Shown here: positions 1 through 64,000 of the stretch, in pieces
How positions within the stretch are numbered: the stretch's first letter is position 1
Layout of the letters: every line of letters starts with the position of its first letter
DNA from: Candidatus Kapaibacterium sp.
GTDB lineage: Bacteria; Bacteroidota; Ignavibacteria; Kapaibacteriales; UBA2268
DNA: 64,000 nucleotides
Assembly (NCBI GenBank): GCA_013414795.1
Contig: CP058732.1
Location: 1,649,950-1,713,949 of the forward strand
Direction of reading: 5' to 3'
Notes under the pieces: model-generated
The model's input: the letters and a program-made list of their open reading frames with translations, nothing else
The model's database searches: none
What the model was told of the DNA's origin: nothing
Position numbers and translations under genes: made by a program

Positions 1-1106
1 TTGCAAAGTTTTTCCCCAAAAATGCTAACTTGTATCCAACCGAAATGGAAATGCAAAAGACGAAAAAGCCGAAAAGTTTTTTGATTCCCGACACAAAAGT
101 TACTATTTCAGTTGATATAAGTAAGGAAACAGTTGAAGTGCCAAATGTTTTTGGATTGATTCCGGGTACAGACCCAAAACTTTCGAAAGAATATATTGTA
201 ATCGGAGCACATTTCGACCATCTTGGTTGGGGTGGCGAAAATTCACTTTATCGTGGGAAAACACCCGCAATTCACAATGGAGCAGACGACAATGCCTCTG
301 GCGTTTCTGCAATTCTTTATCTTGCTGAATATTTTGCTAAGAATCCTTTGAGAAGGTCCGTTATTGTAACTGCATTTAATGGGGAAGAGGAAGGAATTCT
401 TGGCTCTAATCACTTTGTCAAAAATTCACCTGTTCCCATTGAGCAAATCGTTTTAATGCTCAATTTCGATATGGTAGGACGAATGAAGGAAAACAAATTA
501 AATGTTTTTGGAACTGGCTCTTCGACCACTTTCGATAAAGTGATTGACTCGGTTGCAGTCCTCGATTCCCTAATTCTTACTAAAGGATCCGAAGGATATG
601 GTCCAAGCGACCATTCTTCGTTTTATTCTGCAAAGATACCCGTGCTTTTTATGTTCACTGGCGCCCATAGCGATTACCATATGCCAAGCGACGATGCAGA
701 AAAAATTGATTGCGATGGAATATTAAAAGTTACCAGCTTTGCTAAAAAAATCCTCGACCGCTATGGTAATTCAAACGAGAAACCCGATTATATTTACACG
801 CCAGTAGAAAAGAAAAATGGAAAAGATAACGCCCCAGGTTACGCAAAAGTTTGGTTTGGTATAGTTCCAAATTTTGAAGATAACCCTCTTGGGTTGAGAA
901 TTTCGGGGGTCTCCGCTGGCAGTCCAGCAGAAAAGGCTGGCTTGCAATCCGATGATATTATCACCAAATTTGGTGGCAAGACTGTGAAAAACTTACAAGA
1001 CTTAACATATATTCTTCGTGAATTCAAACCCAATGACATTGTGGACGTGGTAGTTATTCGACAAGGTAAAGAAATCGTATTTAAAGTAAAACTGGTTGGC
1101 AGATAA
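1..1106 (+). CDS. M28 family zinc aminopeptidase with C-terminal PDZ domain (5' end missing)
   Basis: The reading frame is open from the first complete codon (base 3) with no stop, so the gene begins upstream of the window; the TTG at 30 is not a credible start. The M28 zinc-site motifs appear in order: GAHFDHLG (His ligand), GADDNASG (bridging Asp), NGEEEGILGS (general-base Glu and Glu ligand), NFDMVGR (Asp ligand) and SDYHMPSDD (His ligand). The last ~85 residues form a PDZ domain (GLRISGVSAGSPAEKAGL). Family members are usually exported, often with a PA domain before the catalytic part, which would lie upstream. It probably trims periplasmic or extracellular peptides. The next gene starts 4 nt after the stop, so the two are likely co-transcribed. 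Confidence 0.9.
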   Translation, partial: AKFFPKNANLYPTEMEMQKTKKPKSFLIPDTKVTISVDISKETVEVPNVFGLIPGTDPKLSKEYIVIGAHFDHLGWGGENSLYRGKTPAIHNGADDNASGVSAILYLAEYFAKNPLRRSVIVTAFNGEEEGILGSNHFVKNSPVPIEQIVLMLNFDMVGRMKENKLNVFGTGSSTTFDKVIDSVAVLDSLILTKGSEGYGPSDHSSFYSAKIPVLFMFTGAHSDYHMPSDDAEKIDCDGILKVTSFAKKILDRYGNSNEKPDYIYTPVEKKNGKDNAPGYAKVWFGIVPNFEDNPLGLRISGVSAGSPAEKAGLQSDDIITKFGGKTVKNLQDLTYILREFKPNDIVDVVVIRQGKEIVFKVKLVGR

Positions 1107-1110
1107 ATTT

Positions 1111-1956
1111 ATGGTTCGTTTAGATAGATTTGAACTAGTTATCTCAGGAAACGACAAGATAACAGGTGATATTAGGTTCAGAGAAATTATTGAGAAGAAG
1201 TTACCCATTGTTGTAATTACACACGGATTTACTGGGCACAAAGATTGGGGATTTTTACCGTATTTTGCTGAAGAACTTGCCAAATCGGGTTTCATTGCGA
1301 TTACCTACAATTTTACAACAGATTGCATTGACGCAGAAAAGGATTGGTTTACCAATGTCGATAAATTCGCCACTTTTACAATTTCGCAAGAAGTCAATGA
1401 ACTTAAACTTCTGGTTCAACATTTAATTGACAAAACTATATTAAGTGACGAATTGAAGGATTTTGCTGATTCTTCAAAAATATATTTAATTGGACAATCA
1501 CTTGGCGGGGCTATTTCAATAATTTTCGCTTCCCAGAATCAAGTTGTAGAGAAAATTGTCCTTCTTGGGACCGTCGGAACATTGTTCCGTTACACTAAAC
1601 GCCAAGTAATAGAATGGGAAAAAAATGGGGTTTGGCATTTCACTAATACTCGAACTGGACAGGAGTTGAAAATTAATTACTCATATTACAAAGACCTAAT
1701 AGAAAACAACTATTATTTAGAACGGTTTCTGGAAAGGATTCAAGTTCCAACTTTATTCATTCATGGGACGGAAGATTTAACAGTTCCCGTTAACGAAATT
1801 GAACGCTTCATCAAAAAAGCAAAAAATCCATTTGTTGAATTGAAACTAATAAAGAACACTGGCCATACATTTGGTATTGAACATCCATTTGCCCATTCCA
1901 CATCTGCATTAGAGCAAGTAATTGTTGAAACAATCAATTTTCTGAAAAATGACTAA
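1111..1956 (+). CDS. alpha/beta hydrolase (S33 aminopeptidase/esterase-like)
   Basis: A 281-residue single-domain alpha/beta hydrolase. Visible motifs are HGFTGHKDWG (oxyanion-hole region), GQSLGG (nucleophile Ser), HGTEDLTVP (acid Asp) and NTGHTFG (catalytic His), a complete triad in the right order. No signal peptide or membrane segment is seen, so it is probably cytosolic. The ATG at 1111 is preferred over the in-frame TTG at 1096, which lies inside the previous gene. The 3' end overlaps the next gene by 8 nt, indicating one transcript. The substrate cannot be told from sequence; similar proteins are esterases, acylglycerol lipases or peptidases. Confidence 0.85.
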   Translation: MVRLDRFELVISGNDKITGDIRFREIIEKKLPIVVITHGFTGHKDWGFLPYFAEELAKSGFIAITYNFTTDCIDAEKDWFTNVDKFATFTISQEVNELKLLVQHLIDKTILSDELKDFADSSKIYLIGQSLGGAISIIFASQNQVVEKIVLLGTVGTLFRYTKRQVIEWEKNGVWHFTNTRTGQELKINYSYYKDLIENNYYLERFLERIQVPTLFIHGTEDLTVPVNEIERFIKKAKNPFVELKLIKNTGHTFGIEHPFAHSTSALEQVIVETINFLKND

Positions 1957-2368
1957 GAGAACCTTTCTAATTTTGAGTTTACTTTCATTGTCTCTCTTCT
2001 TTGGTTGTGAACTTATCAGGCTTACAGAAAGAAGCAAAACAACGATAAAACCCAACCCGCAAAACTCGATTGGTACAGTTTATCTTTTTATTCAAGAAGT
2101 CAAAAATAACAATCATTTTGGAGCAACAAAACTTTTCATAATCAAAGATACATCACTTAATGCAGAAGAAATTTATGATATTACAGACAAAATTCAACGC
2201 TTTGGACGAAATATTTCAAACAGAGAAATATCTGGATACAAAATTGATACTTTAAACTCAGTTGAACATCTAGTTTTTATTGAATTTGATTACTTATATG
2301 AATATTTCTTCGTTACAAAGAAGGTTCAAGATTTGTGGTTTATCCAAAATTTTGGTGAAAAAAAGTAA
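1949..2368 (+). CDS. hypothetical lipoprotein
   Basis: A 139-residue protein with an SPII-type signal peptide: basic start (MTKR), hydrophobic stretch, and lipobox LFFGC ending at Cys20. The remaining ~120 residues resemble no family I recognise; the segment after Cys20 (residues ~45-65) has the look of the NTF2-like lipoproteins common in this group (a helix such as TVYLFIQEVKNNNHFGATK followed by strands), but that is only an impression. It overlaps the hydrolase gene by 8 nt and is followed by a hairpin terminator, so it closes the operon. Predicted location is the periplasmic face of the inner or outer membrane. Confidence 0.7.
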   Translation: MTKRTFLILSLLSLSLFFGCELIRLTERSKTTIKPNPQNSIGTVYLFIQEVKNNNHFGATKLFIIKDTSLNAEEIYDITDKIQRFGRNISNREISGYKIDTLNSVEHLVFIEFDYLYEYFFVTKKVQDLWFIQNFGEKK

Positions 2369-2392
2369 AAGCCCCCAAAAGTTGGAGGCTTT
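2368..2392. terminator. hairpin terminator between convergent genes
   Basis: AAAGCC..GGCTTT arms with an AAAAGTT loop and one internal mismatch. It starts at the stop codon of the plus-strand lipoprotein gene and sits 24 nt past the stop of the convergent outer-membrane protein gene, so it could serve both. Confidence 0.6.
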
Positions 2393-2415
2393 AAATACTA
2401 CTAAATATTGAATGT

Positions 2416-2958
2416 TTAGAAGAACCATTCAATACCAATCATTGGATAGCCAATCCCCAAAATGACCTGGAAGGGATCGAAGTTCAATTCTAAAACGCGA
2501 ATTCCGCCATAAATACCGAGTGAAGAAACCGGATACCATTCAGACCCGAAAATTCCCATAATTTTGGTTTCGGTATTGGTTGTCCTTTTCGTTTTTTGGG
2601 TGAATGGATCCTTATATGAAACAGATTCGGTAGAAACTAAGAATTGGGCTTTAATAAAAGGGAAGAAAGAACGCATTCTCATTTCAGACAAAAAAAATTT
2701 GAAATAGGGACCGAAGGTTAAATAGGTTGAACTTCCTGAACCCTCTGCGCCACCGTCGAAAAGAAATCCAAAGTTCAAGCCAATGTGCATATCTGGATTC
2801 ATTGCGTAGGCAAGAGTGCCGCCAAAAATGTCGTGCGTTTCAAGTTGAACACCAACACCCCAATTTTGGTTGGGAACTTTCACTCGCGTCTCTTGTGCGT
2901 TTAAGGAAAATGTTGCCAAAGAAAGAATAAGAACAAAGATTGCGAAATATTTTGCCAT
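2416..2958 (-). CDS. outer-membrane beta-barrel protein
   Basis: A 180-residue protein with a clear SPI signal peptide (MAKYFAIFVLILSLATFSLNAQ). The mature part alternates polar and hydrophobic residues with Gly/aromatic girdles (GLNFGFLFDGG, YLTFGPYFKFFLSE, IEWFF at the end), typical of an 8-stranded porin-like barrel ending in Phe. No specific family is recognised. A GGGTGAG ribosome site lies just before the ATG at 2958. It appears to be monocistronic, with tRNA genes upstream on the other strand. Confidence 0.7.
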   Translation of the reverse strand: MAKYFAIFVLILSLATFSLNAQETRVKVPNQNWGVGVQLETHDIFGGTLAYAMNPDMHIGLNFGFLFDGGAEGSGSSTYLTFGPYFKFFLSEMRMRSFFPFIKAQFLVSTESVSYKDPFTQKTKRTTNTETKIMGIFGSEWYPVSSLGIYGGIRVLELNFDPFQVILGIGYPMIGIEWFF

Positions 2959-3026
2959 AACTCACCCTTGATATTTTAACAAAAATCAAAAATAAAAAAA
3001 TAATACCAGAAAAAAGTATAAAACTC

Positions 3027-3057
3027 TTGTAAAATTCAAAAAAAATTTGTAATTTTG
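3027..3057 (+). promoter_or_regulatory. Bacteroidota-type promoter for tRNA-Ala/tRNA-Asp
   Basis: TCTTG ending at 3029, then a 20-nt spacer, then TAATTTTG at 3050-3057. This fits the known Bacteroidota consensus (TTTG, 19-20 nt, TAnnTTTG). The tRNA-Ala gene begins 34 nt downstream. The same TAATTTTG box recurs before several other transcripts in this window. Confidence 0.6.
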
Positions 3058-3090
3058 TATTTGGTTTTATGCGTTTCTTGACAATCTTGA

Positions 3091-3163
<73 letters not shown>

Positions 3164-3168
3164 CTTTC

Positions 3169-3243
3169 GGGGTCGTAGCTCAGCATGGTTAGAGCGCCAG
3201 TCTGTCACACTGGAGGTCGCGAGTTCGAGCCTCGTCGGCCCCG
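3169..3243 (+). tRNA. tRNA-Asp (anticodon GTC)
   Basis: Acceptor GGGGTCG/CGGCCCC, D stem GCTC/GAGC, anticodon stem CCAGT/ACTGG around CTGTCAC (anticodon GTC), T stem GCGAG/CTCGT with loop TTCGAGC, discriminator G, as expected for Asp. No encoded CCA. It is the second gene of a two-tRNA transcript closed by the hairpin downstream. Confidence 0.95.
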
Positions 3244-3276
3244 CAAAAACTTAAATAATTTTTTATTGGAATTACA

Positions 3277-3307
3277 AAAAACCCAGTGATATTCTTGCTG
3301 GGTTTTT
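3277..3307 (+). terminator. intrinsic terminator of the tRNA-Ala/Asp transcript
   Basis: A 10-bp stem AAAAACCCAG/CTGGGTTTTT separated by an 11-nt loop, with the U-tract built into the 3' arm. It lies 34 nt past tRNA-Asp. The following ~200 nt up to the HAD gene is very AT-rich; a TACTTTTG box at 3413-3420 is the only promoter-like element I see there. Confidence 0.75.
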
Positions 3308-3512
3308 CAATTTTGGAATTTACTTTGCATTTTTTATCAAATTGTTTTTACTTGTAGAACCTTTGTCTGCAATAATAAATAAAAGCAAATATTAGTTTTA
3401 TAGGATAAACTATACTTTTGTCAAAAAATTAAATAGTTTATGTGATTGGGCAAAATTAAATTATATGTAAATTTGAAATAAGTTTATTATAAACTTTCAA
3501 GTAACAAAAACT

Positions 3513-4220
3513 ATGCTTGAAAATTTTTCGAATTTTAGAATTTTGAGTTTCGATTGCTACGGGACCCTTATCGATTGGGAAAAAGGAATTCTTGGTGCAG
3601 TCGTTCCTTTTCTTCATTCTAAAAATGTTAAAATTCCAGATGAAACAATTCTCGAACTTTTTGCAAAGTTTGAATCTGAAATAGAAAGCGGAAACTACAT
3701 CGAATACAAAGAGGTTTTAAAACGGGTCTTCAAAAACATTTGCGAAAGTTTGACTATTAAATGTGATGACAAAGAGCAATCACTTCTGCTCGAATCATTC
3801 AATAATTGGGAACCATTTACCGATACTGTCGAAGCATTAAATCTTTTAAAGAAGCATTTCAAACTGGCTATCATCTCCAATGTCGATGATGACTTGTTCG
3901 AGCTGACTCGCCAGAAGTTGGGTGTGAATTTCGATTACGTTATTACTGCTCAACAAGTTAGAAGTTACAAGCCCTCGTCCGAAGTATTCAAATACGCATT
4001 AAAAAAATTTGGTATTTCCAGGGACCAAGTTCTTCACATTGCTCAAAGTCTTTACCACGACATCAAACCAGCAAAAGAACTTGGATTGTCAACCGTTTGG
4101 GTCAACAGAAGGATGGGACGGAAGGGTAGTGGGGCAACCCCATTTGCAGAAGCCAGCCCAGATATGGAGGTACCAGACCTAATTACTCTTGCCCAACTTA
4201 TTGAAAATACAGCAATGTAA
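3513..4220 (+). CDS. HAD superfamily hydrolase (haloacid dehalogenase type II-like)
   Basis: A 235-residue HAD protein. Motif I is DCYGTLIDW (nucleophile Asp15, acid Asp replaced by Tyr, as in type II 2-haloacid dehalogenases); motif II is ISNVDDD; motif III Lys lies in SYKPSSEVF; the motif IV region is SLYHDIKPAKELG. A long helical cap lies between motifs I and II. Known relatives hydrolyse 2-haloacids or phosphate esters; Tyr after the nucleophile fits dehalogenases but does not prove the substrate. It stands alone; the next gene on the other strand is convergent, 13 nt away. No signal peptide. Confidence 0.8.
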   Translation: MLENFSNFRILSFDCYGTLIDWEKGILGAVVPFLHSKNVKIPDETILELFAKFESEIESGNYIEYKEVLKRVFKNICESLTIKCDDKEQSLLLESFNNWEPFTDTVEALNLLKKHFKLAIISNVDDDLFELTRQKLGVNFDYVITAQQVRSYKPSSEVFKYALKKFGISRDQVLHIAQSLYHDIKPAKELGLSTVWVNRRMGRKGSGATPFAEASPDMEVPDLITLAQLIENTAM

Positions 4221-4233
4221 AGAATTAACTTTA

Positions 4234-4854
4234 TCAATTTAATGGAAAAAGTACGAAAACAGCAAAATCCCAAAGGGAGTGGGAAATTATTACTGGTACC
4301 AAAGATTTGTTCCGCAAGAAGAGATAACCCCAAAATAAGCCACAAACAAAAGCAGCAATGAGGAGCATTAAATTCAAAGCCCAAATATGCACAAAAGTGT
4401 ACAAAAGAGTTGCCCAAAACAAGTTTACATAGGGCTTATTGCGAATTTCGTTTAGTTTTGTAAATATAAAGCCGCGCCAAAAGATTTCCTCTGCTGGACC
4501 AATTACGAATAGGAGAAGCAAGGAAATTACCCACAAGGGAGTTCCTTGTTTTGTTGTGTAGACAGATGAAATCTGATTTTGCGAAAAGTCAAAAAGTGCA
4601 ATAGAGATGTATTTCCCAACAAAGAAGACTAAATAAAGCACAAATGCCGAAAATATTCCAACGAGAATGTGTCGAAAATTAAAATTCAAAAGTTCCTTAA
4701 ATTGATTTTTTAAATTTCCAATTGAATAAGCACTCAAAATGATACCTGCAAGGAACATCACAGCCCAGAAGTTTACCTCCCGGGCTGTGAATGGAGAAAA
4801 CATTATAAACCAAAGCACAAGAGCAATAAATATTCCAACGACAATTCTTTTCAT
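4234..4854 (-). CDS. CPBP family intramembrane glutamic protease
   Basis: A 206-residue multi-pass membrane protein with about six hydrophobic segments. It carries the CPBP/Rce1 signature: EEIFWRG (EExxxR motif), FVHIWALN (FxxxH type) and a third motif HSLWDFAVF near the C-terminus. Family members cleave CAAX-type or other membrane peptides, and bacterial ones are often bacteriocin-immunity proteins; the substrate here is unknown. Its ATG overlaps the menA stop codon by 4 nt, so it is translationally coupled to menA and is the last gene of the haem-receptor/menA operon. Confidence 0.85.
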   Translation of the reverse strand: MKRIVVGIFIALVLWFIMFSPFTAREVNFWAVMFLAGIILSAYSIGNLKNQFKELLNFNFRHILVGIFSAFVLYLVFFVGKYISIALFDFSQNQISSVYTTKQGTPLWVISLLLLFVIGPAEEIFWRGFIFTKLNEIRNKPYVNLFWATLLYTFVHIWALNLMLLIAAFVCGLFWGYLFLRNKSLVPVIISHSLWDFAVFVLFPLN

Positions 4855-5762
4855 AAAATTTTACTTAATAAAATGGCAATAACCAAAAGCAAACCAAATT
4901 GCATATGAAGTTGAGCAGTTTTTACGTCCATAATCACTATTGGCTGAATGTTGTCCATTTTTGCTTGCGAAAATTCCTTCGCATTTTTCAATGCCACTGG
5001 AACCGAAAGGAACACAATTAGTGCAATCGGACTTAAAAGACCAATAGAAACAAGAACAACGGTTAAAACATATGCACCAAAAATCAAGAAATAATAACCA
5101 ATTTTAGAACCTTTAAGACCCAAAATCATAGGTAGCGTTTTAATTTTCACCCTCGAATCATTGAAAATGTCTCGCGTGTTATTAGCGTGCAGAATAGCAA
5201 CCACAAGGAAACCAATTGGCAGAGAAATCAAAAAAGTGTTCCAATCGTAGGTTCCAGTAAGAGAAAAGTAGCTACCAATCACAAGCAAAGGACCAAAGGC
5301 GACAAAAACAGCAAGGTCGCCCAACGCGATGTACTTTAAACCTTTCTTCGAAAGTGTGTAGAAGAGGCCACAGAAAAGACCACCCAAGCCCATCAAAAGC
5401 ACTTGGTAACCTCGAACGTAGACAAGAATTAAACCGAGAAGGAAACCTATGAGAAATGCTAATAAACCGCCTCGGAGAACTTGTTTAGGTTGAAGTAATT
5501 TTTCAACCAAAACACCACTACCCCCGAAAGTATCCTCTGCATCGACACCATATTTGAAATCGTAATAGTCAGAAACCATATTGGCACCAATATGGAACAA
5601 AACAGCAGCAATTAGTACAACCGGGAACAAAGCCCAGTTGATTTCAACACTTTCATTTGCAAAGGCAAAGGAAGTAGCGATTAAAACTGGAATAATAGAC
5701 GCTGTAAACGAAAATGGCCTAGTTGCTCTCACCCAAATTTTGAAACGATTAGATGTGGCCAT
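4851..5762 (-). CDS. menA: 1,4-dihydroxy-2-naphthoate polyprenyltransferase (MenA)
   Basis: A 303-residue UbiA-superfamily membrane prenyltransferase with about nine hydrophobic segments. The two Asp-rich catalytic motifs are present: NMVSDYYDFKYGVD (first NxxxD, residues ~60-75) and NTRDIFNDSRVKIKT (second, ~195). The adjacent DTFGGSGVLV is typical of MenA rather than UbiA. MenA attaches the polyprenyl tail to 1,4-dihydroxy-2-naphthoate, giving demethylmenaquinone, the quinone that complex I (nuoD nearby) would reduce. A strong ribosome site AGGAGG precedes the ATG at 5762. It lies 16 nt after the HmuY-like gene. Confidence 0.9.
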   Translation of the reverse strand: MATSNRFKIWVRATRPFSFTASIIPVLIATSFAFANESVEINWALFPVVLIAAVLFHIGANMVSDYYDFKYGVDAEDTFGGSGVLVEKLLQPKQVLRGGLLAFLIGFLLGLILVYVRGYQVLLMGLGGLFCGLFYTLSKKGLKYIALGDLAVFVAFGPLLVIGSYFSLTGTYDWNTFLISLPIGFLVVAILHANNTRDIFNDSRVKIKTLPMILGLKGSKIGYYFLIFGAYVLTVVLVSIGLLSPIALIVFLSVPVALKNAKEFSQAKMDNIQPIVIMDVKTAQLHMQFGLLLVIAILLSKIL

Positions 5763-5778
5763 AAAACCTCCTAATTAA

Positions 5779-6390
5779 TTAATTACTAAACTTTCTGGAG
5801 CCATTCGGTTGATAAACATATCTAAAAGTATAATATCTTTCTTTATGTGTAAATGGATCAATAGGTTGCGGGTTACCTTTCCAATAACTTATAATTTGCA
5901 TCTTAACATATTTTCCATCGGCAGTTCTAATAATAAGAACTCTCCCGGGTATAGGAGAAACGATATGTGTTTGTGGGTCGTAACTATACCAACCATTGCC
6001 AGAACCAGTTGGTATTGCAAGGTCTGTTAATGAATTCTCAATTCGGTAACCAGTTTCAGGGGCTTCTGTAACGGAATTGAAATCAACATCTTTCAGAACG
6101 ATTGCTCCACCTTGACCTGGACCGCGAACACCGCTATTTGTAATTATTGTGGTGCCAGCGAAACCGATATCCCACTTAGTAGAATTGGAGTCTGCATTTG
6201 AAACAATAGTGCTATCGCTAAATCGGAAGAAAGTGAAAATTCCTTTCTTCCCAGTGTCGGCGGGAAGGTCGCGAACTGTAACAACACTCGGAGATTGCGG
6301 TGGATTAGTTTGGGTTGTGTTTTCCTCTTTAGAGCAAGAAAGCAACAAAACAAATATCGCGATAATCGAAACCAACTTAATTGAGTTCAT
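5779..6390 (-). CDS. hmuY: HmuY family haem-binding lipoprotein
   Basis: A 203-residue lipoprotein: SPII signal peptide ending in lipobox LLLSC (Cys19), then the HmuY fold. Recognisable family segments are the early strand with FTFFRFSDSTIV, TKWDIGFAGTTI, a late WYSYDPQTHIVSPIPGRVLIIRT and the closing FRYVYQPNG. HmuY of Porphyromonas captures haem at the cell surface and hands it to its TonB receptor; here the TonB receptor gene lies immediately upstream (11 nt). Ribosome site AAGGAGG precedes the ATG. Haem ligands vary widely in this family (His, Met or none), so haem binding by this copy is inferred from context. Confidence 0.85.
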   Translation of the reverse strand: MNSIKLVSIIAIFVLLLSCSKEENTTQTNPPQSPSVVTVRDLPADTGKKGIFTFFRFSDSTIVSNADSNSTKWDIGFAGTTIITNSGVRGPGQGGAIVLKDVDFNSVTEAPETGYRIENSLTDLAIPTGSGNGWYSYDPQTHIVSPIPGRVLIIRTADGKYVKMQIISYWKGNPQPIDPFTHKERYYTFRYVYQPNGSRKFSN

Positions 6391-6401
6391 AGAACCTCCT
6401 T

Positions 6402-8735
6402 TTATTGTTTAAAATAATTTAAGTTTAAAGAAAAATAAAAAGTTCTTCCTGGATTAGAAGCCAAAAGTCTAATGTCCTTTTTATCAAAAATATTATTTAC
6501 ACCAAACGAAGCGGTAAAATATTTGAAAAAGTCTTTCGAAATGTTCCAATTAAATATGGCATAGCCGGGTGCATATTCCCTTGAATCATCCAGAATTAAA
6601 TTTCCGTTGATATCTTTATAACCATACTTGCTTTTGACATTTACCCTCAAAGAAGTAAATAATTTTAAATTTTCATTAAAATAAGAAAGCCGGATGTTCC
6701 CCGAATGTGTCGGACGATGGAAAAGCCCACCATAATCTTTCAGTTGGACTGGAATATCAAAGCCATTTGGGTCGCGTTTGAAGATTTTTTTGTTTTTTAT
6801 CTTGTCAATAATATCTAAATCACCAGTTTCCAGGTATTGATAAGAGACATTTACTTTGAAATTATTCAAAAATTTATATTCAAAAGATAACTCAATTCCT
6901 TGTGTATAAATTCTTCTAATATTCTGGTAAGTATGCAATCTTTGACCATTTGTTTTTATGGCAACTGGAAGAAAGTCAATCAAATTGTTAACATTGTTGT
7001 GGAAAATGTTGATTTTAACAAATAAATCTTCTGTCGAAAAATTACCACCAAAATCGAATGAAAGAGATTTTTCTGGTTCAAGAGAAGGTAGGCTATCTGG
7101 AGAAATTAGCAAAGTCGCAATTTGACCTTGGGCAAGCAACTTTTTAAGTCCTTCAACTATGTATGTTCTACCAAAGACCGAATAGCCAGCCATTGGATTG
7201 GACCAATCAAGATACAACTCCTCGAAATTTGGGGCTTTGAAACCAGTTCCAACTGAACCACGAATAACAAGCTTTGGAAGAACTTGGTACGAAGCAGAAA
7301 ACTTTGGTGTATAGTTTAAAGGATATTCGCTATGGTCATCAATTCGTAAACTTCCAATCAAGTTCAATTTGTCAAATAATGTAATATCGTCTTGAAGGTA
7401 AACAAAGAAAAGATGATTCCTTTCCTTTCCGCCAGCAATTCTAACAGATTTGGCTTCTTCTCGCCAATAGCCACCACCAAAAGTAGCATAATTGTTTGAA
7501 GCAATTACATAATTTGTTTGCAATTCGGCTTTAAATAAATTCTGACTGAACTTGTATTCATCGTACACCGAGTCGATCTTTGTGAATTTGTCAACAGTAT
7601 TGGTTGAAAAAGAGGAAAAATAGGTGCGAAATTCGTAATTAAACCTATCGTTTAAAGTATTTTTGTAGAACAAGTAAGAACTTAGATCATCAACATTATT
7701 CTTGCTTCTGATAGTGTCATAGTTGGCTAAATAATAATTCAATTCATCTTCAAGATTTGCTTTAAAAGCGAGTCTAATTTTCGAACGAGGAGTTACATTC
7801 AAAAAAGTTTCAAAGTGGAATGTGTGGTTTGTTATTTCTGGAACAGTTTTTCCAACGGAATTTTGAAGAAGTGAATAACCATCAGTTTTAAATCTATGAA
7901 GAAAAGCGGAAAATGAAAGAAAATCGTTAAATAATATTTGTTTGTACTCACCAATTAAATCGAGTGAATTATATGTTCCATACCTTGAATATATGTTAAA
8001 TTCTGTTTCTCTTTCAGGTTCAGATGTAATTATATTTATAATCCCTGCAAGAGCATTGCTTCCATAAAGAGAGGAATTCGGACCTTTGACAATTTCAATA
8101 CGACTTACGTTTCCAACAGAGAGCCGAGAGATATCCAAAATTCCACCAGTACGATTTACAATTGGTTCGCCATTTACAAGCAATAATGTATAATCTGGGT
8201 CAAGACCTTGTAATTGAATTCCACGCCCGTGGTCGTCTACAATGGGAATATCTGTAAGTTCTAATAACATCTCATCGAGTTTCTTTGCATTAACAAGGGT
8301 GATTTCTTCTTTGACAATTGTGGACATAGGCAAAGTGATATTGAATAAATCCTTTTCAGTTCGTGTGGCGGTTACTACAACTTCGTTGGAATGGAACTCT
8401 TTTTCTTTAAGAAAAATATCCAGTTCAATTTTATTAGTTCGGGGTGGTAAAGTTATCGTAGTATCCAAAGTTTCGTAAAAAAACTTCTCAAATTTCACGT
8501 TGATTTTGTCTGTAAAGTTAATTTTGGTAGAAGCAAGACCATCTTTATTTGAAAAAAGCACTTGCTTTGGTTCTGTTAAGTAAATTTGACAATAAGGAAT
8601 CGGCTTGCGATTTGAATCATAAATCTTAAAAATCAAATTAACTACTTCCTTTGTAAACGCCAGATATAAGGAGTTAATTAATAAAATATTTATCAATAAA
8701 ATTATTTTCCTCACTTTTAATTTCTGTATTACCAA
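6402..8735 (-). CDS. TonB-dependent outer-membrane receptor (HmuR-like)
   Basis: A ~777-residue receptor: hydrophobic signal peptide, then a carboxypeptidase-regulatory-like domain (~33-115), TonB box EVVVTATRTEK, plug (~120-225, with GLDPDYTLLLVNGEP and RIEIVKGPNSSLYGSNALAG), and a 22-strand barrel ending in aromatic residues. A FRAP/NPNL-like pair typical of haem receptors is seen as FKAPNFEELY and SLEPEKS, but there is no His between them, unlike HmuR/ShuA. The longest frame starts at TTG 8735; a GTG at 8714 would give MRKIILLINILL and is a plausible alternative. It heads an operon with hmuY, menA and the CPBP gene. A TAATTTTG promoter box lies just upstream. Confidence 0.85.
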   Translation of the reverse strand: MVIQKLKVRKIILLINILLINSLYLAFTKEVVNLIFKIYDSNRKPIPYCQIYLTEPKQVLFSNKDGLASTKINFTDKINVKFEKFFYETLDTTITLPPRTNKIELDIFLKEKEFHSNEVVVTATRTEKDLFNITLPMSTIVKEEITLVNAKKLDEMLLELTDIPIVDDHGRGIQLQGLDPDYTLLLVNGEPIVNRTGGILDISRLSVGNVSRIEIVKGPNSSLYGSNALAGIINIITSEPERETEFNIYSRYGTYNSLDLIGEYKQILFNDFLSFSAFLHRFKTDGYSLLQNSVGKTVPEITNHTFHFETFLNVTPRSKIRLAFKANLEDELNYYLANYDTIRSKNNVDDLSSYLFYKNTLNDRFNYEFRTYFSSFSTNTVDKFTKIDSVYDEYKFSQNLFKAELQTNYVIASNNYATFGGGYWREEAKSVRIAGGKERNHLFFVYLQDDITLFDKLNLIGSLRIDDHSEYPLNYTPKFSASYQVLPKLVIRGSVGTGFKAPNFEELYLDWSNPMAGYSVFGRTYIVEGLKKLLAQGQIATLLISPDSLPSLEPEKSLSFDFGGNFSTEDLFVKINIFHNNVNNLIDFLPVAIKTNGQRLHTYQNIRRIYTQGIELSFEYKFLNNFKVNVSYQYLETGDLDIIDKIKNKKIFKRDPNGFDIPVQLKDYGGLFHRPTHSGNIRLSYFNENLKLFTSLRVNVKSKYGYKDINGNLILDDSREYAPGYAIFNWNISKDFFKYFTASFGVNNIFDKKDIRLLASNPGRTFYFSLNLNYFKQ

Positions 8736-8744
8736 ACAAAACTA

Positions 8745-8752
8745 CAAAATTA
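8745..8752 (-). promoter_or_regulatory. -7 box of the TonB receptor/hmuY/menA operon
   Basis: TAATTTTG on the minus strand, 10 nt before the longest reading frame. No TTTG box is seen at the expected 20-nt distance, so this is a partial match. Predicted transcription would start only a few nt before the TTG at 8735, mildly favouring the GTG start at 8714. Confidence 0.4.
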
Positions 8753-8813
8753 AGATAAACTTTTTAAAAATTTAGTCATAACTATACTAATGAACCGATT
8801 TTTTTATTCATTG

Positions 8814-8843
8814 TTGTTAACAAAAAAAATATTCATAAATTTG
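8814..8843 (+). promoter_or_regulatory. promoter of nuoD
   Basis: TTG at 8814-8816, 19-nt spacer, TAAATTTG at 8836-8843. The ATG of nuoD is 17 nt downstream. It matches the Bacteroidota -33/-7 pattern and lies in the divergent gap with the TonB receptor operon. Confidence 0.5.
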
Positions 8844-8859
8844 TTGTTTTAAATCTTTG

Positions 8860-10143
8860 ATGAATATGGACAGAAATGTTAGAACACTCAAAGAAATTGA
8901 AACAATAAGTAGAGTGCGTCAAAATAAGTTATACAAAAAACTTCTCGATAAAGACACTTCGCTAATTTTCGAAGACCCCCTGGAAAACGATATGGTCTTG
9001 AATATGGGACCTCAACATCCAGCAACACACGGCGTTCTTCGAGTTGTTCTTCGCCTTGATGGCGAAACAGTTATAAATTGTGTTCCAGAACTTGGCTATC
9101 TGCACCGAGGATTTGAAAAACTTGCTGAAAATGTTACCTACCACGAATTCATTCCCCACACCGATAGATTGGACTACCTTTCTCCAATGTCCAACAATGT
9201 TGGAATTGCATTAGCGATTGAAAAGGCTTTGGGGATTGAGGCTCCTCCTCGGGCACAGTGGATACGCACTCTTGTTGCTGAACTTGCCCGTATTTCGTCC
9301 CACCTGATGGCAATGGGGTCAACTTGTATGGATGTTGGTGCGACTACGCTTTTGTTGTGGACATTTACCGAAAGAGAAAAATTGTACGATATTTTTGAAC
9401 TAATTTGCGGGGCAAGATTTACAACAAGTTACACGAGGATTGGCGGAGTAGCATACGATATTCCTCCAGAAGCAATAGCCAAGATTAAAGAATGGGCAAC
9501 ACAATTTCCCAATGAACTTGCATATTTTGAAAAATTGGTCCATCGAAACAGAATTTTCATCAATCGAATGGCTGGTATCGGAATAATTGAACCCCAACAA
9601 GCAATACAACTTGGATTGACTGGACCAACACTCCGCGGCTGTGGAATCCCAAGAGACTTGCGAAGAGATGAACCATATCTGGTATACGACCAACTGGACT
9701 TTGATGTTATAACATATTCCGATTGCGACAGTTGGTCGCGATATATGGTGCGTATCGACGAAATGAAAGAAAGTTTGAAAATGGTATGGCAAATTCTCGA
9801 TAAGATGCCAGAGGGCGAAGTAAGACTACATCATAAATTTGTTTTGCCTCGCAAAAAGAATATTTACACAAAAATGGAAGAACTCATAAACGATTTTATG
9901 CTTATAAATTTTGGTGCGATGCCCGAGCCAGGCGAAACCTATACTGCAATTGAAGCACCGAAGGGCGAGCTTGGATTCTTTATTGTATCTACTGGCGAGG
10001 GGCATCCTTGGAAATTGAAAATTCGTTCTCCGTCTGCTTCAAACCTTCAAGGCTTGCCTGTAATGGTTGAAGGCTCGATGATTGCTGACGTCGTGGCAAT
10101 CATTGGTTCCATTGACCCAGTTATGGGGGAGGCTGACAAATAA
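8860..10143 (+). CDS. nuoD: NADH-quinone oxidoreductase subunit D (NuoD)
   Basis: A 427-residue 49-kDa-type subunit of complex I, full length for the family. The signature NMGPQHPATHGVLR lies near residue 50; ELGYLHRGFEK, RLDYLSPMSNN and the C-terminal DPVMGEADK are also family hallmarks, the last a variant of the usual DP(V/I)xGEVDR. It sits in the peripheral arm and helps form the quinone pocket, with the conserved His of QHPATHG at that site. No other nuo gene is in the window, so nuoD is detached from the usual nuoABCDE order. The ATG at 8860 is used in preference to the TTG just before it. Confidence 0.95.
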   Translation: MNMDRNVRTLKEIETISRVRQNKLYKKLLDKDTSLIFEDPLENDMVLNMGPQHPATHGVLRVVLRLDGETVINCVPELGYLHRGFEKLAENVTYHEFIPHTDRLDYLSPMSNNVGIALAIEKALGIEAPPRAQWIRTLVAELARISSHLMAMGSTCMDVGATTLLLWTFTEREKLYDIFELICGARFTTSYTRIGGVAYDIPPEAIAKIKEWATQFPNELAYFEKLVHRNRIFINRMAGIGIIEPQQAIQLGLTGPTLRGCGIPRDLRRDEPYLVYDQLDFDVITYSDCDSWSRYMVRIDEMKESLKMVWQILDKMPEGEVRLHHKFVLPRKKNIYTKMEELINDFMLINFGAMPEPGETYTAIEAPKGELGFFIVSTGEGHPWKLKIRSPSASNLQGLPVMVEGSMIADVVAIIGSIDPVMGEADK

Positions 10144-10156
10144 GATCGAAACTTTG

Positions 10157-10230
10157 TCGGGGTGACTGGACTTGAACCAGCGTCCCCTACGTCCCGAACG
10201 TAGTGCTCTAGCCAACTGAGCTACACCCCG
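10157..10230 (-). tRNA. tRNA-Pro (anticodon CGG)
   Basis: Read on the minus strand: acceptor CGGGGTG/CACCCCG, D stem GCTC/GAGC, anticodon stem CTACG/CGTAG around TTCGGGA (anticodon CGG), T stem GCTGG/CCAGT with loop TTCAAGT, discriminator A. The C1-G72 start is typical of proline tRNAs. No encoded CCA. It lies between the ends of nuoD and radA. Confidence 0.95.
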
Positions 10231-10237
10231 AATAATA

Positions 10238-10269
10238 CAAAATTAATAACTTTAATCTATTTAGCCAAA
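10238..10269 (-). promoter_or_regulatory. promoter of tRNA-Pro
   Basis: On the minus strand TTTG (10266-10269), exactly 20 nt, then TAATTTTG (10238-10245); the tRNA begins 8 nt later. This is a full match to the Bacteroidota consensus. The -33 box lies inside the last codons of radA, which begins to overlap at 10261. Confidence 0.7.
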
Positions 10270-11610
10270 AAGCATTTTAAATGCATCGCCAACTTTTTCA
10301 ACGAATATTAATTCAGAATTAATTTTCTTTGGTAATTGATTTTTTGAACTTTTAGGTAAGATTATCTTTTTGAAACCCAATCTTTCCAGTTCTTTAACTC
10401 TTTTATCAATAGCATTGATATTTCGGACCTCCCCGGTTAATCCAATTTCCCCAAGAATCGCTGTCTGGTTTGGTATCACAATATCATTTAATGAACTAAA
10501 CAATGCTACGGCAATTGCAAGGTCAATTGCCGGGTCGCTTATAAAGATTCCGCCTGTTATGTTGATGTATACATCATAAGAACGGAAATTTAATCTGATT
10601 TTTTTGTCAAGAACTGCAAGAATCATTTGCACACGCTTGTAGTCGTAACCATTAACACTTCTTTGCGGAATATTGAAAGATGAATTCGAAACAAGAGATT
10701 GAATTTCAGTAATCAAACATCTTGCCCCCTCGACAAAAGCAGAAAACGCCACGCCAGAACTATTAACCGAACTATGAGAGATAAGAACTTTTGTTGGTTC
10801 GATAAGTTCAACAAGGCCGGCTTCGCCCATTTCAAATAAACCAAGTTCGAATGTTGAACCAAATCTGTTTTTTAGTGAACGCAAAATCCTAAGATTTGAA
10901 TTTCGCTCACCTTCCAGCGAGAGAACGCAATCGACAATGTGTTCGAGGGTTTTTGGTCCAGCAATATTACCTTCCTTGTTTACGTGTCCAATTAGAATAA
11001 CAATTTTATTAGTTTTTTTGGCAATATCAACAATATTGGAAGTTGCCTCGCGAACTTGAAAAACAGAACCCGAAGCAGAAGAATATTCATCGGAGTAAAT
11101 TGTTTGAATTGAATCGATAGCAAAGAAGTTTGCACTATGATTTTCAATCAGATGAATTATTGTTTCTAATTTTGTTTCGTTTGCGATTTGAATTTTAGAA
11201 TTGTTAATTCCCAATCGGTTTGCACGCAATTTGATTTGTTCATAAGATTCTTCGCCAGAAACATATACACATTCACTATCTAAAGCATTTAAGATTTCTA
11301 AAACCATTGTTGATTTACCGATACCAGGCTCTCCGGCAAGAAGAGTTACCGAGCCGGGGACAAAACCTCCTCCTAACAATCTATCTATCTCAGAAATTTT
11401 CGTTGGTATTCTGAAATCTAAACTTGAAGAGATTTCGCTAAGGCTAATAATTTTGGAAGTTTCACTATGAACGTTTTTTCTTCCTTTGTTTTTTATTGGT
11501 AAAGGAATCTCTTCAATTGAATTCCAACTGCCACAATTTGGACAACGGCCAAACCATCTTGGAAATGTTGCACCACAATTTGCACATTGAAACAAGGTTT
11601 TGTCTTTCAC
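10261..11610 (-). CDS. radA: DNA repair protein RadA (Sms)
   Basis: A 449-residue RadA/Sms. The N-terminal zinc finger is CANCGATFPRWFGRCPNCGSW (C-x2-C...C-x2-C), followed by a RecA-like ATPase with Walker A GEPGIGKST, the RadA-specific KNRFGS motif, and a C-terminal Lon-protease-like domain (GGIFISDPAIDLAIA). RadA is a hexameric helicase that extends recombination intermediates (branch migration) in homologous recombination and transformation. It lies 2 nt from the upstream HAD gene and probably forms an operon with it and the MFS gene. Length is normal for the family. Confidence 0.95.
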   Translation of the reverse strand: MKDKTLFQCANCGATFPRWFGRCPNCGSWNSIEEIPLPIKNKGRKNVHSETSKIISLSEISSSLDFRIPTKISEIDRLLGGGFVPGSVTLLAGEPGIGKSTMVLEILNALDSECVYVSGEESYEQIKLRANRLGINNSKIQIANETKLETIIHLIENHSANFFAIDSIQTIYSDEYSSASGSVFQVREATSNIVDIAKKTNKIVILIGHVNKEGNIAGPKTLEHIVDCVLSLEGERNSNLRILRSLKNRFGSTFELGLFEMGEAGLVELIEPTKVLISHSSVNSSGVAFSAFVEGARCLITEIQSLVSNSSFNIPQRSVNGYDYKRVQMILAVLDKKIRLNFRSYDVYINITGGIFISDPAIDLAIAVALFSSLNDIVIPNQTAILGEIGLTGEVRNINAIDKRVKELERLGFKKIILPKSSKNQLPKKINSELIFVEKVGDAFKMLFG

Positions 11611-11612
11611 AA

Positions 11613-12083
11613 TTATTGCCGCAATGTAGCAATAATTAGTTTAGGATTTAAGAGAAGGTTAAGAGCATCCTCTATTGAATTGCATACAATATCTGCATTT
11701 TGCAATGTCTTTGAAGAAGCACCTTCTTTTCCTATCACAGCAATTCCAAGCGCAGAAACTTTTAACATTTTAGAGTCATTGGCACCATTGCCAATAACAA
11801 CAGTACTATCTTGCCCAAGAATTTCAACGAAATCGGCTTTAAGTTTAATTTGATCTTCGGGTGGAAGAATATGAACTTCTGCCTCGATTAAATTTTGGAA
11901 ATCTTTTACTTTGTTAAAGGTATCAGCAGTAACTATATAGATTTTAAGTTGCTTGGAAAGTTCACTCAGTAATTTCTCCACACCGGGAATCAATTCACCA
12001 TCGAAAGCAATTGTTCCGTTATAATCAAGAACGAGATTTTTTAATTGAAATTTTCTTAGGCCAGGCACTTCAAACTCAATCAC
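11613..12083 (-). CDS. HAD family hydrolase (soluble P-type ATPase-like)
   Basis: A 156-residue minimal HAD protein. Motif I is LDYNGTIAFDG (nucleophile Asp and a DYNGT signature seen in soluble P-type-ATPase-like HADs); motif II Thr lies in IVTADTF, and motif IV is GNGANDSKML. There is no cap domain of note, which suits macromolecular or small phosphorylated substrates. The product is unknown. Its start codon overlaps the end of the MFS gene by 4 nt, so translation is coupled. Confidence 0.8.
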   Translation of the reverse strand: MIEFEVPGLRKFQLKNLVLDYNGTIAFDGELIPGVEKLLSELSKQLKIYIVTADTFNKVKDFQNLIEAEVHILPPEDQIKLKADFVEILGQDSTVVIGNGANDSKMLKVSALGIAVIGKEGASSKTLQNADIVCNSIEDALNLLLNPKLIIATLRQ

Positions 12084-13276
12084 TTTTTGTCCTCCATTTT
12101 TAATAAAAAAGCAAAATAAATAAAAACAAGAAAACTAACGGCCCCAGAAATCAAAAGTGCAATAGTTGAGCCAAAATAATTCCATATTAAACCGGTGAAG
12201 GAACTTGCAAGCAATGTTGTAATGCTCGAAAATGAGTTATAAGCACCCAAAGCAGTTGCAGTTTCTCCACTTGAAACAATGTTTGTAATCAGCGCCTTTG
12301 AAATTCCCTCGGTGGAGGCATTAAAAAGACCATATACAGAAAAAACAATAATTAGCCAAAAAACAGCCCCAGAAAAATTAATTGAAACATAAACAAAGGA
12401 AAAAATCAAAAACCCAAATGCAATCACCTTTCGCATACCCAAATTATCTGCTAACTTTCCTGCTGGATATGAAAAAATTGCATAGGACAAATTAAATAAT
12501 ACATAAAAAAGAATCACAGTTTGATCGGTAAAACCGTATTCCTTCAATTTTAAAAGTAAAAAGAAATCAGAACTATTGAACAATGAAAAAACCAATAATG
12601 GAATTACAACTATTTTATACTTTTTAGATGAACTAATGAGGTATTTCCAAAAGACAAAAAAGTTTAATATTAATCCCGATGGTGGTGTTGAATCTTTCGA
12701 TACTTTTGATTTCTTATCTTTAATCAAAAAGCAAAGAACAATCACTATAATACCTGGTATCGCTGAAAAAACAAATAAGTATCGATAATCAAGAACAAAA
12801 GTTGAAATTAGAATTAAAGTGATTATTGGTCCAACAACTGCACCGAGCGTGTCCAAACTTCTGTGAAAGCCGAAAACTTTACCCTTGTTCTCGGGGGTGG
12901 TTTCATCCGAAAGCATTGCATCCCGAGCGGAAGTGCGAATTCCTTTTCCCAATCTATCCAATGTGCGTGCAGTAAATACCCAAATAGGATAGGGAAGAAG
13001 TCCCATCATTGGTTTGGAAATTGAACTTAATGTGTAACCGAAACGAATGAAAGGTGCTCGCTTCGAAATTTTGTCGGACCAAAAACCAAAAAAGCCTTTG
13101 CTTAACCCAGCAAGTGCTTCTGCAAATCCTTCGAGAATACCGATAAACGCAACCGACATTCCAATGGATTTTAAGTAGATGGGAATAATTGGGTAAAGCA
13201 TTTCGCTTGCAACATCGGTGAAAAAACTTATAGCAGAAAGAATTAAAATTGTCTTGGTAAGGAAACCTTTTTTCAT
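12080..13276 (-). CDS. MFS transporter
   Basis: A 398-residue, 12-TM major facilitator. The A-like motif between TM2 and TM3 is seen as GFWSDKISKRAPFIRFGY, and the cytosolic loop has DRLGKGIRTSARDAML, which is typical of a large family of uncharacterised bacterial MFS proteins. The mid-protein loop KDKKSKVSKDS separates the two six-helix halves. The ATG at 13276 is chosen over that at 13318, because a TATATTTG promoter box lies between them at 13297-13304. The substrate is unknown. It is the first gene of a likely MFS-HAD-radA operon. Confidence 0.85.
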   Translation of the reverse strand: MKKGFLTKTILILSAISFFTDVASEMLYPIIPIYLKSIGMSVAFIGILEGFAEALAGLSKGFFGFWSDKISKRAPFIRFGYTLSSISKPMMGLLPYPIWVFTARTLDRLGKGIRTSARDAMLSDETTPENKGKVFGFHRSLDTLGAVVGPIITLILISTFVLDYRYLFVFSAIPGIIVIVLCFLIKDKKSKVSKDSTPPSGLILNFFVFWKYLISSSKKYKIVVIPLLVFSLFNSSDFFLLLKLKEYGFTDQTVILFYVLFNLSYAIFSYPAGKLADNLGMRKVIAFGFLIFSFVYVSINFSGAVFWLIIVFSVYGLFNASTEGISKALITNIVSSGETATALGAYNSFSSITTLLASSFTGLIWNYFGSTIALLISGAVSFLVFIYFAFLLKMEDKK

Positions 13277-13296
13277 CTTACAAATTTTAAAAAAGA

Positions 13297-13304
13297 CAAA
13301 TATA
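13297..13304 (-). promoter_or_regulatory. -7 box upstream of the MFS-HAD-radA operon
   Basis: TATATTTG on the minus strand, 20 nt before the ATG at 13276. There is no convincing TTTG at the expected distance, so this is a partial match that mainly helps choose the start codon. Confidence 0.35.
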
Positions 13305-13458
13305 ATTTTTTGTAACATTCTCTGATAAAATGTGTTAATATTTAGGTTAAGGAAAATTTTAAAAAAATTTAAATTTTGTTTGTTTATTAAGAAGAAATTT
13401 ATTATATTGCTATGTTAACTATTGAAAATTTTGTTAAACTTATGATATGGAGGTGGCA

Positions 13459-16400
13459 ATGCCCCGACACAGTTTACTTCGCTCATTATTCACAGTGATT
13501 CTTCTTTCCCTTTTCGCTCTAAACGGTTCTTATTCTCAAAAAATGGTGAAAGAAGAAATCACTGAAGGAAAGGAATTCTGGTTTGGGATTCCTCTCTGCT
13601 GGCTCGATCCAGTTAACCCAGATGGAATACGAGGCGAAGGACCAATTTGCATCTGGGTTTCTTCAAAAGTCGACACCAAAGGTTACTTGGAAGACTTAGA
13701 AACCGGTTCACGTAAGAACTTCCTTGTCCGTGCAAATCAAATCACTCAAATAATTTTCGGCGATGTTTTGATGCACAAACCAGACGATAATGAACAAGTT
13801 CGAAACAAAGGTATTCACATTAAAACAGAAGATCCCGTTTCTGTTGCAGTCTATATTTCATACTCTTGGACTGGCGAAGCGTTTCGAGTTATTCCCGTTG
13901 AATGGCTTGGCAAGAGGTATGTAACAGCCAACCTCTACCTCGATAAAGTCGGTAATCAATATTATAGGCCACCTCAGATATTGATAACTGCTACCGAAGA
14001 TAATACCACTATTCGATATCGTCCAACTGCTCCAACAATTAATCTTGAGGCTGGACAATTATCGCAACCAATAAAACTTAACAAAGGTCAGACCTTTTTG
14101 ATTCTTGGCCGAATGGAAGAAGGCCGGGTTCAAGATAACACTTCTGACCTAACTGGGACCTACATCGAGGCAAACAAGCCCATTTCGGTCCTTTCTGGCC
14201 ATACCAAAGGCGCTTTTCCAAGATATCAATTTACTTTCCTTGGACGTAACGGAAGTTTTATGCGCAATATGATGATAGAAATGATTTGGCCAATCGAGAT
14301 GCTTGGCACTCAATACGTATCAGTTCCTGTTAAATACAATGACCGACCGAGAGGTAAAATAGCTGATGACAAAGGCGATATGATTCGTTTTGTTGCTGCT
14401 TACGATAGCACTGTAATTTTCCAAATGCGTAAGGATGGAACTGGATTGAAACAAATCAGTACTGTCTTGAAGAGAGGACAATTCCACGAAATTACCAACC
14501 AAGAGGATCCCGCATATTATGAATCTACAAAACCAGTTTTGGTTGCACAATACGGTAAAACCTGGTGGATTTCCCCAGTTTCTCCAAAGGTTTCTGATGG
14601 CGATGAAATCCAAAACCCCTCACGTAACGGTCAAGGAATGATGATTATTCTGGCGCCTCTACCACAGTGGACAAGTTACGCAACATTCCGCTCTCCACAA
14701 AATATTGACAACTTTGTAGCTATTACATTCAGAGCTAAAGACTTACCATATCTTAAATTCGACGGAAAGACATTCACTCAAAAATTTGGTAACTCAATCA
14801 GTTACATAAATGGTACCGATTTCGCTTACATCGTCGAGCAAGTTGCTGCTGGCGACCATTGGATTATGGGCGATACCCTTCCCGGCGGCAAAGAAAAAGC
14901 ACGCTTTGCTGGATATGTTTATGGAAACTGGGACCGAAGTAAGGACGGTTTTGCTTACGGTTATCCAATCGGAGTAAATTACAGTTTGGATTGCGAAGAT
15001 TCTTTGGTTGTCACAGATAATATGCTGTGTGGTGATGTTACTGGGCAAGGAGAAGCATTACCCCCAACCGCCGACTGCGCTGGTATATTTAATGTTCAAT
15101 TGGATAAAAATAATTCTTATAATTATTCTGATGTCCAACTTAACCCAGACTTCAAAGCCGGCGATAAAAAAGTTACTTTCAAACTCTTCGTATTAAATCG
15201 AAAAGAAGAAGCAAAAGCAATTGTAACTGTTCAAACAAAATCGGGTCAAACCATTCGACGTGAATATGAGTATTATCCAGAGTTAATTTCTGTCGACCCG
15301 ACTTTCCTCGATTTTGGTATGATGTCCGTTGGAAATTCCAAGACTTTGAAATTCAAAGTTACCAATATTGGTAAAGTCCCCGCTACGATTGTTCAATTGA
15401 AATTAAAATCTGGTAAAGCGGAGTTCAAAATTAATACCGATGGACTACCCGTAACTCTTGAACCCCAAGAATCAAAAGAATTTGAAGTAACAGCGACACC
15501 AATTGAAAATTCTGGTGTTCCAGTTCGTGATAGCGTTATTGCGGTGCTAAGTTGCTACGAAGAAACAATCGTTGGACTTGAACTCCGAACTGGTGAACCA
15601 ATTATTTACGTCTCCGACGCACATTGGGAACCACAACCCGTTGGAAAAGAAACCCCAAGAACAGTCGAAATTAAAAACATTGGTAATGTTGACCTAGTAA
15701 TAACTTCATATGACTATCCTGATAAAGTTCATTTCCGTGTCGACGAAACTACTTTGCCAATGCCTTTGACTCTTAAGCCAAACGGTGTTCATACCTTCAC
15801 TGTTTACTATAAAGCAGATGTCCCAGGTGTTAATCATTCAACAAGATGTGACTTCGTTTCGAATGCTACCAAGGTTAAACCATATTCAGACTGGGATGGC
15901 TCTGGACTCGACGCAGGACCAACAATTACCAGTTATGATTGGCAACGAAAGAGGGTAATCGACAAATTTGCTGGAACAGATAAATACGAAGGCGAGGTCA
16001 TTCTCGATGCTATAGGCAACGCAAAAGTTGATATTGTAGATCTAAGAATAGATGGTGACCCCGACGGAGTGTTCTCCTTCGATAAGAAGAATGCTCCATT
16101 GCAATTGAAACCTAATGATCCAGTTCCGCTGAAAGTTTGGTTTGCACCCAAAGAAGAAAAAGAATATGAAGCCGACATTGTCCTTGTTGGACAATTTTCC
16201 GACAAACAATTGGAAGTTCGTGGAAAACTCCATGGCATTGGAATTTTACCACACATTAATATCAAAGGATATACCTTCCCACCAATTATGGTTGGAAATA
16301 CAATTGATGGAAATGCGGAGGTCTTCCACGTTACAGTCAACCCATTGACCGCAATGGAATTGACTGTATTTAGCCTCCGAGTTGAAGGTCCAGATAAAGA

Positions 16401-17715
16401 CGCTTTCGAAATTCCAAACGAATATCTAAACCCAAGCGAACCAAAAGTAATTCCAGTTGGTGGAAATTGGACAATTCCAGTTAAGTTCAAACCAAATCGA
16501 CCAGGCAGTTTCTTCGCTCAAATCATTCCCGAAAGTGATGCCCCAGATAATGTTGCTGGTGATTTAATTGGCGAAGCCTATGCAATCGGTGTTAAAACCT
16601 CTGACTATGATTTTGGAAAAATATACATCACGACAACTCGCCAAGGTAAAGTCTACTTCACAAATATTGGTAGCAACGATGTAACAATCACGAGAGCCAT
16701 CGCACAAAGTGTTAACGGAGATTATAACGAAATCACGATTGAAAAACTTATGCTTAACAATAACGATATTCCCGATCAACCCCCAATTAGGCTGCGTCCA
16801 AAAGACACTTTGTGGGTATTCGCCCGCTTCACACCACAAGAAGTAAAGAAATACGAAATGAAAATTGAATATCAATTTGAAATGGAAAGCGGAGAAACTG
16901 GAACAGCCTATTCAACACTCGTCGGCGAAGGTATGGTTTACAAATTGATTGCTCGAATACCGAAAGACGTATACAAGGCCAATCCTGGACAATTGGTAGA
17001 GGTCGAAGTAATTCTTGAAAAACATCCAGATGAAACAAAACCACTCGAAGACGCTCAAATAACTGATTTCAAGACGAGAATTTTCTTCAACACGGCTGGT
17101 AAAAGCGAAGTCCAGGAAGTTTATCCAGCAGTTACCGAGTGTAAAGACATCTCTCAAAATGGAACACTTTCTGATGGCTTTAATTGTGAGTACGCAAAAA
17201 TCTTGGATAATGATGTTCTGCAAATACATATGAGCTCTCAAACCCAAGCACTAAAAGGCTTTGGCACTCTGCTAAAATTCAAGATGAATACCTATCTAAG
17301 CGATTTGGACTTGGTACCACTTCCCGTTGAATTCCAAGTTATGAATCTCCCAGCATCAAACTATGTAATTGTTGAAAATCAACCCGGAGACATCAGAATC
17401 AATCCAGTCTGCGTCAATACTGCTCGATTGGTTGAACTTGCATCTAATCAATATTACATCAAAGATGTTGTTCCAAATCCGGTTGAAAACTCCGCGACAA
17501 TTGAATATAGCATTGCATTTGAAGCACCGACTACGATCACCTTGTGGAATTCTTTCGGTGAAAAAGTCGCTACGCTCGTTGATGGCATCTTGAAACCCGG
17601 TGTTTATGAATTAAAGTTCGATGCGAGATTGATGGAACTTCCCTCTGGAGTTTACTACTGCAAACTTATCTCCGGGTCGTACACTGGAACAATATCAATA
17701 AATATCACCAAGTAA
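13459..17715 (+). CDS. giant secreted protein: IgGFc-binding domain, choice-of-anchor-D repeats, cohesin-like domain, T9SS type A sorting domain
   Basis: A 1418-residue protein. A strong GGAGGT ribosome site at 13449-13454 selects the ATG at 13459 rather than 13447. Domains by eye: signal peptide (to about residue 27, ending SYSQ); an IgGFc_binding-type N-terminal half (~30-510, with GKEFWFGIP, PVSVAVYISYSW and NKPISVLSGH); three or four ASPM/SPD-2/Hydin or choice-of-anchor-D beta-sandwich repeats (~610-1160, e.g. DFGMMSVGNSKTLKFKVTN); a cohesin-like segment (~1170-1310); and a C-terminal T9SS type A signal (VVPNPVENSATIEY ... LPSGVYYCKLISG). It is exported by Sec, then T9SS, and is probably cell-surface or released. 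Ligand unknown. It is monocistronic, with a terminator 23 nt downstream. Confidence 0.9.
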   Translation: MPRHSLLRSLFTVILLSLFALNGSYSQKMVKEEITEGKEFWFGIPLCWLDPVNPDGIRGEGPICIWVSSKVDTKGYLEDLETGSRKNFLVRANQITQIIFGDVLMHKPDDNEQVRNKGIHIKTEDPVSVAVYISYSWTGEAFRVIPVEWLGKRYVTANLYLDKVGNQYYRPPQILITATEDNTTIRYRPTAPTINLEAGQLSQPIKLNKGQTFLILGRMEEGRVQDNTSDLTGTYIEANKPISVLSGHTKGAFPRYQFTFLGRNGSFMRNMMIEMIWPIEMLGTQYVSVPVKYNDRPRGKIADDKGDMIRFVAAYDSTVIFQMRKDGTGLKQISTVLKRGQFHEITNQEDPAYYESTKPVLVAQYGKTWWISPVSPKVSDGDEIQNPSRNGQGMMIILAPLPQWTSYATFRSPQNIDNFVAITFRAKDLPYLKFDGKTFTQKFGNSISYINGTDFAYIVEQVAAGDHWIMGDTLPGGKEKARFAGYVYGNWDRSKDGFAYGYPIGVNYSLDCEDSLVVTDNMLCGDVTGQGEALPPTADCAGIFNVQLDKNNSYNYSDVQLNPDFKAGDKKVTFKLFVLNRKEEAKAIVTVQTKSGQTIRREYEYYPELISVDPTFLDFGMMSVGNSKTLKFKVTNIGKVPATIVQLKLKSGKAEFKINTDGLPVTLEPQESKEFEVTATPIENSGVPVRDSVIAVLSCYEETIVGLELRTGEPIIYVSDAHWEPQPVGKETPRTVEIKNIGNVDLVITSYDYPDKVHFRVDETTLPMPLTLKPNGVHTFTVYYKADVPGVNHSTRCDFVSNATKVKPYSDWDGSGLDAGPTITSYDWQRKRVIDKFAGTDKYEGEVILDAIGNAKVDIVDLRIDGDPDGVFSFDKKNAPLQLKPNDPVPLKVWFAPKEEKEYEADIVLVGQFSDKQLEVRGKLHGIGILPHINIKGYTFPPIMVGNTIDGNAEVFHVTVNPLTAMELTVFSLRVEGPDKDAFEIPNEYLNPSEPKVIPVGGNWTIPVKFKPNRPGSFFAQIIPESDAPDNVAGDLIGEAYAIGVKTSDYDFGKIYITTTRQGKVYFTNIGSNDVTITRAIAQSVNGDYNEITIEKLMLNNNDIPDQPPIRLRPKDTLWVFARFTPQEVKKYEMKIEYQFEMESGETGTAYSTLVGEGMVYKLIARIPKDVYKANPGQLVEVEVILEKHPDETKPLEDAQITDFKTRIFFNTAGKSEVQEVYPAVTECKDISQNGTLSDGFNCEYAKILDNDVLQIHMSSQTQALKGFGTLLKFKMNTYLSDLDLVPLPVEFQVMNLPASNYVIVENQPGDIRINPVCVNTARLVELASNQYYIKDVVPNPVENSATIEYSIAFEAPTTITLWNSFGEKVATLVDGILKPGVYELKFDARLMELPSGVYYCKLISGSYTGTISINITK

Positions 17716-17738
17716 GCCATTATAATTAGGTTCCTACA

Positions 17739-17768
17739 AAAGTCCAGCCTTCCGAGGCTGGGCTTTTT
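17739..17768 (+). terminator. intrinsic terminator of the giant secreted protein gene
   Basis: Arms AGTCCAGCC/GGCTGGGCT around a short TTCCGA loop, followed by TTTTTAT. Good G/C stem and U-tract on the plus strand. Confidence 0.85.
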
Positions 17769-17836
17769 ATTTGTAATCATTTTGTTGTAATATTTTGGCT
17801 ATTTGCTCGTTTAATTTTATTTAAAATGATTTGAAT

Positions 17837-19249
17837 ATGGAAAATACTGTACCATTTATAAATGAAGAACTAATAACAAATCTTATAGAGTCGTACAGAA
17901 ACCCAGATTCTAAACGTGTTGATGAGATTTTACAGAAGGGACTTGAACTTCAAGGTCTTTCCCTCGAAGAAGCTGCTGTATTGATAAATGTTTCTAATCA
18001 AGACGATATTTTAAAAATATTCGAAACTGCTGGAAAGATAAAAGACGAAATTTATGGAAACCGACTTGTACTTTTCGCACCACTTTACATTTCAAACTAC
18101 TGTTCGAACAATTGTCTTTATTGTGGATTTCGAATTGATAATAAGTCAATTAAAAGAAAAGTACTTTCAATCGATGAGGTTAAAGAAGAGACCCGCGTAA
18201 TTCTCGAGCAAGGACACAAAAGAATACTTCTACTGATGGGTGAGGACCACGAAAAATGTTCACTTGAATATTTTATTCAAGCAATTTATGCTATTTATTC
18301 CGTAGAAGATTCAAAAGGTAGCACTATTCGAAGAATAAATGTCGAAATTGCACCTTTAAGTGACGAAGAATTTAATATATTAAGTGAAGTTCCAATTGGA
18401 ACTTATACAGTATTTCAGGAAACTTACCATCGAGATACTTATTCGAAAATGCATCCCAAGGGCAGAAAACATAATTATCTATGGCGACTTTACACAATGG
18501 ACCGTGCACTTTCAAATGGTATGCACGATGTTGGTATTGGTGCACTTTTTGGACTATACGATTATCGTTTTGAAACACTTGCTCTAATTCAACATTCTAA
18601 ACATCTTGACGAAAAGTTCGGTATCGGACCACATACAATATCGATTCCAAGAGTCAAACCAGCCAAAAATGCTCCCGCATCATACAACTCTCAATATGCT
18701 GTAAGCGATATGGATTTTAAAAAACTTGTTGCAGTGTTGAGAATTAGTGTTCCGTACACTGGCATAATACTTTCGACACGAGAACCCGCAAGTTTACGAA
18801 ATGAATTGTTCAACCTTGGCGTCTCGCAAATCAGTGCTGGTTCGAAAACAAGCGTTGGGGGTTACAAACAAGCATTCAACGCAGTTGAAAATGAAGACTA
18901 CGTTGGACAATTTTCTTTAAACGATTGCAGAAGTAGTGGGGAAGTAATTCAAGACTTGATCAAAATGGGCTTTGTTCCCTCCTTTTGCACTGCTTGTTAT
19001 AGATTGGGTAGAGTAGGGGAAGATTTTATGGAATTGGCAAAGCCGGGCTTGATAAAAACTCATTGTCATCCTAATGGACTAACTACACTTAAAGAATATC
19101 TTGTTGATTACGCAGACGAAGAAACCCGCGTCGCTGGCGAACAACTTATTCAAAAAGAATTAGAAAAAATTGAACATAAAAAATTGAGAACCAAAACAAT
19201 AGAATACTTAAAACGTATCGAACAAGGTGAACGCGACTTGTACTTTTGA
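17837..19249 (+). CDS. hydG: [FeFe]-hydrogenase maturation radical SAM tyrosine lyase HydG
   Basis: A 470-residue protein. The radical-SAM cluster motif is CSNNCLYC (Cys89, 93, 96; CX3CX2C), and the HydG-specific C-terminal auxiliary cluster motif CX2CX22C is intact in CTACYRLGRVGEDFM...THC. The latter separates HydG from the thiamine enzyme ThiH, which lacks it. HydG splits tyrosine into p-cresol and dehydroglycine, which gives the CO and CN ligands of the H-cluster. HydE, HydF and the hydrogenase are not in this window, so they must lie elsewhere if the pathway works. Start ATG 17837 is used instead of the upstream TTG at 17831. Confidence 0.93.
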   Translation: MENTVPFINEELITNLIESYRNPDSKRVDEILQKGLELQGLSLEEAAVLINVSNQDDILKIFETAGKIKDEIYGNRLVLFAPLYISNYCSNNCLYCGFRIDNKSIKRKVLSIDEVKEETRVILEQGHKRILLLMGEDHEKCSLEYFIQAIYAIYSVEDSKGSTIRRINVEIAPLSDEEFNILSEVPIGTYTVFQETYHRDTYSKMHPKGRKHNYLWRLYTMDRALSNGMHDVGIGALFGLYDYRFETLALIQHSKHLDEKFGIGPHTISIPRVKPAKNAPASYNSQYAVSDMDFKKLVAVLRISVPYTGIILSTREPASLRNELFNLGVSQISAGSKTSVGGYKQAFNAVENEDYVGQFSLNDCRSSGEVIQDLIKMGFVPSFCTACYRLGRVGEDFMELAKPGLIKTHCHPNGLTTLKEYLVDYADEETRVAGEQLIQKELEKIEHKKLRTKTIEYLKRIEQGERDLYF

Positions 19250-19253
19250 TATA

Positions 19254-22200
19254 TTAATCCTTCCTAATTTTTCCTTTCGAAAATATATAGTAGAATGCCG
19301 GAATCACAAAAATTGTCAATAAAGTTGCAACAAGCAGACCAGCAATAGAAACAATTCCAAGCGGAGCACGAAGTTCTTTACCAGCCTCTCCAATTTGCAA
19401 TGCCATTGGAAGCATTCCAAGAATTAAAGCAAATGAGGATATAATCTGGGGTTTCAATCGCACAACGGAGGCTTCCAAAACAGCATCCTTTACATCTACA
19501 CCCTTCTCTCTAACCAACTGATTGGAATAATCCAAAATTAAGATAGCATTATTTACTACGATACCAATCAACATTATTATCCCCATCAAGGAAGAAATAT
19601 TATATGTTGTGCCAAACAAAAACATTGCTATGAAAACTCCTATCAAGCCCAAAGGAACTGTTATCATTATGTAGACTGGTTGCCAGAAACTTTCTAGGAT
19701 TGCTGCAAGTAACATATATGTTAGAAATGTTGCAATGATAAAAGCAATAACCATATCGCGAAACATATCTTTCATAAATTTAACATTACCTGCCCACTTA
19801 AATGAATATCCAGATGGCAAATTTATTTCGGACATCCTCTTTTCAATTTCGTTTGTTACATTTCCCAAGGGAATTCCCGGGGCATTCGAACCAATAAATT
19901 GAATTGCCTTGAACTTGTCGCGATGTAGAATTCTCGACACACTTGTTGTATATTCAATATTCGCAACTTGATTTAAACGATAAGTTCCTTTGGGCGAAAC
20001 AATAGTGATATTTTCAATTTTATTTGGCAAATCCACATCTTCGTCTTTTAAAGTAATTACAATATCATATTCATTTCCGCCTTCTCTAAATGTTGTTGCT
20101 TCGATACCGTCAACCGCTGCTCGAACAGTATAGGCTAAATCAATTAGTGTTAATCCAATATCGGGAAGCAAATCTCGACGTGGTGTAATTGTAATTTCAG
20201 GTTTCCCCTTCCTTGAACTGTTATCAAAATTAATTAATCCCGGAACATCTTTCAATTTTTGTACAACTATTTCTTTGTATTTTTCAAGGGTATCTATGTC
20301 TTGGCCAAGTATGTAAAATTGTATAGGATATTGCAAACCAGAAATAAACTCGCCGGGTCTTACTATCGTTTTAATATTTGGAATATCTCTAATATCGTTT
20401 ATTATCAATCTTATCATATCGTCGATAGACACTTGCCTATCTTTTGAATCACATAATTTTACTGTAATACTTGCAAGATTTGAACCAGTATTCAAATTGT
20501 CTTTTTTGCCGATATTTCCGAATACTGATATTATTTCTGGATGGTTCTTAATCCTATTGAAAACTTCATTAACTTTTTGGGTTGTTGCTTCAAGGTTGTA
20601 ATTTTCTGGTAACTCTATCTGTATCTGTACTAAATTGTTATCAACTTGTGGTATAAATTCCAATCCAATTCTGGGGGCAAACAAAAAAGCGGTCAATAGG
20701 AAAACAACAATAACCAAAACCAAGAGAGCAACGCTTCTTTTTTTAGTTTTCAAAACTTGTTGAAGTAATAACTTGTATGAATTATTTAAAAATCCATCTA
20801 CTTTATGATAAAATTTTGTTAAAACACTTTCTTTTTCTTCTTTGCGAAGGAAAAGGCTTGCAAGCATAGGAGTTAAAGTAAATGAAATAAATAATGAAAA
20901 TAGAGTTGTGAAAGTTGCTGCAAGTGCTAAATCCTTCAAAAATTTTCCAACGATTGAGGACATATTTGCAATTGGGAGAAACACAATTAGATTTGTGAGG
21001 GTTGAGGCAAGAACCGCAACTGTTACCTCGCTTGTACCAAAATAAGCAGCATCTTTTGGAGAATAGCCTAAGTTTCGAAGACGGAAAATATTCTCAAGAA
21101 CAACAACCGAATTTGCAACCAAAACCCCAATTGAAACTGAAATTCCCATAAGGGAAAGTATATTCAGAGTAAGACCAAATGCCTTGAAAAGGAGAAAAGA
21201 AGAAGCAATAGACACAGGCATAGATATAGCCACCACAAACGTGCTTCGAATGCTAAAAAGAAAAAGGAACATAACTAATCCAGTGAAAATTACTCCGAGA
21301 TAAATGTTGCTCATAGTATCATTGAATGTCGCTCGGGTAAAGTCTGCACCGTCGTAAACTTTGACAATCCTTATGCCTTCTGGCATACTTTTCTCAATTT
21401 CTGGGAGAATCTCTGTTACTTGTTCGGAAACTCGAACTGCATTTGCATCGGCGGACTTTACAATAGAAATATTAACGGCATTTTCACTGGATTCCTTTCC
21501 TTGCAAGTTAAAAAACACAGCACGATAGCGAACGTCTTTGCCAGTATCGGAAACGTTTGCTATTTGGGACAATTTCTTAACACCAAAAGGAGTGGGTATT
21601 TGAAGATTTCTAATCGCATCCACTGTTGGGAATTCACCTTTGACACGGACTGTAAATTCGTCTTTACCAGTCTGGAACAAACCACCGGGAAGGTCGATGT
21701 TGTATGATTTAAGTATTTGAGCCATCTGTGGAAGGGAAATTGAATTCTCGAAAATTTGACGATTGTCGAATTCAACTCTGATTGCTCTTTCCTGTCCACC
21801 AACAATTTCAACATTTGCAACACCTGGTATTTGGGAAAGTCTATCCTTTATTCTTTTATCGCAAATTTCATACAATTCAATTGGCGAAATATTATTTTTC
21901 CCAAAAACTACAAGATTGATTATTGGGAAAGCCTGCACATCCAACTTTTGGATAATTGGCTTCTTCGCATCGGAGGGTAATTTGAACAAAATTTTTTCAA
22001 CTTGGTCCTTAACCTCCCGATTCGCAACATCAACATCCTTCCCCAGTTTAAATTCAATAAGAATTATGGATGAATTCTCAAGCGAATACGATTCTATTCT
22101 TTCAATTCCTGAAATTGTCGCAATCTCATCTTCAATCGGTTTAGTAATTAAATTTTCAACTTCTTTAGGACCAGCTCCTGGATAAATTGTGGTTATTGTT

Positions 22201-22334
22201 ACATACGGCACTTTGACTTCTGGAAATGTATCCAAGTTTAATGAAATGTATGCAAAAACACCAAACAATATAAATACCAATATTATTGTTGTCGTAAGAA
22301 CTGGCCTCTTGGTTGCAATCTTTGCAAGAAACAT
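19254..22334 (-). CDS. RND efflux transporter permease (HAE/AcrB-like)
   Basis: A 1026-residue inner-membrane RND pump with the usual 12-TM duplicated architecture and two large periplasmic porter loops (start MFLAKIATKRPVLTTTII; PGAGPKEVENLITKPIED). The TM4 segment reads GVLVANSVVVLENIF where AcrB has the proton-relay Asp407-Asp408, and the TM10 segment reads GIVVNNAILILDYS where AcrB has Lys940. All three canonical relay residues are thus replaced (Ala, Asn, Asn). The gene lies 13 nt after the adaptor gene, with ribosome site GGAGGG. It works with the adaptor and TolC-like protein as a tripartite pump; substrate unknown. Confidence 0.92.
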   Translation of the reverse strand: MFLAKIATKRPVLTTTIILVFILFGVFAYISLNLDTFPEVKVPYVTITTIYPGAGPKEVENLITKPIEDEIATISGIERIESYSLENSSIILIEFKLGKDVDVANREVKDQVEKILFKLPSDAKKPIIQKLDVQAFPIINLVVFGKNNISPIELYEICDKRIKDRLSQIPGVANVEIVGGQERAIRVEFDNRQIFENSISLPQMAQILKSYNIDLPGGLFQTGKDEFTVRVKGEFPTVDAIRNLQIPTPFGVKKLSQIANVSDTGKDVRYRAVFFNLQGKESSENAVNISIVKSADANAVRVSEQVTEILPEIEKSMPEGIRIVKVYDGADFTRATFNDTMSNIYLGVIFTGLVMFLFLFSIRSTFVVAISMPVSIASSFLLFKAFGLTLNILSLMGISVSIGVLVANSVVVLENIFRLRNLGYSPKDAAYFGTSEVTVAVLASTLTNLIVFLPIANMSSIVGKFLKDLALAATFTTLFSLFISFTLTPMLASLFLRKEEKESVLTKFYHKVDGFLNNSYKLLLQQVLKTKKRSVALLVLVIVVFLLTAFLFAPRIGLEFIPQVDNNLVQIQIELPENYNLEATTQKVNEVFNRIKNHPEIISVFGNIGKKDNLNTGSNLASITVKLCDSKDRQVSIDDMIRLIINDIRDIPNIKTIVRPGEFISGLQYPIQFYILGQDIDTLEKYKEIVVQKLKDVPGLINFDNSSRKGKPEITITPRRDLLPDIGLTLIDLAYTVRAAVDGIEATTFREGGNEYDIVITLKDEDVDLPNKIENITIVSPKGTYRLNQVANIEYTTSVSRILHRDKFKAIQFIGSNAPGIPLGNVTNEIEKRMSEINLPSGYSFKWAGNVKFMKDMFRDMVIAFIIATFLTYMLLAAILESFWQPVYIMITVPLGLIGVFIAMFLFGTTYNISSLMGIIMLIGIVVNNAILILDYSNQLVREKGVDVKDAVLEASVVRLKPQIISSFALILGMLPMALQIGEAGKELRAPLGIVSIAGLLVATLLTIFVIPAFYYIFSKGKIRKD

Positions 22335-22347
22335 CTTCCCTCCATAA

Positions 22348-23385
22348 TTAATTCATTACCTTAACAATCGAGCCTTCTTCAATCAAATTTCTACCCTCAA
22401 CTATTAGGTGGTCTCCAATTTTCAAGCCATCTAATACCTCAACATCAAGGCTACTTGTTCTTCCAATCTGAATGTATTTCTTCTTCGCTATTCCATTTTC
22501 TTCCACATAAACAAAATTGTTTCCATTCGCATCTTTTTCCACCAATACTTTGGGAATGACAATAGCATTTGGTTTTTCATAAATTTTTACTTTAATTTCA
22601 ACTGTAACCCCACTTTTCAATTCTAACTTCGGATTAGGTGCCTCGAATTCAACTCGAAACCCTTTCATCGCATCATCCATTTTCATAGCAACTGAGATTA
22701 TCCTGCAAGGATATTCTTTACCAAGCCAAATAATTTTACCGTCCATACCAATACGCAAGTATTGTATTTCGTTCTCATTTGCGTAGGCTATCGCCCGCAT
22801 CTTGTCTAATACACTTATGGTAAATAGTGGCTTGCCAATATCCGCTTGTTGACCTTCGGTTACATAAATATTCGAAACATAGCCAGAAATTGGTGCTTCA
22901 ACAAAAAGCATTTGCTTCAATGATTCGTAGTTCCTTTTCGCAACCAAATATTGCGTCTCTACGTTGTCGAAGTTTTGTTGGGAAGTTTCGCCACTTTTCA
23001 AAAGTTCTTTAAAACGATTGTAAGTTTTCTCTGCATTCTCATAGGCAGCCTTCGCTTGTTGGAATTGTAAAGTCGGGTTGTTGGTAGGAAATTGAACTAT
23101 GATTTGACCAGCCTTCACGTATTGTCCAGCACGAACAAAAATTTTTTCAACACGGTCTGCAACCATATTTGTTTTTGTATTCTCGATTCTACCAGTCAAT
23201 TTTGAATAGAAAGTAAGATATTCAACAAATGTCTGTGGTTTAATAGAGACAATTTTTACTGGAATTTCTTTCCTTTCGGATTTCGCTTCGGTTTCTGGCT
23301 TTTCCTTGCTAGCACAACTTGCGAACACTAAAGAGAAAACAATTAAAAAGGTAATTTTTCCGATTAAAACAAAATTCTTATTCAT
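22348..23385 (-). CDS. RND efflux periplasmic adaptor (membrane fusion protein), lipoprotein
   Basis: A 345-residue HlyD/AcrA-type adaptor anchored as a lipoprotein (lipobox FASC; Cys24). A lipoyl half-motif around VEKIFVRAGQYVKAGQII leads into an alpha-hairpin of QQAKAAYENAEKTYNRFKEL type, then the second half VEAPISGYVSNIYVTEGQ, a beta-barrel and a membrane-proximal domain. It bridges the inner-membrane pump to the outer-membrane channel. Its start overlaps the TolC-like gene end by 8 nt. Confidence 0.9.
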   Translation of the reverse strand: MNKNFVLIGKITFLIVFSLVFASCASKEKPETEAKSERKEIPVKIVSIKPQTFVEYLTFYSKLTGRIENTKTNMVADRVEKIFVRAGQYVKAGQIIVQFPTNNPTLQFQQAKAAYENAEKTYNRFKELLKSGETSQQNFDNVETQYLVAKRNYESLKQMLFVEAPISGYVSNIYVTEGQQADIGKPLFTISVLDKMRAIAYANENEIQYLRIGMDGKIIWLGKEYPCRIISVAMKMDDAMKGFRVEFEAPNPKLELKSGVTVEIKVKIYEKPNAIVIPKVLVEKDANGNNFVYVEENGIAKKKYIQIGRTSSLDVEVLDGLKIGDHLIVEGRNLIEEGSIVKVMN

Positions 23386-24787
23386 ATTTTATCTCCCCAA
23401 ATATGTTATCAATATCAATTTTGGCAATAATGAAATCAAACAATGCTTGTTGGTAATTTAAATTTGCTTGTCGAAGGTCCAATTCGGCATTTTTTATTTC
23501 CAGTTGTATTCCAGTTCCTTCCTTAAATCTTGTAAGAGCAATTTCATAGGCTTTTTGTGCACGCTTTACATTTTTCTCTTGGGCAAGAATTTGCTTTCTG
23601 GCTTTTTCTAAATCCATGAATTTTTCTATCAGTAGTTTAGTTAAATAAGCTCGATATTGTGATACCTGCTCCTCGGTTTCTTTGTAATTGATTATCGACT
23701 GTTTAATTCGACTTCGAGTTTGGAATCCATTAAACAAATTCATTGATAATTGCAATCCTACCATTGATTGAGTATAGGTTTGAAAATTCAATTTGTCTGA
23801 TTGCCCAGCAAAAGAAAAATTCGAAAAGGCTACAAGGGAAGGATAATTTTCCGAACGATACAATTCAACCATTTCAACATCAACTTTTTTCTTGTATTCT
23901 AAAACTTTCAAATCTAAATTCGACTGCAATGCACGCTCAATCGCCTTATCTTTATCTGGAAGTTCAAAATCGACATATTTTAACTCTCCGATAACGTCTA
24001 ACGTATCCTCAATTGGATAGTCTAAAAGTAATTTCAAATTATTTAGCGAATTCTGATATGCATTAAAGGAGTTTTCCACAAGTGGCTTTAAATTTTCAAC
24101 TTGAACTTCGGCTTGTAACAAATCATATTCCGAAACCAATCCTTGATTGAAAAGGCTTTTAATCATACTAAAATTATCTTCTGCATTTCGAAGACTTTGT
24201 TGGTAAATTTCAGCCACATTTTTCAACAAGATGCAAGCATAGAAAGCCTTTTTAATATTGGCTATCGTTTTTGATAAAGTTGCTTGATAATTATATTTTG
24301 ACAACTCAAGATAAATTTTGGACGCCCCAATTCCACGGAACACCGTGGAATTGAACAAAATTTGATTTAATTGCACTTTGCTTTCGAATTGATTATTCAA
24401 AACAAAAGATTGTTTAATCATACCCATTGGTAGAAGTTTTGTATTATCTTGTTGAACCAAGCCTTCTTTGAAAAGAATGCCATAGGTAGAATTATTCAAA
24501 AGAGCAAGAAAATCGGGGAAAAATACTATTGGTTTTTGAATGTAATGGTAATAGGAAGTTGTGAAGTCTAATGATGGGAAAGCGTGCCCTTTGGCTTCTT
24601 TAACAGCAAGTTCCGCCTTCTCAATGTTCAACTTCTGAATTTTCAGTTCTTTGTTATTTGAAACACCATATTCTATTGCTTCTTCAAGAGTAAAACTTTT
24701 TGAATAAATATTTTTATTAAATGATAAGACTAAAAATATTGCAATCAATTTAGTTAATTTTCTTAATATTATTTTTTTACTTTTCAT
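23378..24787 (-). CDS. TolC family outer-membrane efflux channel
   Basis: A 469-residue outer-membrane factor: signal peptide with basic start (MKSKKIILRKL), then two OEP repeats made of long alpha-helices (e.g. SLRNAEDNFSMIKSLFNQGLV and KNVKRAQKAYEIALTRFKEG), typical of the TolC trimeric barrel and tunnel. Start ATG 24787 is chosen; it lies 8 nt inside the end of the TetR gene. The channel completes the tripartite export system. Confidence 0.88.
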   Translation of the reverse strand: MKSKKIILRKLTKLIAIFLVLSFNKNIYSKSFTLEEAIEYGVSNNKELKIQKLNIEKAELAVKEAKGHAFPSLDFTTSYYHYIQKPIVFFPDFLALLNNSTYGILFKEGLVQQDNTKLLPMGMIKQSFVLNNQFESKVQLNQILFNSTVFRGIGASKIYLELSKYNYQATLSKTIANIKKAFYACILLKNVAEIYQQSLRNAEDNFSMIKSLFNQGLVSEYDLLQAEVQVENLKPLVENSFNAYQNSLNNLKLLLDYPIEDTLDVIGELKYVDFELPDKDKAIERALQSNLDLKVLEYKKKVDVEMVELYRSENYPSLVAFSNFSFAGQSDKLNFQTYTQSMVGLQLSMNLFNGFQTRSRIKQSIINYKETEEQVSQYRAYLTKLLIEKFMDLEKARKQILAQEKNVKRAQKAYEIALTRFKEGTGIQLEIKNAELDLRQANLNYQQALFDFIIAKIDIDNIFGEIKYE

Positions 24788-25418
24788 AATCAACTGCCAT
24801 AATTTGTTTGTAATAAATTGGTTTTATGTCTTCAACTAATATTCCATTGAAAATGATGTAAAAATACTCAAAGAAAAATCTATCCACTGGCAACTTGTTT
24901 TGGTTCTCTGCGAAGGATTTAAGATTTAATAGGGTCGTATAAATAATAAAGTAGAGTACCTCCGTACTAATATCATTTCTAATTACACCAATTTCACGTC
25001 CTTTCTTAACAATTGAAAAAAAGGAATTTTCAATTTGCTTTTTGGTAAACTCACGAAGTTTTAAATTTATTTGCGGAAATCTCTTTTCAATTTGCGGATT
25101 TACCACATTTGATATAGAACTAATAAATTCACCCGAGATTCTAATCAGTTCAATAAAAAATTTAAAAAACGTTTCTTTGTTGCTTTTCAAAATTTGCTTA
25201 ATTTGTTTTGAAATTTCTTTTTTAAACTTTTCCAGGTATCGCCTTATACTTTCCTCGAAAAGTATTTCTTTCGATGGAATGTACTTGTAAAAAGTTGCTT
25301 TGCTAATACCAATTTCGTTCACAAGTTCGTCAATATTTAAATTCTTATAACCATTGGCTAAAAACTGCCTGGTTGCCTCGTCAATTATTGCACCCAATAA
25401 ATTGGATTTTTCTTTCAT
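24777..25418 (-). CDS. TetR/AcrR family transcriptional regulator
   Basis: A 213-residue TetR-type repressor. The N-terminal helix-turn-helix is IDELVNEIGISKATFYKYI (residues ~25-43), followed by an all-helical ligand domain without recognisable specificity. It is first in the operon it probably controls (TolC, adaptor, RND permease). Its promoter contains a 7+7 inverted repeat on the predicted start of transcription, so negative autoregulation relieved by a drug or metabolite is likely. Confidence 0.88.
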   Translation of the reverse strand: MKEKSNLLGAIIDEATRQFLANGYKNLNIDELVNEIGISKATFYKYIPSKEILFEESIRRYLEKFKKEISKQIKQILKSNKETFFKFFIELIRISGEFISSISNVVNPQIEKRFPQINLKLREFTKKQIENSFFSIVKKGREIGVIRNDISTEVLYFIIYTTLLNLKSFAENQNKLPVDRFFFEYFYIIFNGILVEDIKPIYYKQIMAVDYEK

Positions 25419-25429
25419 AAACTAACTAA

Positions 25430-25449
25430 ACTTTTTCCGTTTAAAAAGT
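25430..25449. promoter_or_regulatory. putative operator of the TetR/efflux operon
   Basis: A perfect inverted repeat ACTTTTT, 6-nt spacer CCGTTT, AAAAAGT. It lies 11 nt upstream of the TetR start codon and directly after the -7 box at 25451-25458, i.e. over the expected transcription start. Confidence 0.6.
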
Positions 25450-25450
25450 A

Positions 25451-25480
25451 CAAAATTAATAAAAAAAATTTTTCTAACAA
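25451..25480 (-). promoter_or_regulatory. promoter of the TetR/efflux operon
   Basis: On the minus strand TTG (25478-25480), 19-nt spacer, TAATTTTG (25451-25458). A near-full match to the Bacteroidota pattern, immediately followed by the palindromic operator. Confidence 0.6.
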
Positions 25481-25499
25481 TAGTTCTAATAAAAAAAAT

Positions 25500-25507
25500 T
25501 ATTTTTG
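25500..25507 (+). promoter_or_regulatory. -7 box of purL
   Basis: TATTTTTG on the plus strand with no clear -33 box. Transcription would start around 25513, which favours the purL ATG at 25529 over the one at 25517. Confidence 0.35.
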
Positions 25508-25528
25508 TTTTTTTAAATGTATTACCTT

Positions 25529-27763
25529 ATGGAAAACCAATTATATTCAGAAATCGAGGTTGACGAAAAAGTTGCCCAAGATTGTGGTTTAACACTTGAA
25601 GAATATCAGAAAATACTTCAATTGCTGGGTCGAAAGCCCACTTACACAGAAATTGGAATTTTTGGAGTAATGTGGAGCGAACACTGCTCCTACAAAAACT
25701 CAATTAAAATGATAAAAACCTTGCCAAGAACGGGTCCACAACTTTTGGTTTCGGCTGGCGAAGAAAACGCAGGTGCTGTGGACATAGGAAACGGATATGC
25801 AATATGCTTTAAGATTGAAAGCCATAATCATCCATCTGCTGTCGAGCCATTTCAAGGGGCTGCAACTGGGGTTGGTGGAATTCTTCGAGACATTTTTTCA
25901 ATGGGAGCAAGACCAATAGCAGTCCTCGATTCTTTGAGATTTGGAAATATAAACCTTGACAAAACGAAATTTCTTTTAAAAGGAGTTGTTTCTGGTATAG
26001 CCCATTACGGAAATTGTTTTGGCGTTCCAACCGTTGGGGGAGAAGTCTTCTTCGAAGATTGTTACAACGACAATCCACTAGTTAATGTTATGGCAGTCGG
26101 CATAGTCAGAACCGACCGACTTGCATTTGCAAAATCGAAGGGTGTTGGAAACCCAGTGTGCATTGTTGGTAGTAGTACTGGACGTGATGGAATTCACGGA
26201 GCCTCGCTACTCGCTTCGCAAGAGTTTACCGAAGATAGTGAGGATATGAGACCAACTGTACAAGTGGGAGACCCATTTGCTGAAAAATTACTTTTGGAAG
26301 CAACATTGGAATTAATCAAATCTGGTGTGGTGGTTGGAGTCCAAGATATGGGTGCAGCGGGAATTAGTTGCTCTACATCGGAAATGAGCGCCCGAGGTCG
26401 CACAGGTATGAAAATAAACTTGAATCTTGTACCCTTGCGAGAACCAGATATGACCCCTTACGAAATAATGCTTTCTGAATCCCAAGAACGAATGCTTTTC
26501 GTTTTCGATAAAAATCATTTAGACAAAGCAATTGAAATTTGCAAAAAATGGGATGTCCCAATTGCCCAAATTGGTGAAGTAACCGAAGATGGCATTTTAC
26601 ATATTTGGAAAGATGGTAAAAAAGTAGCAGAAATTGAAGCAGACAATCTTGTTCTTGGTGGAAAAGCCCCCCAATATGACCAACTTGCGATTGAACCAAA
26701 GTATTTGGAGGAATTACACAGATTTGACTTTTCCCAATTAAATTTGGAAACTATAAATATCGAAGAATCTTTTATCAAAGTCTTTTCATCACCAAATATT
26801 ATATCAAAGAGATGGGTTTACGAACAATATGACCATCAAGTTCGAACCAACACAGTAAGAATAGTAGGGGATGCAGCCGTTTTAAGGTTAAAAGAATTGC
26901 CACCAAAAGGAATTGCTTTGACAACTGATTGCAACTCTCGTTATGTATTTTTAAATCCATATCGAGGTGCAGTAATTGCTGTTGCCGAAGCAGCACGCAA
27001 TGTTGCTTGCGTAGGAGCAAAACCCATTGCAATTACAAATTGTTTGAATTTTGGTAATCCATACAATCCAGAAGTTTATTGGACATTCAAGCAAGCAGTG
27101 ATTGGGATGGGGGATGCTTGTCGATTTTTTGATACTCCAGTAACTGGTGGAAATGTTAGTTTCCACAATGAATCTCAAAACTATGCTATTTTTCCAACAC
27201 CTACTATTGGAATGTTAGGAATAATTGACGATGTTTCTAAAATCTGTTCCTTGGATTTTAAAAATGAAGGTGATTTAATTTATTTGATTGGGGAAAATAA
27301 GAACGAGGAGTTGGGTGGTTCCGAATTCCTTAAAATTATGTTTAATTTAGTTACTGGTAATGCACCAACTATTGACTTGGTTTTAGAAAAAAAATTAATA
27401 GAATTTCTTATCACATCAATTCAAAAAGGACTAATTACATCTGCCCACGACTGTTCGGAAGGTGGACTTGCGATATGTCTGGCAGAAATGAGTGTATATT
27501 CAAATAACTATGGGGCATTAATAGAACTTGATGAAACTCCCAATGTAGGTCTTTTATTCAATGAATCGCAAGGAAGAGTAGTTGTAACAGTTCCCGAAGA
27601 AAATGAACAGTTGCTCGTCCATCAATTAAATAAGTATAATTTGCCATTCAAAAAGATTGGGGTGGTTGTTAAAGACATTTTTGAAATCAAAAAGGGATTC
27701 AAGTTTGATGTGAAATTCTTAAAAGATATTTATTTCAACCAACTTGAAAAAATTTTGGGCTAA
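25529..27763 (+). CDS. purL: phosphoribosylformylglycinamidine synthase subunit PurL
   Basis: A 744-residue PurL of the small type that works with PurQ and PurS. Recognisable segments: EIGIFGVMWSEHCSYKNS near the N-terminus, KIESHNHPSAVEPFQGAATG (ATP/Mg site), GGSEFLKI and SAHDCSEGGLAICLAEM in the second AIRS-like half. It makes formylglycinamidine ribonucleotide in step four of purine synthesis, using ammonia from PurQ. Start: the ATG at 25529 (MENQLY) is preferred over 25517, because the latter would leave almost no leader after the predicted promoter. Monocistronic here; convergent with the TPR lipoprotein gene 6 nt away. Confidence 0.95.
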   Translation: MENQLYSEIEVDEKVAQDCGLTLEEYQKILQLLGRKPTYTEIGIFGVMWSEHCSYKNSIKMIKTLPRTGPQLLVSAGEENAGAVDIGNGYAICFKIESHNHPSAVEPFQGAATGVGGILRDIFSMGARPIAVLDSLRFGNINLDKTKFLLKGVVSGIAHYGNCFGVPTVGGEVFFEDCYNDNPLVNVMAVGIVRTDRLAFAKSKGVGNPVCIVGSSTGRDGIHGASLLASQEFTEDSEDMRPTVQVGDPFAEKLLLEATLELIKSGVVVGVQDMGAAGISCSTSEMSARGRTGMKINLNLVPLREPDMTPYEIMLSESQERMLFVFDKNHLDKAIEICKKWDVPIAQIGEVTEDGILHIWKDGKKVAEIEADNLVLGGKAPQYDQLAIEPKYLEELHRFDFSQLNLETINIEESFIKVFSSPNIISKRWVYEQYDHQVRTNTVRIVGDAAVLRLKELPPKGIALTTDCNSRYVFLNPYRGAVIAVAEAARNVACVGAKPIAITNCLNFGNPYNPEVYWTFKQAVIGMGDACRFFDTPVTGGNVSFHNESQNYAIFPTPTIGMLGIIDDVSKICSLDFKNEGDLIYLIGENKNEELGGSEFLKIMFNLVTGNAPTIDLVLEKKLIEFLITSIQKGLITSAHDCSEGGLAICLAEMSVYSNNYGALIELDETPNVGLLFNESQGRVVVTVPEENEQLLVHQLNKYNLPFKKIGVVVKDIFEIKKGFKFDVKFLKDIYFNQLEKILG

Positions 27764-27769
27764 CTATAA

Positions 27770-28723
27770 CTATAACTGTTGAACCATTCGTTTGGCTCTT
27801 GGAACATACTCACTGAACGGGTATTCTTCAATAAATTTTTGGTATTCTCTTTTTGCTTCTTTCAATTTTCCCAATTTTGTATAACACTCTGCTGTCATAA
27901 TTTGGGCTTCGATTTTCTTTCTTGAACCTGGTGTCGAAAGTACTTTTTGAAAACATTCTATTGCTTTAACAAAGTCTCTTTTGTAGAACAGTGCTTCTCC
28001 TTTCCAATACCAAAGAGTGCTTAATACACCCAAATCGTTTTCTTCCTTGAATGCGATGTCAATTTTTGCCAAAGCATCTTCGTATTTCTTTTCCTTAATT
28101 AAACTTACTATTTCCTCTATGCGTTTGTTTTGGTCAAATGAAGTTTTTATTTGCTCATCAGTTGCTTTCGAGGTTTTGCTGGCTTTTTGATTGATTGTGT
28201 TTTGTTTGGAATATTGCGTTTTTGTTGCTCTGGCAATATTTTTTTCATTATTTGTAGAATTTACTTTTACTTTGTCTTTGCTCTTGTGTTTTTTTGTCTC
28301 CTGGCTACTATTAGTTTTTTCCATATCTTTTTGAGAAAGAAGACTCGTAAGGTTATCAATTTCATTTCTCAAATATTTTATTTCATCCTCAAGTTTCGTC
28401 ATCTTAAACTTCAAAAATTCAAAATCTTCCTCATTACAGTTTGACTGTTTGATAATAGGTTCACCAGTAACAATTTTGCTGTTATTGCTTTCAAAGTTTT
28501 GAACTTCTGTTGGTTTAACTTGTTGATTTGAATTCGAAGTAAATTTTTTTTGTGGTTGTTCGGATTTTCGTTCCTTTGGAGCAGAATATCTTAACAGATT
28601 ATAACTTCCATTTCGAACACTTCTAACCGACGCACAAGAAACCAAAATCAAAGTTATGGATAATATTATCCATATGGTCAAAAATTTATCCATTTTCAAA
28701 TTGGCAAATATTTTATTTCTCAT
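27770..28723 (-). CDS. TPR lipoprotein with coiled coil (CpoB/YbgF-like layout)
   Basis: A 317-residue protein. The SPII signal ends in LILVSC (Cys30), preceded by a long basic N-terminus; a GAGGGG ribosome site 4 nt before the ATG supports this start rather than the internal Met11. A low-complexity Lys/Ser/Asn/Gln linker surrounds a coiled coil around residues 100-135 (KMTKLEDEIKYLRNEIDNL), and the last ~110 residues are three TPRs (e.g. GEALFYKRDFVKAIECFQKVL). The order lipobox, coiled coil, TPR recalls CpoB/YbgF of the Tol-Pal system, but no tol or pal genes are adjacent, so the role is inferred only. Confidence 0.75.
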   Translation of the reverse strand: MRNKIFANLKMDKFLTIWIILSITLILVSCASVRSVRNGSYNLLRYSAPKERKSEQPQKKFTSNSNQQVKPTEVQNFESNNSKIVTGEPIIKQSNCNEEDFEFLKFKMTKLEDEIKYLRNEIDNLTSLLSQKDMEKTNSSQETKKHKSKDKVKVNSTNNEKNIARATKTQYSKQNTINQKASKTSKATDEQIKTSFDQNKRIEEIVSLIKEKKYEDALAKIDIAFKEENDLGVLSTLWYWKGEALFYKRDFVKAIECFQKVLSTPGSRKKIEAQIMTAECYTKLGKLKEAKREYQKFIEEYPFSEYVPRAKRMVQQL

Positions 28724-28827
28724 TTTCCCCTCTTAATTTTCAATCACTTACATTTTTCTCGTTAACTAAACAATTTTATATATTTTTAAAAAGTTCAATG
28801 ACTATGCCAAGAAACTAGTTTAATCCT

Positions 28828-28835
28828 TAATTTTG
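28828..28835 (+). promoter_or_regulatory. -7 box of the GT4 gene
   Basis: TAATTTTG 14 nt before the ATG at 28849; no clear -33 element. Part of the recurrent promoter class. Confidence 0.35.
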
Positions 28836-28848
28836 AGTTTTTTTAAGT

Positions 28849-29955
28849 ATGAAGATTTTAATTATTAATTGGCAAGACATCAAGAACAAGTATGCTGGTG
28901 GTGCGGAAGTCCATCTTTTCGAAATTTTTAAACGAATCGCTTCAAAAGGACACAAAGTTACTCTATTATGCTGTAAAACCAAAGACTTGCCAAAAGAAGA
29001 AGTCGTCGAAGGAATAAATGTTATTCGAATAGGGAACAGACCCTTTTTCAATTGGTTTGTCCCTTTCTACTATTTAAAAAATTTAAAAAAGCAAGATTTC
29101 GACATTGTCATCGACGACATCAACAAAATTCCCTTTTTTACGCCTTTATATGTGAAAAAGCCGATACTTTGCATTTCACATCATTTTTTTGGTAAAAGCA
29201 TTTTTAAACAAGTTAATCCTTTCAGTGGGTTGTATGTATACACTTTTGAAAAGATAATGGATTTTGTCTATAAAAAACAGCGATTCGCCGTTGTTTCCGA
29301 AAGCACTTTGAATGAATTTCTCGAACGAGGTTATAAAAAAGAAAATTTTACAATTGTTTATAATGCACTCGATGATAAAAAATTTCCTTACAAAGTCGGC
29401 CAAAAGTTAGCCAAGCCAACTATAACATATTTTGGAAGGTTGAAAAAATACAAAAGCATAGAACAACTTCTTTATGCATTCCCAAAGGTAAAGAAAGAAA
29501 TTCCCGATACCCAAATTTACATTATTGGTCGAGGGGATTATGAAAAACAATTGAAAGAGATAACACAAAAACTTGGAATTAACGATTCTGTCGTTTTTTG
29601 GGGATATGTTGATGAACAAACCAAGATTGAATTATTGAGCCAATCGCATTGTGTTGTTAATACATCAATCAAAGAAGGGTGGGGGATAACAAATTTGGAA
29701 AGCAATGCCTGTGGAACACTTGTAATTTCAGCAAATGTTCCTGGCTTGCGAGACTCCGTAAAAGTCGGGGTTTCAGGCTTACTTTATGAATATGGAAACA
29801 TTGACGATTTAGCCAATAAAATTCTTAAAGTTCTTAATGACAAAGAACTATTCGAAAAACTTTCAAAAGGAGCAGTTGAATGGGCAAAGAAATTTTCTTG
29901 GGAAAATTCAGCAAATGAAATGTTACAACTACTGGAAGAAATATTAAATAGATAA
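28849..29955 (+). CDS. glycosyltransferase family 4 (GT-B fold)
   Basis: A 368-residue GT-B enzyme. The N-terminal acceptor domain includes GGAEVHLFEIFKRIASKGH, typical of GT4; the C-terminal donor domain has TYFGRLKKYKSIEQLLYAF, the E-x7-E type region KEGWGITNLESNACG, and a Rossmann core (IIGRGDYEKQL). It probably adds a sugar to a lipid or polysaccharide at the cytosolic face, for example in LPS or exopolysaccharide assembly; donor and acceptor are not readable. It stands alone with its own promoter box. Confidence 0.85.
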   Translation: MKILIINWQDIKNKYAGGAEVHLFEIFKRIASKGHKVTLLCCKTKDLPKEEVVEGINVIRIGNRPFFNWFVPFYYLKNLKKQDFDIVIDDINKIPFFTPLYVKKPILCISHHFFGKSIFKQVNPFSGLYVYTFEKIMDFVYKKQRFAVVSESTLNEFLERGYKKENFTIVYNALDDKKFPYKVGQKLAKPTITYFGRLKKYKSIEQLLYAFPKVKKEIPDTQIYIIGRGDYEKQLKEITQKLGINDSVVFWGYVDEQTKIELLSQSHCVVNTSIKEGWGITNLESNACGTLVISANVPGLRDSVKVGVSGLLYEYGNIDDLANKILKVLNDKELFEKLSKGAVEWAKKFSWENSANEMLQLLEEILNR

Positions 29956-30017
29956 TTCTTACCCATTTGATTTCAATATCTTAAACTGCCACATATTCTT
30001 TTTTAAATCTTAATCTT

Positions 30018-30040
30018 ATTCTATTTGTTTTCAATAGAAT
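30018..30040. repeat. inverted repeat in the GT4-gyrA gap
   Basis: ATTCTATT, 7-nt loop TGTTTTC, AATAGAAT: a perfect 8-bp stem 63 nt past the GT4 stop and 66 nt before the gyrA -7 box. No U-tract follows, so it may be a weak terminator of the GT4 gene or a regulatory site. The rest of the ~180-nt gap is AT-rich with nothing else recognised. Confidence 0.35.
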
Positions 30041-30105
30041 TAACGATTTTAAATGATATTTTCGCATTTAAGTGAAATTTAAACTTTAAAGTCGCTATAT
30101 TTTCG

Positions 30106-30113
30106 TAATTTTG
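30106..30113 (+). promoter_or_regulatory. -7 box of gyrA
   Basis: TAATTTTG 20 nt upstream of the gyrA ATG, with only a weak TTT at about 18 nt further up. Part of the recurrent promoter class. Confidence 0.45.
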
Positions 30114-30133
30114 CTTTATTTAGATGTTTGGCT

Positions 30134-32599
30134 ATGGAAGAAATTTTTAAGGATAAGATAGTTGAAACAATTTTCGAAGACGAAATTAAAACTTCCTACC
30201 TCGATTATTCAATGTCAGTTATAGTTTCGCGGGCTCTACCAGATGTTCGCGATGGATTAAAACCCGTTCATAGAAGAATCCTATATGCTATGAACGAGTT
30301 GGGACTGACCCCAAACAGACCTTATAGGAAATCTGCAAGAATCGTCGGTGAAGTTCTTGGTAAATACCATCCGCACGGCGATGCAGCAGTTTACGATTCT
30401 ATGGTCCGTATGGCACAACCTTGGGCTATGCGCTATCCACTTGTCGATGGGCAAGGCAACTTTGGTTCCATTGATGGTGATTCACCTGCCGCAATGCGAT
30501 ACACTGAGGCTCGACTTTCCTGGATTGCAATGGAAACTCTACGAGACATCGACAAGGATACAGTTGATTTTCGACCAAATTTTGACGATTCACTAAAAGA
30601 ACCAGTTGTTCTGCCCACAGTTCTTCCAACTCTTCTTGTCAATGGTTCAAGTGGAATTGCAGTCGGAATGGCAACAAACATTCCACCCCACAATCTCGGG
30701 GAGATTGTCGATGGATTAATTGCTGTAATCAATAATCCAGACATTTCGGTCGAAGAACTACTTAAATTTGTCCCAGCCCCCGATTTTCCTACTGGCGGTA
30801 TTATTTATGGATACGAAGGGGTCAAAGATGCTTACCTTACTGGAAAAGGAAAAATTATCATTCGTTCCAAAGCAATAATAGATAAGAACTCAATAATCAT
30901 TAAAGAAATACCTTATCAAGTTAGCAAATCGACGCTTATAGAAAGAATCGCAGAACTTGTCAAAAACAAAGTCATAGATGATATTACTGATATTCGTGAT
31001 GAAAGCGACCGAGACGGTATTCGAATTGTTATTGAATTGAAAAGAGAAGCAAATCCAGAAGTTGTTTTAAATAATTTATTCAAGCATTCACAACTTCAAG
31101 TCACCTACGGTGCAATAATGCTGGCATTAGTCGACGGACGCCCCAGAATCTTGAACCTATTAGAATTAATGAAGTTGTTTATCGAGCATAGAAACGAGGT
31201 CATTGTACGAAGAACAAAATTCGATTTGGACGCTGCCGAAAAACGTTTGCATATTTTGGAAGGCTTCCTTATTGCTTTGAACAATCTTGATGAAATTATA
31301 GAATTGATTAAAACCTCACCAGACCCTAAATCCGCTTCCGATAGGTTGCAAGCCCGTTTTGGATTGTCAGAAATTCAAGCGAAAGCAATTCTCGATTTAA
31401 GGCTTCAAAGACTAACCAATCTTGAACAGACCAAAATAAGACAAGAGTATCAAGAAGTTTCTGGAAAAATCGAGGAGTTAAAGGCTATATTGGCAAGTAA
31501 GGAAATTCAATTGAATATAATTGCTGACGAACTTCTTGAATTAAAAAGAAAGTATAATGATGAACGTAGAACTCAAATTGTCTACGAGGCGCGGGATTTC
31601 TCGGTCGAGGATATTATTGCTAACGAGGAAGTAATTGTTACTCTCTCACACAATGGCTACATCAAACGAATGCCTATCTCAATGTACCGAAGACAAGGCA
31701 AAGGCGGTAGGGGAGTTACTGGAGCAAAAACTACTGAAGACGACTTCATTGAATATGTTTTCAAGGCAAAAACGCATTTCGATCTTTTGTTCTTCACAGA
31801 CAAAGGAAAATGCTACAAAGTAAAAGTATACGATATACCCGAAGGTTCAAGACAATCGAAAGGTCGGTCTTTGTCCAACATTATTTCGAAAGATCCAGAC
31901 GAGAAAGTAACAGCATTTCTACCTGTCGAATCATTCGAGGAGAAAAAATTTGTTGTAATGATAACCAAAAATGGAATCATTAAGAAAACAGACTTAATTA
32001 ACTTTGCAAATGTTCGTAGTAACGGAATAATTGCAATAAACTTACAAGAAAATGATAAACTTGTAGTGGTTCGACTCACTGATGGCAATTCAGAAATACT
32101 TATTGGCACCAAAAACGGGCTCGCTTGTAGATTTAAAGAGGAAGAAGTTAGAAGTATGGGGCGAACTGCAACGGGAGTTCGGGCAATTACATTGGATGAT
32201 GATGACCAAGTGGTTTCTATGATTACTACAAACGACCCAGAAAACACACAAGTTCTTGTCGTTGGTGAGAATGGATTTGGAAAACGGACAATGCTTACCG
32301 AATTTCGACTTACCCACAGAGGAGCAAAAGGTGTTATTTCAATGAAAGTTACTGAAAAAACTGGCAAAGTTATTGGAATAGTAAAAGTTACCGATAATGA
32401 TGACCTGTTTGTTGTAACATCAAAAGGAATAATCATTAGACAACCAATTCATCAAATAAGATTAATCGGAAGAAACACGCAAGGGGTTCGCTTAATTAAA
32501 CTCGAGCCTGGTGATAATATTGCCGACATAACTGCGGTTCCAATAGAATCAAATGAATCTGACCAAACAGATAACGAACAAGAGGTAAGTCTTATATAA
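30134..32599 (+). CDS. gyrA: DNA gyrase subunit A
   Basis: An 821-residue GyrA. The breakage-reunion domain has the catalytic tyrosine in [10 protein letters not shown] and the quinolone-determining region [19 protein letters not shown]. The C-terminal beta-pinwheel carries a GyrA-box-like RRQGKGGRG, supporting gyrase rather than ParC. It cuts and rejoins DNA while GyrB supplies ATP energy, introducing negative supercoils. The residue equivalent to E. coli Ser83 is Ala. Start ATG 30134 is used rather than the TTG at 30128, and it lies 20 nt after the -7 box. PyrC follows 11 nt later. Confidence 0.95.
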
Positions 32600-32610
32600 A
32601 TTAATTAAAT

Positions 32611-33894
32611 ATGGAAATATACTTAAAAAACATAAGAGTTGTAAATCCATACCAAAATATGGATTCAAATTATCACATTTTGGTTCGAAATGGCATTATT
32701 GATTACATTGGCGATGAACCAATTGAAGTTAGTACAAATGCCAAAATTATTAATGGCGAGGGGCTGGTTTGTGCACCAGGTTTATTCGATATGCACGTGC
32801 ATTTTCGAGACCCTGGACAAACTTATAAAGAAGACCTTCGCTCTGGTATACAAGCGGCTGCCAATGGAGGTTTCACTGGGGTACTTGTTATGCCTAACAC
32901 TGTTCCTCCAATTGACAATACCCAAGTTGTCGAATACGTAAAAAGCAAAATAGATAACTCAATTGTGGATGTTTTTATTTCTGCGGGTATTACAAAAGGT
33001 CTTGAAGGTAAGTCAATTACTTCGATGTATTCCCTTGCCAACGCAGGTGTTGTGATGTTTACCGATGATGGAAATTCAGTTTTGAATTCTGAAATTATGC
33101 GTAGAGCCTTCGATTATGCCAAACAATTTGATTATCTTTTAGCCCAGCATTGCGAGGATTATCATCTTTCGCAAGGTTTCTCTGCAAACGATGGTTTCGT
33201 TGCAACAAAACTTGGATTAAAAGGTTATCCCAGTATCGCCGAAGAAATAGTCCTTTCAAGAGATTTGATGCTTGCTGAATATTGTGGAAATTGTCGATAC
33301 CATGCACAACACCTTTCCACAAAGGGTTCAGTAAAATTAATTAAACAAGCGAAGGAAAAAGGCTTGCGTGTCAGTTGCGAAGTAACCCCGCACCATATTG
33401 TTCTAAACGAAAAATATGTCCAAACGTACGATACCAACTATAAAATGAATCCACCTTTGAGAAGCGAAGATGATGTTGAGGCTCTAATCGAGGCTTTAAA
33501 AGAAGATGTTATTGATTGTATAGCCACCGACCACGCACCCCACTCCTCGCACGAAAAAGATGTGGAATTCGAAAAAGCCCCGAATGGGGTAGTGGGTCTT
33601 GAAACTGCCCTCGGCGTCTGTTTAACTTACCTATACCATTCTGGTCATCTTTCTCTAAACAAACTTATAGAAAAGATGAGCATAAATCCAAGGAAAATAC
33701 TTGGCATCCCACAAATTATTTTCAAAAAAGGGGAAATTGCAAATATGTCGATTTTTTCTTTGGATGACGAATGGGTTGTCGATAAACAATACTTTAAAAG
33801 TAAATCCAAAAACACGCCATTTGATGGTTTTAAATTGAAGGGCAAGCCAAGATACATTATCAATAAAAATCAATTCTTTGCGTCAAGTCTTTAA
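32611..33894 (+). CDS. pyrC: dihydroorotase (class I, PyrC)
   Basis: A 427-residue amidohydrolase. The zinc motif HVHFRDPG is in DMHVHFRDPGQTYKEDL, followed by VMPNTVPPIDN, MFTDDGNSV and the catalytic Asp region IATDHAPHS. This set is the class I dihydroorotase signature (the type that pairs with PyrB or a pseudo-enzyme). It closes carbamoyl-aspartate to dihydroorotate in pyrimidine synthesis. It lies 11 nt after gyrA and 14 nt before a small gene, so the three may share a transcript. Confidence 0.94.
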   Translation: MEIYLKNIRVVNPYQNMDSNYHILVRNGIIDYIGDEPIEVSTNAKIINGEGLVCAPGLFDMHVHFRDPGQTYKEDLRSGIQAAANGGFTGVLVMPNTVPPIDNTQVVEYVKSKIDNSIVDVFISAGITKGLEGKSITSMYSLANAGVVMFTDDGNSVLNSEIMRRAFDYAKQFDYLLAQHCEDYHLSQGFSANDGFVATKLGLKGYPSIAEEIVLSRDLMLAEYCGNCRYHAQHLSTKGSVKLIKQAKEKGLRVSCEVTPHHIVLNEKYVQTYDTNYKMNPPLRSEDDVEALIEALKEDVIDCIATDHAPHSSHEKDVEFEKAPNGVVGLETALGVCLTYLYHSGHLSLNKLIEKMSINPRKILGIPQIIFKKGEIANMSIFSLDDEWVVDKQYFKSKSKNTPFDGFKLKGKPRYIINKNQFFASSL

Positions 33895-33908
33895 AAAAAT
33901 AATTAAGT

Positions 33909-34121
33909 ATGGACGAAAACAGAAAATACAAAATAATCCAACCTTTGAAGAAAGAAGTTTCCGACGACATCCTTTTTAAAAGTAGATTGCAAGAGGAATT
34001 ACATTACAGACAACAACTAATGAAGGAAATACGGGAGCGAATCAGATTAAGTGTGGAAACGAACGACCCCGCATTCTGGAAGACCTTACGAGTACTTTTG
34101 GGAATGCCAGAAGAGAAGTAA
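33909..34121 (+). CDS. small conserved-looking protein of unknown function
   Basis: A 70-residue charged helical protein (MDENRKYKIIQPLKKEV ... FWKTLRVLLGMPEEK) with no signal peptide or cysteine. It starts 14 nt after pyrC, and its stop abuts the stop of the convergent barrel gene. The sequence has a normal protein-like composition rather than a shadow of another frame, but I do not recognise a family. It is probably cytosolic. Confidence 0.55.
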   Translation: MDENRKYKIIQPLKKEVSDDILFKSRLQEELHYRQQLMKEIRERIRLSVETNDPAFWKTLRVLLGMPEEK

Positions 34122-35039
34122 TTAATTTATTTTGTACCTTAATTCTAATCCGATTCTGTATAGAAGAGAAAGTTGAGAACCTTCAACTCGTGTATAAATT
34201 GGAATACCAAAATTAAAACGAGTACCGACCCCGAATAAATCGAACTGAACGCCAGGAAGCACTTCAATCAAGAGCCGACCAGAGTTTACCACTACTTGAT
34301 TGTCCAACTTGTCCTTCCATCGTTTTTGAAATCGTACAAGTAAATTAGCAGTAAGGAAATCGTTTATAATATCGAAATATAAAGAACTATTGAGATTCAA
34401 TTCATTTCCAAACAAATAATTGTCGGGATTCTTTGTGTAAATCTTAAAAAGCAAACTCTGCGTAAAGCGTAATCTTTCAGCCAGAGATTCCTGAAAAAAT
34501 CCCCATAAAAGAAAATCGAACGAGCCTGTACCAAGTTGAAGGTCAATAGGTAATTGAATTCCGTCTTGCTCTGAATCATTTTTGCCCGATGGGAATTTTA
34601 CGCCAAAACCAATATTCAAAGAGGCATTTGAACCAAAGGTTTGAAAATTGGGATTAACTTTTGCCATTAAAATGATATCTCCCAAACCATAATTATGGTA
34701 AACATTAGAAATCCCATTTAGGTTTGTTTCTCTTATGTAAAAGTTAAAAGGTACAGAAAGATAAATACTCAAATTTTTTGTAAAGCCATATTCTATATCA
34801 AAAAGGAAATTATTTCCAAAGGCATTCCTTTTTAGTGGGTCGTTTTCTTTTTTTGAATTTTGATAATATGCAGAACTATTTAAATGCCAATAATTTATAC
34901 CAAGCAAGAAACTGCCCTTATCAATCGTACCACATTCTGTACTTCCAAGAGAATTAATTGAAATACTACAACAACCTTGTGCATTTAAATCAATTAAAGG
35001 AAAAAGTAAAATAGAAAAAATAATTAGAAATTTTCTCAT
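34122..35039 (-). CDS. outer-membrane barrel protein with N-terminal Cys-Cys motif
   Basis: A 305-residue protein with signal peptide ending LIDLNAQ, then a mature N-terminus beginning GCCSISINSLG with a third Cys nearby (STECGTIDKG). The rest alternates in beta-barrel fashion (e.g. SIYLSVPFNFYI, YGLGDIILMAKVNP) and ends in YRIGLELRYKIN. It resembles a family of Bacteroidota outer-membrane transporters whose mature N-terminus is also Cys-Cys-Ser. Its role is not known to me; metal or thiol binding would be a guess. It is translationally coupled (4-nt overlap) to the lipoprotein gene upstream. Confidence 0.7.
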   Translation of the reverse strand: MRKFLIIFSILLFPLIDLNAQGCCSISINSLGSTECGTIDKGSFLLGINYWHLNSSAYYQNSKKENDPLKRNAFGNNFLFDIEYGFTKNLSIYLSVPFNFYIRETNLNGISNVYHNYGLGDIILMAKVNPNFQTFGSNASLNIGFGVKFPSGKNDSEQDGIQLPIDLQLGTGSFDFLLWGFFQESLAERLRFTQSLLFKIYTKNPDNYLFGNELNLNSSLYFDIINDFLTANLLVRFQKRWKDKLDNQVVVNSGRLLIEVLPGVQFDLFGVGTRFNFGIPIYTRVEGSQLSLLYRIGLELRYKIN

Positions 35040-35395
35040 TTTGGTGCCTTTATTTTAAATGTGTAAGATGCTTTGGCTTGATACGGGTCGAAAACTTCGA
35101 CTGTTACACGATTCCAAATACTGTCGCAACAAGGTGGAATAATGTATTTAACAGTTCTACCTTTACCAGAAAATTCGCCAGAGGATGCACTCCATTTATA
35201 TGTTAATGAGTCTCCGTCGGGGTCACGGGCATAACAAGTAAAGTCGGCAACAGGAACAAGTTGAAGCAAATCAAACGAAACAGAAACACTATCGATAATC
35301 GGAGGATTGTTGCCTGGCTTTGTTACTGTATCAGAATTTTTGGCACAAGCCAGAAACACGAAAGATGTAATCAAAAACAAACTAAATTTTTTCAT
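35036..35395 (-). CDS. small lipoprotein with Ig/PKD-like fold
   Basis: A 119-residue lipoprotein: MKKFSLFLITSFVFLAC gives a clear lipobox (Cys17). The mature part looks like one PKD/cadherin-type domain (ARDPDGDSLTYKWSASSGEF, EVFDPYQAKASYTFKI), interrupted by a second Cys pair in IPPCCDSIW. Start ATG 35395 is used rather than TTG 35407. It overlaps the barrel gene by 4 nt, and both carry a Cys-Cys pair, suggesting a working pair at the cell surface. Confidence 0.7.
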   Translation of the reverse strand: MKKFSLFLITSFVFLACAKNSDTVTKPGNNPPIIDSVSVSFDLLQLVPVADFTCYARDPDGDSLTYKWSASSGEFSGKGRTVKYIIPPCCDSIWNRVTVEVFDPYQAKASYTFKIKAPK

Positions 35396-35469
35396 AATTA
35401 AACCCAAATAATTTTTTATATTTACAAAAATAATAAATTTTAAAAAAGAAATTTCAACACGAAATAATG

Positions 35470-35486
35470 TAATATAATCTATATTA
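35470..35486. repeat. palindrome upstream of the DUF6580-like gene
   Basis: TAATATA, 3-nt spacer ATC, TATATTA: perfect 7+7 inverted repeat 71 nt before the ATG at 35558, in the divergent gap with the lipoprotein gene. It could be an operator for either gene. Confidence 0.35.
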
Positions 35487-35557
35487 TGTAAACCAATAAA
35501 GATTTGTTTATTAAAACTAAATTTTATTAATTTAGTAATTCAAAAAAGGATTTATGT

Positions 35558-36103
35558 ATGAAAAACAACTTTTTGCAAAAAAATGAAACCTTCTCTATTG
35601 CTTTGATCGCTATTGCAGTTTTTTCTAGATTTCTTCCACATCCACCAAATTTTACTCCCGTTTCCGCTATTGCTTTACTTTCTGGCTTCTCTTTTTCAAA
35701 CAAATTCAAATCTTTTTTCGTTCCCTTTATTGCAATGTTTCTTTCTGACATTTTCCTCGGGTTACATTCCACAATTTGGGCAGTATACTTATCACTAACA
35801 ATATTTGTTCTTTTTGGTTTCATTTTAAAAAATAAATTCTCTTTCCCAAGACTTTTCGTGTTTAGTTCAATAGCCTCTTTGATTTTCTATTTGGTCACCA
35901 ATTTTGCCGTTTGGCTAACAAGTGGAATGTATCCTCTAACTTTGGCTGGATTGATACAATGTTATACATTAGGTTTGCCATTTTATCGAACCACTACACT
36001 CGAACTTTTTGGATACTCTTTCCTTGGGGATTTAACCTATTCTTTTATTCTTTTTAGTGCTTACAAATTTGCCGAGAAGAAGTTTTTTTCAACAGCAATT
36101 TAA
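35558..36103 (+). CDS. DUF6580-like membrane protein
   Basis: A 181-residue protein with about five hydrophobic segments, almost all membrane. Recognisable DUF6580-type motifs are RFLPHPPNFTPVSAIAL, AMFLSDIFLGLH, NFAVWLTSGMYP and CYTLGLPFYRTT. Its function is unknown; ECF-transporter S-component-like roles have been suggested for similar membrane families, but I cannot confirm that. Ribosome site AAGGA precedes the ATG. It is followed by a hairpin. Confidence 0.75.
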   Translation: MKNNFLQKNETFSIALIAIAVFSRFLPHPPNFTPVSAIALLSGFSFSNKFKSFFVPFIAMFLSDIFLGLHSTIWAVYLSLTIFVLFGFILKNKFSFPRLFVFSSIASLIFYLVTNFAVWLTSGMYPLTLAGLIQCYTLGLPFYRTTTLELFGYSFLGDLTYSFILFSAYKFAEKKFFSTAI

Positions 36104-36118
36104 AATTATTAAATAATT

Positions 36119-36140
36119 AAGGGGACTTCAAAGTCCCCTT
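36119..36140. terminator. hairpin between convergent genes
   Basis: Stem AAGGGGAC/GTCCCCTT with loop TTCAAA, followed by AAAAAA on the plus strand. Strong stem but no good U-tract downstream in either direction, so termination efficiency is uncertain. Confidence 0.55.
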
Positions 36141-36159
36141 AAAAAATTACGAACAAACC

Positions 36160-36657
36160 TTATTCATTTTCCAAGTCAGTTGTTAAATCTGCCGCCCTCT
36201 TTCCCCCAGCCAGTTGCACTATCACATCATCATAATGATCGCAAATTGTAGCAATCGTCGTCAAAATCAATTTTAATGATTGCGGATTTAAGGTGCTCCC
36301 TAAAATTGAATGTGAAAAAGTGATTGTATTATCGAAAATTAAACCGAAAGCACCAAAGTGCAGTTCAGCATTTTTCCTTAAAAGGAAATGCAATAACTCT
36401 TCGGTAATTTTTGCCCCTGTTACCACATTTGAGTAAAACTCCACACAAGCCTCAGTTTGAGTAAATGGACGTACCATAATCATAATTTGCGAGGAACCCT
36501 TTTGAATTGTAAAACGATTACTATCGAATTTCAGATGCTCTGGAAAATATTCGTCCAATAGATTACTTAATTGAAGCGAAACCGAATTTAGTATTTCATT
36601 TGGAGTTTGTACAAACCCATTCTTTTCGTTGGCTCTTAAAATATCTTTGTCTTCCAT
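36160..36657 (-). CDS. YbjN-like small protein
   Basis: A 165-residue soluble protein with a YbjN/T3SS-chaperone-like layout: a short N-terminal helix then alternating strands and helices (FTIQKGSSQIMIMVRPF, CVEFYSNVVTGA, ELLHFLLRKNAELHFGAFGL). YbjN-fold proteins often act as small chaperones or sensors. A good AGGAGAGA ribosome site precedes the ATG at 36657. It starts 9 nt after the pspA-like gene, so it is likely co-expressed with it and may help in membrane stress. Confidence 0.6.
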   Translation of the reverse strand: MEDKDILRANEKNGFVQTPNEILNSVSLQLSNLLDEYFPEHLKFDSNRFTIQKGSSQIMIMVRPFTQTEACVEFYSNVVTGAKITEELLHFLLRKNAELHFGAFGLIFDNTITFSHSILGSTLNPQSLKLILTTIATICDHYDDVIVQLAGGKRAADLTTDLENE

Positions 36658-36666
36658 TGGTCTCTC

Positions 36667-37362
36667 CTATTGTTTTTCTTCACTTTGTAAGTTCTCTGGT
36701 AACAATCCCATTTTCGTTTTAAGTTCAAGAAGTTGTTGCTCAACGTCCTTTGATGATGTAAGTCTTTTAAATTCCTCGTCCAAAGAAGTGCTTTCAGAGC
36801 TCAATTGTTCAAAGGCTTGGGCTTCTGCTTCAATCTTTTCTATTTTTTCCTCGTACTTATCGAATTTGCTAAAAGCATCGGAACCGACACCACTAAGACT
36901 TTGTGCAATTTGCTTTTGGGCTTTTGCTGCTTGGGAACGTGCAATTAATGTACTTTGTCTTGCACGGGCTTCTTCAAGTTTAGCTTTTAGGCTGTTTAGT
37001 TGAGTTCTCAGTTTGTTTGTTGTTTCTTTTGCTTGCTGGTAAATTGGCTGAAGATCTTGAAAATTCTTATCTGCAATCAGTTTTCGCTCCAATGCTGCTT
37101 TTGCAAGATCTTCCCTACCAGCCTGAAGCGCCTGGCGGGCTTTGAATTCCCATTCTTCGGACTCTTTTCTTGCTTTTTCAATTTTTCGTTCGAGTGACTT
37201 TTCGTTTGCAATAGCATTTGCGACAGCAAGCGTGGCTTTGTTAACGCTTTCTTCCATCTCGAGGACCATTTGTTTAAGCATTTTCTCCGGGTCCTCGGCT
37301 TTATCCAATGCATCATTTACATTGGCTTTGAATATGTCAGCAATTCGACTAAATATCCCCAT
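36667..37362 (-). CDS. pspA: PspA/IM30 family membrane-stress protein
   Basis: A 231-residue PspA/Vipp1 homologue, almost all coiled coil: MGIFSRIADIFKANVNDALDKAEDPEKMLKQMV is the typical start (shown here only to residue ~30 as an N-terminal amphipathic helix plus linker), then long helices LEEARARQSTLIARSQAAKA and a C-terminal helix. ESCRT-III-like proteins of this family bind and repair stressed inner membranes. Ribosome site AAGGAG precedes the ATG. It is followed by the YbjN-like gene. Confidence 0.9.
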   Translation of the reverse strand: MGIFSRIADIFKANVNDALDKAEDPEKMLKQMVLEMEESVNKATLAVANAIANEKSLERKIEKARKESEEWEFKARQALQAGREDLAKAALERKLIADKNFQDLQPIYQQAKETTNKLRTQLNSLKAKLEEARARQSTLIARSQAAKAQKQIAQSLSGVGSDAFSKFDKYEEKIEKIEAEAQAFEQLSSESTSLDEEFKRLTSSKDVEQQLLELKTKMGLLPENLQSEEKQ

Positions 37363-37463
37363 ATCGTTGCTCCTTTTAAAAACAATGATTTAACATTATC
37401 GTTTTTATTATTACTACAAATATAAAAATTTTTATTTTAGAAATTGTTTAACAAGGTTATATT

Positions 37464-37790
37464 ATGAAAATCGACCTAAAAGAAGCAATGGAAATGTTTC
37501 AAAAAATGCAAGCCGAGTTTGAAAAGTTAAAAAAGGAATCGGAAACCAAAATATTCGAAGGTCAGAGCGGTGCTGGTATGGTCATCGCCAAAGTAAATGG
37601 CAATCTTGAAGTTGTTTCGCTTTCGATTTCAGAACAGGCTCTATCGCTCGGCGATAAATCCCTTCTTGAAGATTTAATTATTGGTGCAATAAATCAAGCA
37701 ATTGAGAGAGCCAAAGAAGAATCAAGCTCATTATTTCAAAAATTCATTGGTCCTTTTGCTTCATCAACTGGGTTTAACTTTAATATTTAG
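37464..37790 (+). CDS. ybaB: YbaB/EbfC nucleoid-associated protein
   Basis: A 108-residue YbaB/EbfC-type protein: basic helical start (EAMEMFQKMQAEFEKLKKE), strand region GAGMVIAKVNGNLEVVSLSI and C-terminal helices. Members are dimeric DNA-binding proteins almost always encoded next to recR. RecR begins 5 nt downstream, as expected for the ybaB-recR pair. Confidence 0.9.
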   Translation: MKIDLKEAMEMFQKMQAEFEKLKKESETKIFEGQSGAGMVIAKVNGNLEVVSLSISEQALSLGDKSLLEDLIIGAINQAIERAKEESSSLFQKFIGPFASSTGFNFNI

Positions 37791-37795
37791 TAGAA

Positions 37796-38392
37796 ATGAA
37801 ATTCACAAGTCCAACTATTGAACAGATGATTGAAATTCTGTCGGCTTTGCCCACGATTGGTAAAAAATCGGCTCTTCGATTGACTTTATTTCTACTTCGG
37901 CAACCAGATGAATTTGTTCAAAAATTCGCAGAGACACTTTTGAAACTCAAAGAAAATGTAAAGTTTTGCAGTATTTGCTTTAATTTTACTGAAACCGACC
38001 CCTGCCCTATTTGCAGTGATGACGGTAGACAAAAAGATTTGATTTGCGTGGTTGAAAATCCCGACGATGTTCTTGCAATCGAGAAAACCAACCAGTACAA
38101 AGGTGTTTACCACGTACTCCATGGTACGATAAATCATTTAAATGGAATTTCAATCTCTAAACTTAAAATAAACGAACTTGTCGAAAGAGCCAAAAAAGCC
38201 AAAGAAATAATTTTTGCACTTAATCCCAGCGTCGAAAGTGAAGTTACTACTCACTACATCGTGAACTTACTCAAGGACTTTCCTGTAAAGCTAACCCGCA
38301 TTGCACGAGGCTTGCCAGTTGGAATCGAAATTCAGTACGCTGACGACGCCACATTATTAAACGCAATTGAAAACAGAACAGAAATCAAATGA
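37796..38392 (+). CDS. recR: recombination protein RecR
   Basis: A 198-residue RecR: helix-hairpin-helix (LSALPTIGKKSALRLTLFL), C4 zinc finger (CSICFNFTETDPCPIC), Toprim domain (LICVVENPDDVLAIEK and IFALNPSVESEVTTHYI) and the C-terminal RIARGLPVGIEIQYADDATL. With RecF and RecO it loads RecA at gaps. It overlaps the following lipoprotein gene by 4 nt (ATGA), which is unusual since recR normally ends this pair. Confidence 0.94.
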   Translation: MKFTSPTIEQMIEILSALPTIGKKSALRLTLFLLRQPDEFVQKFAETLLKLKENVKFCSICFNFTETDPCPICSDDGRQKDLICVVENPDDVLAIEKTNQYKGVYHVLHGTINHLNGISISKLKINELVERAKKAKEIIFALNPSVESEVTTHYIVNLLKDFPVKLTRIARGLPVGIEIQYADDATLLNAIENRTEIK

Positions 38393-38976
38393 AACGAATT
38401 TTTACATCTTTTTTAATTGTTTTACTTACGTCACTATGTTCTTGTAACCTTTTTCAAACAAGAACACCAGAGGAACCTAATGAGAACAGTTCGAATTTTC
38501 CACCAGCAACAACTCCACAAACATTGGTCGACAATTTCACAAAATCGATAAATCAAAAAAATATTGCCATATATCAGAACTGTTTGATTCAAAATATTTC
38601 ACTATTCAAGTTTTATCCCAGTGCCGACGCTTTTTCAATATATTCCAACATTTTCCAAAATTGGAATCTTAATTCTGAAATTACATTTGCACGAAATCTT
38701 TTTAGCAAATTTTCAAATGAAGAAAGCCCAGAATTTATTGTTAATAATCCCTCTTTCTCTTCGTATTCAACAGACTCAACTGTTTTCGTTGCTGATTATG
38801 AATTGGTAATAAATTCCAAGGACAATTCAATAAACAACTCGTATCAAGGAACTATGCAATTGGTTTTGGTCCTTGATAATTCTGGATTATGGAAAATTGT
38901 CAAATGGTTTGATTTTAGAAAACAAACCGAAAGTTTTCAAACTATAAGTTTTTTAAAAGCAAAACTAAACTCTTAA
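38389..38976 (+). CDS. lipoprotein (NTF2-like), first of a pair
   Basis: A 195-residue lipoprotein. Signal peptide MKRIFTSFLIVLLTSLCSC gives the lipobox (Cys19). The mature part resembles the small NTF2/DUF4440-like lipoproteins common in this group (PQTLVDNFTKSINQKNIAIYQNC ..., DYELVINSKDNSINNSYQGT). The gene overlaps recR by 4 nt, and its stop directly abuts the start of the second lipoprotein. Function unknown; probably periplasmic or surface. Confidence 0.65.
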   Translation: MKRIFTSFLIVLLTSLCSCNLFQTRTPEEPNENSSNFPPATTPQTLVDNFTKSINQKNIAIYQNCLIQNISLFKFYPSADAFSIYSNIFQNWNLNSEITFARNLFSKFSNEESPEFIVNNPSFSSYSTDSTVFVADYELVINSKDNSINNSYQGTMQLVLVLDNSGLWKIVKWFDFRKQTESFQTISFLKAKLNS

Positions 38977-39492
38977 ATGACTTGTAATATTAAAAAGTTA
39001 TTACTTTTTTCAATTCTAACTTTGTTTTTGGTTTCTTGTTTGAATCCATTTGCGCCCAAACTTGTCGAGACAAGCCGCCCCGAATCAATTTTAACCGACC
39101 AAAAAAGTCCCGAAGGTGTTTTTCAAAACTTTCGATACGCATACAATTTCAAAGATACTGTTGTGTATAGTAAGCTGCTCGCAGACGAGTTTGTATTTGT
39201 TTACAGAAATTACGACATCGGGGTCGACAGAAGTTGGGGTAAATCAGAAGACGTGAAAGCCACCTACGGTCTATTCCAAGCAGTTAACTACATTGAATTA
39301 ATCTGGAACGACACATATATTGCAATAGGAGATTCCCTTGAAAAAAACATACAAAGAGGTTTCTCTTTGACAATCGTTTTTTCAACCAATGACGTTGTCC
39401 GTTTACAAGGTAAAGGAAATTTCAAGTTGAAATTCAACCCAATTGATTCTATTTGGCAAATAACCTACTGGCGAGATGATACTTACTTTTAA
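38977..39492 (+). CDS. lipoprotein (NTF2-like), second of a pair
   Basis: A 171-residue lipoprotein with SPII signal ending LFLVSC (Cys21). After a PFAPKL linker, PEGVFQNFRYAYNFKDTVVYSKLL and IQRGFSLTIVFSTND recall the NTF2-like layout of the gene just before it, so the two may be old paralogues. There is no spacing between the stop of one and the ATG of the other, making a ybaB-recR-lipoprotein-lipoprotein operon. It is convergent with fliA. Confidence 0.6.
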   Translation: MTCNIKKLLLFSILTLFLVSCLNPFAPKLVETSRPESILTDQKSPEGVFQNFRYAYNFKDTVVYSKLLADEFVFVYRNYDIGVDRSWGKSEDVKATYGLFQAVNYIELIWNDTYIAIGDSLEKNIQRGFSLTIVFSTNDVVRLQGKGNFKLKFNPIDSIWQITYWRDDTYF

Positions 39493-40260
39493 CTACTCCT
39501 CGAATGCTTCAAACTTTTTTCTAAGTCTTTTGATAACTGATGAGTGTATCTGAGATACTCGGCTTTCTGAAAGACCTAAAATCTGACCTATTTCCTTAAA
39601 TTTTAGGTTTTCGTAATAATGTAATGTTACTATCAATCTATCTCTCTCGGGTAGCATAAGCAAAAAATCATAAATTAGTTGCACTTTTTCGTTTTCCACC
39701 ATTTCGTCGAGGGCTGTTTTCTCGTCTTCCGAAGCAAGGTTTTCAAGAAAATCGATTTCTTGCCCATCATCTTCAATTTCAATGATTTCAGTATAATAAA
39801 ATGATTCTTTGGAGGCTTGATACGCAAGAATATAACTTTTGAATTCGCTTTCGGACAAATTTAAATTCTTGGCAAGTTCATCAAAGTTGGTTTTCCCGCC
39901 TCGGACAAAAGATTTATCCATCGATTCAATTACTTCCTTTGCCCGCTTCCTTGCCCCACGAGATAGCCAATCAATTCTTCGTAACTCATCGATTATTGCT
40001 CCTTTAATTCTTGGATAAGCATAAGTTTCGAATTTAACACTCTGGTTTGGATCAAATTTTTCTATTGCGTCCACAAGCCCCAGAATCCCTATATTAATTA
40101 AATCTTGCTTCGTTAGGATTGAACTTTCTGGTAGTTTGAATTTATTTAAAATAGATTTAACCAAAGAAATATATTTAAGGACTAATTCATTGCGTAATTT
40201 TAAATCTTGCGTTTCTTTGTATTTTAACCAGGTTAGTCTTAAATTTTCTGATGTTTGCAT
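39493..40260 (-). CDS. fliA: RNA polymerase sigma-28 factor FliA (FliA/WhiG family)
   Basis: A 255-residue sigma-28-type factor. Region 2 includes ILTKQDLINIGILGLVDAI and the hallmark VKFETYAYPRIKGAIIDELR; region 3 and region 4 end in the HTH KEIGQILGLSESRVSQIHSSVIKRLR. Compared with housekeeping sigma it has no region 1, as expected. It would direct late flagellar and chemotaxis genes. It is the last of the flhF-flhG-unknown-fliA minus-strand group, 40 nt after the two-TM gene. Confidence 0.93.
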   Translation of the reverse strand: MQTSENLRLTWLKYKETQDLKLRNELVLKYISLVKSILNKFKLPESSILTKQDLINIGILGLVDAIEKFDPNQSVKFETYAYPRIKGAIIDELRRIDWLSRGARKRAKEVIESMDKSFVRGGKTNFDELAKNLNLSESEFKSYILAYQASKESFYYTEIIEIEDDGQEIDFLENLASEDEKTALDEMVENEKVQLIYDFLLMLPERDRLIVTLHYYENLKFKEIGQILGLSESRVSQIHSSVIKRLRKKFEAFEE

Positions 40261-40300
40261 TTTTTAAATTTCTTTTAACTCCCATCGTAATTAAAGCAAG

Positions 40301-40816
40301 TTATTCTGTATTTGCTCGGGGTATCTCATTTTCATTTCCAATACTTTCACGCAATTTTCGAAGTTCCTCTTCCCTTTTCTCTTGGGCTTGTTTCAAAAGC
40401 AATTCTCTTTCCAATTTGCCTTCCAAGGCGGCACGTTCTCTTTCTCTTGCCAATTCTTCCTCGTAGCGACGTTTTTCTTCTGCTTCCTTTTGTCGAATTT
40501 TAGCAAGAACAAAAAACCACAAAAGCAAAAGCAAGCCAAGTCCAAAGTAAACAAGAACAAAAAGCAAAAACCCTTTTAATAAAGAAGCCAAAATTGTATT
40601 CCCTTCCCCAAAATGATTGTAAATGCAGTAAACTATTCCAGAGACAGAACCAATAAAAAACAATGATTTGAAAGGGAACGAGACAATTCTATCTATCTTT
40701 TTCTTTTCTGCCTTCAATCTCTTTTTTAATCTTGCTTCTTGTTCTTTTTTGACTTTTTCCCGTTCTTTAAGTTCTTTTTTACGATCTTTTGAATCTTCGA
40801 CCTTTGTTTTAGCCAT
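40301..40816 (-). CDS. two-TM coiled-coil protein in the flagellar regulator cluster
   Basis: A 171-residue protein of unknown family. Its N-terminal ~40 residues are a highly charged Lys/Glu coiled coil (KELKEREKVKKEQEARLKKR), followed by two hydrophobic spans (FPFKSLFFIGSVSGIVYC and GFLLFVLVYFGLGLLLLLW), then a second long Glu/Arg-rich coiled coil (RYEEELARERERAALEGKLE). The hairpin would place both coils in the cytosol. Position between flhG and fliA suggests a link with the flagellar regulators, but nothing is proven. Start ATG 40816 rather than TTG 40822. Confidence 0.6.
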   Translation of the reverse strand: MAKTKVEDSKDRKKELKEREKVKKEQEARLKKRLKAEKKKIDRIVSFPFKSLFFIGSVSGIVYCIYNHFGEGNTILASLLKGFLLFVLVYFGLGLLLLLWFFVLAKIRQKEAEEKRRYEEELARERERAALEGKLERELLLKQAQEKREEELRKLRESIGNENEIPRANTE

Positions 40817-40850
40817 GCTCAAACTCCTATATAATGCAAATATAAAAACA

Positions 40851-41621
40851 TCATATCAAAATATTTTCGTTTAATTTCATATTCACTATTCTTTCTGCCA
40901 ATTGATTGACGCTTTCCAAAAATTCTTTATTCTTTTCGTTTTTTAAAAAATCCCCAAGATTGAAAATAAATTTCTTCAAATCCTTTGAATATGGAATAAT
41001 ACCAAAGTTCGAGAATTTAATATTTAAAAAATTAGATGTCGCTTGGTTGAATATATTAACAATTTCCATTCCGTCTTCCAAGTCAACAACGTTATTTACG
41101 ACTGTTGCTATGTTTCTAATTCCAAAATATTTGAAAAGGATTTTAGTTAAACCATAGGCATCTAAAATTGAAGTAGGATCATCGGAAAGAAAATTTAATG
41201 TAATGTTAGAAATTTTGCTAAAATTTGAAACAATCTTGCTAAAACCAGAATGACAGTCTACCAGCACAATATCGAAATCATTTTCATCTAGTAATTTATT
41301 GAATTTTGAAAGCAAAACATCGCTTATATCAACATCAATATCGAAACGATTTGAACCACCAACCAAAAAAATTTGATTCGTAACCTTCGTAAGTGCTTTA
41401 TGCGGTGAAATGTTGTTTGTGATTATTTCCATTAGGGTAATGTTTGGTTCAACTCCGTTAAGGATATGTTGAAGTGGGGAATAAATATCATTATCCCAAA
41501 TCAAAACTGAGGAAAATTTTTTTACTAACAGATTTGCCACAAGAGAAAGAATTGTACTTTTTCCAATTGAACCTTTGCCAGAAACAAATGAGATAACTAA
41601 CGTATTTTTAATAGAATTCAT
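40851..41621 (-). CDS. flhG: MinD/ParA-like ATPase FlhG
   Basis: A 256-residue MinD-superfamily ATPase. Deviant Walker A VSGKGSIGKSTILSLVANLL (Lys before Gly), partner Asp in VLIWDNDIYSPL, and Walker B-like IVLVDCHSGF. FlhG antagonises FlhF and limits flagellar number, often also by binding FliM/FliN and FlrA. It starts 1 nt after the flhF stop (TTG at 41630 gives a longer but less likely start). Length and context fit FlhG better than generic MinD. Confidence 0.88.
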   Translation of the reverse strand: MNSIKNTLVISFVSGKGSIGKSTILSLVANLLVKKFSSVLIWDNDIYSPLQHILNGVEPNITLMEIITNNISPHKALTKVTNQIFLVGGSNRFDIDVDISDVLLSKFNKLLDENDFDIVLVDCHSGFSKIVSNFSKISNITLNFLSDDPTSILDAYGLTKILFKYFGIRNIATVVNNVVDLEDGMEIVNIFNQATSNFLNIKFSNFGIIPYSKDLKKFIFNLGDFLKNEKNKEFLESVNQLAERIVNMKLNENILI

Positions 41622-41622
41622 T

Positions 41623-42735
41623 TTAATCAAAATAATTAAACATATAGTTTGTTAAAAATGATGCGGTTGCTGGTTCAATCGAATTTGGAATATCGATGCC
41701 AGTGCTTACATATAACAAAGGCATTTCAACTGACACTTTAAGCAAGGGTTCGTAAATATGCCCAATAGAAATAGTTTCATCCAATTTAGTTAACATCAAC
41801 AAATTGGGTTTCGACTTGTTAAATGCATTTAAATTCAAAGAAAAATTGATTTTATCTTGGGTTGCAGACAATACCAAGACAATACCCGTCCAGTTAATCG
41901 AAGAGGAAATTTGTTCTATCTCAGCAAGGAAATTTTCATCTCTTGGGCTTCCCCCACTTGTGTCTACAAGAATGAAGTCATAATTTTTCAAAAGACTTAT
42001 CTGCTCTTTCATTTCTTCTATCGAATTTGCAAAAGTGCAGTAAATATTTGAAATTGCAGAAAGCATTTGGGTTTGCTCCCATCCACCAATTTTTCTCGTA
42101 TCCATTGAGATTACCGCAACCTTGGCGTTTAGTAATATTTTGTAAAGCAATCCCAATTTGATAATATTGAGAGTCTTACCAGTACCAGTTGGACCTACAA
42201 AAAGTATAAGATTTTGACCTTCCTTCTTTGGAAATTCGCTTACATAATTAAGTTTTTCAGCCAAAATGCTTTTGGCTTCGTTTCGCAATTCTTCAAAACT
42301 ATCGAATTTCTTCACCTTGAAATGCTGGACAAAGGAAAGAGCAAAATCTTGCGAGTAACCATTTTTGACCATCAATTTTGCCAACTCTGCAAGTTCATTT
42401 GGTAAGTTGCTAATAAATCTGAATGAAATTTTATCAGAAAGTTCCAATAGAAAATTTTTTATATATGATAACTCCTTGTAAATATTTGATGCAAATTCAA
42501 GAGATTCTGATTTTGTTAGTCTTTCGTTAATATTAGGCTGTAAGTTATTTTGCAAAATCGAACTGTCTTGGTCTTCTGTATCAATTGCAACAACAAGTTC
42601 AACCACCTCCTCATTTTCTGGTGGTATGGGCGGAATGACCCGAGTAGATAAAATAACTGCTTCGGGTCCAAGTTCGGAAAGAATTCGCTCTTTCCCCTCT
42701 TGAACGGTTTTCGATCGAAACTTTTTTATTTTCAT
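41623..42735 (-). CDS. flhF: flagellar GTPase FlhF (SRP-type)
   Basis: A 370-residue SRP-GTPase. The N-terminal B domain begins MKIKKFRSKTVQEGKERILSE, then the NG domain with G1 GPTGTGKTLNIIKLG, G2-like MDTRKIGGWEQTQ, G3 VDTSGG and G4 TKLDET. The closing GTSIGHIYEP-like segment is normal for FlhF. It places and numbers flagella together with FlhG (next gene). The G3 motif has an extra Gly (SGG) compared with the usual DTAGR, a small point. Confidence 0.92.
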   Translation of the reverse strand: MKIKKFRSKTVQEGKERILSELGPEAVILSTRVIPPIPPENEEVVELVVAIDTEDQDSSILQNNLQPNINERLTKSESLEFASNIYKELSYIKNFLLELSDKISFRFISNLPNELAELAKLMVKNGYSQDFALSFVQHFKVKKFDSFEELRNEAKSILAEKLNYVSEFPKKEGQNLILFVGPTGTGKTLNIIKLGLLYKILLNAKVAVISMDTRKIGGWEQTQMLSAISNIYCTFANSIEEMKEQISLLKNYDFILVDTSGGSPRDENFLAEIEQISSSINWTGIVLVLSATQDKINFSLNLNAFNKSKPNLLMLTKLDETISIGHIYEPLLKVSVEMPLLYVSTGIDIPNSIEPATASFLTNYMFNYFD

Positions 42736-42821
42736 AACTCAACCAATGTATAGTTACAACAATGAAATTTTTATGCCAAAAGATGATTTTAACAAATGAA
42801 ATTTAAAAAAATATTATTTCA

Positions 42822-42829
42822 TAATTTTG
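42822..42829 (+). promoter_or_regulatory. -7 box upstream of the transketolase gene
   Basis: TAATTTTG inside the 5' part of the longest frame. Transcription from here starts around 42835, so the ATG at 42847 is the real start of the transketolase gene. Confidence 0.45.
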
Positions 42830-42846
42830 TTTTTTTTGCAATTACA

Positions 42847-43719
42847 ATGGAAATTTTTTTCGAACCGAAAGTTTTTGAAAACAAAAAAAGAAAACCCGAG
42901 GAATTTGCCGAAATCGCAAAGGAACTACGTCGGGACGTGATTAAAAGTCTTTTGCTTGCTAAGTCTGGTCATTCTGGTGGTTCCCTGGGTACTGCTGATA
43001 TTTTTGCTGTTTTATTTTTTGGTGGTTTCCTTAGGTACAAACCCGAAAACCCAAAATGGGAAAAGCGAGACAGATTTGTTCTCAGCGCTGGTCACATTTG
43101 TCCAATATTGTACGCTACCCTTGCTCGGGCTGGTTTCTTTCCTGTGGCAGAACTTGCAACACTTAGAAAACTGGGCTCCCGTCTACAAGGTCATCCTGCG
43201 CTGGATACTGAACTTCCTGGTATTGAAACCTCTGCTGGTTCTCTTGGACAAGGTATTTCAATTGCAGTTGGTATGGCTTTAAGCGATAAATATTTAGACA
43301 AAAACGATCGTAGGGTTTTTGCTTTAACGGGGGACGGGGAACTACAGGAAGGTTCCACTTGGGAAGCTGCTATGGCTGCTGGTAATTACAAACTGGACAA
43401 TTTATGTTGGATTGTGGATAACAATGATTGCCAGATTGATGGAAGAGTTCGTGAAGTGATGAGTATCTATCCAATTGACAAAAAATTTGAAGCGTTTAAT
43501 TTCGATGTAATAACAATTGATGGACACAATTACAACGAAATTATAAACGCATTTGAAAAATTTATCAATAATCATAATAATCAGATAGGAAAACCAACGG
43601 TAATTATTGCAAAAACAAAGATGGGTTTTCCGATCTCATTTATGACTGACAATTATGAATGGCACGGAATTCCTCCAAATGAGGAACAAGCATTGCGTGC
43701 TTTAGCGGAGTTACAATGA
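42847..43719 (+). CDS. transketolase N-terminal subunit
   Basis: A 290-residue thiamine-diphosphate subunit: the early helix AKSGHSGGSLGTADIFAVL, the GDG...N ThDP/Mg motif in LTGDGELQEGSTWEAA and NLCWIVDNNDCQIDG, and GHNYNEI. It is the N-terminal half of a split transketolase; the C-terminal half is at 44314. Start ATG 42847 is chosen over 42796, as a promoter box lies between. Its stop overlaps the following lipoprotein gene by 4 nt. Confidence 0.92.
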   Translation: MEIFFEPKVFENKKRKPEEFAEIAKELRRDVIKSLLLAKSGHSGGSLGTADIFAVLFFGGFLRYKPENPKWEKRDRFVLSAGHICPILYATLARAGFFPVAELATLRKLGSRLQGHPALDTELPGIETSAGSLGQGISIAVGMALSDKYLDKNDRRVFALTGDGELQEGSTWEAAMAAGNYKLDNLCWIVDNNDCQIDGRVREVMSIYPIDKKFEAFNFDVITIDGHNYNEIINAFEKFINNHNNQIGKPTVIIAKTKMGFPISFMTDNYEWHGIPPNEEQALRALAELQ

Positions 43720-44327
43720 GAAGTTTGACTTTGAAACTATTATTGTTATGTTTTATTCTTGTTTCTTGTTCGAAGAAGGAAACTTCGAACGAACAAATTT
43801 CTTCAAATTTTGATACAACTAATAAGAAGAATGAACTTTTTTCTTTTGGAGTAGATACAGTCTCGCAATTAAGCCCTAGCAAACCTTTTACTTCTGAACA
43901 ACTTGCCAGGATCTTCCCAGTTAAAATTTTAGATTTCAATTTAGACAAAGTCAACAAAGGCACAATAAACTACTCGGGAAATGTTATAAACTCTGCCTCT
44001 GCAGAATACCATTCCCCTAATGGATTAATTGTTGTATACATATATGATTACACCAAATTCGAAAATCTACCCTACCACCTAAGAAGTATTTTTGAACTTA
44101 CCCCAAAAGATGAAATTTTCAGTTTCGAAAATGGTTTTGGAAGGTTTTCATCTGATAATCTCTCCCCAGCACAAGGTTTGGATTGCATATATTTAAAAAG
44201 ATTTCATATAAAAATTGAAGGGGTTAACTTCCCCAATTTTAACGAATCAGCGTTGGATATTCTAAATCATCTAAATCTAGGTTTGCTTTCAAAGGTACAA
44301 GGGAAAATTAATAATGGAAAATTTTAA
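43716..44327 (+). CDS. lipoprotein encoded between the transketolase halves
   Basis: A 203-residue lipoprotein (signal ends LLCFILVSC, Cys18). The mature part has no family I recognise: a Ser/Asn-rich linker, then FTSEQLARIFPVKILDFNLDK and a possible beta-rich domain (YHSPNGLIVVYIYDYTKF, GLDCIYLKRFHIKIEG). It overlaps the upstream transketolase subunit by 4 nt and the downstream subunit by 14 nt, so translation of all three is coupled. Not expected to take part in transketolase itself, as it is exported. Confidence 0.7.
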   Translation: MRSLTLKLLLLCFILVSCSKKETSNEQISSNFDTTNKKNELFSFGVDTVSQLSPSKPFTSEQLARIFPVKILDFNLDKVNKGTINYSGNVINSASAEYHSPNGLIVVYIYDYTKFENLPYHLRSIFELTPKDEIFSFENGFGRFSSDNLSPAQGLDCIYLKRFHIKIEGVNFPNFNESALDILNHLNLGLLSKVQGKINNGKF

Positions 44328-45342
44328 ACTTTTAGGAAAAAAGGCTACTCGTTTTGGCTTTGCCGAGGCACTTGTTGAACTTGGTGAAAAATATCCAAAC
44401 GTAGTTGTACTTGGTGCAGACGTTACTGGCTCTGTCCTTACATCTTTCTTTAGGGATAAATTTCCAGATAGATTTTTTTCAATTGGTGTAGCGGAACAAA
44501 ACGCTACTACAATCGCAGTGGGTTTGGCACTTTCTGGAAAAATACCATTTTTCGCAACATACAGCGCTTTCTCTGCTTTTAGAAATGCCGACCAACTTCG
44601 TATTTCTGTTTGCTATAACAATGCGAATGTAAAAATTGGTGGTGGGCATTCAGGAATCACCGTTGGTCCCGACGGTGCAACACACCAAGCCCTTGAAGAA
44701 CTTTCTTTGCTGCGAACCTTGCCAAATATGACTCTGGTCGTACCTTGCGATTATATAGAAACAAGAAAAGCAACTCTCGCCGTTGCCGAGTTCTTTGGTC
44801 CTGCTTTCGTTCGCTTTGGTAGAGCCCCAGTACCGTGGTTCACAACCGAGGAAACATCTTTTAAAATTGGCAAAGCCGAAATTTTCCGAGAAGGCAAAGA
44901 CGTAGCAATTGTTGCTTGTGGCTTAATGGTTTGGGAAGCCCTTGTCGCTGCCGAGGAACTTTGGAAACGTAGAGGTATCTCTGCGATGGTAATTAACAAT
45001 CACACGCTCAAACCAATCGATGTGAAAACCTTGGTTGATGCTGCCAAATTGTGCGGAGCAGTTGTTACTGCCGAGGAACACCAAGTCCACGGTGGTTTGG
45101 GTGGAGCAGTTGCAGAAGTTCTTGCAAAGAACTATCCTGTTCCAATGGAATTCGTTGGTATGCCCGACACATTTGGAGTAAGTGGCGAACCCGAGGAACT
45201 TTTAGTTAAATTTGGAATGACTTGGAGAGAAATCTATTCCTCTGCTCTTAAAGTAATCGAGCGAAGAGATAATAAGATTGGTTCCAATCACGTATACAGA
45301 AAAGTTAAAGATATTGCTCCATTATCCAACGATATTCTTTAA
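44314..45342 (+). CDS. transketolase C-terminal subunit
   Basis: A 342-residue pyrimidine-binding and C-terminal half: PNVVVLGADVTGS, FFSIGVAEQNATTIAVGLALSG (Glu that activates ThDP), VKIGGGHSGITVGPDGATHQ and VVTAEEHQVHGGLGGAV. With the N-terminal subunit at 42847 it makes a heterotetramer that exchanges ketol groups in the pentose phosphate or Calvin-like cycles. Its ATG lies inside the end of the lipoprotein gene. Confidence 0.93.
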   Translation: MENFKLLGKKATRFGFAEALVELGEKYPNVVVLGADVTGSVLTSFFRDKFPDRFFSIGVAEQNATTIAVGLALSGKIPFFATYSAFSAFRNADQLRISVCYNNANVKIGGGHSGITVGPDGATHQALEELSLLRTLPNMTLVVPCDYIETRKATLAVAEFFGPAFVRFGRAPVPWFTTEETSFKIGKAEIFREGKDVAIVACGLMVWEALVAAEELWKRRGISAMVINNHTLKPIDVKTLVDAAKLCGAVVTAEEHQVHGGLGGAVAEVLAKNYPVPMEFVGMPDTFGVSGEPEELLVKFGMTWREIYSSALKVIERRDNKIGSNHVYRKVKDIAPLSNDIL

Positions 45343-45416
45343 GTTTTGATTTATTAAAAATTCCTAAATTTATGATTGTGATAATTTTATTTTTCCTATT
45401 TTTATTAGGAGAAGTT

Positions 45417-46880
45417 ATGAATGCACAAGATGCTCCCTCCGAAAAAGATATTTCATATAGGCCTGCAACAGTAGCGGGTTCGTTTTATCCTGCGAATTCA
45501 GATACTCTTAAAAAAGATTTAGCTGAATACCTTGAACTGGATAAACCTCGTATTATACCACCGGAAGAAAAAATCATTGGAATTGTTTCACCTCACGCAG
45601 GTTATGTTTATAGTGGTTTTGTTGCTGGGAAAGCATATCGAGAACTTTATGGTAGAAATTATAAAACTGCAATAATTATTGCACCCTCCCACCACATCTA
45701 TTTTCCCTATGCATCAGTTTTCTCTGGAGATGCATATGTAACTCCTCTTGGTAATGCCTTGGTGGACAAAGAACTTGCCACCAAACTTTCCCAACAGAAT
45801 ACTTATGTTAAATTAAGCAAGGATGGACACTCCTGGGGAAAAGGTGCACCAGAGCACTCTTTAGAAGTTCAAATTCCCTTTTTGCAATTCGTACTTCCTG
45901 AAATTAAAATTGTACCAATTGTAATGGGTAGCCAAGACCCTCAAATAATTCACTCGCTTTCCGTCGCAATTTATAGAACATTGAAAGAATTGAATAGAAC
46001 AGATGATGTTATATTAGTTGCAAGCTCAGACCTTTCGCATTATCATAGTTACGAAACAGCATACGAAATCGATTCGAAATTTGTATCCACTTTTGAAAGA
46101 TACGACTACTATAAACTTACAGCCTTGCTGAACAATAGAGATATTGAAGCCTGCGGTGGCGGTCCCATCTCGGTCGTAATGACTGTTACAGAAGCACTTG
46201 GTGCTAATAAACCCGTTAAACTTCTTTACGCAACAAGTGGCGACACTCCATATATAACCCCTATAAAAGAAAGAGTCGTTGGCTATTTTGCTGGTGCTCT
46301 TGTATATGATAGCAAATATCAACCCAAACTATTACCTGAACTTTCCAATGCTGAAAAAGGTGAATTACTTAATGTTGTCAAAAATATCGTAGAGGCAACC
46401 GCAAGCGGAGTTAAGTACTCCTTGCCAGAAGAACTGCTAAACATACCTTCGTTTCTGCAAGAGTTTACTGCTTTCGTCACCATTAAAAAGAATGATGAGT
46501 TGCGTGCTTGTATGGGACACATCTTCCCTACTAAACCACTTATTCTTGAATTGAACGAAGTTGCCAAAACTTCTTCAACTAGCGATTGGAGATTTGGTCC
46601 AATTCGAAAAGATGAACTACCCTATCTATCCTATGAAATTACAATTCTCTCAAGATTTAAAAAAGTCTTCTCTTACGAACAGATTCAAGTTGGTAAACAC
46701 GGTTTGTATTTACGATATAAGAACAACTCTGGTCTTTTACTTCCGCAAGTAGCCACTGAACGAAATTGGGATGTGAATACATTTCTGCAAAATCTTTGCT
46801 TAAAAGCGGGGGTTGCAAAAACTACCTTCCTTGACCCAGATGCAGAAATTTATTCTTTCGAGGCTTTGATTATTCCTTAA
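45417..46880 (+). CDS. AmmeMemoRadiSam system fusion: MEMO1-like (B) plus AMMECR1-like (A)
   Basis: A 487-residue two-domain fusion. MEMO part (~13-290): YRPATVAGSFYPA, SPHAGYVYSG, APSHHIYF, APEHSLEVQIPFL and SSDLSHYHSY, which hold the His/Asp residues of the family's metal site. AMMECR1 part (~300-487): LRACMGHIFPTKPL, DWRFGPIRKDELPYL. Its radical SAM partner is not in the window. Function is unclear in bacteria. A strong AGGAG site 5 nt before the ATG at 45417 chooses this start; an in-frame ATG at 45372 would add a hydrophobic leader ending in NAQ, so export is possible. lpxK follows after 1 nt. Confidence 0.88.
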   Translation: MNAQDAPSEKDISYRPATVAGSFYPANSDTLKKDLAEYLELDKPRIIPPEEKIIGIVSPHAGYVYSGFVAGKAYRELYGRNYKTAIIIAPSHHIYFPYASVFSGDAYVTPLGNALVDKELATKLSQQNTYVKLSKDGHSWGKGAPEHSLEVQIPFLQFVLPEIKIVPIVMGSQDPQIIHSLSVAIYRTLKELNRTDDVILVASSDLSHYHSYETAYEIDSKFVSTFERYDYYKLTALLNNRDIEACGGGPISVVMTVTEALGANKPVKLLYATSGDTPYITPIKERVVGYFAGALVYDSKYQPKLLPELSNAEKGELLNVVKNIVEATASGVKYSLPEELLNIPSFLQEFTAFVTIKKNDELRACMGHIFPTKPLILELNEVAKTSSTSDWRFGPIRKDELPYLSYEITILSRFKKVFSYEQIQVGKHGLYLRYKNNSGLLLPQVATERNWDVNTFLQNLCLKAGVAKTTFLDPDAEIYSFEALIIP

Positions 46881-46881
46881 T

Positions 46882-47871
46882 ATGATTTTAAAATTAATCA
46901 ACTCTGCCTTTTTCCCTTTTGTCTCAATCAAAAATTTCCTCTACGACAAAGGACTGTTAAGACAAGTTAAATCAAAGTTTTTAGTCGTCAGTGTTGGAAA
47001 TATTTCATTTGGTGGAACTGGAAAAACAACTTTTATCATTCACCTTTCTAAAAAACTTCTCGAAAGAAACATTCGTCCTCTTGTACTTTCAAAAGGATAC
47101 AGAAGGAAATCCGATGAAACTATAATCTTTCCTCACGAAGGTGTTGAACCAAATGTTGAAAGCATTGGGGACGAAATGTTTTTAATATATTCAAAACTGG
47201 ATATACCATTTGCCGTTTCCAACCGTAAATACGAAGCAATTGAAAAGATTGACAATAATTTTAATCCCGACGTGATTTTGATTGACGATGGCTTTCAACA
47301 CAGAAAACTATACCGTGATATTGATATTGTTCTGATTGATAACGCAACACCCAACACCATTCTCCGCGAACCAATTAAAAACATTGACAGAGCAGATGTT
47401 GTTCTTATTGAAGAAAACACAAATATTGATTTGGGACGGTACAAAGGCAATTTTGAACTTTTCACATTTAGAAGATTCATCAAAAAATTCTACGGTATTT
47501 CAAAGAAAATTTTAAACATTGAAAATTTATCCGAGGGAAAAGTTGTTCTTGTCAGTGGAATCGGAAATAACAAAGGTTTTTTAAACAGTATGAAGAAGTA
47601 TTTCAAAAACATTGTGTCGCATTTGGAATTCAAAGACCATCATTACTATACATCTAATGACATTAACAAAATTGTTTTAAAAACCAAAAAACTCAATGCT
47701 GATGTTATAGTAACAACAGAAAAAGATTTTGTTAAGTTAATTAGATTCAAAGAAATTTTTGAGTGCAACAATATAAATTTAATAACAAGCGAAGTGGATT
47801 TAGAAATTGACCAAGAGGATAGATTAATCGAAATGATATGCACTGAAATTTTTCAAAGAAGAACAAAATAA
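46882..47871 (+). CDS. lpxK: tetraacyldisaccharide 4'-kinase LpxK
   Basis: A 329-residue lipid A kinase. Walker A-like FGGTGKTTFIIHLSKKL, VLSKGYRRKS and IDDGFQHRKLYRDIDIVLID are family hallmarks. It phosphorylates the disaccharide at the 4' position in the Raetz pathway, showing that this organism makes lipid A. It starts 1 nt after the MEMO-AMMECR1 gene and ends by overlapping the convergent AlbA_2 gene by 19 nt. Confidence 0.94.
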   Translation: MILKLINSAFFPFVSIKNFLYDKGLLRQVKSKFLVVSVGNISFGGTGKTTFIIHLSKKLLERNIRPLVLSKGYRRKSDETIIFPHEGVEPNVESIGDEMFLIYSKLDIPFAVSNRKYEAIEKIDNNFNPDVILIDDGFQHRKLYRDIDIVLIDNATPNTILREPIKNIDRADVVLIEENTNIDLGRYKGNFELFTFRRFIKKFYGISKKILNIENLSEGKVVLVSGIGNNKGFLNSMKKYFKNIVSHLEFKDHHYYTSNDINKIVLKTKKLNADVIVTTEKDFVKLIRFKEIFECNNINLITSEVDLEIDQEDRLIEMICTEIFQRRTK

Positions 47872-48503
47872 TCGTTATTACTGTCGGTATAAATTTGCAG
47901 AACACCAACCCTTACAAGTTTAACTAAAACTGTCGAAGCCCTTCGTTCCGAAATATTTACAAGTTTAGCAAATTCCTTAACTGTTATCCTTTCGTGCTTT
48001 TCTAAATAATTAAACAATCGTTTTTCTTGCTCACCAATGTAAATTTTCACTGGCTTTGAATTTGAATTTAGCCCAGAAAGTATTCTTTTCATTTCACGGC
48101 TTGCAATTACAGATTTTTCACCCAAACGAATGTATGCAAAGCGCCGTTTTCTCCCTTTTTCATCGACCATTTCAATTGTATGTGGTTTATTTTGGCTTTC
48201 TTCAATTTCGACTACGATTATCTCTTTTTTGTTATAGTTGATAACCTCAATACTTTTTGGTTCAATTGGTGGGTGAATATTGAATTGGCAAGCAATTTCA
48301 ACAATATCTATTTCTGATTTTTCTGAATCGACCCCCACAACTTTCCTATCGTCATCTATCCCAATTATTAAATAGCCACCTTTGGAGTTTGCAAAAGCAC
48401 AAAGTTCTTTTGCAATTTTGTCTGGGGAATTCACTTTCCTCTTGAATTCCACTGTGGAGGATTCCCCTTCGGCTATTAAAAGTTTAAGTTTTTCAAAATC
48501 CAT
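47853..48503 (-). CDS. AlbA_2 (Schlafen-type) DNA-binding transcriptional regulator
   Basis: A 216-residue protein: AlbA_2 domain (residues ~1-130; EGESSTVEFKRKVNSP and ELCAFANSKGGYLIIGIDD are diagnostic), then a winged-helix-like C-terminal region (YLEKHERITVKEFAKLVNISERRASTVLVKL). It is an AAA_4/AlbA_2-type regulator. Its target is unknown; its own upstream region has two pairs of tandem 9-mers that could be operators. It overlaps lpxK convergently by 19 nt. Confidence 0.8.
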   Translation of the reverse strand: MDFEKLKLLIAEGESSTVEFKRKVNSPDKIAKELCAFANSKGGYLIIGIDDDRKVVGVDSEKSEIDIVEIACQFNIHPPIEPKSIEVINYNKKEIIVVEIEESQNKPHTIEMVDEKGRKRRFAYIRLGEKSVIASREMKRILSGLNSNSKPVKIYIGEQEKRLFNYLEKHERITVKEFAKLVNISERRASTVLVKLVRVGVLQIYTDSNNDYFVLL

Positions 48504-48560
48504 AACAAAAATTCACATAACAAGATTATTAAAATATTTGTTTAAATCTTGTTGAAAAAA

Positions 48561-48610
48561 TGTGGAAAACTTGTGGAAAAGTTGTTGACATTTTGTTCCA
48601 ATTTGTTCCA
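48561..48610. repeat. two pairs of tandem 9-mers upstream of the AlbA_2 regulator gene
   Basis: TGTGGAAAA at 48561-48569 and 48572-48580 (11-nt period; on the minus strand TTTTCCACA, which fits the DnaA-box consensus TTWTNCACA), then TTTGTTCCA at 48592-48600 and 48602-48610 (10-nt period). All lie in the 114-nt gap between pcrA and the AlbA_2 gene. One-helical-turn periods suggest a protein-binding array. Confidence 0.6.
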
Positions 48611-48617
48611 TATCTTC

Positions 48618-50819
48618 TCAAAGTTTCTTCAACTTTGCGTATTGTAGCATTAGTCTTTTTCTACCGACTGATTCAAAATTAACTAATGCTTGTGCAAAAT
48701 TACCACTTCCCTCTAAATGTTCAACTTTGCCAATTCCAAAAAATGGATGAACTACCCTATCGCCAATTCTTAAGACCCCATCTTCTGTTTGGTCGAATTC
48801 GTTAAAATTGTTCGAATTGACAAATGTCTCTTTTGAGTAAGTTGTTGGTCGCCTAAATGTTTTATTTTCGCTTTCAAAAGTTAAAAGTAGACTTCTATCG
48901 ATTTCGGAAATGAATTTCGAAGGCACCTGGTATAGTTCATCTCCAAATCTATGGCGAATTTTGGCATATGTCAAAAAAACTTTTTTCATAGCACGAGTAA
49001 GACCAACATAGAATAATCTTCGTTCTTCTTCCTCGTCGTCCAGGTCTTTTGGTCGAAAACGATTCAATGGGAACAAGCCTTGTTCGAGTCCTACAATGAA
49101 TACAACTGGAAATTCAAGTCCTTTGGCAGAATGTAAAGTCATCATTTTAACTTGCTCGGTCGAAAGATTTTTCTCATCAATATCTGAAATTAAACTGATT
49201 TGTTGTAAATAGTCGTTCAAAGTCATATTTTCATTCTGTGTAAGGAACTCGTAAATATCTGAAAGCAGTGTTTCAATATTTTCTAATCTGTCGAAGGCAT
49301 CATCAGTTGCAATTTCTTCATACATCGAAATTAAGCCACTATTTTTTATGTATTCATTGATAATTTCTGCTGTCCCAATGCCTTCGTTCAATTTTTCCTG
49401 TGTGGTTATAATCCAGTTTCTAAACTCTTCCAAAATAGTGATGGAGCGTTTCTGCAGATTTGGAATATTTTCTAAATGCTCTAACGATTTGAACAAAGAA
49501 ATTCTATTTTCACGAGAATAATTTAGCAAATGTGTTAATGTGGTCTTTCCAATTCCTCTGGGTGGCTCATTAATTATTCGCACAAAAGCCTCGTTGTCAT
49601 CTGGATTGATTAAAAGTCTTAAATATGCAAGGACATCTTTAACTTCTTTTCTTTTGTAGAAGGATAAACCACCCACAACAACATAATTTATATTTTCTCG
49701 CCGTAAAGCATTTTCAAACTCAAGTGATTGTGCATTTGTTCTGTAAAAAATTGCTATGTCTCCCAAAGAATACTCACCTCCCGAAATGAGTTCTTTGATT
49801 TTCTTCACAACAAGATTTGCTTCATCCTTTTCGGTTTCACATTGATACAATTCGATTAGTTCACCTTCTGGATTTTCCGTCCAAAGTTTCTTTTCAATTT
49901 GCTTTTTGTTGAATTTTATTACACTATCGGCAGCAGCAAGAATACATTTGGTCGACCTATAATTTTGCTCCAAACGGAAGATTTTTACATCGGGAAAGTC
50001 TTTTTGGAAATCCAAAATGTTGCGAATATCCGCTCCACGCCAGCGATAGATACTTTGAGCATCGTCGCCGACAACAGTTATGTTTCTATACTTTGAAGAT
50101 AATTGGCGAAGAACAAGATATTGCACTCGGTTTGTGTCTTGATATTCGTCAACAAGAATAAAATTGAAGCGATTTTGGTATTTTTCTAAAATTTCGGGAA
50201 ATTGGGAAAACAGTTCAAATGTGTTAACAAGCAAATCATCAAAATCCATTGCATTATTTTGTTGTAAATAGTCTTGATATTCCTTGTAAATTTCTCCAAT
50301 AATTTTTTCAGTTTGATTAGAGGCGTTTCTTATAAAATCTTGTGGTGAAAGTACTTTGTTTTTAGAAATCGAAATGATATGATGGACCGAATCTGGGTTC
50401 AACTTATTATTGGAAACATTGTAGTTTTGAAGTATTCTTTTGATTATGTTTAAAGAGTCTTCGGTATCATATATTGAAAAATTTGAAGTATAGCCTAAAT
50501 AGTGTGCTTCTAATCGCAATATTCTGGCAAAAATAGAGTGAAAAGTTCCAGCCCAAATTCTTTTTGAAGCCTCTGGATTTACAAGAGAGGCTATTCTTTC
50601 CTTCATTACTTGGGCAGCCTTATTAGTAAATGTCAAAGCCAAGATGTTTTGAGGTGGAATGCCAATATCAATTAAATAGGCAATTTTATGAGTAAGAACA
50701 CGAGTTTTCCCGCTTCCAGCCCCAGCAATGATTAAAATTGGTCCCTCGACTGCAACAACCGCCTCTCGCTGTGCTGGGTTAAGATTTTTTAATATCGGAT
50801 TATCTTCCTCTTTATGCAA
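48618..50819 (-). CDS. pcrA: UvrD/PcrA family DNA helicase
   Basis: A 733-residue superfamily 1 helicase. Motifs: Walker A AGAGSGKTRVLTHKIAYL, motif II DEYQDTNRVQY, motif III GDDAQSIYRWRGAD, motif IV FRLEQNYRST, motif V MTLHSAKGLEFPVVF, motif VI YVGLTRAMKKVFLTYA, and a C-terminal Tudor-like tail (VVHPFFGIGKVEHLEG). It acts in repair and in clearing replication blocks. The start is TTG 50819, preceded by AGGATAG as a modest ribosome site; no ATG is near in frame. Confidence 0.93.
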   Translation of the reverse strand: MHKEEDNPILKNLNPAQREAVVAVEGPILIIAGAGSGKTRVLTHKIAYLIDIGIPPQNILALTFTNKAAQVMKERIASLVNPEASKRIWAGTFHSIFARILRLEAHYLGYTSNFSIYDTEDSLNIIKRILQNYNVSNNKLNPDSVHHIISISKNKVLSPQDFIRNASNQTEKIIGEIYKEYQDYLQQNNAMDFDDLLVNTFELFSQFPEILEKYQNRFNFILVDEYQDTNRVQYLVLRQLSSKYRNITVVGDDAQSIYRWRGADIRNILDFQKDFPDVKIFRLEQNYRSTKCILAAADSVIKFNKKQIEKKLWTENPEGELIELYQCETEKDEANLVVKKIKELISGGEYSLGDIAIFYRTNAQSLEFENALRRENINYVVVGGLSFYKRKEVKDVLAYLRLLINPDDNEAFVRIINEPPRGIGKTTLTHLLNYSRENRISLFKSLEHLENIPNLQKRSITILEEFRNWIITTQEKLNEGIGTAEIINEYIKNSGLISMYEEIATDDAFDRLENIETLLSDIYEFLTQNENMTLNDYLQQISLISDIDEKNLSTEQVKMMTLHSAKGLEFPVVFIVGLEQGLFPLNRFRPKDLDDEEEERRLFYVGLTRAMKKVFLTYAKIRHRFGDELYQVPSKFISEIDRSLLLTFESENKTFRRPTTYSKETFVNSNNFNEFDQTEDGVLRIGDRVVHPFFGIGKVEHLEGSGNFAQALVNFESVGRKRLMLQYAKLKKL

Positions 50820-50846
50820 TTTCTATCCTAAACAAAAACTAAAATA

Positions 50847-50854
50847 CAAAAATA
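50847..50854 (-). promoter_or_regulatory. -7 box of pcrA
   Basis: TATTTTTG on the minus strand, 27 nt upstream of the TTG start of pcrA. It overlaps the 3' end of the fmdB terminator, so no separate -33 box can be read. Confidence 0.4.
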
Positions 50855-50856
50855 AA

Positions 50857-50890
50857 AAAGGGAAGGCTGTTTATTTAAACCTTCCCTTTT
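50857..50890 (-). terminator. intrinsic terminator of the FmdB gene
   Basis: Stem AAAGGGAAGG/CCTTCCCTTT with an inner AAAC/GTTT pair, followed by a T-run on the minus strand. It lies 19 nt past the FmdB stop and directly before the pcrA promoter box. Confidence 0.8.
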
Positions 50891-50908
50891 GGAAATTTCA
50901 TTAACTAC

Positions 50909-51217
50909 CTATTTGTCACCTTTAGTCTCTGTAGTAACTTTTTCAGTGGCGGAAGTACCATTTTTTGAACCAGTTCCATTTCCATTTGACGAGGCAACGG
51001 AGGAATTTTTGCGTGCGTAATCGGTTATATAAAATCCATTTCCCTTGAAAACAAGACCGATATTTTTGCTAATTATTCTATGAACCTTTCCCTTGCCTTT
51101 ATGTTCCACAGAGTCGCAAATTTCAGCTGGACAGAATTCAAGGGGTGCATCTGTTATTCTTTGCTGATACTCAAAAACCCTCCCGCATTGTTCACATCTG
51201 TACTCATAAATCGGCAT
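50909..51217 (-). CDS. FmdB family zinc-ribbon protein
   Basis: A 102-residue protein. The N-terminal zinc ribbon starts MPIYEYRCEQCGRVFEY with a second CPAEICD pair (less regular than the usual CPxC), then the family's typical VHRIISKNIGLVFKGNGFYITDY and a Ser/Gly/Thr-rich disordered tail. FmdB-like proteins are putative regulators of formamidase or zinc-binding adaptor proteins. Strong ribosome site GGAGGG before ATG 51217. Confidence 0.85.
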   Translation of the reverse strand: MPIYEYRCEQCGRVFEYQQRITDAPLEFCPAEICDSVEHKGKGKVHRIISKNIGLVFKGNGFYITDYARKNSSVASSNGNGTGSKNGTSATEKVTTETKGDK

Positions 51218-51282
51218 AGGTCCCTCCCAATTATCTTCAATTTTGCATTAACGAAAATACTTTCCTTTTATTACAATATTCC

Positions 51283-51290
51283 TAATTTTG
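51283..51290 (+). promoter_or_regulatory. -7 box of dtd
   Basis: TAATTTTG 18 nt before the dtd ATG. The -33 region is only a weak TTTC at 18 nt. Part of the recurrent promoter class. Confidence 0.4.
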
Positions 51291-51307
51291 CATTTTTTCG
51301 AACTAAA

Positions 51308-51751
51308 ATGAGAGCAGTTATCCAAAGAGTTAAAAAGGCATCGGTGAAAATCCTTTCCAATAACGAAATTCGTTCGATAGGAAAAGGGCTTTGCGTTTTC
51401 ATTGCAATTAAATCTTCCGACGGAATGGAGGAAATCAAATGGTTTACAAACAAAATCTTAAATCTCAGAATATTTCCAGACGAAATGGGCAAATTAAATC
51501 TTTCTGTTACTGATGTTAAAGGCGAAATAATGATTATTTCAAATTTCACCCTTTACGGTGATGTTTCGAAAGGATTTCGTCCCAATTTTATGCTTTCAGC
51601 AGAACCAGAAACTGCAAATATAATTTATAATAAGTTTTTGGAGCATTTCATTAAAAGCACACAACTAAAAGTAGTTTCGGGTGAATTTCGAGAAATGATG
51701 GACATCGAATTGATTAACGATGGTCCAGTCACGATAATCATAGACAAGTGA
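51308..51751 (+). CDS. dtd: D-aminoacyl-tRNA deacylase (Dtd)
   Basis: A 147-residue Dtd: MRAVIQRVKKASVKI start, FTLYGDVSKGFRPNF (contains the SQFTLxx-type active-site strand, here SNFTLYGD) and the C-terminal NDGPVTIIID with the Gly-cisPro motif. It removes D-amino acids or glycine wrongly attached to tRNAs. The open frame reaches much further up (51080), but only the ATG at 51308 gives the family N-terminus and is next to the promoter box. Confidence 0.92.
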   Translation: MRAVIQRVKKASVKILSNNEIRSIGKGLCVFIAIKSSDGMEEIKWFTNKILNLRIFPDEMGKLNLSVTDVKGEIMIISNFTLYGDVSKGFRPNFMLSAEPETANIIYNKFLEHFIKSTQLKVVSGEFREMMDIELINDGPVTIIIDK

Positions 51752-52891
51752 TTATCGTTTCTTTTTCGATTTCAAAGTTAACTTATATTTTGCTGTGCTT
51801 TGAGATGCATCAACTTTAGATAATAAAGCAATTGATTCTTCGATTAATTTTTTGCCACCAGTTTCAAACTTTTCTTCTTTTTCATCCTCGGCTTTTGGTT
51901 TAATTTCAGGAGCGGTAATCTTATAATTAAGAAGGGCTTGGTGTAATCGATTTACAATCTTTTGAATCAATTCTTTTGGTTCTAAAACTATAATAGCATC
52001 GCTCCAACTAAGAATCCAGTTAATCAAATCAACTCCAATTGGAACTCGCATTTCAAGAATTAAGTTGCCCTCCTTGTCATATTTTTCGACTTGAGAAACG
52101 TGCCAGCGACGATTGAGAAAGAAATGAATAAATTCCTTTTTGATAAGTAACTTCACGTCGTGAATTTCACCAGAAAAAACACCAAAGCGATACGAGGACC
52201 ACTCACGGAAGTTGAAAGGTGGGGCAGCATCTATAAAAGTTGGGTTTTCCTCTATTTTCACAATATTGTGCACAGATAAACTTACGTGAATTTTATGCTT
52301 TGGAACGTATGTCACTGCATATAAAACGCCAAGATAGGAGAAAATAGTTTCAAATCGAACAATTATATCTTTGGAGGTCAAAGTTTTTGGAGTAGTGTAT
52401 GTTACTGTGTACCATTTCTTCGAGGCTGTTGCCTCGATAACCTTTTCAACTATGTCGTTTATCTTGGAATAATCATAATAGCCAACATTTTGATCCCAGT
52501 AGATTGTTTCATCAAGAATTACCTCTTTTGGGGCGAGTTCTTCGAGTTTCTTATATAATTTCTCTACATCTTTTTCAATGATTGTACCACGAAAAGTCTT
52601 TAAATGGGCTTTCAAAAAGTGAAAAGCAAGTAGTTCGTTGGTTTCAAATCTAACGATTTGTTTTGGGACACGAAAATCCTTCGGTATACTCCAATAAATT
52701 TCTTTACCACGAGGTGTACCAACAAGCGAAGGCTCAATTTTCTGTAAAAGTCTTAAATCTCTTTGTATAGTACGAAGCGAAACAATTTCTATCTCTTCGG
52801 AAATCATATCTTGAAGTTGAGTTGAAGTTAATGTCTCTCCTTCGAGAAACTTTTTGTACATATAAATAATTCTGTGCGGTTGTCCAGGCAT
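51752..52891 (-). CDS. WYL-domain transcriptional regulator
   Basis: A 379-residue HTH-WYL-WCX protein. The N-terminal HTH includes QLQDMISEEIEIVSLRTIQRDL; the WYL-type core is ~150-225 (KKWYTVTYTTPKTLT, GVLYAVTYVPKHKI); the WCX part has VKLLIKKEFIHFFLNRRW. The C-terminal ~50 residues are a charged tail. WYL proteins sense ligands or nucleic acids and often control defence or repair genes; here the neighbours are dtd and a metalloprotease, so its target is not evident. GGTGAG ribosome site precedes ATG 52891. Confidence 0.85.
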   Translation of the reverse strand: MPGQPHRIIYMYKKFLEGETLTSTQLQDMISEEIEIVSLRTIQRDLRLLQKIEPSLVGTPRGKEIYWSIPKDFRVPKQIVRFETNELLAFHFLKAHLKTFRGTIIEKDVEKLYKKLEELAPKEVILDETIYWDQNVGYYDYSKINDIVEKVIEATASKKWYTVTYTTPKTLTSKDIIVRFETIFSYLGVLYAVTYVPKHKIHVSLSVHNIVKIEENPTFIDAAPPFNFREWSSYRFGVFSGEIHDVKLLIKKEFIHFFLNRRWHVSQVEKYDKEGNLILEMRVPIGVDLINWILSWSDAIIVLEPKELIQKIVNRLHQALLNYKITAPEIKPKAEDEKEEKFETGGKKLIEESIALLSKVDASQSTAKYKLTLKSKKKR

Positions 52892-52944
52892 ATAATTCTC
52901 ACCGTTAAAAAAAGGAATGCAAATTTAATTAATTTTTTTCTAAA

Positions 52945-55900
52945 TCAAAAATCTAAATCAATCGAAAAAGAGTAATAGGGCTTAGACCAATTTGAATATT
53001 CTTTTCTCCAAGCAATATCCATTTTTATTGGTAAGCCTAAAATCCAAGCCCGTGCGCCAACTCCCAAACTTAACAACAATCGATTCGGTTCGACATTGTA
53101 ATCATTTTGCACTTTTGTAACAATTGGGGGCTGGAATTTAAAATTAGAAAAAGGACCTGTCCAAGCACCACCAACATCACAAAAAACAACTCCAAGAATG
53201 TCGTTGAAAATTATTGGAACTGGTCCTGGTAACAACGCAGTAAACAGTGGAAATCTAAGTTCTATATTGGAGGCAAAGAAACTATTCCCAGCAGCCTCGC
53301 TATATCTCCAACCACGCAATGGTGTTATCAATTCCATAAAGGCAAAGTCTTCGGGATTTTCAAATATGAAATTATCATAATTCAAGTCATAATTAATCCA
53401 ATTACTTACGCCACCAAGATAAAATCTTTGCGGATTGGAACCAAAACTCGTTCCACCAATTCCTCTAAAAGCAAATTTTAGAAAATATCCAAAATCCCAG
53501 TATCTTCTGTAATCAAATTTAAATGTAAAGAAATTTATCGAGTTACTGAAAATTTTAGGCACTGCTCTGAATTCAGCATAATAACGACTTCCTCTAACTG
53601 GGGCAAAAGAACCATACAGAACATCGTCATAAACGTATCTTATGGATGGATATAAAATTGTTCTTGTTATGGATGGCTCGTAATAATCTGTGGTGTTCTC
53701 TTTGGTTGCATTGAAAAATGTGAAATTCATTTCAAATCGATTAAAGAGACTTAGTGGATATGATGCAGAAAAACCAACTCCATAATTCCTTAAACGATAG
53801 GTATTGTAGTAATTCGAATTTTGGCTTAACATCGAGAAAAGTAAAGAACTTTGAAAAGCCGAAAAAGTGTAATCTATCACATTTGGTAAATAAGAATATT
53901 GAAGATAAAAATTGCTGTTTTTGAGGTCTAACCAAATGTTTGCAGCAATGTAAATCTGATGGTCGCCCAAAATATCACTAAAAAGCATTTGGGCTAATCC
54001 TTGAAAGCCCCAAAACGAGTCGTAATAAGGATTTCCTAAAATTAAATCTGGGGTAAATTTCAATTTATATTCATAGTCAACGAAATCTGTATCGCTTTGA
54101 ATTTTCGTCTGGTTTAAACTCTGTAAAGATGATTTCACATCTGCATTTGGGGAAACCATATTCTGTCGGGAAAAGTCAATTTTAAATTTTCCATACGAAA
54201 CATTTACGTTAGATGTATCAATCTCAACTGTCTGAGTCGAGATGACTCCAAGACTATCTTTGTTCTTAATCTCAATTTGACTCATTCGAAACTTTGTTAA
54301 AGGCAATTGGTCCATTGCAAGGTTAATTCCCGAAGGATTCTTTACCAAAAACAAATCGAAGCCCCCTTCGGTCAAAGCAGAAAAAACAAGATTCTCTCCT
54401 ACAAGGGAATGGGAAATTTGAGTTATGTTTGACAATGAATTTGTTATTGGTTTGATTTCTTTCGAATCTAAATTTAATCGATAAATATTCCCTATCCCAT
54501 TTTCATCGGAGACAAAATATAAGAACTTACCGTCACCACTTAAAGCCAAACTTGTTTTATTGAAATCTGGGGTAAATGTAATTCGGGTGATTTGACCAGT
54601 TGCAACATCAATTTTGTAAACGTCTCTTTTAGCATCATCCCAAAGCCAAGGCTTTATTGATATAACACTATCGTTATTTGATAAATAATCCAGCCTACTA
54701 GAAATAAAAAATAGAGATTTTCCATCATTCGACCAAATTGGGTGGTCATCGTAGAAAATGTCGTTGGTTATTCTTTTCAAGGTCTTCGACTTCAAATTAT
54801 AGATAAAAATGTCTTTCCTATCTAAAACAGTTGCGGAAAAAGCAAGCCAATCACCGTTTGGCGACCAACTAACTGAAGACACTTGCTTAAAGCCTAATGG
54901 AATTCGTTCGAAATCTTTGCTTTTGGTATCAACAATATAAATCACATCTTCGCCACGGTACTTTGCCGAAATAGACAATTTTGTCCCCTCGGGATTCCAA
55001 GAGATACCAGGAGTTAAAACATTTAATTCTTCAAAGTCTTGCTGTCGTAGGCTTGAAACAATCTGCGTTTCAGTGTTTTTATCAATCTCTAAAACAAAAA
55101 GAGAAAACAACCCATCTTTGTCTGCAATGAATGCAACTTTATCTCCTTGTGGTGAAATTGCTGGAGAGGTGTTGTAAAAATTTTTCTTCTTCTTATGGTC
55201 GGTTAATTTTATTGCAAAATCACTCGGATAACTAAATTTATCAATGTCGGGATAGTAATACTTTTTTAAATACTTCTTCCATTCCTCGGAAAAATCTTCC
55301 AATTTCATATTGAATGTAGATTTGAAAGCATTTTCAAGATTTCCAGTAGATTTAAATTTGCTTAGCAATTCTGGTATTTTATGTGAACCATAACGTTCGC
55401 TTACAAACCACCAAAAGGTTTGCCCACCTCTGTAAGCATCATAGCCATCGAGATTATTAAGGTCTGGCAATTTTTCGCTCAATGTTAAATCTCTAATGTA
55501 AACATCAGTTTGAACATCAAGGCCACCAATGCTTTCCCATTCACACAACCCTTCATTCATCCACAACGGAATTTCAACCATATTACCACGGGAAATTGCA
55601 GATTGAAATGTCCCACCATAAAACCAATCATTAAGAACTGCGTGCACCAACTCGTGATGTATAACGTGGCGAAATTGTTCGTAATCTCCCTCGAACGGTA
55701 GAACAACTCGATTTTTGAAAAGTTCGGTAACACCGCCAATTCCCTCGGGAAGATACATATCTATGACATTGGTTTGTTGAAATTGATTATGGCTATTGTA
55801 GACAATTATGGGAATTCGTTGCGAAATTTTATATTTCAGAGTTCTTTGTATTGAATTTAATGAAGATTCAGCAACTAAACCAGTGAAAACCGCAAGAGTT

Positions 55901-56055
55901 TTGTTATTATCGTGGAAATAAACATCAAAATGTTGAGTTTGAATGTACCGCCAATTGAACTTTTGGTATTGAACTTTATTCTTGCCAAATTGTGCAAAAA
56001 CAAAAACTGGAACTATATATATGATGAAAACTAAAATTAATACTTTACTTTTCAT
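52945..56055 (-). CDS. zinc metalloprotease (MA clan) fused to beta-propeller and outer-membrane barrel
   Basis: A 1036-residue protein with a signal peptide ending VFVFAQ. A peptidase_MA-like domain carries HHELVHAV (HExxH at residues 134-138) and the third ligand Glu168 in MNEGLCEW; then a TolB/PD40 beta-propeller (~270-600, e.g. AISPQGDKVAFIADKDG, PIWSNDGKSLFFISSRLD); then a D15/BamA-type surface barrel (~690-1036, ending in YYSFSIDLDF). So it is a surface protease with its own membrane anchor. Start ATG 56055 follows GAGGT; the longer frame to 56154 crosses a terminator. Confidence 0.88.
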   Translation of the reverse strand: MKSKVLILVFIIYIVPVFVFAQFGKNKVQYQKFNWRYIQTQHFDVYFHDNNKTLAVFTGLVAESSLNSIQRTLKYKISQRIPIIVYNSHNQFQQTNVIDMYLPEGIGGVTELFKNRVVLPFEGDYEQFRHVIHHELVHAVLNDWFYGGTFQSAISRGNMVEIPLWMNEGLCEWESIGGLDVQTDVYIRDLTLSEKLPDLNNLDGYDAYRGGQTFWWFVSERYGSHKIPELLSKFKSTGNLENAFKSTFNMKLEDFSEEWKKYLKKYYYPDIDKFSYPSDFAIKLTDHKKKKNFYNTSPAISPQGDKVAFIADKDGLFSLFVLEIDKNTETQIVSSLRQQDFEELNVLTPGISWNPEGTKLSISAKYRGEDVIYIVDTKSKDFERIPLGFKQVSSVSWSPNGDWLAFSATVLDRKDIFIYNLKSKTLKRITNDIFYDDHPIWSNDGKSLFFISSRLDYLSNNDSVISIKPWLWDDAKRDVYKIDVATGQITRITFTPDFNKTSLALSGDGKFLYFVSDENGIGNIYRLNLDSKEIKPITNSLSNITQISHSLVGENLVFSALTEGGFDLFLVKNPSGINLAMDQLPLTKFRMSQIEIKNKDSLGVISTQTVEIDTSNVNVSYGKFKIDFSRQNMVSPNADVKSSLQSLNQTKIQSDTDFVDYEYKLKFTPDLILGNPYYDSFWGFQGLAQMLFSDILGDHQIYIAANIWLDLKNSNFYLQYSYLPNVIDYTFSAFQSSLLFSMLSQNSNYYNTYRLRNYGVGFSASYPLSLFNRFEMNFTFFNATKENTTDYYEPSITRTILYPSIRYVYDDVLYGSFAPVRGSRYYAEFRAVPKIFSNSINFFTFKFDYRRYWDFGYFLKFAFRGIGGTSFGSNPQRFYLGGVSNWINYDLNYDNFIFENPEDFAFMELITPLRGWRYSEAAGNSFFASNIELRFPLFTALLPGPVPIIFNDILGVVFCDVGGAWTGPFSNFKFQPPIVTKVQNDYNVEPNRLLLSLGVGARAWILGLPIKMDIAWRKEYSNWSKPYYSFSIDLDF

Positions 56056-56110
56056 AACAGACCTCAAAAAAAATTTAGACGAAAGAAAGTGAATTAAGTT
56101 TAAATTTAAA

Positions 56111-56139
56111 AAAAACCCAGAGAAAAATCTCTGGGTTTT
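56111..56139 (-). terminator. intrinsic terminator of the ferredoxin gene
   Basis: Stem AAAACCCAGAGA/TCTCTGGGTTTT with loop of A residues, followed on the minus strand by a run of eight T. It lies 23 nt after the ferredoxin stop and before the start of the metalloprotease gene. Confidence 0.85.
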
Positions 56140-56161
56140 CGAGTTTATTTCCAAGAAAATG

Positions 56162-56362
<201 letters not shown>

Positions 56363-56455
56363 CTAAATAAACAAACAAAAAATATAATGCCAAACGGCAC
56401 TCAAAATTAAGAAAAAAAATATAAAGTTTATTTGAAAAAAATTTTCAATTGTACA

Positions 56456-57385
56456 TCATTTGTAGTTAAATTTTGCAGAAATTTTCCAGAACTCCTTTGA
56501 AATTAAATCATTTATAAAAATTTGTTCTGAAAGTACTTTCTTCGAGATTTTATTTTTAAATTTCATTAAAAATGAAAGTTCTTTATAAAAAATTGCTTCA
56601 AACCTTAAGTATAAAAAGGCAGACAAATTTGAAAGATGCTTTTCGCAGTAAATTGCTCTTGACTTCACAAATGTTGGCACTTTGTCGACTGACAATCCTA
56701 TCCTATTTTTCCCTTGCCCCCGATAATGAATAACTTCATTGGTTTCGTCCATTAATACATCAAATCCAGATTCTCTCATCCTTTTGCAAAGGTCCACCTC
56801 TTCGGAATAAAAGAAGAAATCCTCATCAAACCCACCAACCTTATCGAATACATTTTTGTTAACACAAATAACCGCCCCGTCTACATAATCAACTTTTCGA
56901 ACTTTTCGATAACCAAATTTCCACCTTAATTTTCTAAATCGCAATTTTAATAACGAAACAAGAAAAACGTCCATTAATGCACTTTTTACTGTGTGAAAGT
57001 CCCCAAATGAATTTTGAAATGACCCATCGGGATAAATTTGTTGGAAACCAATTACACCAAAAATCCCACCAATTTTATTTATTAGACTTTCTAATTTTTC
57101 AAAAAAAACAACTGGGAAAAGTACATCGTTATTCGAAATTACAACGTAAGGTGCAATGGCTTCTTTCACACCAATATTCGAGGCAGTCCCATAGCCAAGA
57201 TTTTTGGTCAATGAGATAATTTCTACTTGTGGAAATAAATTTTTTATGTACTCAACAGTTCCATCGGAGGAATTATTGTCTACTATGATTATTTTGGAAG
57301 GAGAAAAAGTGTTTTTTAATGCACTTTCAATTGCATTTTTTGTTAACTCTTTTCCATTGTAAGTGATTATAACTAAATCAATCAT
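56456..57385 (-). CDS. glycosyltransferase family 2
   Basis: A 309-residue GT-A enzyme. The N-terminal nucleotide-binding stretch has MIDLVIITYNGKELTKNAI, IIIVDNNSSDGTVEYI, and a ATD-like NNDVLF; acceptor/DxD-like EEVDLCKRMRESGF follows, in the style of rhamnosyltransferases (WbbL-like). It has no TM segments. It probably builds LPS or another polysaccharide. It appears monocistronic. Confidence 0.85.
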   Translation of the reverse strand: MIDLVIITYNGKELTKNAIESALKNTFSPSKIIIVDNNSSDGTVEYIKNLFPQVEIISLTKNLGYGTASNIGVKEAIAPYVVISNNDVLFPVVFFEKLESLINKIGGIFGVIGFQQIYPDGSFQNSFGDFHTVKSALMDVFLVSLLKLRFRKLRWKFGYRKVRKVDYVDGAVICVNKNVFDKVGGFDEDFFFYSEEVDLCKRMRESGFDVLMDETNEVIHYRGQGKNRIGLSVDKVPTFVKSRAIYCEKHLSNLSAFLYLRFEAIFYKELSFLMKFKNKISKKVLSEQIFINDLISKEFWKISAKFNYK

Positions 57386-57449
57386 TTATCATTTGAATTA
57401 GTAACAAAATTGTTAAATTAATAAATTAATAACTTGGGTTAAAAGCAAA

Positions 57450-58736
57450 ATGAAACTAACAAGAAGAAATTTAATGAAAACTATGGGTTTTTTCAGTCTT
57501 ACTATACCTTTTTCAACATTGTTTGAAAGCGTTCAAGGTTTTGATGCATTGCAACTAGTTGAAAAATACGCTAACACTCCCGATAACCAATCTGAATTCT
57601 GGTTTTGGGTGAGACAGAGTTTTACAACCTCGCCTACCATCTTAAATTTAAACAATGGCGGTGTTAGCCCGCAACCAAAACCAGTTCAAGACGCTTTCAT
57701 CCGATACAATCAAATTTCTAACGAAGGTCCAGCATATTTTATGTGGAGAATCCTAGACCAAGGCAGAGAACCGCTACGAAAAAAACTCGCCGAACTTGCA
57801 GGTTGCTCCCCAGACGAAATTGCAATAAATCGAAATACAACCGAGGGAATGGATACAATAATTTTCGGACTTAAACTAAAACCAGGTGATGAGGTTGTAC
57901 TTGCCAAACAAGACTACCCAAATGTAATTAACGCTTGGAAATATCGAGAAGCAAGAGACCAGATTAAATTGGTTTGGGTAGATTTGCAACTACCTTCCGA
58001 GAACCTCGATTATTTAGTTAATGCTTATACCTCCAAATTTACTTCCAAAACCAAAGTCGTAAATCTCACCCATATGATAAATTGGAACGGACAAATTCTT
58101 CCAGTAAAAGAGATTGCCATAGAAGCCAAACGCAAAGGGATTTATGTGCTTGTTGATGGTGCACATACATTTGCCCATCTAAATTTTAAAATTCCCGACT
58201 TAAATTGCGATTTCTTTGCGACAAGTCTGCACAAATGGCTTTGCGCACCCTTTGGAACTGGTATGCTTTACATTCGTAAAGAACTAATTTCTGAAATTTC
58301 ACCACTGTTTCCCAACGACAATCCATCGAGTACAGACATTCGTAAATTTGAATCGTTGGGAACTCGTTCCTTTCCAGCAGAAATGGCAATTGCAGATGCA
58401 ATTAATTTTCACAATTTGATTGGTTCCACACGAAAAGAAACCAGATTGAGAGCACTTAAAAACTATTGGGTGGAAAATCTTAGCAAATTTAGCCAAATCG
58501 AAATTCTAACTCCAATGAGTGATAAGTTTTCTTGTGGCTTGGGTATCTTTGCTGTAAAAAATAAAAAACCAGAAGAAGTGGCAGATTATCTTTTCAACAA
58601 ACACAAAATATATACCGTTGCGATAAATTGGGAAAATATTCACGGAGTTCGCGTAACTCCACATCTTTATATAAATGAAGATGATTTAGACAGATTTGTT
58701 TCTGCTGTTAAAGATTTTATAAACAATAATAAGTAG
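57450..58736 (+). CDS. aminotransferase class V-fold PLP enzyme with Tat-type signal
   Basis: A 428-residue PLP protein with a twin-arginine leader: MKLTRRNLMKTMGFF followed by a hydrophobic stretch. The core has class V features: NLNNGGVSPQPKPV, AINRNTTEGMDTIIFGL and the PLP Lys in ATSLHKWLCAPFGTGML. It looks like the isopenicillin-N epimerase/cysteine desulfurase-like branch, whose bacterial members are often uncharacterised, so the reaction is not known. The archease gene starts 4 nt later. Confidence 0.85.
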   Translation: MKLTRRNLMKTMGFFSLTIPFSTLFESVQGFDALQLVEKYANTPDNQSEFWFWVRQSFTTSPTILNLNNGGVSPQPKPVQDAFIRYNQISNEGPAYFMWRILDQGREPLRKKLAELAGCSPDEIAINRNTTEGMDTIIFGLKLKPGDEVVLAKQDYPNVINAWKYREARDQIKLVWVDLQLPSENLDYLVNAYTSKFTSKTKVVNLTHMINWNGQILPVKEIAIEAKRKGIYVLVDGAHTFAHLNFKIPDLNCDFFATSLHKWLCAPFGTGMLYIRKELISEISPLFPNDNPSSTDIRKFESLGTRSFPAEMAIADAINFHNLIGSTRKETRLRALKNYWVENLSKFSQIEILTPMSDKFSCGLGIFAVKNKKPEEVADYLFNKHKIYTVAINWENIHGVRVTPHLYINEDDLDRFVSAVKDFINNNK

Positions 58737-58740
58737 CGGA

Positions 58741-59139
58741 ATGTTTAAAGAAATACCACACACAGCAGATGTTTGTTTGTACGTCGAATCAACATCATTG
58801 AAAAACCTTTTTTACGATGCAGCCATAGGCTTAATGACAATTTCCGGGATAGAACCAATATCAGATGACAACCAATTATATATTGAAAATTATAAATATA
58901 TTGCAAACGAAAAAGAAATTTTATTAATCGAATGGCTTAATTTTTTAATTTTTAAATTAGAAAAGCAATTATATCTGGTAAATAGTATAATCAAAATCAC
59001 TAAAAATTCTTTATTTGCAAAGTGTTATTTTAAAAAATATGATAAAATTAATTTATCAATTAAATCTGCAACTTACCATAATTTACAAATAATTAAACTA
59101 AATCATCTAATAAAAACATTTATTACTTTTGATTTGTAA
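58741..59139 (+). CDS. archease (RtcB-activating protein)
   Basis: A 132-residue archease: the N-terminal strand FKEIPHTADVCLYVESTSL (the HTAD motif that carries the acidic ligand) and DAAIGLM are typical. It speeds turnover and GTP use by RtcB, which follows 17 nt later. The gene is notably richer in A and T (many Asn, Ile, Lys, Tyr codons) than its neighbours, which may mean looser selection or transfer. Confidence 0.88.
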   Translation: MFKEIPHTADVCLYVESTSLKNLFYDAAIGLMTISGIEPISDDNQLYIENYKYIANEKEILLIEWLNFLIFKLEKQLYLVNSIIKITKNSLFAKCYFKKYDKINLSIKSATYHNLQIIKLNHLIKTFITFDL

Positions 59140-59156
59140 ATAAATAACATATTAAT

Positions 59157-60587
59157 ATGGAAATCAATAAGATAGATGAGTTTATCTACGAAATACCACA
59201 AGATGCCTTTAATAAAATGCGGGTTCCTGCACGATTTTACGCAGACCCAAAACAACTCGACTTAATCGCAAAAGACGAAAGTTTAAAACAACTTGTAAAC
59301 GTAGCAACTTTGCCTGGTATTGTCTCCTACTCTATCGCTATGCCCGATATTCATCAAGGCTATGGGTTCCCTATTGGTGGGGTTGCCGCTTTTGACGCTG
59401 ATGAGGGTATTATTTCACCCGGTGGAGTTGGTTACGACATAAATTGCGGTGTACGTCTTAACACAACCAACTGGAAAAAGGAAGAAGTCACAAAGTTTTT
59501 ACCTGAAATTGTAAATGAAATCTATAGAAGTGTACCATTAGGAACGGGCAAAGGTTCCCTAATAAAAGTTAGCAAAAAAGAATTCGAAGAATTGGTTACA
59601 GAAGGAATTGATTGGGCAATTAAAAAAGGATATGCAACAGAATTGGACAAGGAAAATGTTGAGGATAGAGGAACGTTGCCAGTTAGAGATTTATTGGGTG
59701 TTTCGGAAAGGGCTTTTGAGCGCGGTATTACGGAAATAGGAAGCCTGGGTTCGGGTAATCATTTTATCGAAATCGGATACGTTGCTGAAATTTTCGAACC
59801 TGAAATTGCAGAGTCCCTTGGTCTTTTCAAAAATCAGATTGTAGTATGGATACACACAGGTTCGAGAGGTTACGGACATCAAATATGTTCAGATTTTGCT
59901 CGCGAATATCAATCAGTGGCAAAAAAATACCAAATCGAACTTGTTGACAGAGGTTTAGCCTGTGCCCCCTTCAACTCCAAAGAAGGGCAACAATATTACA
60001 ATGCAATGAACTCCGCAGCAAACTTTGCTTTTGTTAACAGACAACTAATTGCCCACCAGATTAAAAACGTCTTTTTAAACTACACCAAAAAGATTAAGCC
60101 ATTGAAATTTGATTTACTTTACGACTTGGCACACAACATTGCTAAAGTTGAAACACACAATATTTCTGGAAAGAAAAGAAAACTCGTTGTCCACCGAAAG
60201 GGAGCGACCCGTTCATTCCCCTCAAAGTTGCTTAAAGGCAAGTTTAGTGATTTAGGGCAACCAGTTTTAGTCCCAGGTTCAATGGGAACATCTTCGTATG
60301 TGCTTATTGCTTCCGAAAATGCTGTCCAATTATCATTTGGTAGTTCTTGCCACGGAGCAGGAAGAATATTAAGTCGAACGCAAGCGAAAAAGGAAATAAA
60401 TGCAAAAGATTTAAAAGAGAAACTCGAAAGACGCGGCATAATAGTAAAAACCCCAAGCATAAGCGCACTTTCGGAGGAAGCCCCCGAAGCATACAAAGAT
60501 GTAGAAACTGTTGTAAATGTGGTAAATAATCTTAAAATTGCAAAACCAGTCGCAAAGATAAAACCTCTCGCAGTAATAAAAGGGTAA
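59157..60587 (+). CDS. rtcB: RNA-splicing ligase RtcB
   Basis: A 476-residue RtcB. Features: MPDIHQGYGFPIGGVAAFD, SPGGVGYDINCGVRL (Cys Mn ligand), GSGNHFIEI, WIHTGSRGYGHQIC and the guanylylated His in SCHGAGRILSR. It joins 2',3'-cyclic phosphate and 5'-OH ends via a His-GMP intermediate. Upstream archease and 17-nt spacing give the usual archease-rtcB operon. The following ~100 nt hold only a weak AAAAAC/GTTTTT hairpin (60624-60639). Confidence 0.95.
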   Translation: MEINKIDEFIYEIPQDAFNKMRVPARFYADPKQLDLIAKDESLKQLVNVATLPGIVSYSIAMPDIHQGYGFPIGGVAAFDADEGIISPGGVGYDINCGVRLNTTNWKKEEVTKFLPEIVNEIYRSVPLGTGKGSLIKVSKKEFEELVTEGIDWAIKKGYATELDKENVEDRGTLPVRDLLGVSERAFERGITEIGSLGSGNHFIEIGYVAEIFEPEIAESLGLFKNQIVVWIHTGSRGYGHQICSDFAREYQSVAKKYQIELVDRGLACAPFNSKEGQQYYNAMNSAANFAFVNRQLIAHQIKNVFLNYTKKIKPLKFDLLYDLAHNIAKVETHNISGKKRKLVVHRKGATRSFPSKLLKGKFSDLGQPVLVPGSMGTSSYVLIASENAVQLSFGSSCHGAGRILSRTQAKKEINAKDLKEKLERRGIIVKTPSISALSEEAPEAYKDVETVVNVVNNLKIAKPVAKIKPLAVIKG

Positions 60588-60687
60588 TTGAATTTCACTG
60601 ATAAGTAATTACAGGATTAGTATAAAAACTTTAGTTTTTCCTTTCCCAAAAGCTAGTTGGCTTAAACTACCAATAAATTTTTATGGA

Positions 60688-61526
60688 TCATTTAACAACA
60701 AACAAAATTTTTGCAATCGCTGTGTAGGTTTGTTTTTTATAACTAAACACGATTTCATCTTTAGTTGAAACAGTAGCAGTATTCAAAAAATTATCTATTT
60801 CTTTGAACACATAATTAAAATCTCTTTTTAACTTCCAACTATCTTCTAAATTGGTTTTACTTGCTAAAACAATGAATATTCTATTGTCTGCGCCAAATCT
60901 CTGGGCTCCTTGATTTTCATATAGCCAAATCATCAATTCTTTTGGTCGTTGTATAGCTTGATCTAAATTAAAACTTCTTGGCAAATATGTGATTTTTAAA
61001 TCGAAAGGTTAGTTTTCAAAAAAGATATCGATTCCAAAGTTGTTTTTTAATGTTGGAACAACCCTGGGATGCAGACTAATATGATCTTCAATCAAGACTG
61101 TTGTCCAATGATTGTACCAGGTTGCTATTACATAATGAGTAATTTCTTCGTGTAATTTACTTTTAACTCCCTTTATAGATCATCATATTTTGGAAATTGT
61201 CTAACATACTCAACTTGTATTTTCTGGTCTAATTGCCCTTGGACAACCCCCCACTTAAATTCTTTAACTTTCATTAATTCTTGTATTAATTCTTCATCTG
61301 AAATAATTTTTCTTCGCTCGTTAACACGATTTTGATACTTATTTTTTATAAATTCATCTATTTTTTCTTCTGGAATTTTTTCTTCTATAATACTTATTAT
61401 CTTTTTAATTAAATCGTTTACATTCCCCTTGGTGGAAACATTGACAGATTTTGCAAGTTCTCTTAAATCACTTGAATTAATAGATTTTAATTTTAGGTTA
61501 ATTAATTCTTTCTTGGAAACCAACAT
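60688..61526 (-). pseudogene. type II restriction endonuclease, disrupted
   Basis: Two open pieces and a linking stretch give one ~278-residue protein. Part 1 (61526-61173) begins MLVSKKELINLKL, has a SAP-like SDLRELAKSVNVSTKG and ends KYDDL at an early stop. A frameshift of -1 or +2 near 61173-61180 restores the frame (KGVKSKLHEEITHYVIATWY). A TAA stop at 61009-61011 then lies in what should be a PD-(D/E)xK core (GIDIFFEN, stop, PFDLKITYLP). The last piece (60984-60688) ends VVK. The MTase gene lies directly upstream, making a dead or dying R-M pair. Confidence 0.75.
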
Positions 61527-61529
61527 AAT

Positions 61530-62333
61530 TTATACTTTTTGGAATAGAAAAATGTATTCGTGTTTAAAAAAATATAAAATCCCCCTACTAAAGCCCTGTA
61601 ACGCCACAAATGTTCTTGATTTCTTTTTGCTCGGTTGTTAACCATATTTTTTTACTAAGATACTTTTAAGTTTCAATGTTTTTCTCTGTAATATCTCTTG
61701 CATTACCAAAAAGCCTAGGGGTATCCATTCAGAATTTGAATACTTATCCCCAATTATTACCGCGAGGTAATGTTTTCTTTCAAGCAAATCAATAAAATTT
61801 GATACCACTTCTCCAAAAAGTTCCAAAAATTCATCAACAGATTTAGCATTACTTAAATCTTCGGGCCTATCGCTGAATTTAATAATATCGTGGTATGGGG
61901 GATGCATAATAATTAACAGAACTTTTTGCCTCTTGTGGATATTCAGTATATCATCAACTTTCTGCCGTGTCTCCTTTTTGGTACTATCACCAACAATTAT
62001 TTCTGTAAAAACATCATTATCAAAAAGAGTTTCTTGATTAATTCTTTGTTTTGCAATTTCTGCGATTTGGGGTAAAAGTTCAATTCCAATTCCATTTCTA
62101 CTTAATCTTTTACATTCGATCAATGTTGTTCCACTCCCCAAAAAGGTATCTAAAATGACATCCCCTTTTCGAGTAAAGCGTCTCATAAGTTGATTTGGAA
62201 TTTGTGGGATAAAATTTCCGTGATAGTCACCGCGGTGGGAACCAGTCTTATCTCTTTCGCCGAAAATCCACAAACTATCGGTGATTATATCTTCATATTC
62301 TTTCCAATTTTAAAGATTTAAATCGTTTATCAT
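61530..62333 (-). pseudogene. type II DNA methyltransferase, disrupted
   Basis: Coherent protein over several frames. Start ATG 62333 reads MINDLNL, then a TAA (62310-62312), then in the same frame NWKEYEDIITDSLWIFG. The body (62273-61638) has AdoMet motif I DTFLGSGTTLIECK and catalytic MHPPYHDIIKFS, typical of N4/N6 MTases of this group. Near 61647-61653 a 7-nt homopolymer shifts the frame (stop after KKYG); NNRAKRNQEHLWRYRALVGG is read in the +1 frame. A second 7-nt run (61566-61572) needs a further shift to reach FKHEYIFLFQKV and the stop at 61530. Confidence 0.78.
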
Positions 62334-62417
62334 TGAAAATTGGTAGTATTAAATTTCTAAATTAAAAATATTTAACAACTAATAAAGATAAAATGAGGGA
62401 GAAAAATATATTTTTTG

Positions 62418-62507
62418 CGGAGAGGGCGAGATTCGAACTCGCGGTAGAGGTTTTACCCCTACGACGGTTTAGCAAACCGTTGCCTTCAGCCACTCGGCCA
62501 CCTCTCC
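62418..62507 (-). tRNA. tRNA-Ser (anticodon GCT)
   Basis: A 90-nt class II tRNA on the minus strand: acceptor GGAGAGG/CCTCTCC, anticodon stem ACGGT/ACCGT around TTGCTAA (anticodon GCT), a long variable arm, T arm with TTCGAAT, discriminator G as expected for Ser. Its 3' end faces the decayed R-M locus. No copy of the 3' end is seen nearby. Confidence 0.95.
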
Positions 62508-62518
62508 TTAAATCAATG

Positions 62519-62550
62519 CAAAATTATGTAATTTTTTTCTATTAACCAAA
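62519..62550 (-). promoter_or_regulatory. promoter of tRNA-Ser
   Basis: On the minus strand TTTG (62547-62550), exactly 20 nt, then TAATTTTG (62519-62526), 11 nt before the tRNA. Full match to the Bacteroidota consensus. Confidence 0.7.
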
Positions 62551-62597
62551 TCTATTTTTAAAATCAATTAAATCTTTATTATTTCCCTTTTTTTTCT

Positions 62598-62605
62598 TAA
62601 TTTTG
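62598..62605 (+). promoter_or_regulatory. -7 box of rpmB
   Basis: TAATTTTG 20 nt before the rpmB ATG, with a weak TTTA at 20 nt further up. Part of the recurrent promoter class. Confidence 0.4.
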
Positions 62606-62625
62606 CTTTTTTAGTTGGTGTGAAA

Positions 62626-62853
62626 ATGGCAAGAGTTTGTGTAATCACTGGAAAAAAACCTTTAACGGGGAACAATGTCTCGCACGCAAATAACAGAACC
62701 CGAAGACGTTTTCTCCCCAATTTACAATGGAAAAAGTTCTGGATTCCCGAACAGAAACGCTGGATAAGATTGCGTGTTTCCACTCAAGCGATTAAAACAA
62801 TTGATAAGCGAGGAATTACATCTGTTCTTAAAGAAGCGGGTATCCTTAAATAA
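62626..62853 (+). CDS. rpmB: 50S ribosomal protein L28
   Basis: A 75-residue L28: [34 protein letters not shown] and [17 protein letters not shown] are the full family pattern (first part shown up to the conserved Arg cluster). Start ATG 62626; the GTG at 62620 gives two extra residues and is less likely. It is followed by a strong terminator. Confidence 0.95.
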
Positions 62854-62881
62854 CTTCTTTCTTAATCATCTTTAAACTTCG

Positions 62882-62916
62882 TAACCTGTCAAATAACTTG
62901 ACAGGTTATTTTTTTC
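62882..62916 (+). terminator. intrinsic terminator of rpmB
   Basis: Stem TAACCTGTCAA/TTGACAGGTTA with a 5-nt loop and a run of T. Clear plus-strand terminator 29 nt after the rpmB stop. Confidence 0.9.
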
Positions 62917-62962
62917 AAAAACTTTTTCATAATTTTATATTACCTTATTTTGAGAAATTTTA

Positions 62963-64000
62963 ATGAAAGCAAAGAACGTGGTTTGGTTTACTTTAATTAT
63001 TATGGCGTTAATAGGTACAAGTTGCAGAAGTCCAAAGCCTATTTCGGAAAACTTTTCTTTTTATTCAGATGTCTATACTCTCTACACAAAAGCAAACGAA
63101 TTCGACACAAACACAAAAAAATATATTAAAAACAAGTATCTTGTCGACTTGCTGGTTAATGCAAGTAAGAATGAACAACTTGGCTTATATCATCAAGCAA
63201 TAGTAGACTTGCTCGACGCTCTTCGTTTTGATACTTCAAAAGTAATTCTCTTTGGACTTGCCCGTAACTTCTATTTTATCGAAAAGTATACCCTTGCTTT
63301 CGACTACGGCATTCGTTCCTATTTGTTAGATTCTAATTTCATTCCAACAATCGAACTACTGGCTTGGACTCTTTTAGAACGAAATCAATTCAAAGAAGCA
63401 ATTTTTTTCTCGAATCGTTTAATAAAACTAAAAGGTAGAAACCTAACACAAAATGACTTGAAATTGCATTTAAATATTCTTGACAGACTTGATAACACTT
63501 ATAAATCCTCGATAGATTTTTTAACATCGATTCAAGAGCCCAAATTTGAAGATTTTATTAATTCTCAACTTATTTATTATTATTTTCTTAACAATGATAC
63601 TAACAACATCATCAACGTTGTCGAAAAGATTTTTTCAAATAAAGAGAAAATTCAAGATGAAAGGTACATTCTTTTGGACTTGTACATTAGAAACCTTATA
63701 AACAAAGGCGAATATCAAAAGGCTTTACAGAAATTCGAAGAATTGTCAGAAAGAACTTCCTCCGAAAACAACTTAAAACTTTGCGACATTTTCATTCAAA
63801 ACCTCAAGAGAATAGACTCTACAAATCCTGGATTTATAAAGGAGTTCGATGGTCTTATAAATAGAAAATATCAGAATGATTTTAGATTTCATTTCAAGTT
63901 GCTTCAAATGTACTTTATTCTTGATGATACCTCCAAAGTTTATTCCATTTCCAATAAAATATTGAGTAATGACAATATTGACCTCGAAACATTAATCAAT
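62963..64000 (+). CDS. TPR lipoprotein (3' end missing)
   Basis: The frame is open from ATG 62963 to the end of the window (346 codons, no stop), so the gene continues beyond it. N-terminus MKAKNVVWFTLIIMALIGTSC is an SPII signal (Cys21). The mature part is helical with TPR-like repeats: NEQLGLYHQAIVDLLDALRF, EKYTLAFDYGIRSYLLDSN, NQFKEAIFFSNRLIKLKG, KGEYQKALQKFEELSE. It resembles the long TPR lipoproteins of Bacteroidota and Chlorobiota; no specific function can be given. Confidence 0.8.
   Translation, partial: MKAKNVVWFTLIIMALIGTSCRSPKPISENFSFYSDVYTLYTKANEFDTNTKKYIKNKYLVDLLVNASKNEQLGLYHQAIVDLLDALRFDTSKVILFGLARNFYFIEKYTLAFDYGIRSYLLDSNFIPTIELLAWTLLERNQFKEAIFFSNRLIKLKGRNLTQNDLKLHLNILDRLDNTYKSSIDFLTSIQEPKFEDFINSQLIYYYFLNNDTNNIINVVEKIFSNKEKIQDERYILLDLYIRNLINKGEYQKALQKFEELSERTSSENNLKLCDIFIQNLKRIDSTNPGFIKEFDGLINRKYQNDFRFHFKLLQMYFILDDTSKVYSISNKILSNDNIDLETLIN

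Follow-up and report, generated by a model that had tools for sequence, protein, structure and literature searches.

A decayed Type II restriction–modification pair beside a tRNA-Ser gene in a Candidatus Kapaibacterium genome

Results

Layout of the locus

The window analysed here, a stretch of 64,000 nucleotides, is part of a 2.66-Mb single-contig genome of a Candidatus Kapaibacterium sp. (G000:C1:1649950-1713949). Two adjacent pseudogenes lie on its minus strand (62333-60688), one of a DNA methyltransferase (M) and one of an endonuclease (R), between a tRNA-Ser gene and an rtcB-like gene (rtcB below). First-pass annotation of the sequence had proposed a decayed Type II restriction–modification pair next to a tRNA-Ser, and ARAGORN does place an intact tRNA-Ser there. 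The features of the locus are:

62417..62507, minus strand: tRNA-Ser (GCT), intact, upstream of M (ARAGORN)
61530..62333, minus strand: M pseudogene, N6/N4 DNA methyltransferase (homology, PF01555, PADLOC PDLC03351)
62310..62312, minus strand: in-frame stop TAA, codon 8 of M (ten relatives have a sense codon)
62273-61638, minus strand: 211-aa open piece (ORF), M fragment
61647..61653, minus strand: +1 frameshift in an A7 run, M (DNA alignment with five intact relatives; G298 alignment)
61645-61502, minus strand: 47-aa open piece (ORF)
61566..61572, minus strand: +2 frameshift in a T7 run, M (DNA alignment with five intact relatives; G298 alignment)
60688..61526, minus strand: R pseudogene, endonuclease, in two frames (match to a single open R in relatives)
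61526-61176, minus strand: R residues 1-117, first frame
61526-61173, minus strand: 117-aa open piece (ORF)
61173..61180, minus strand: -1 frameshift, R (DNA alignment with five intact relatives; tblastn with intact R)
about 61175-60691, minus strand: remainder of R, second frame
61009..61011, minus strand: in-frame TAA, R, after invariant Asp162 and before invariant Asp171-x-Lys173 (L135 R numbering)
60984-60688, minus strand: 98-aa open piece (ORF)
59157..60587, plus strand: rtcB-like gene, open (476 aa), convergent with R, on the far side of the insertion site

The methyltransferase

The 211-aa piece of M matches Pfam PF01555 (N6_N4_Mtase) at 1e-19, above the curated cut-off. The best PADLOC model is PDLC03351 ('Type II methyltransferase'), which the M fragment matches at 2.4e-75 and the intact M of the congener G298 at 1.3e-110. 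This open 268-aa gene of G298 is the closest intact M (81% identity to the window M), and the fragment matches this same-genus M at 8.8e-118. All sequence motifs that had been named for M are present, i.e. motif I DTFLGSGTT and motif IV HPPY, which follow the beta-type N6/N4 pattern (FxGxG plus PP[YF]; invariant alignment columns), and, in other frames, the C-terminal RYRALVGGFYIF and FKHEYIFLFQK. HPP is invariant in the M family and HPPY occurs in 16 of 17 homologues; judged by this alignment, it is the catalytic motif usual for the family and not a mutation. What had to be corrected is the start of the gene: relatives begin two codons upstream of the ATG at 62333, and in the window the start codon at that place is gone. 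Many PDLC03351/PF01555 homologues carry an N-terminal extension of ~100 aa, which the close clade lacks according to its open-frame lengths. The window M resembles members of PDLC03351 and PF01555 in matching both models and in its HPPY motif, but, unlike them, it is broken by three lesions.

The endonuclease

In profile searches, the 47-aa, 117-aa and 98-aa pieces hit no convincing family on their own. The two R fragments of the window, however, match directly adjacent residues of one open R of ~274 aa in relatives (L135-L143); for the R fragment, the match to an intact R reaches 1.5e-68, and the pieces show about 60% (60-61%) and 50% identity to the 277-aa R of G396. E142, D162 and D171-x-K173 (L135 R numbering) are invariant in an alignment of 25 R homologues, and the SAP domain model is matched by 8 of 25 family members. 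In a high-confidence AlphaFold model of R (pLDDT 91), a helix (122-146) is followed by three strands (151-158, 161-165 and 168-176), and it is here that the conserved acidic residues sit.

Searched with the whole R as well as with the nuclease part alone, Foldseek returned no match to solved nucleases at E <= 0.001, and a sequence search of the PDB with R gave nothing meaningful; AvaII, EcoO109I, PspGI and McrC are weak fold matches (Z 2-3 only). Even without a significant fold match, the invariant E..D..DxK residues and the modelled strands suggest that R is likely a PD-(D/E)xK nuclease. The earlier description of R as PD-(D/E)xK-like is therefore upheld as far as the invariant E, D and DxK and the helix–strand order are concerned, whereas the fold itself, with matches of Z 2-3 only, is a prediction. 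The nuclease part of R hit no model in searches of Pfam, NCBIfam, PADLOC and PHROGs.

Five lesions in 1.65 kb

All five lesions that first-pass annotation had listed, three in M and two in R, were found in place and confirmed by DNA alignment with intact relatives; two of the five are substitutions. The TAA at 62310-62312 is an Asn, Lys or Asp codon in ten relatives (DNA alignment of the N-terminus), and the -1 lesion in R is one base missing next to 61176/61177. The TAA at 61009-61011, which is a Gln codon in all five aligned relatives, precedes Asp171-x-Lys173, so that an R product ending there would be without its active site. Homologous M and R genes are single long ORFs that read through every lesion in one frame, and none of them ends where the short ORFs of the window end. 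The open M and R genes that a working Type II pair would need are thus lacking here, and the reading as a decayed pair stands.

It is very unlikely that the 211-aa fragment, starting from TTG 62273, is still active as a truncated solitary methyltransferase. Its frame (62273-61638) is open and retains motifs I and IV, and its dN is not raised (0.125 for the window M against L139, where intact copies of the same clade give 0.102-0.135), but this longest M fragment has lost invariant residues of both ends: N5, W12 and D21 at the N-terminus and W245, YRAL247-250 and HEY259-261 at the C-terminus.

Still less probable is an intact locus that only appears broken through sequencing or assembly errors, although the genome is known from a single assembly and two of the three frameshifts fall into the A7 and T7 runs. 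Run-length error does not account for the other three lesions, two substitutions that create stops and an indel away from any run. Sequencing error is also unlikely because 31 other long runs (A7, A8, T7 or T8, and one C6) lie inside open window genes of more than 150 aa, and because the 17 window genes that could be paired with a syntenic gene of a congener all match it in length, with a longer start choice as the one exception. For these 17 genes, the earlier statement that no other gene of the window is damaged holds, and the 91.5% of the window in long open frames is consistent with it. It would be extreme for five errors to crowd into 1.65 kb when none is seen elsewhere. Recoding of TAA was also considered and rejected, since TAA is the usual stop, ending 33 of 51 window genes.

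Slippage at simple repeats switches some methyltransferase genes, but that changes in A7/T7 run length turn M on and off here is a negligible prospect, because the runs are short, and shorter still in relatives, and the -1 lesion and the two stops lie elsewhere and could not be reversed by a change in run length.

Intact and damaged pairs in other genomes

One genome per species was scanned, which yielded 80 M loci; R adjoins M in 32 of them, with the window R subtype in 25 and a shorter subtype in 7. This conserved adjacency supports the restriction–modification reading, and separate, adjacent M and R genes across genomes point to a Type II pair as the ancestral state. Intact pairs, which first-pass annotation had suggested looking for in sister genomes, were found elsewhere, and the congener G298 has an open M. 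G396, which belongs to the same class as the window genome, carries M and the 277-aa R in tandem (L101 6358-7509 and 5512-6345). Nine close pairs (L135-L143), drawn from several phyla, consist of an M of ~270 aa and, only a few bases after it, an open R of about 270-277 aa. These pairs share with the window gene order, close spacing and homology throughout M and R; unlike those of the window, their genes are open. In many phyla, as seen at the R loci L135-L203, this M is accompanied by an endonuclease family whose N-terminus is SAP-like. In pairs with the shorter, 212-aa R (G152, G140, G236, G294, G132 and G267), M is of the same family as in the window and E..D..DxK is kept in both R subtypes, but the 212-aa R is without the N-terminal SAP-like region and more distant from the window R (~30% related). 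In one of these genomes, G132, the space between M and R holds two extra short copies of the C-terminal tail of M (84% over 19 aa; L130 3740-3796 and 3920-3976).

Damage is seen elsewhere as well: a frameshift affects only R in G314 (L119) and at L174, L179 and L205, M carries one in G287 (L107) and G300 (L126), and both genes are damaged at L208. These are draft genomes, and some of the frameshifts may be errors.

The insertion site

In two congeners, G297 and G299, only about 10-20 bases separate rtcB from tRNA-Ser and there is no insert; both flanks are syntenic in G297, which retains the small ribosomal-type and lipoprotein genes there. Together with the five lesions relative to intact relatives, these empty sites agree with the proposal of an acquired locus that is being lost. 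In G296, the gap (L104, G296:C49; tRNA-Ser 6688-6778, rtcB 7284) holds a different broken gene, a PF06983/glyoxalase-like remnant (1e-5), so genes may have entered and left the tRNA-Ser/rtcB gap more than once. The M of G298 lies at another chromosomal place, after an aldehyde dehydrogenase gene, where the window genome has no insert.

In the tree of M, phyla are mixed, with the window copy placed among Elusimicrobiota, Patescibacteria, Omnitrophota and Actinomycetota bins; as these are mostly metagenome bins, single host assignments may be wrong. The simplest reading is that M and R were transferred together. A plasmid collection contained no match to R and only distant matches to M (best 33.5% identity), phage records contained no full-length M, and neither an integrase nor a duplicated tRNA end was seen. 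At the insertion edges, a 17-nt direct repeat (60690-60706/62370-62386, 88%) was discarded, since pairs just as good arise by chance in this AT-rich stretch.

Discussion

Taken together, the locus is almost certainly a horizontally acquired Type II M–R pair beside a tRNA-Ser and next to rtcB, which is now dead and decaying. A pair with M directly followed by R would have arrived horizontally at the 3' side of the tRNA-Ser, next to rtcB. An intact M is expected to methylate its site in host DNA, giving N6-methyladenine or N4-methylcytosine, and an intact R would cut unmethylated copies of the same site in incoming DNA. Because loss of M with R still cutting would be lethal, R presumably failed before or together with M.

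As far as sequence divergence tells, this decay is recent and M and R spent most of their history under selection, because the amino-acid divergence of both from their relatives is not raised but lies within the range between intact copies. In 1.5 kb, it would take about 33-42 neutral substitutions (with a very wide range, about 4-150) for two nonsense changes to be expected, which gives no precise age since dS is saturated against every relative. Loss of whole restriction–modification systems under relaxed selection is frequent (PMC4176335).

Restriction as such is not lost from this genome, since an open gene for a DpnII-type endonuclease (PF04556, 4.4e-69) adjoins an open methyltransferase frame at G000:C1 about 693100-694730 (L220). 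A second open methyltransferase gene (298 aa; G000:C1 about 2534260-2536125, L221 2261-4125) overlaps a 336-aa gene without a family match, which may encode its nuclease partner.

For the organism, an acquired defence system in the course of being lost, here well preserved, is ordinary biology. At the level of the family, the pseudogene flags endonucleases whose nuclease part matched no model of Pfam, NCBIfam, PADLOC and PHROGs, and that may well be listed in REBASE. We see an even chance that they constitute a cross-phylum, apparently uncatalogued family of Type II endonucleases, with a SAP-like N-terminus and a PD-(D/E)xK-like domain, which would act as partner of PDLC03351 HPPY methyltransferases in both bacteria and archaea.
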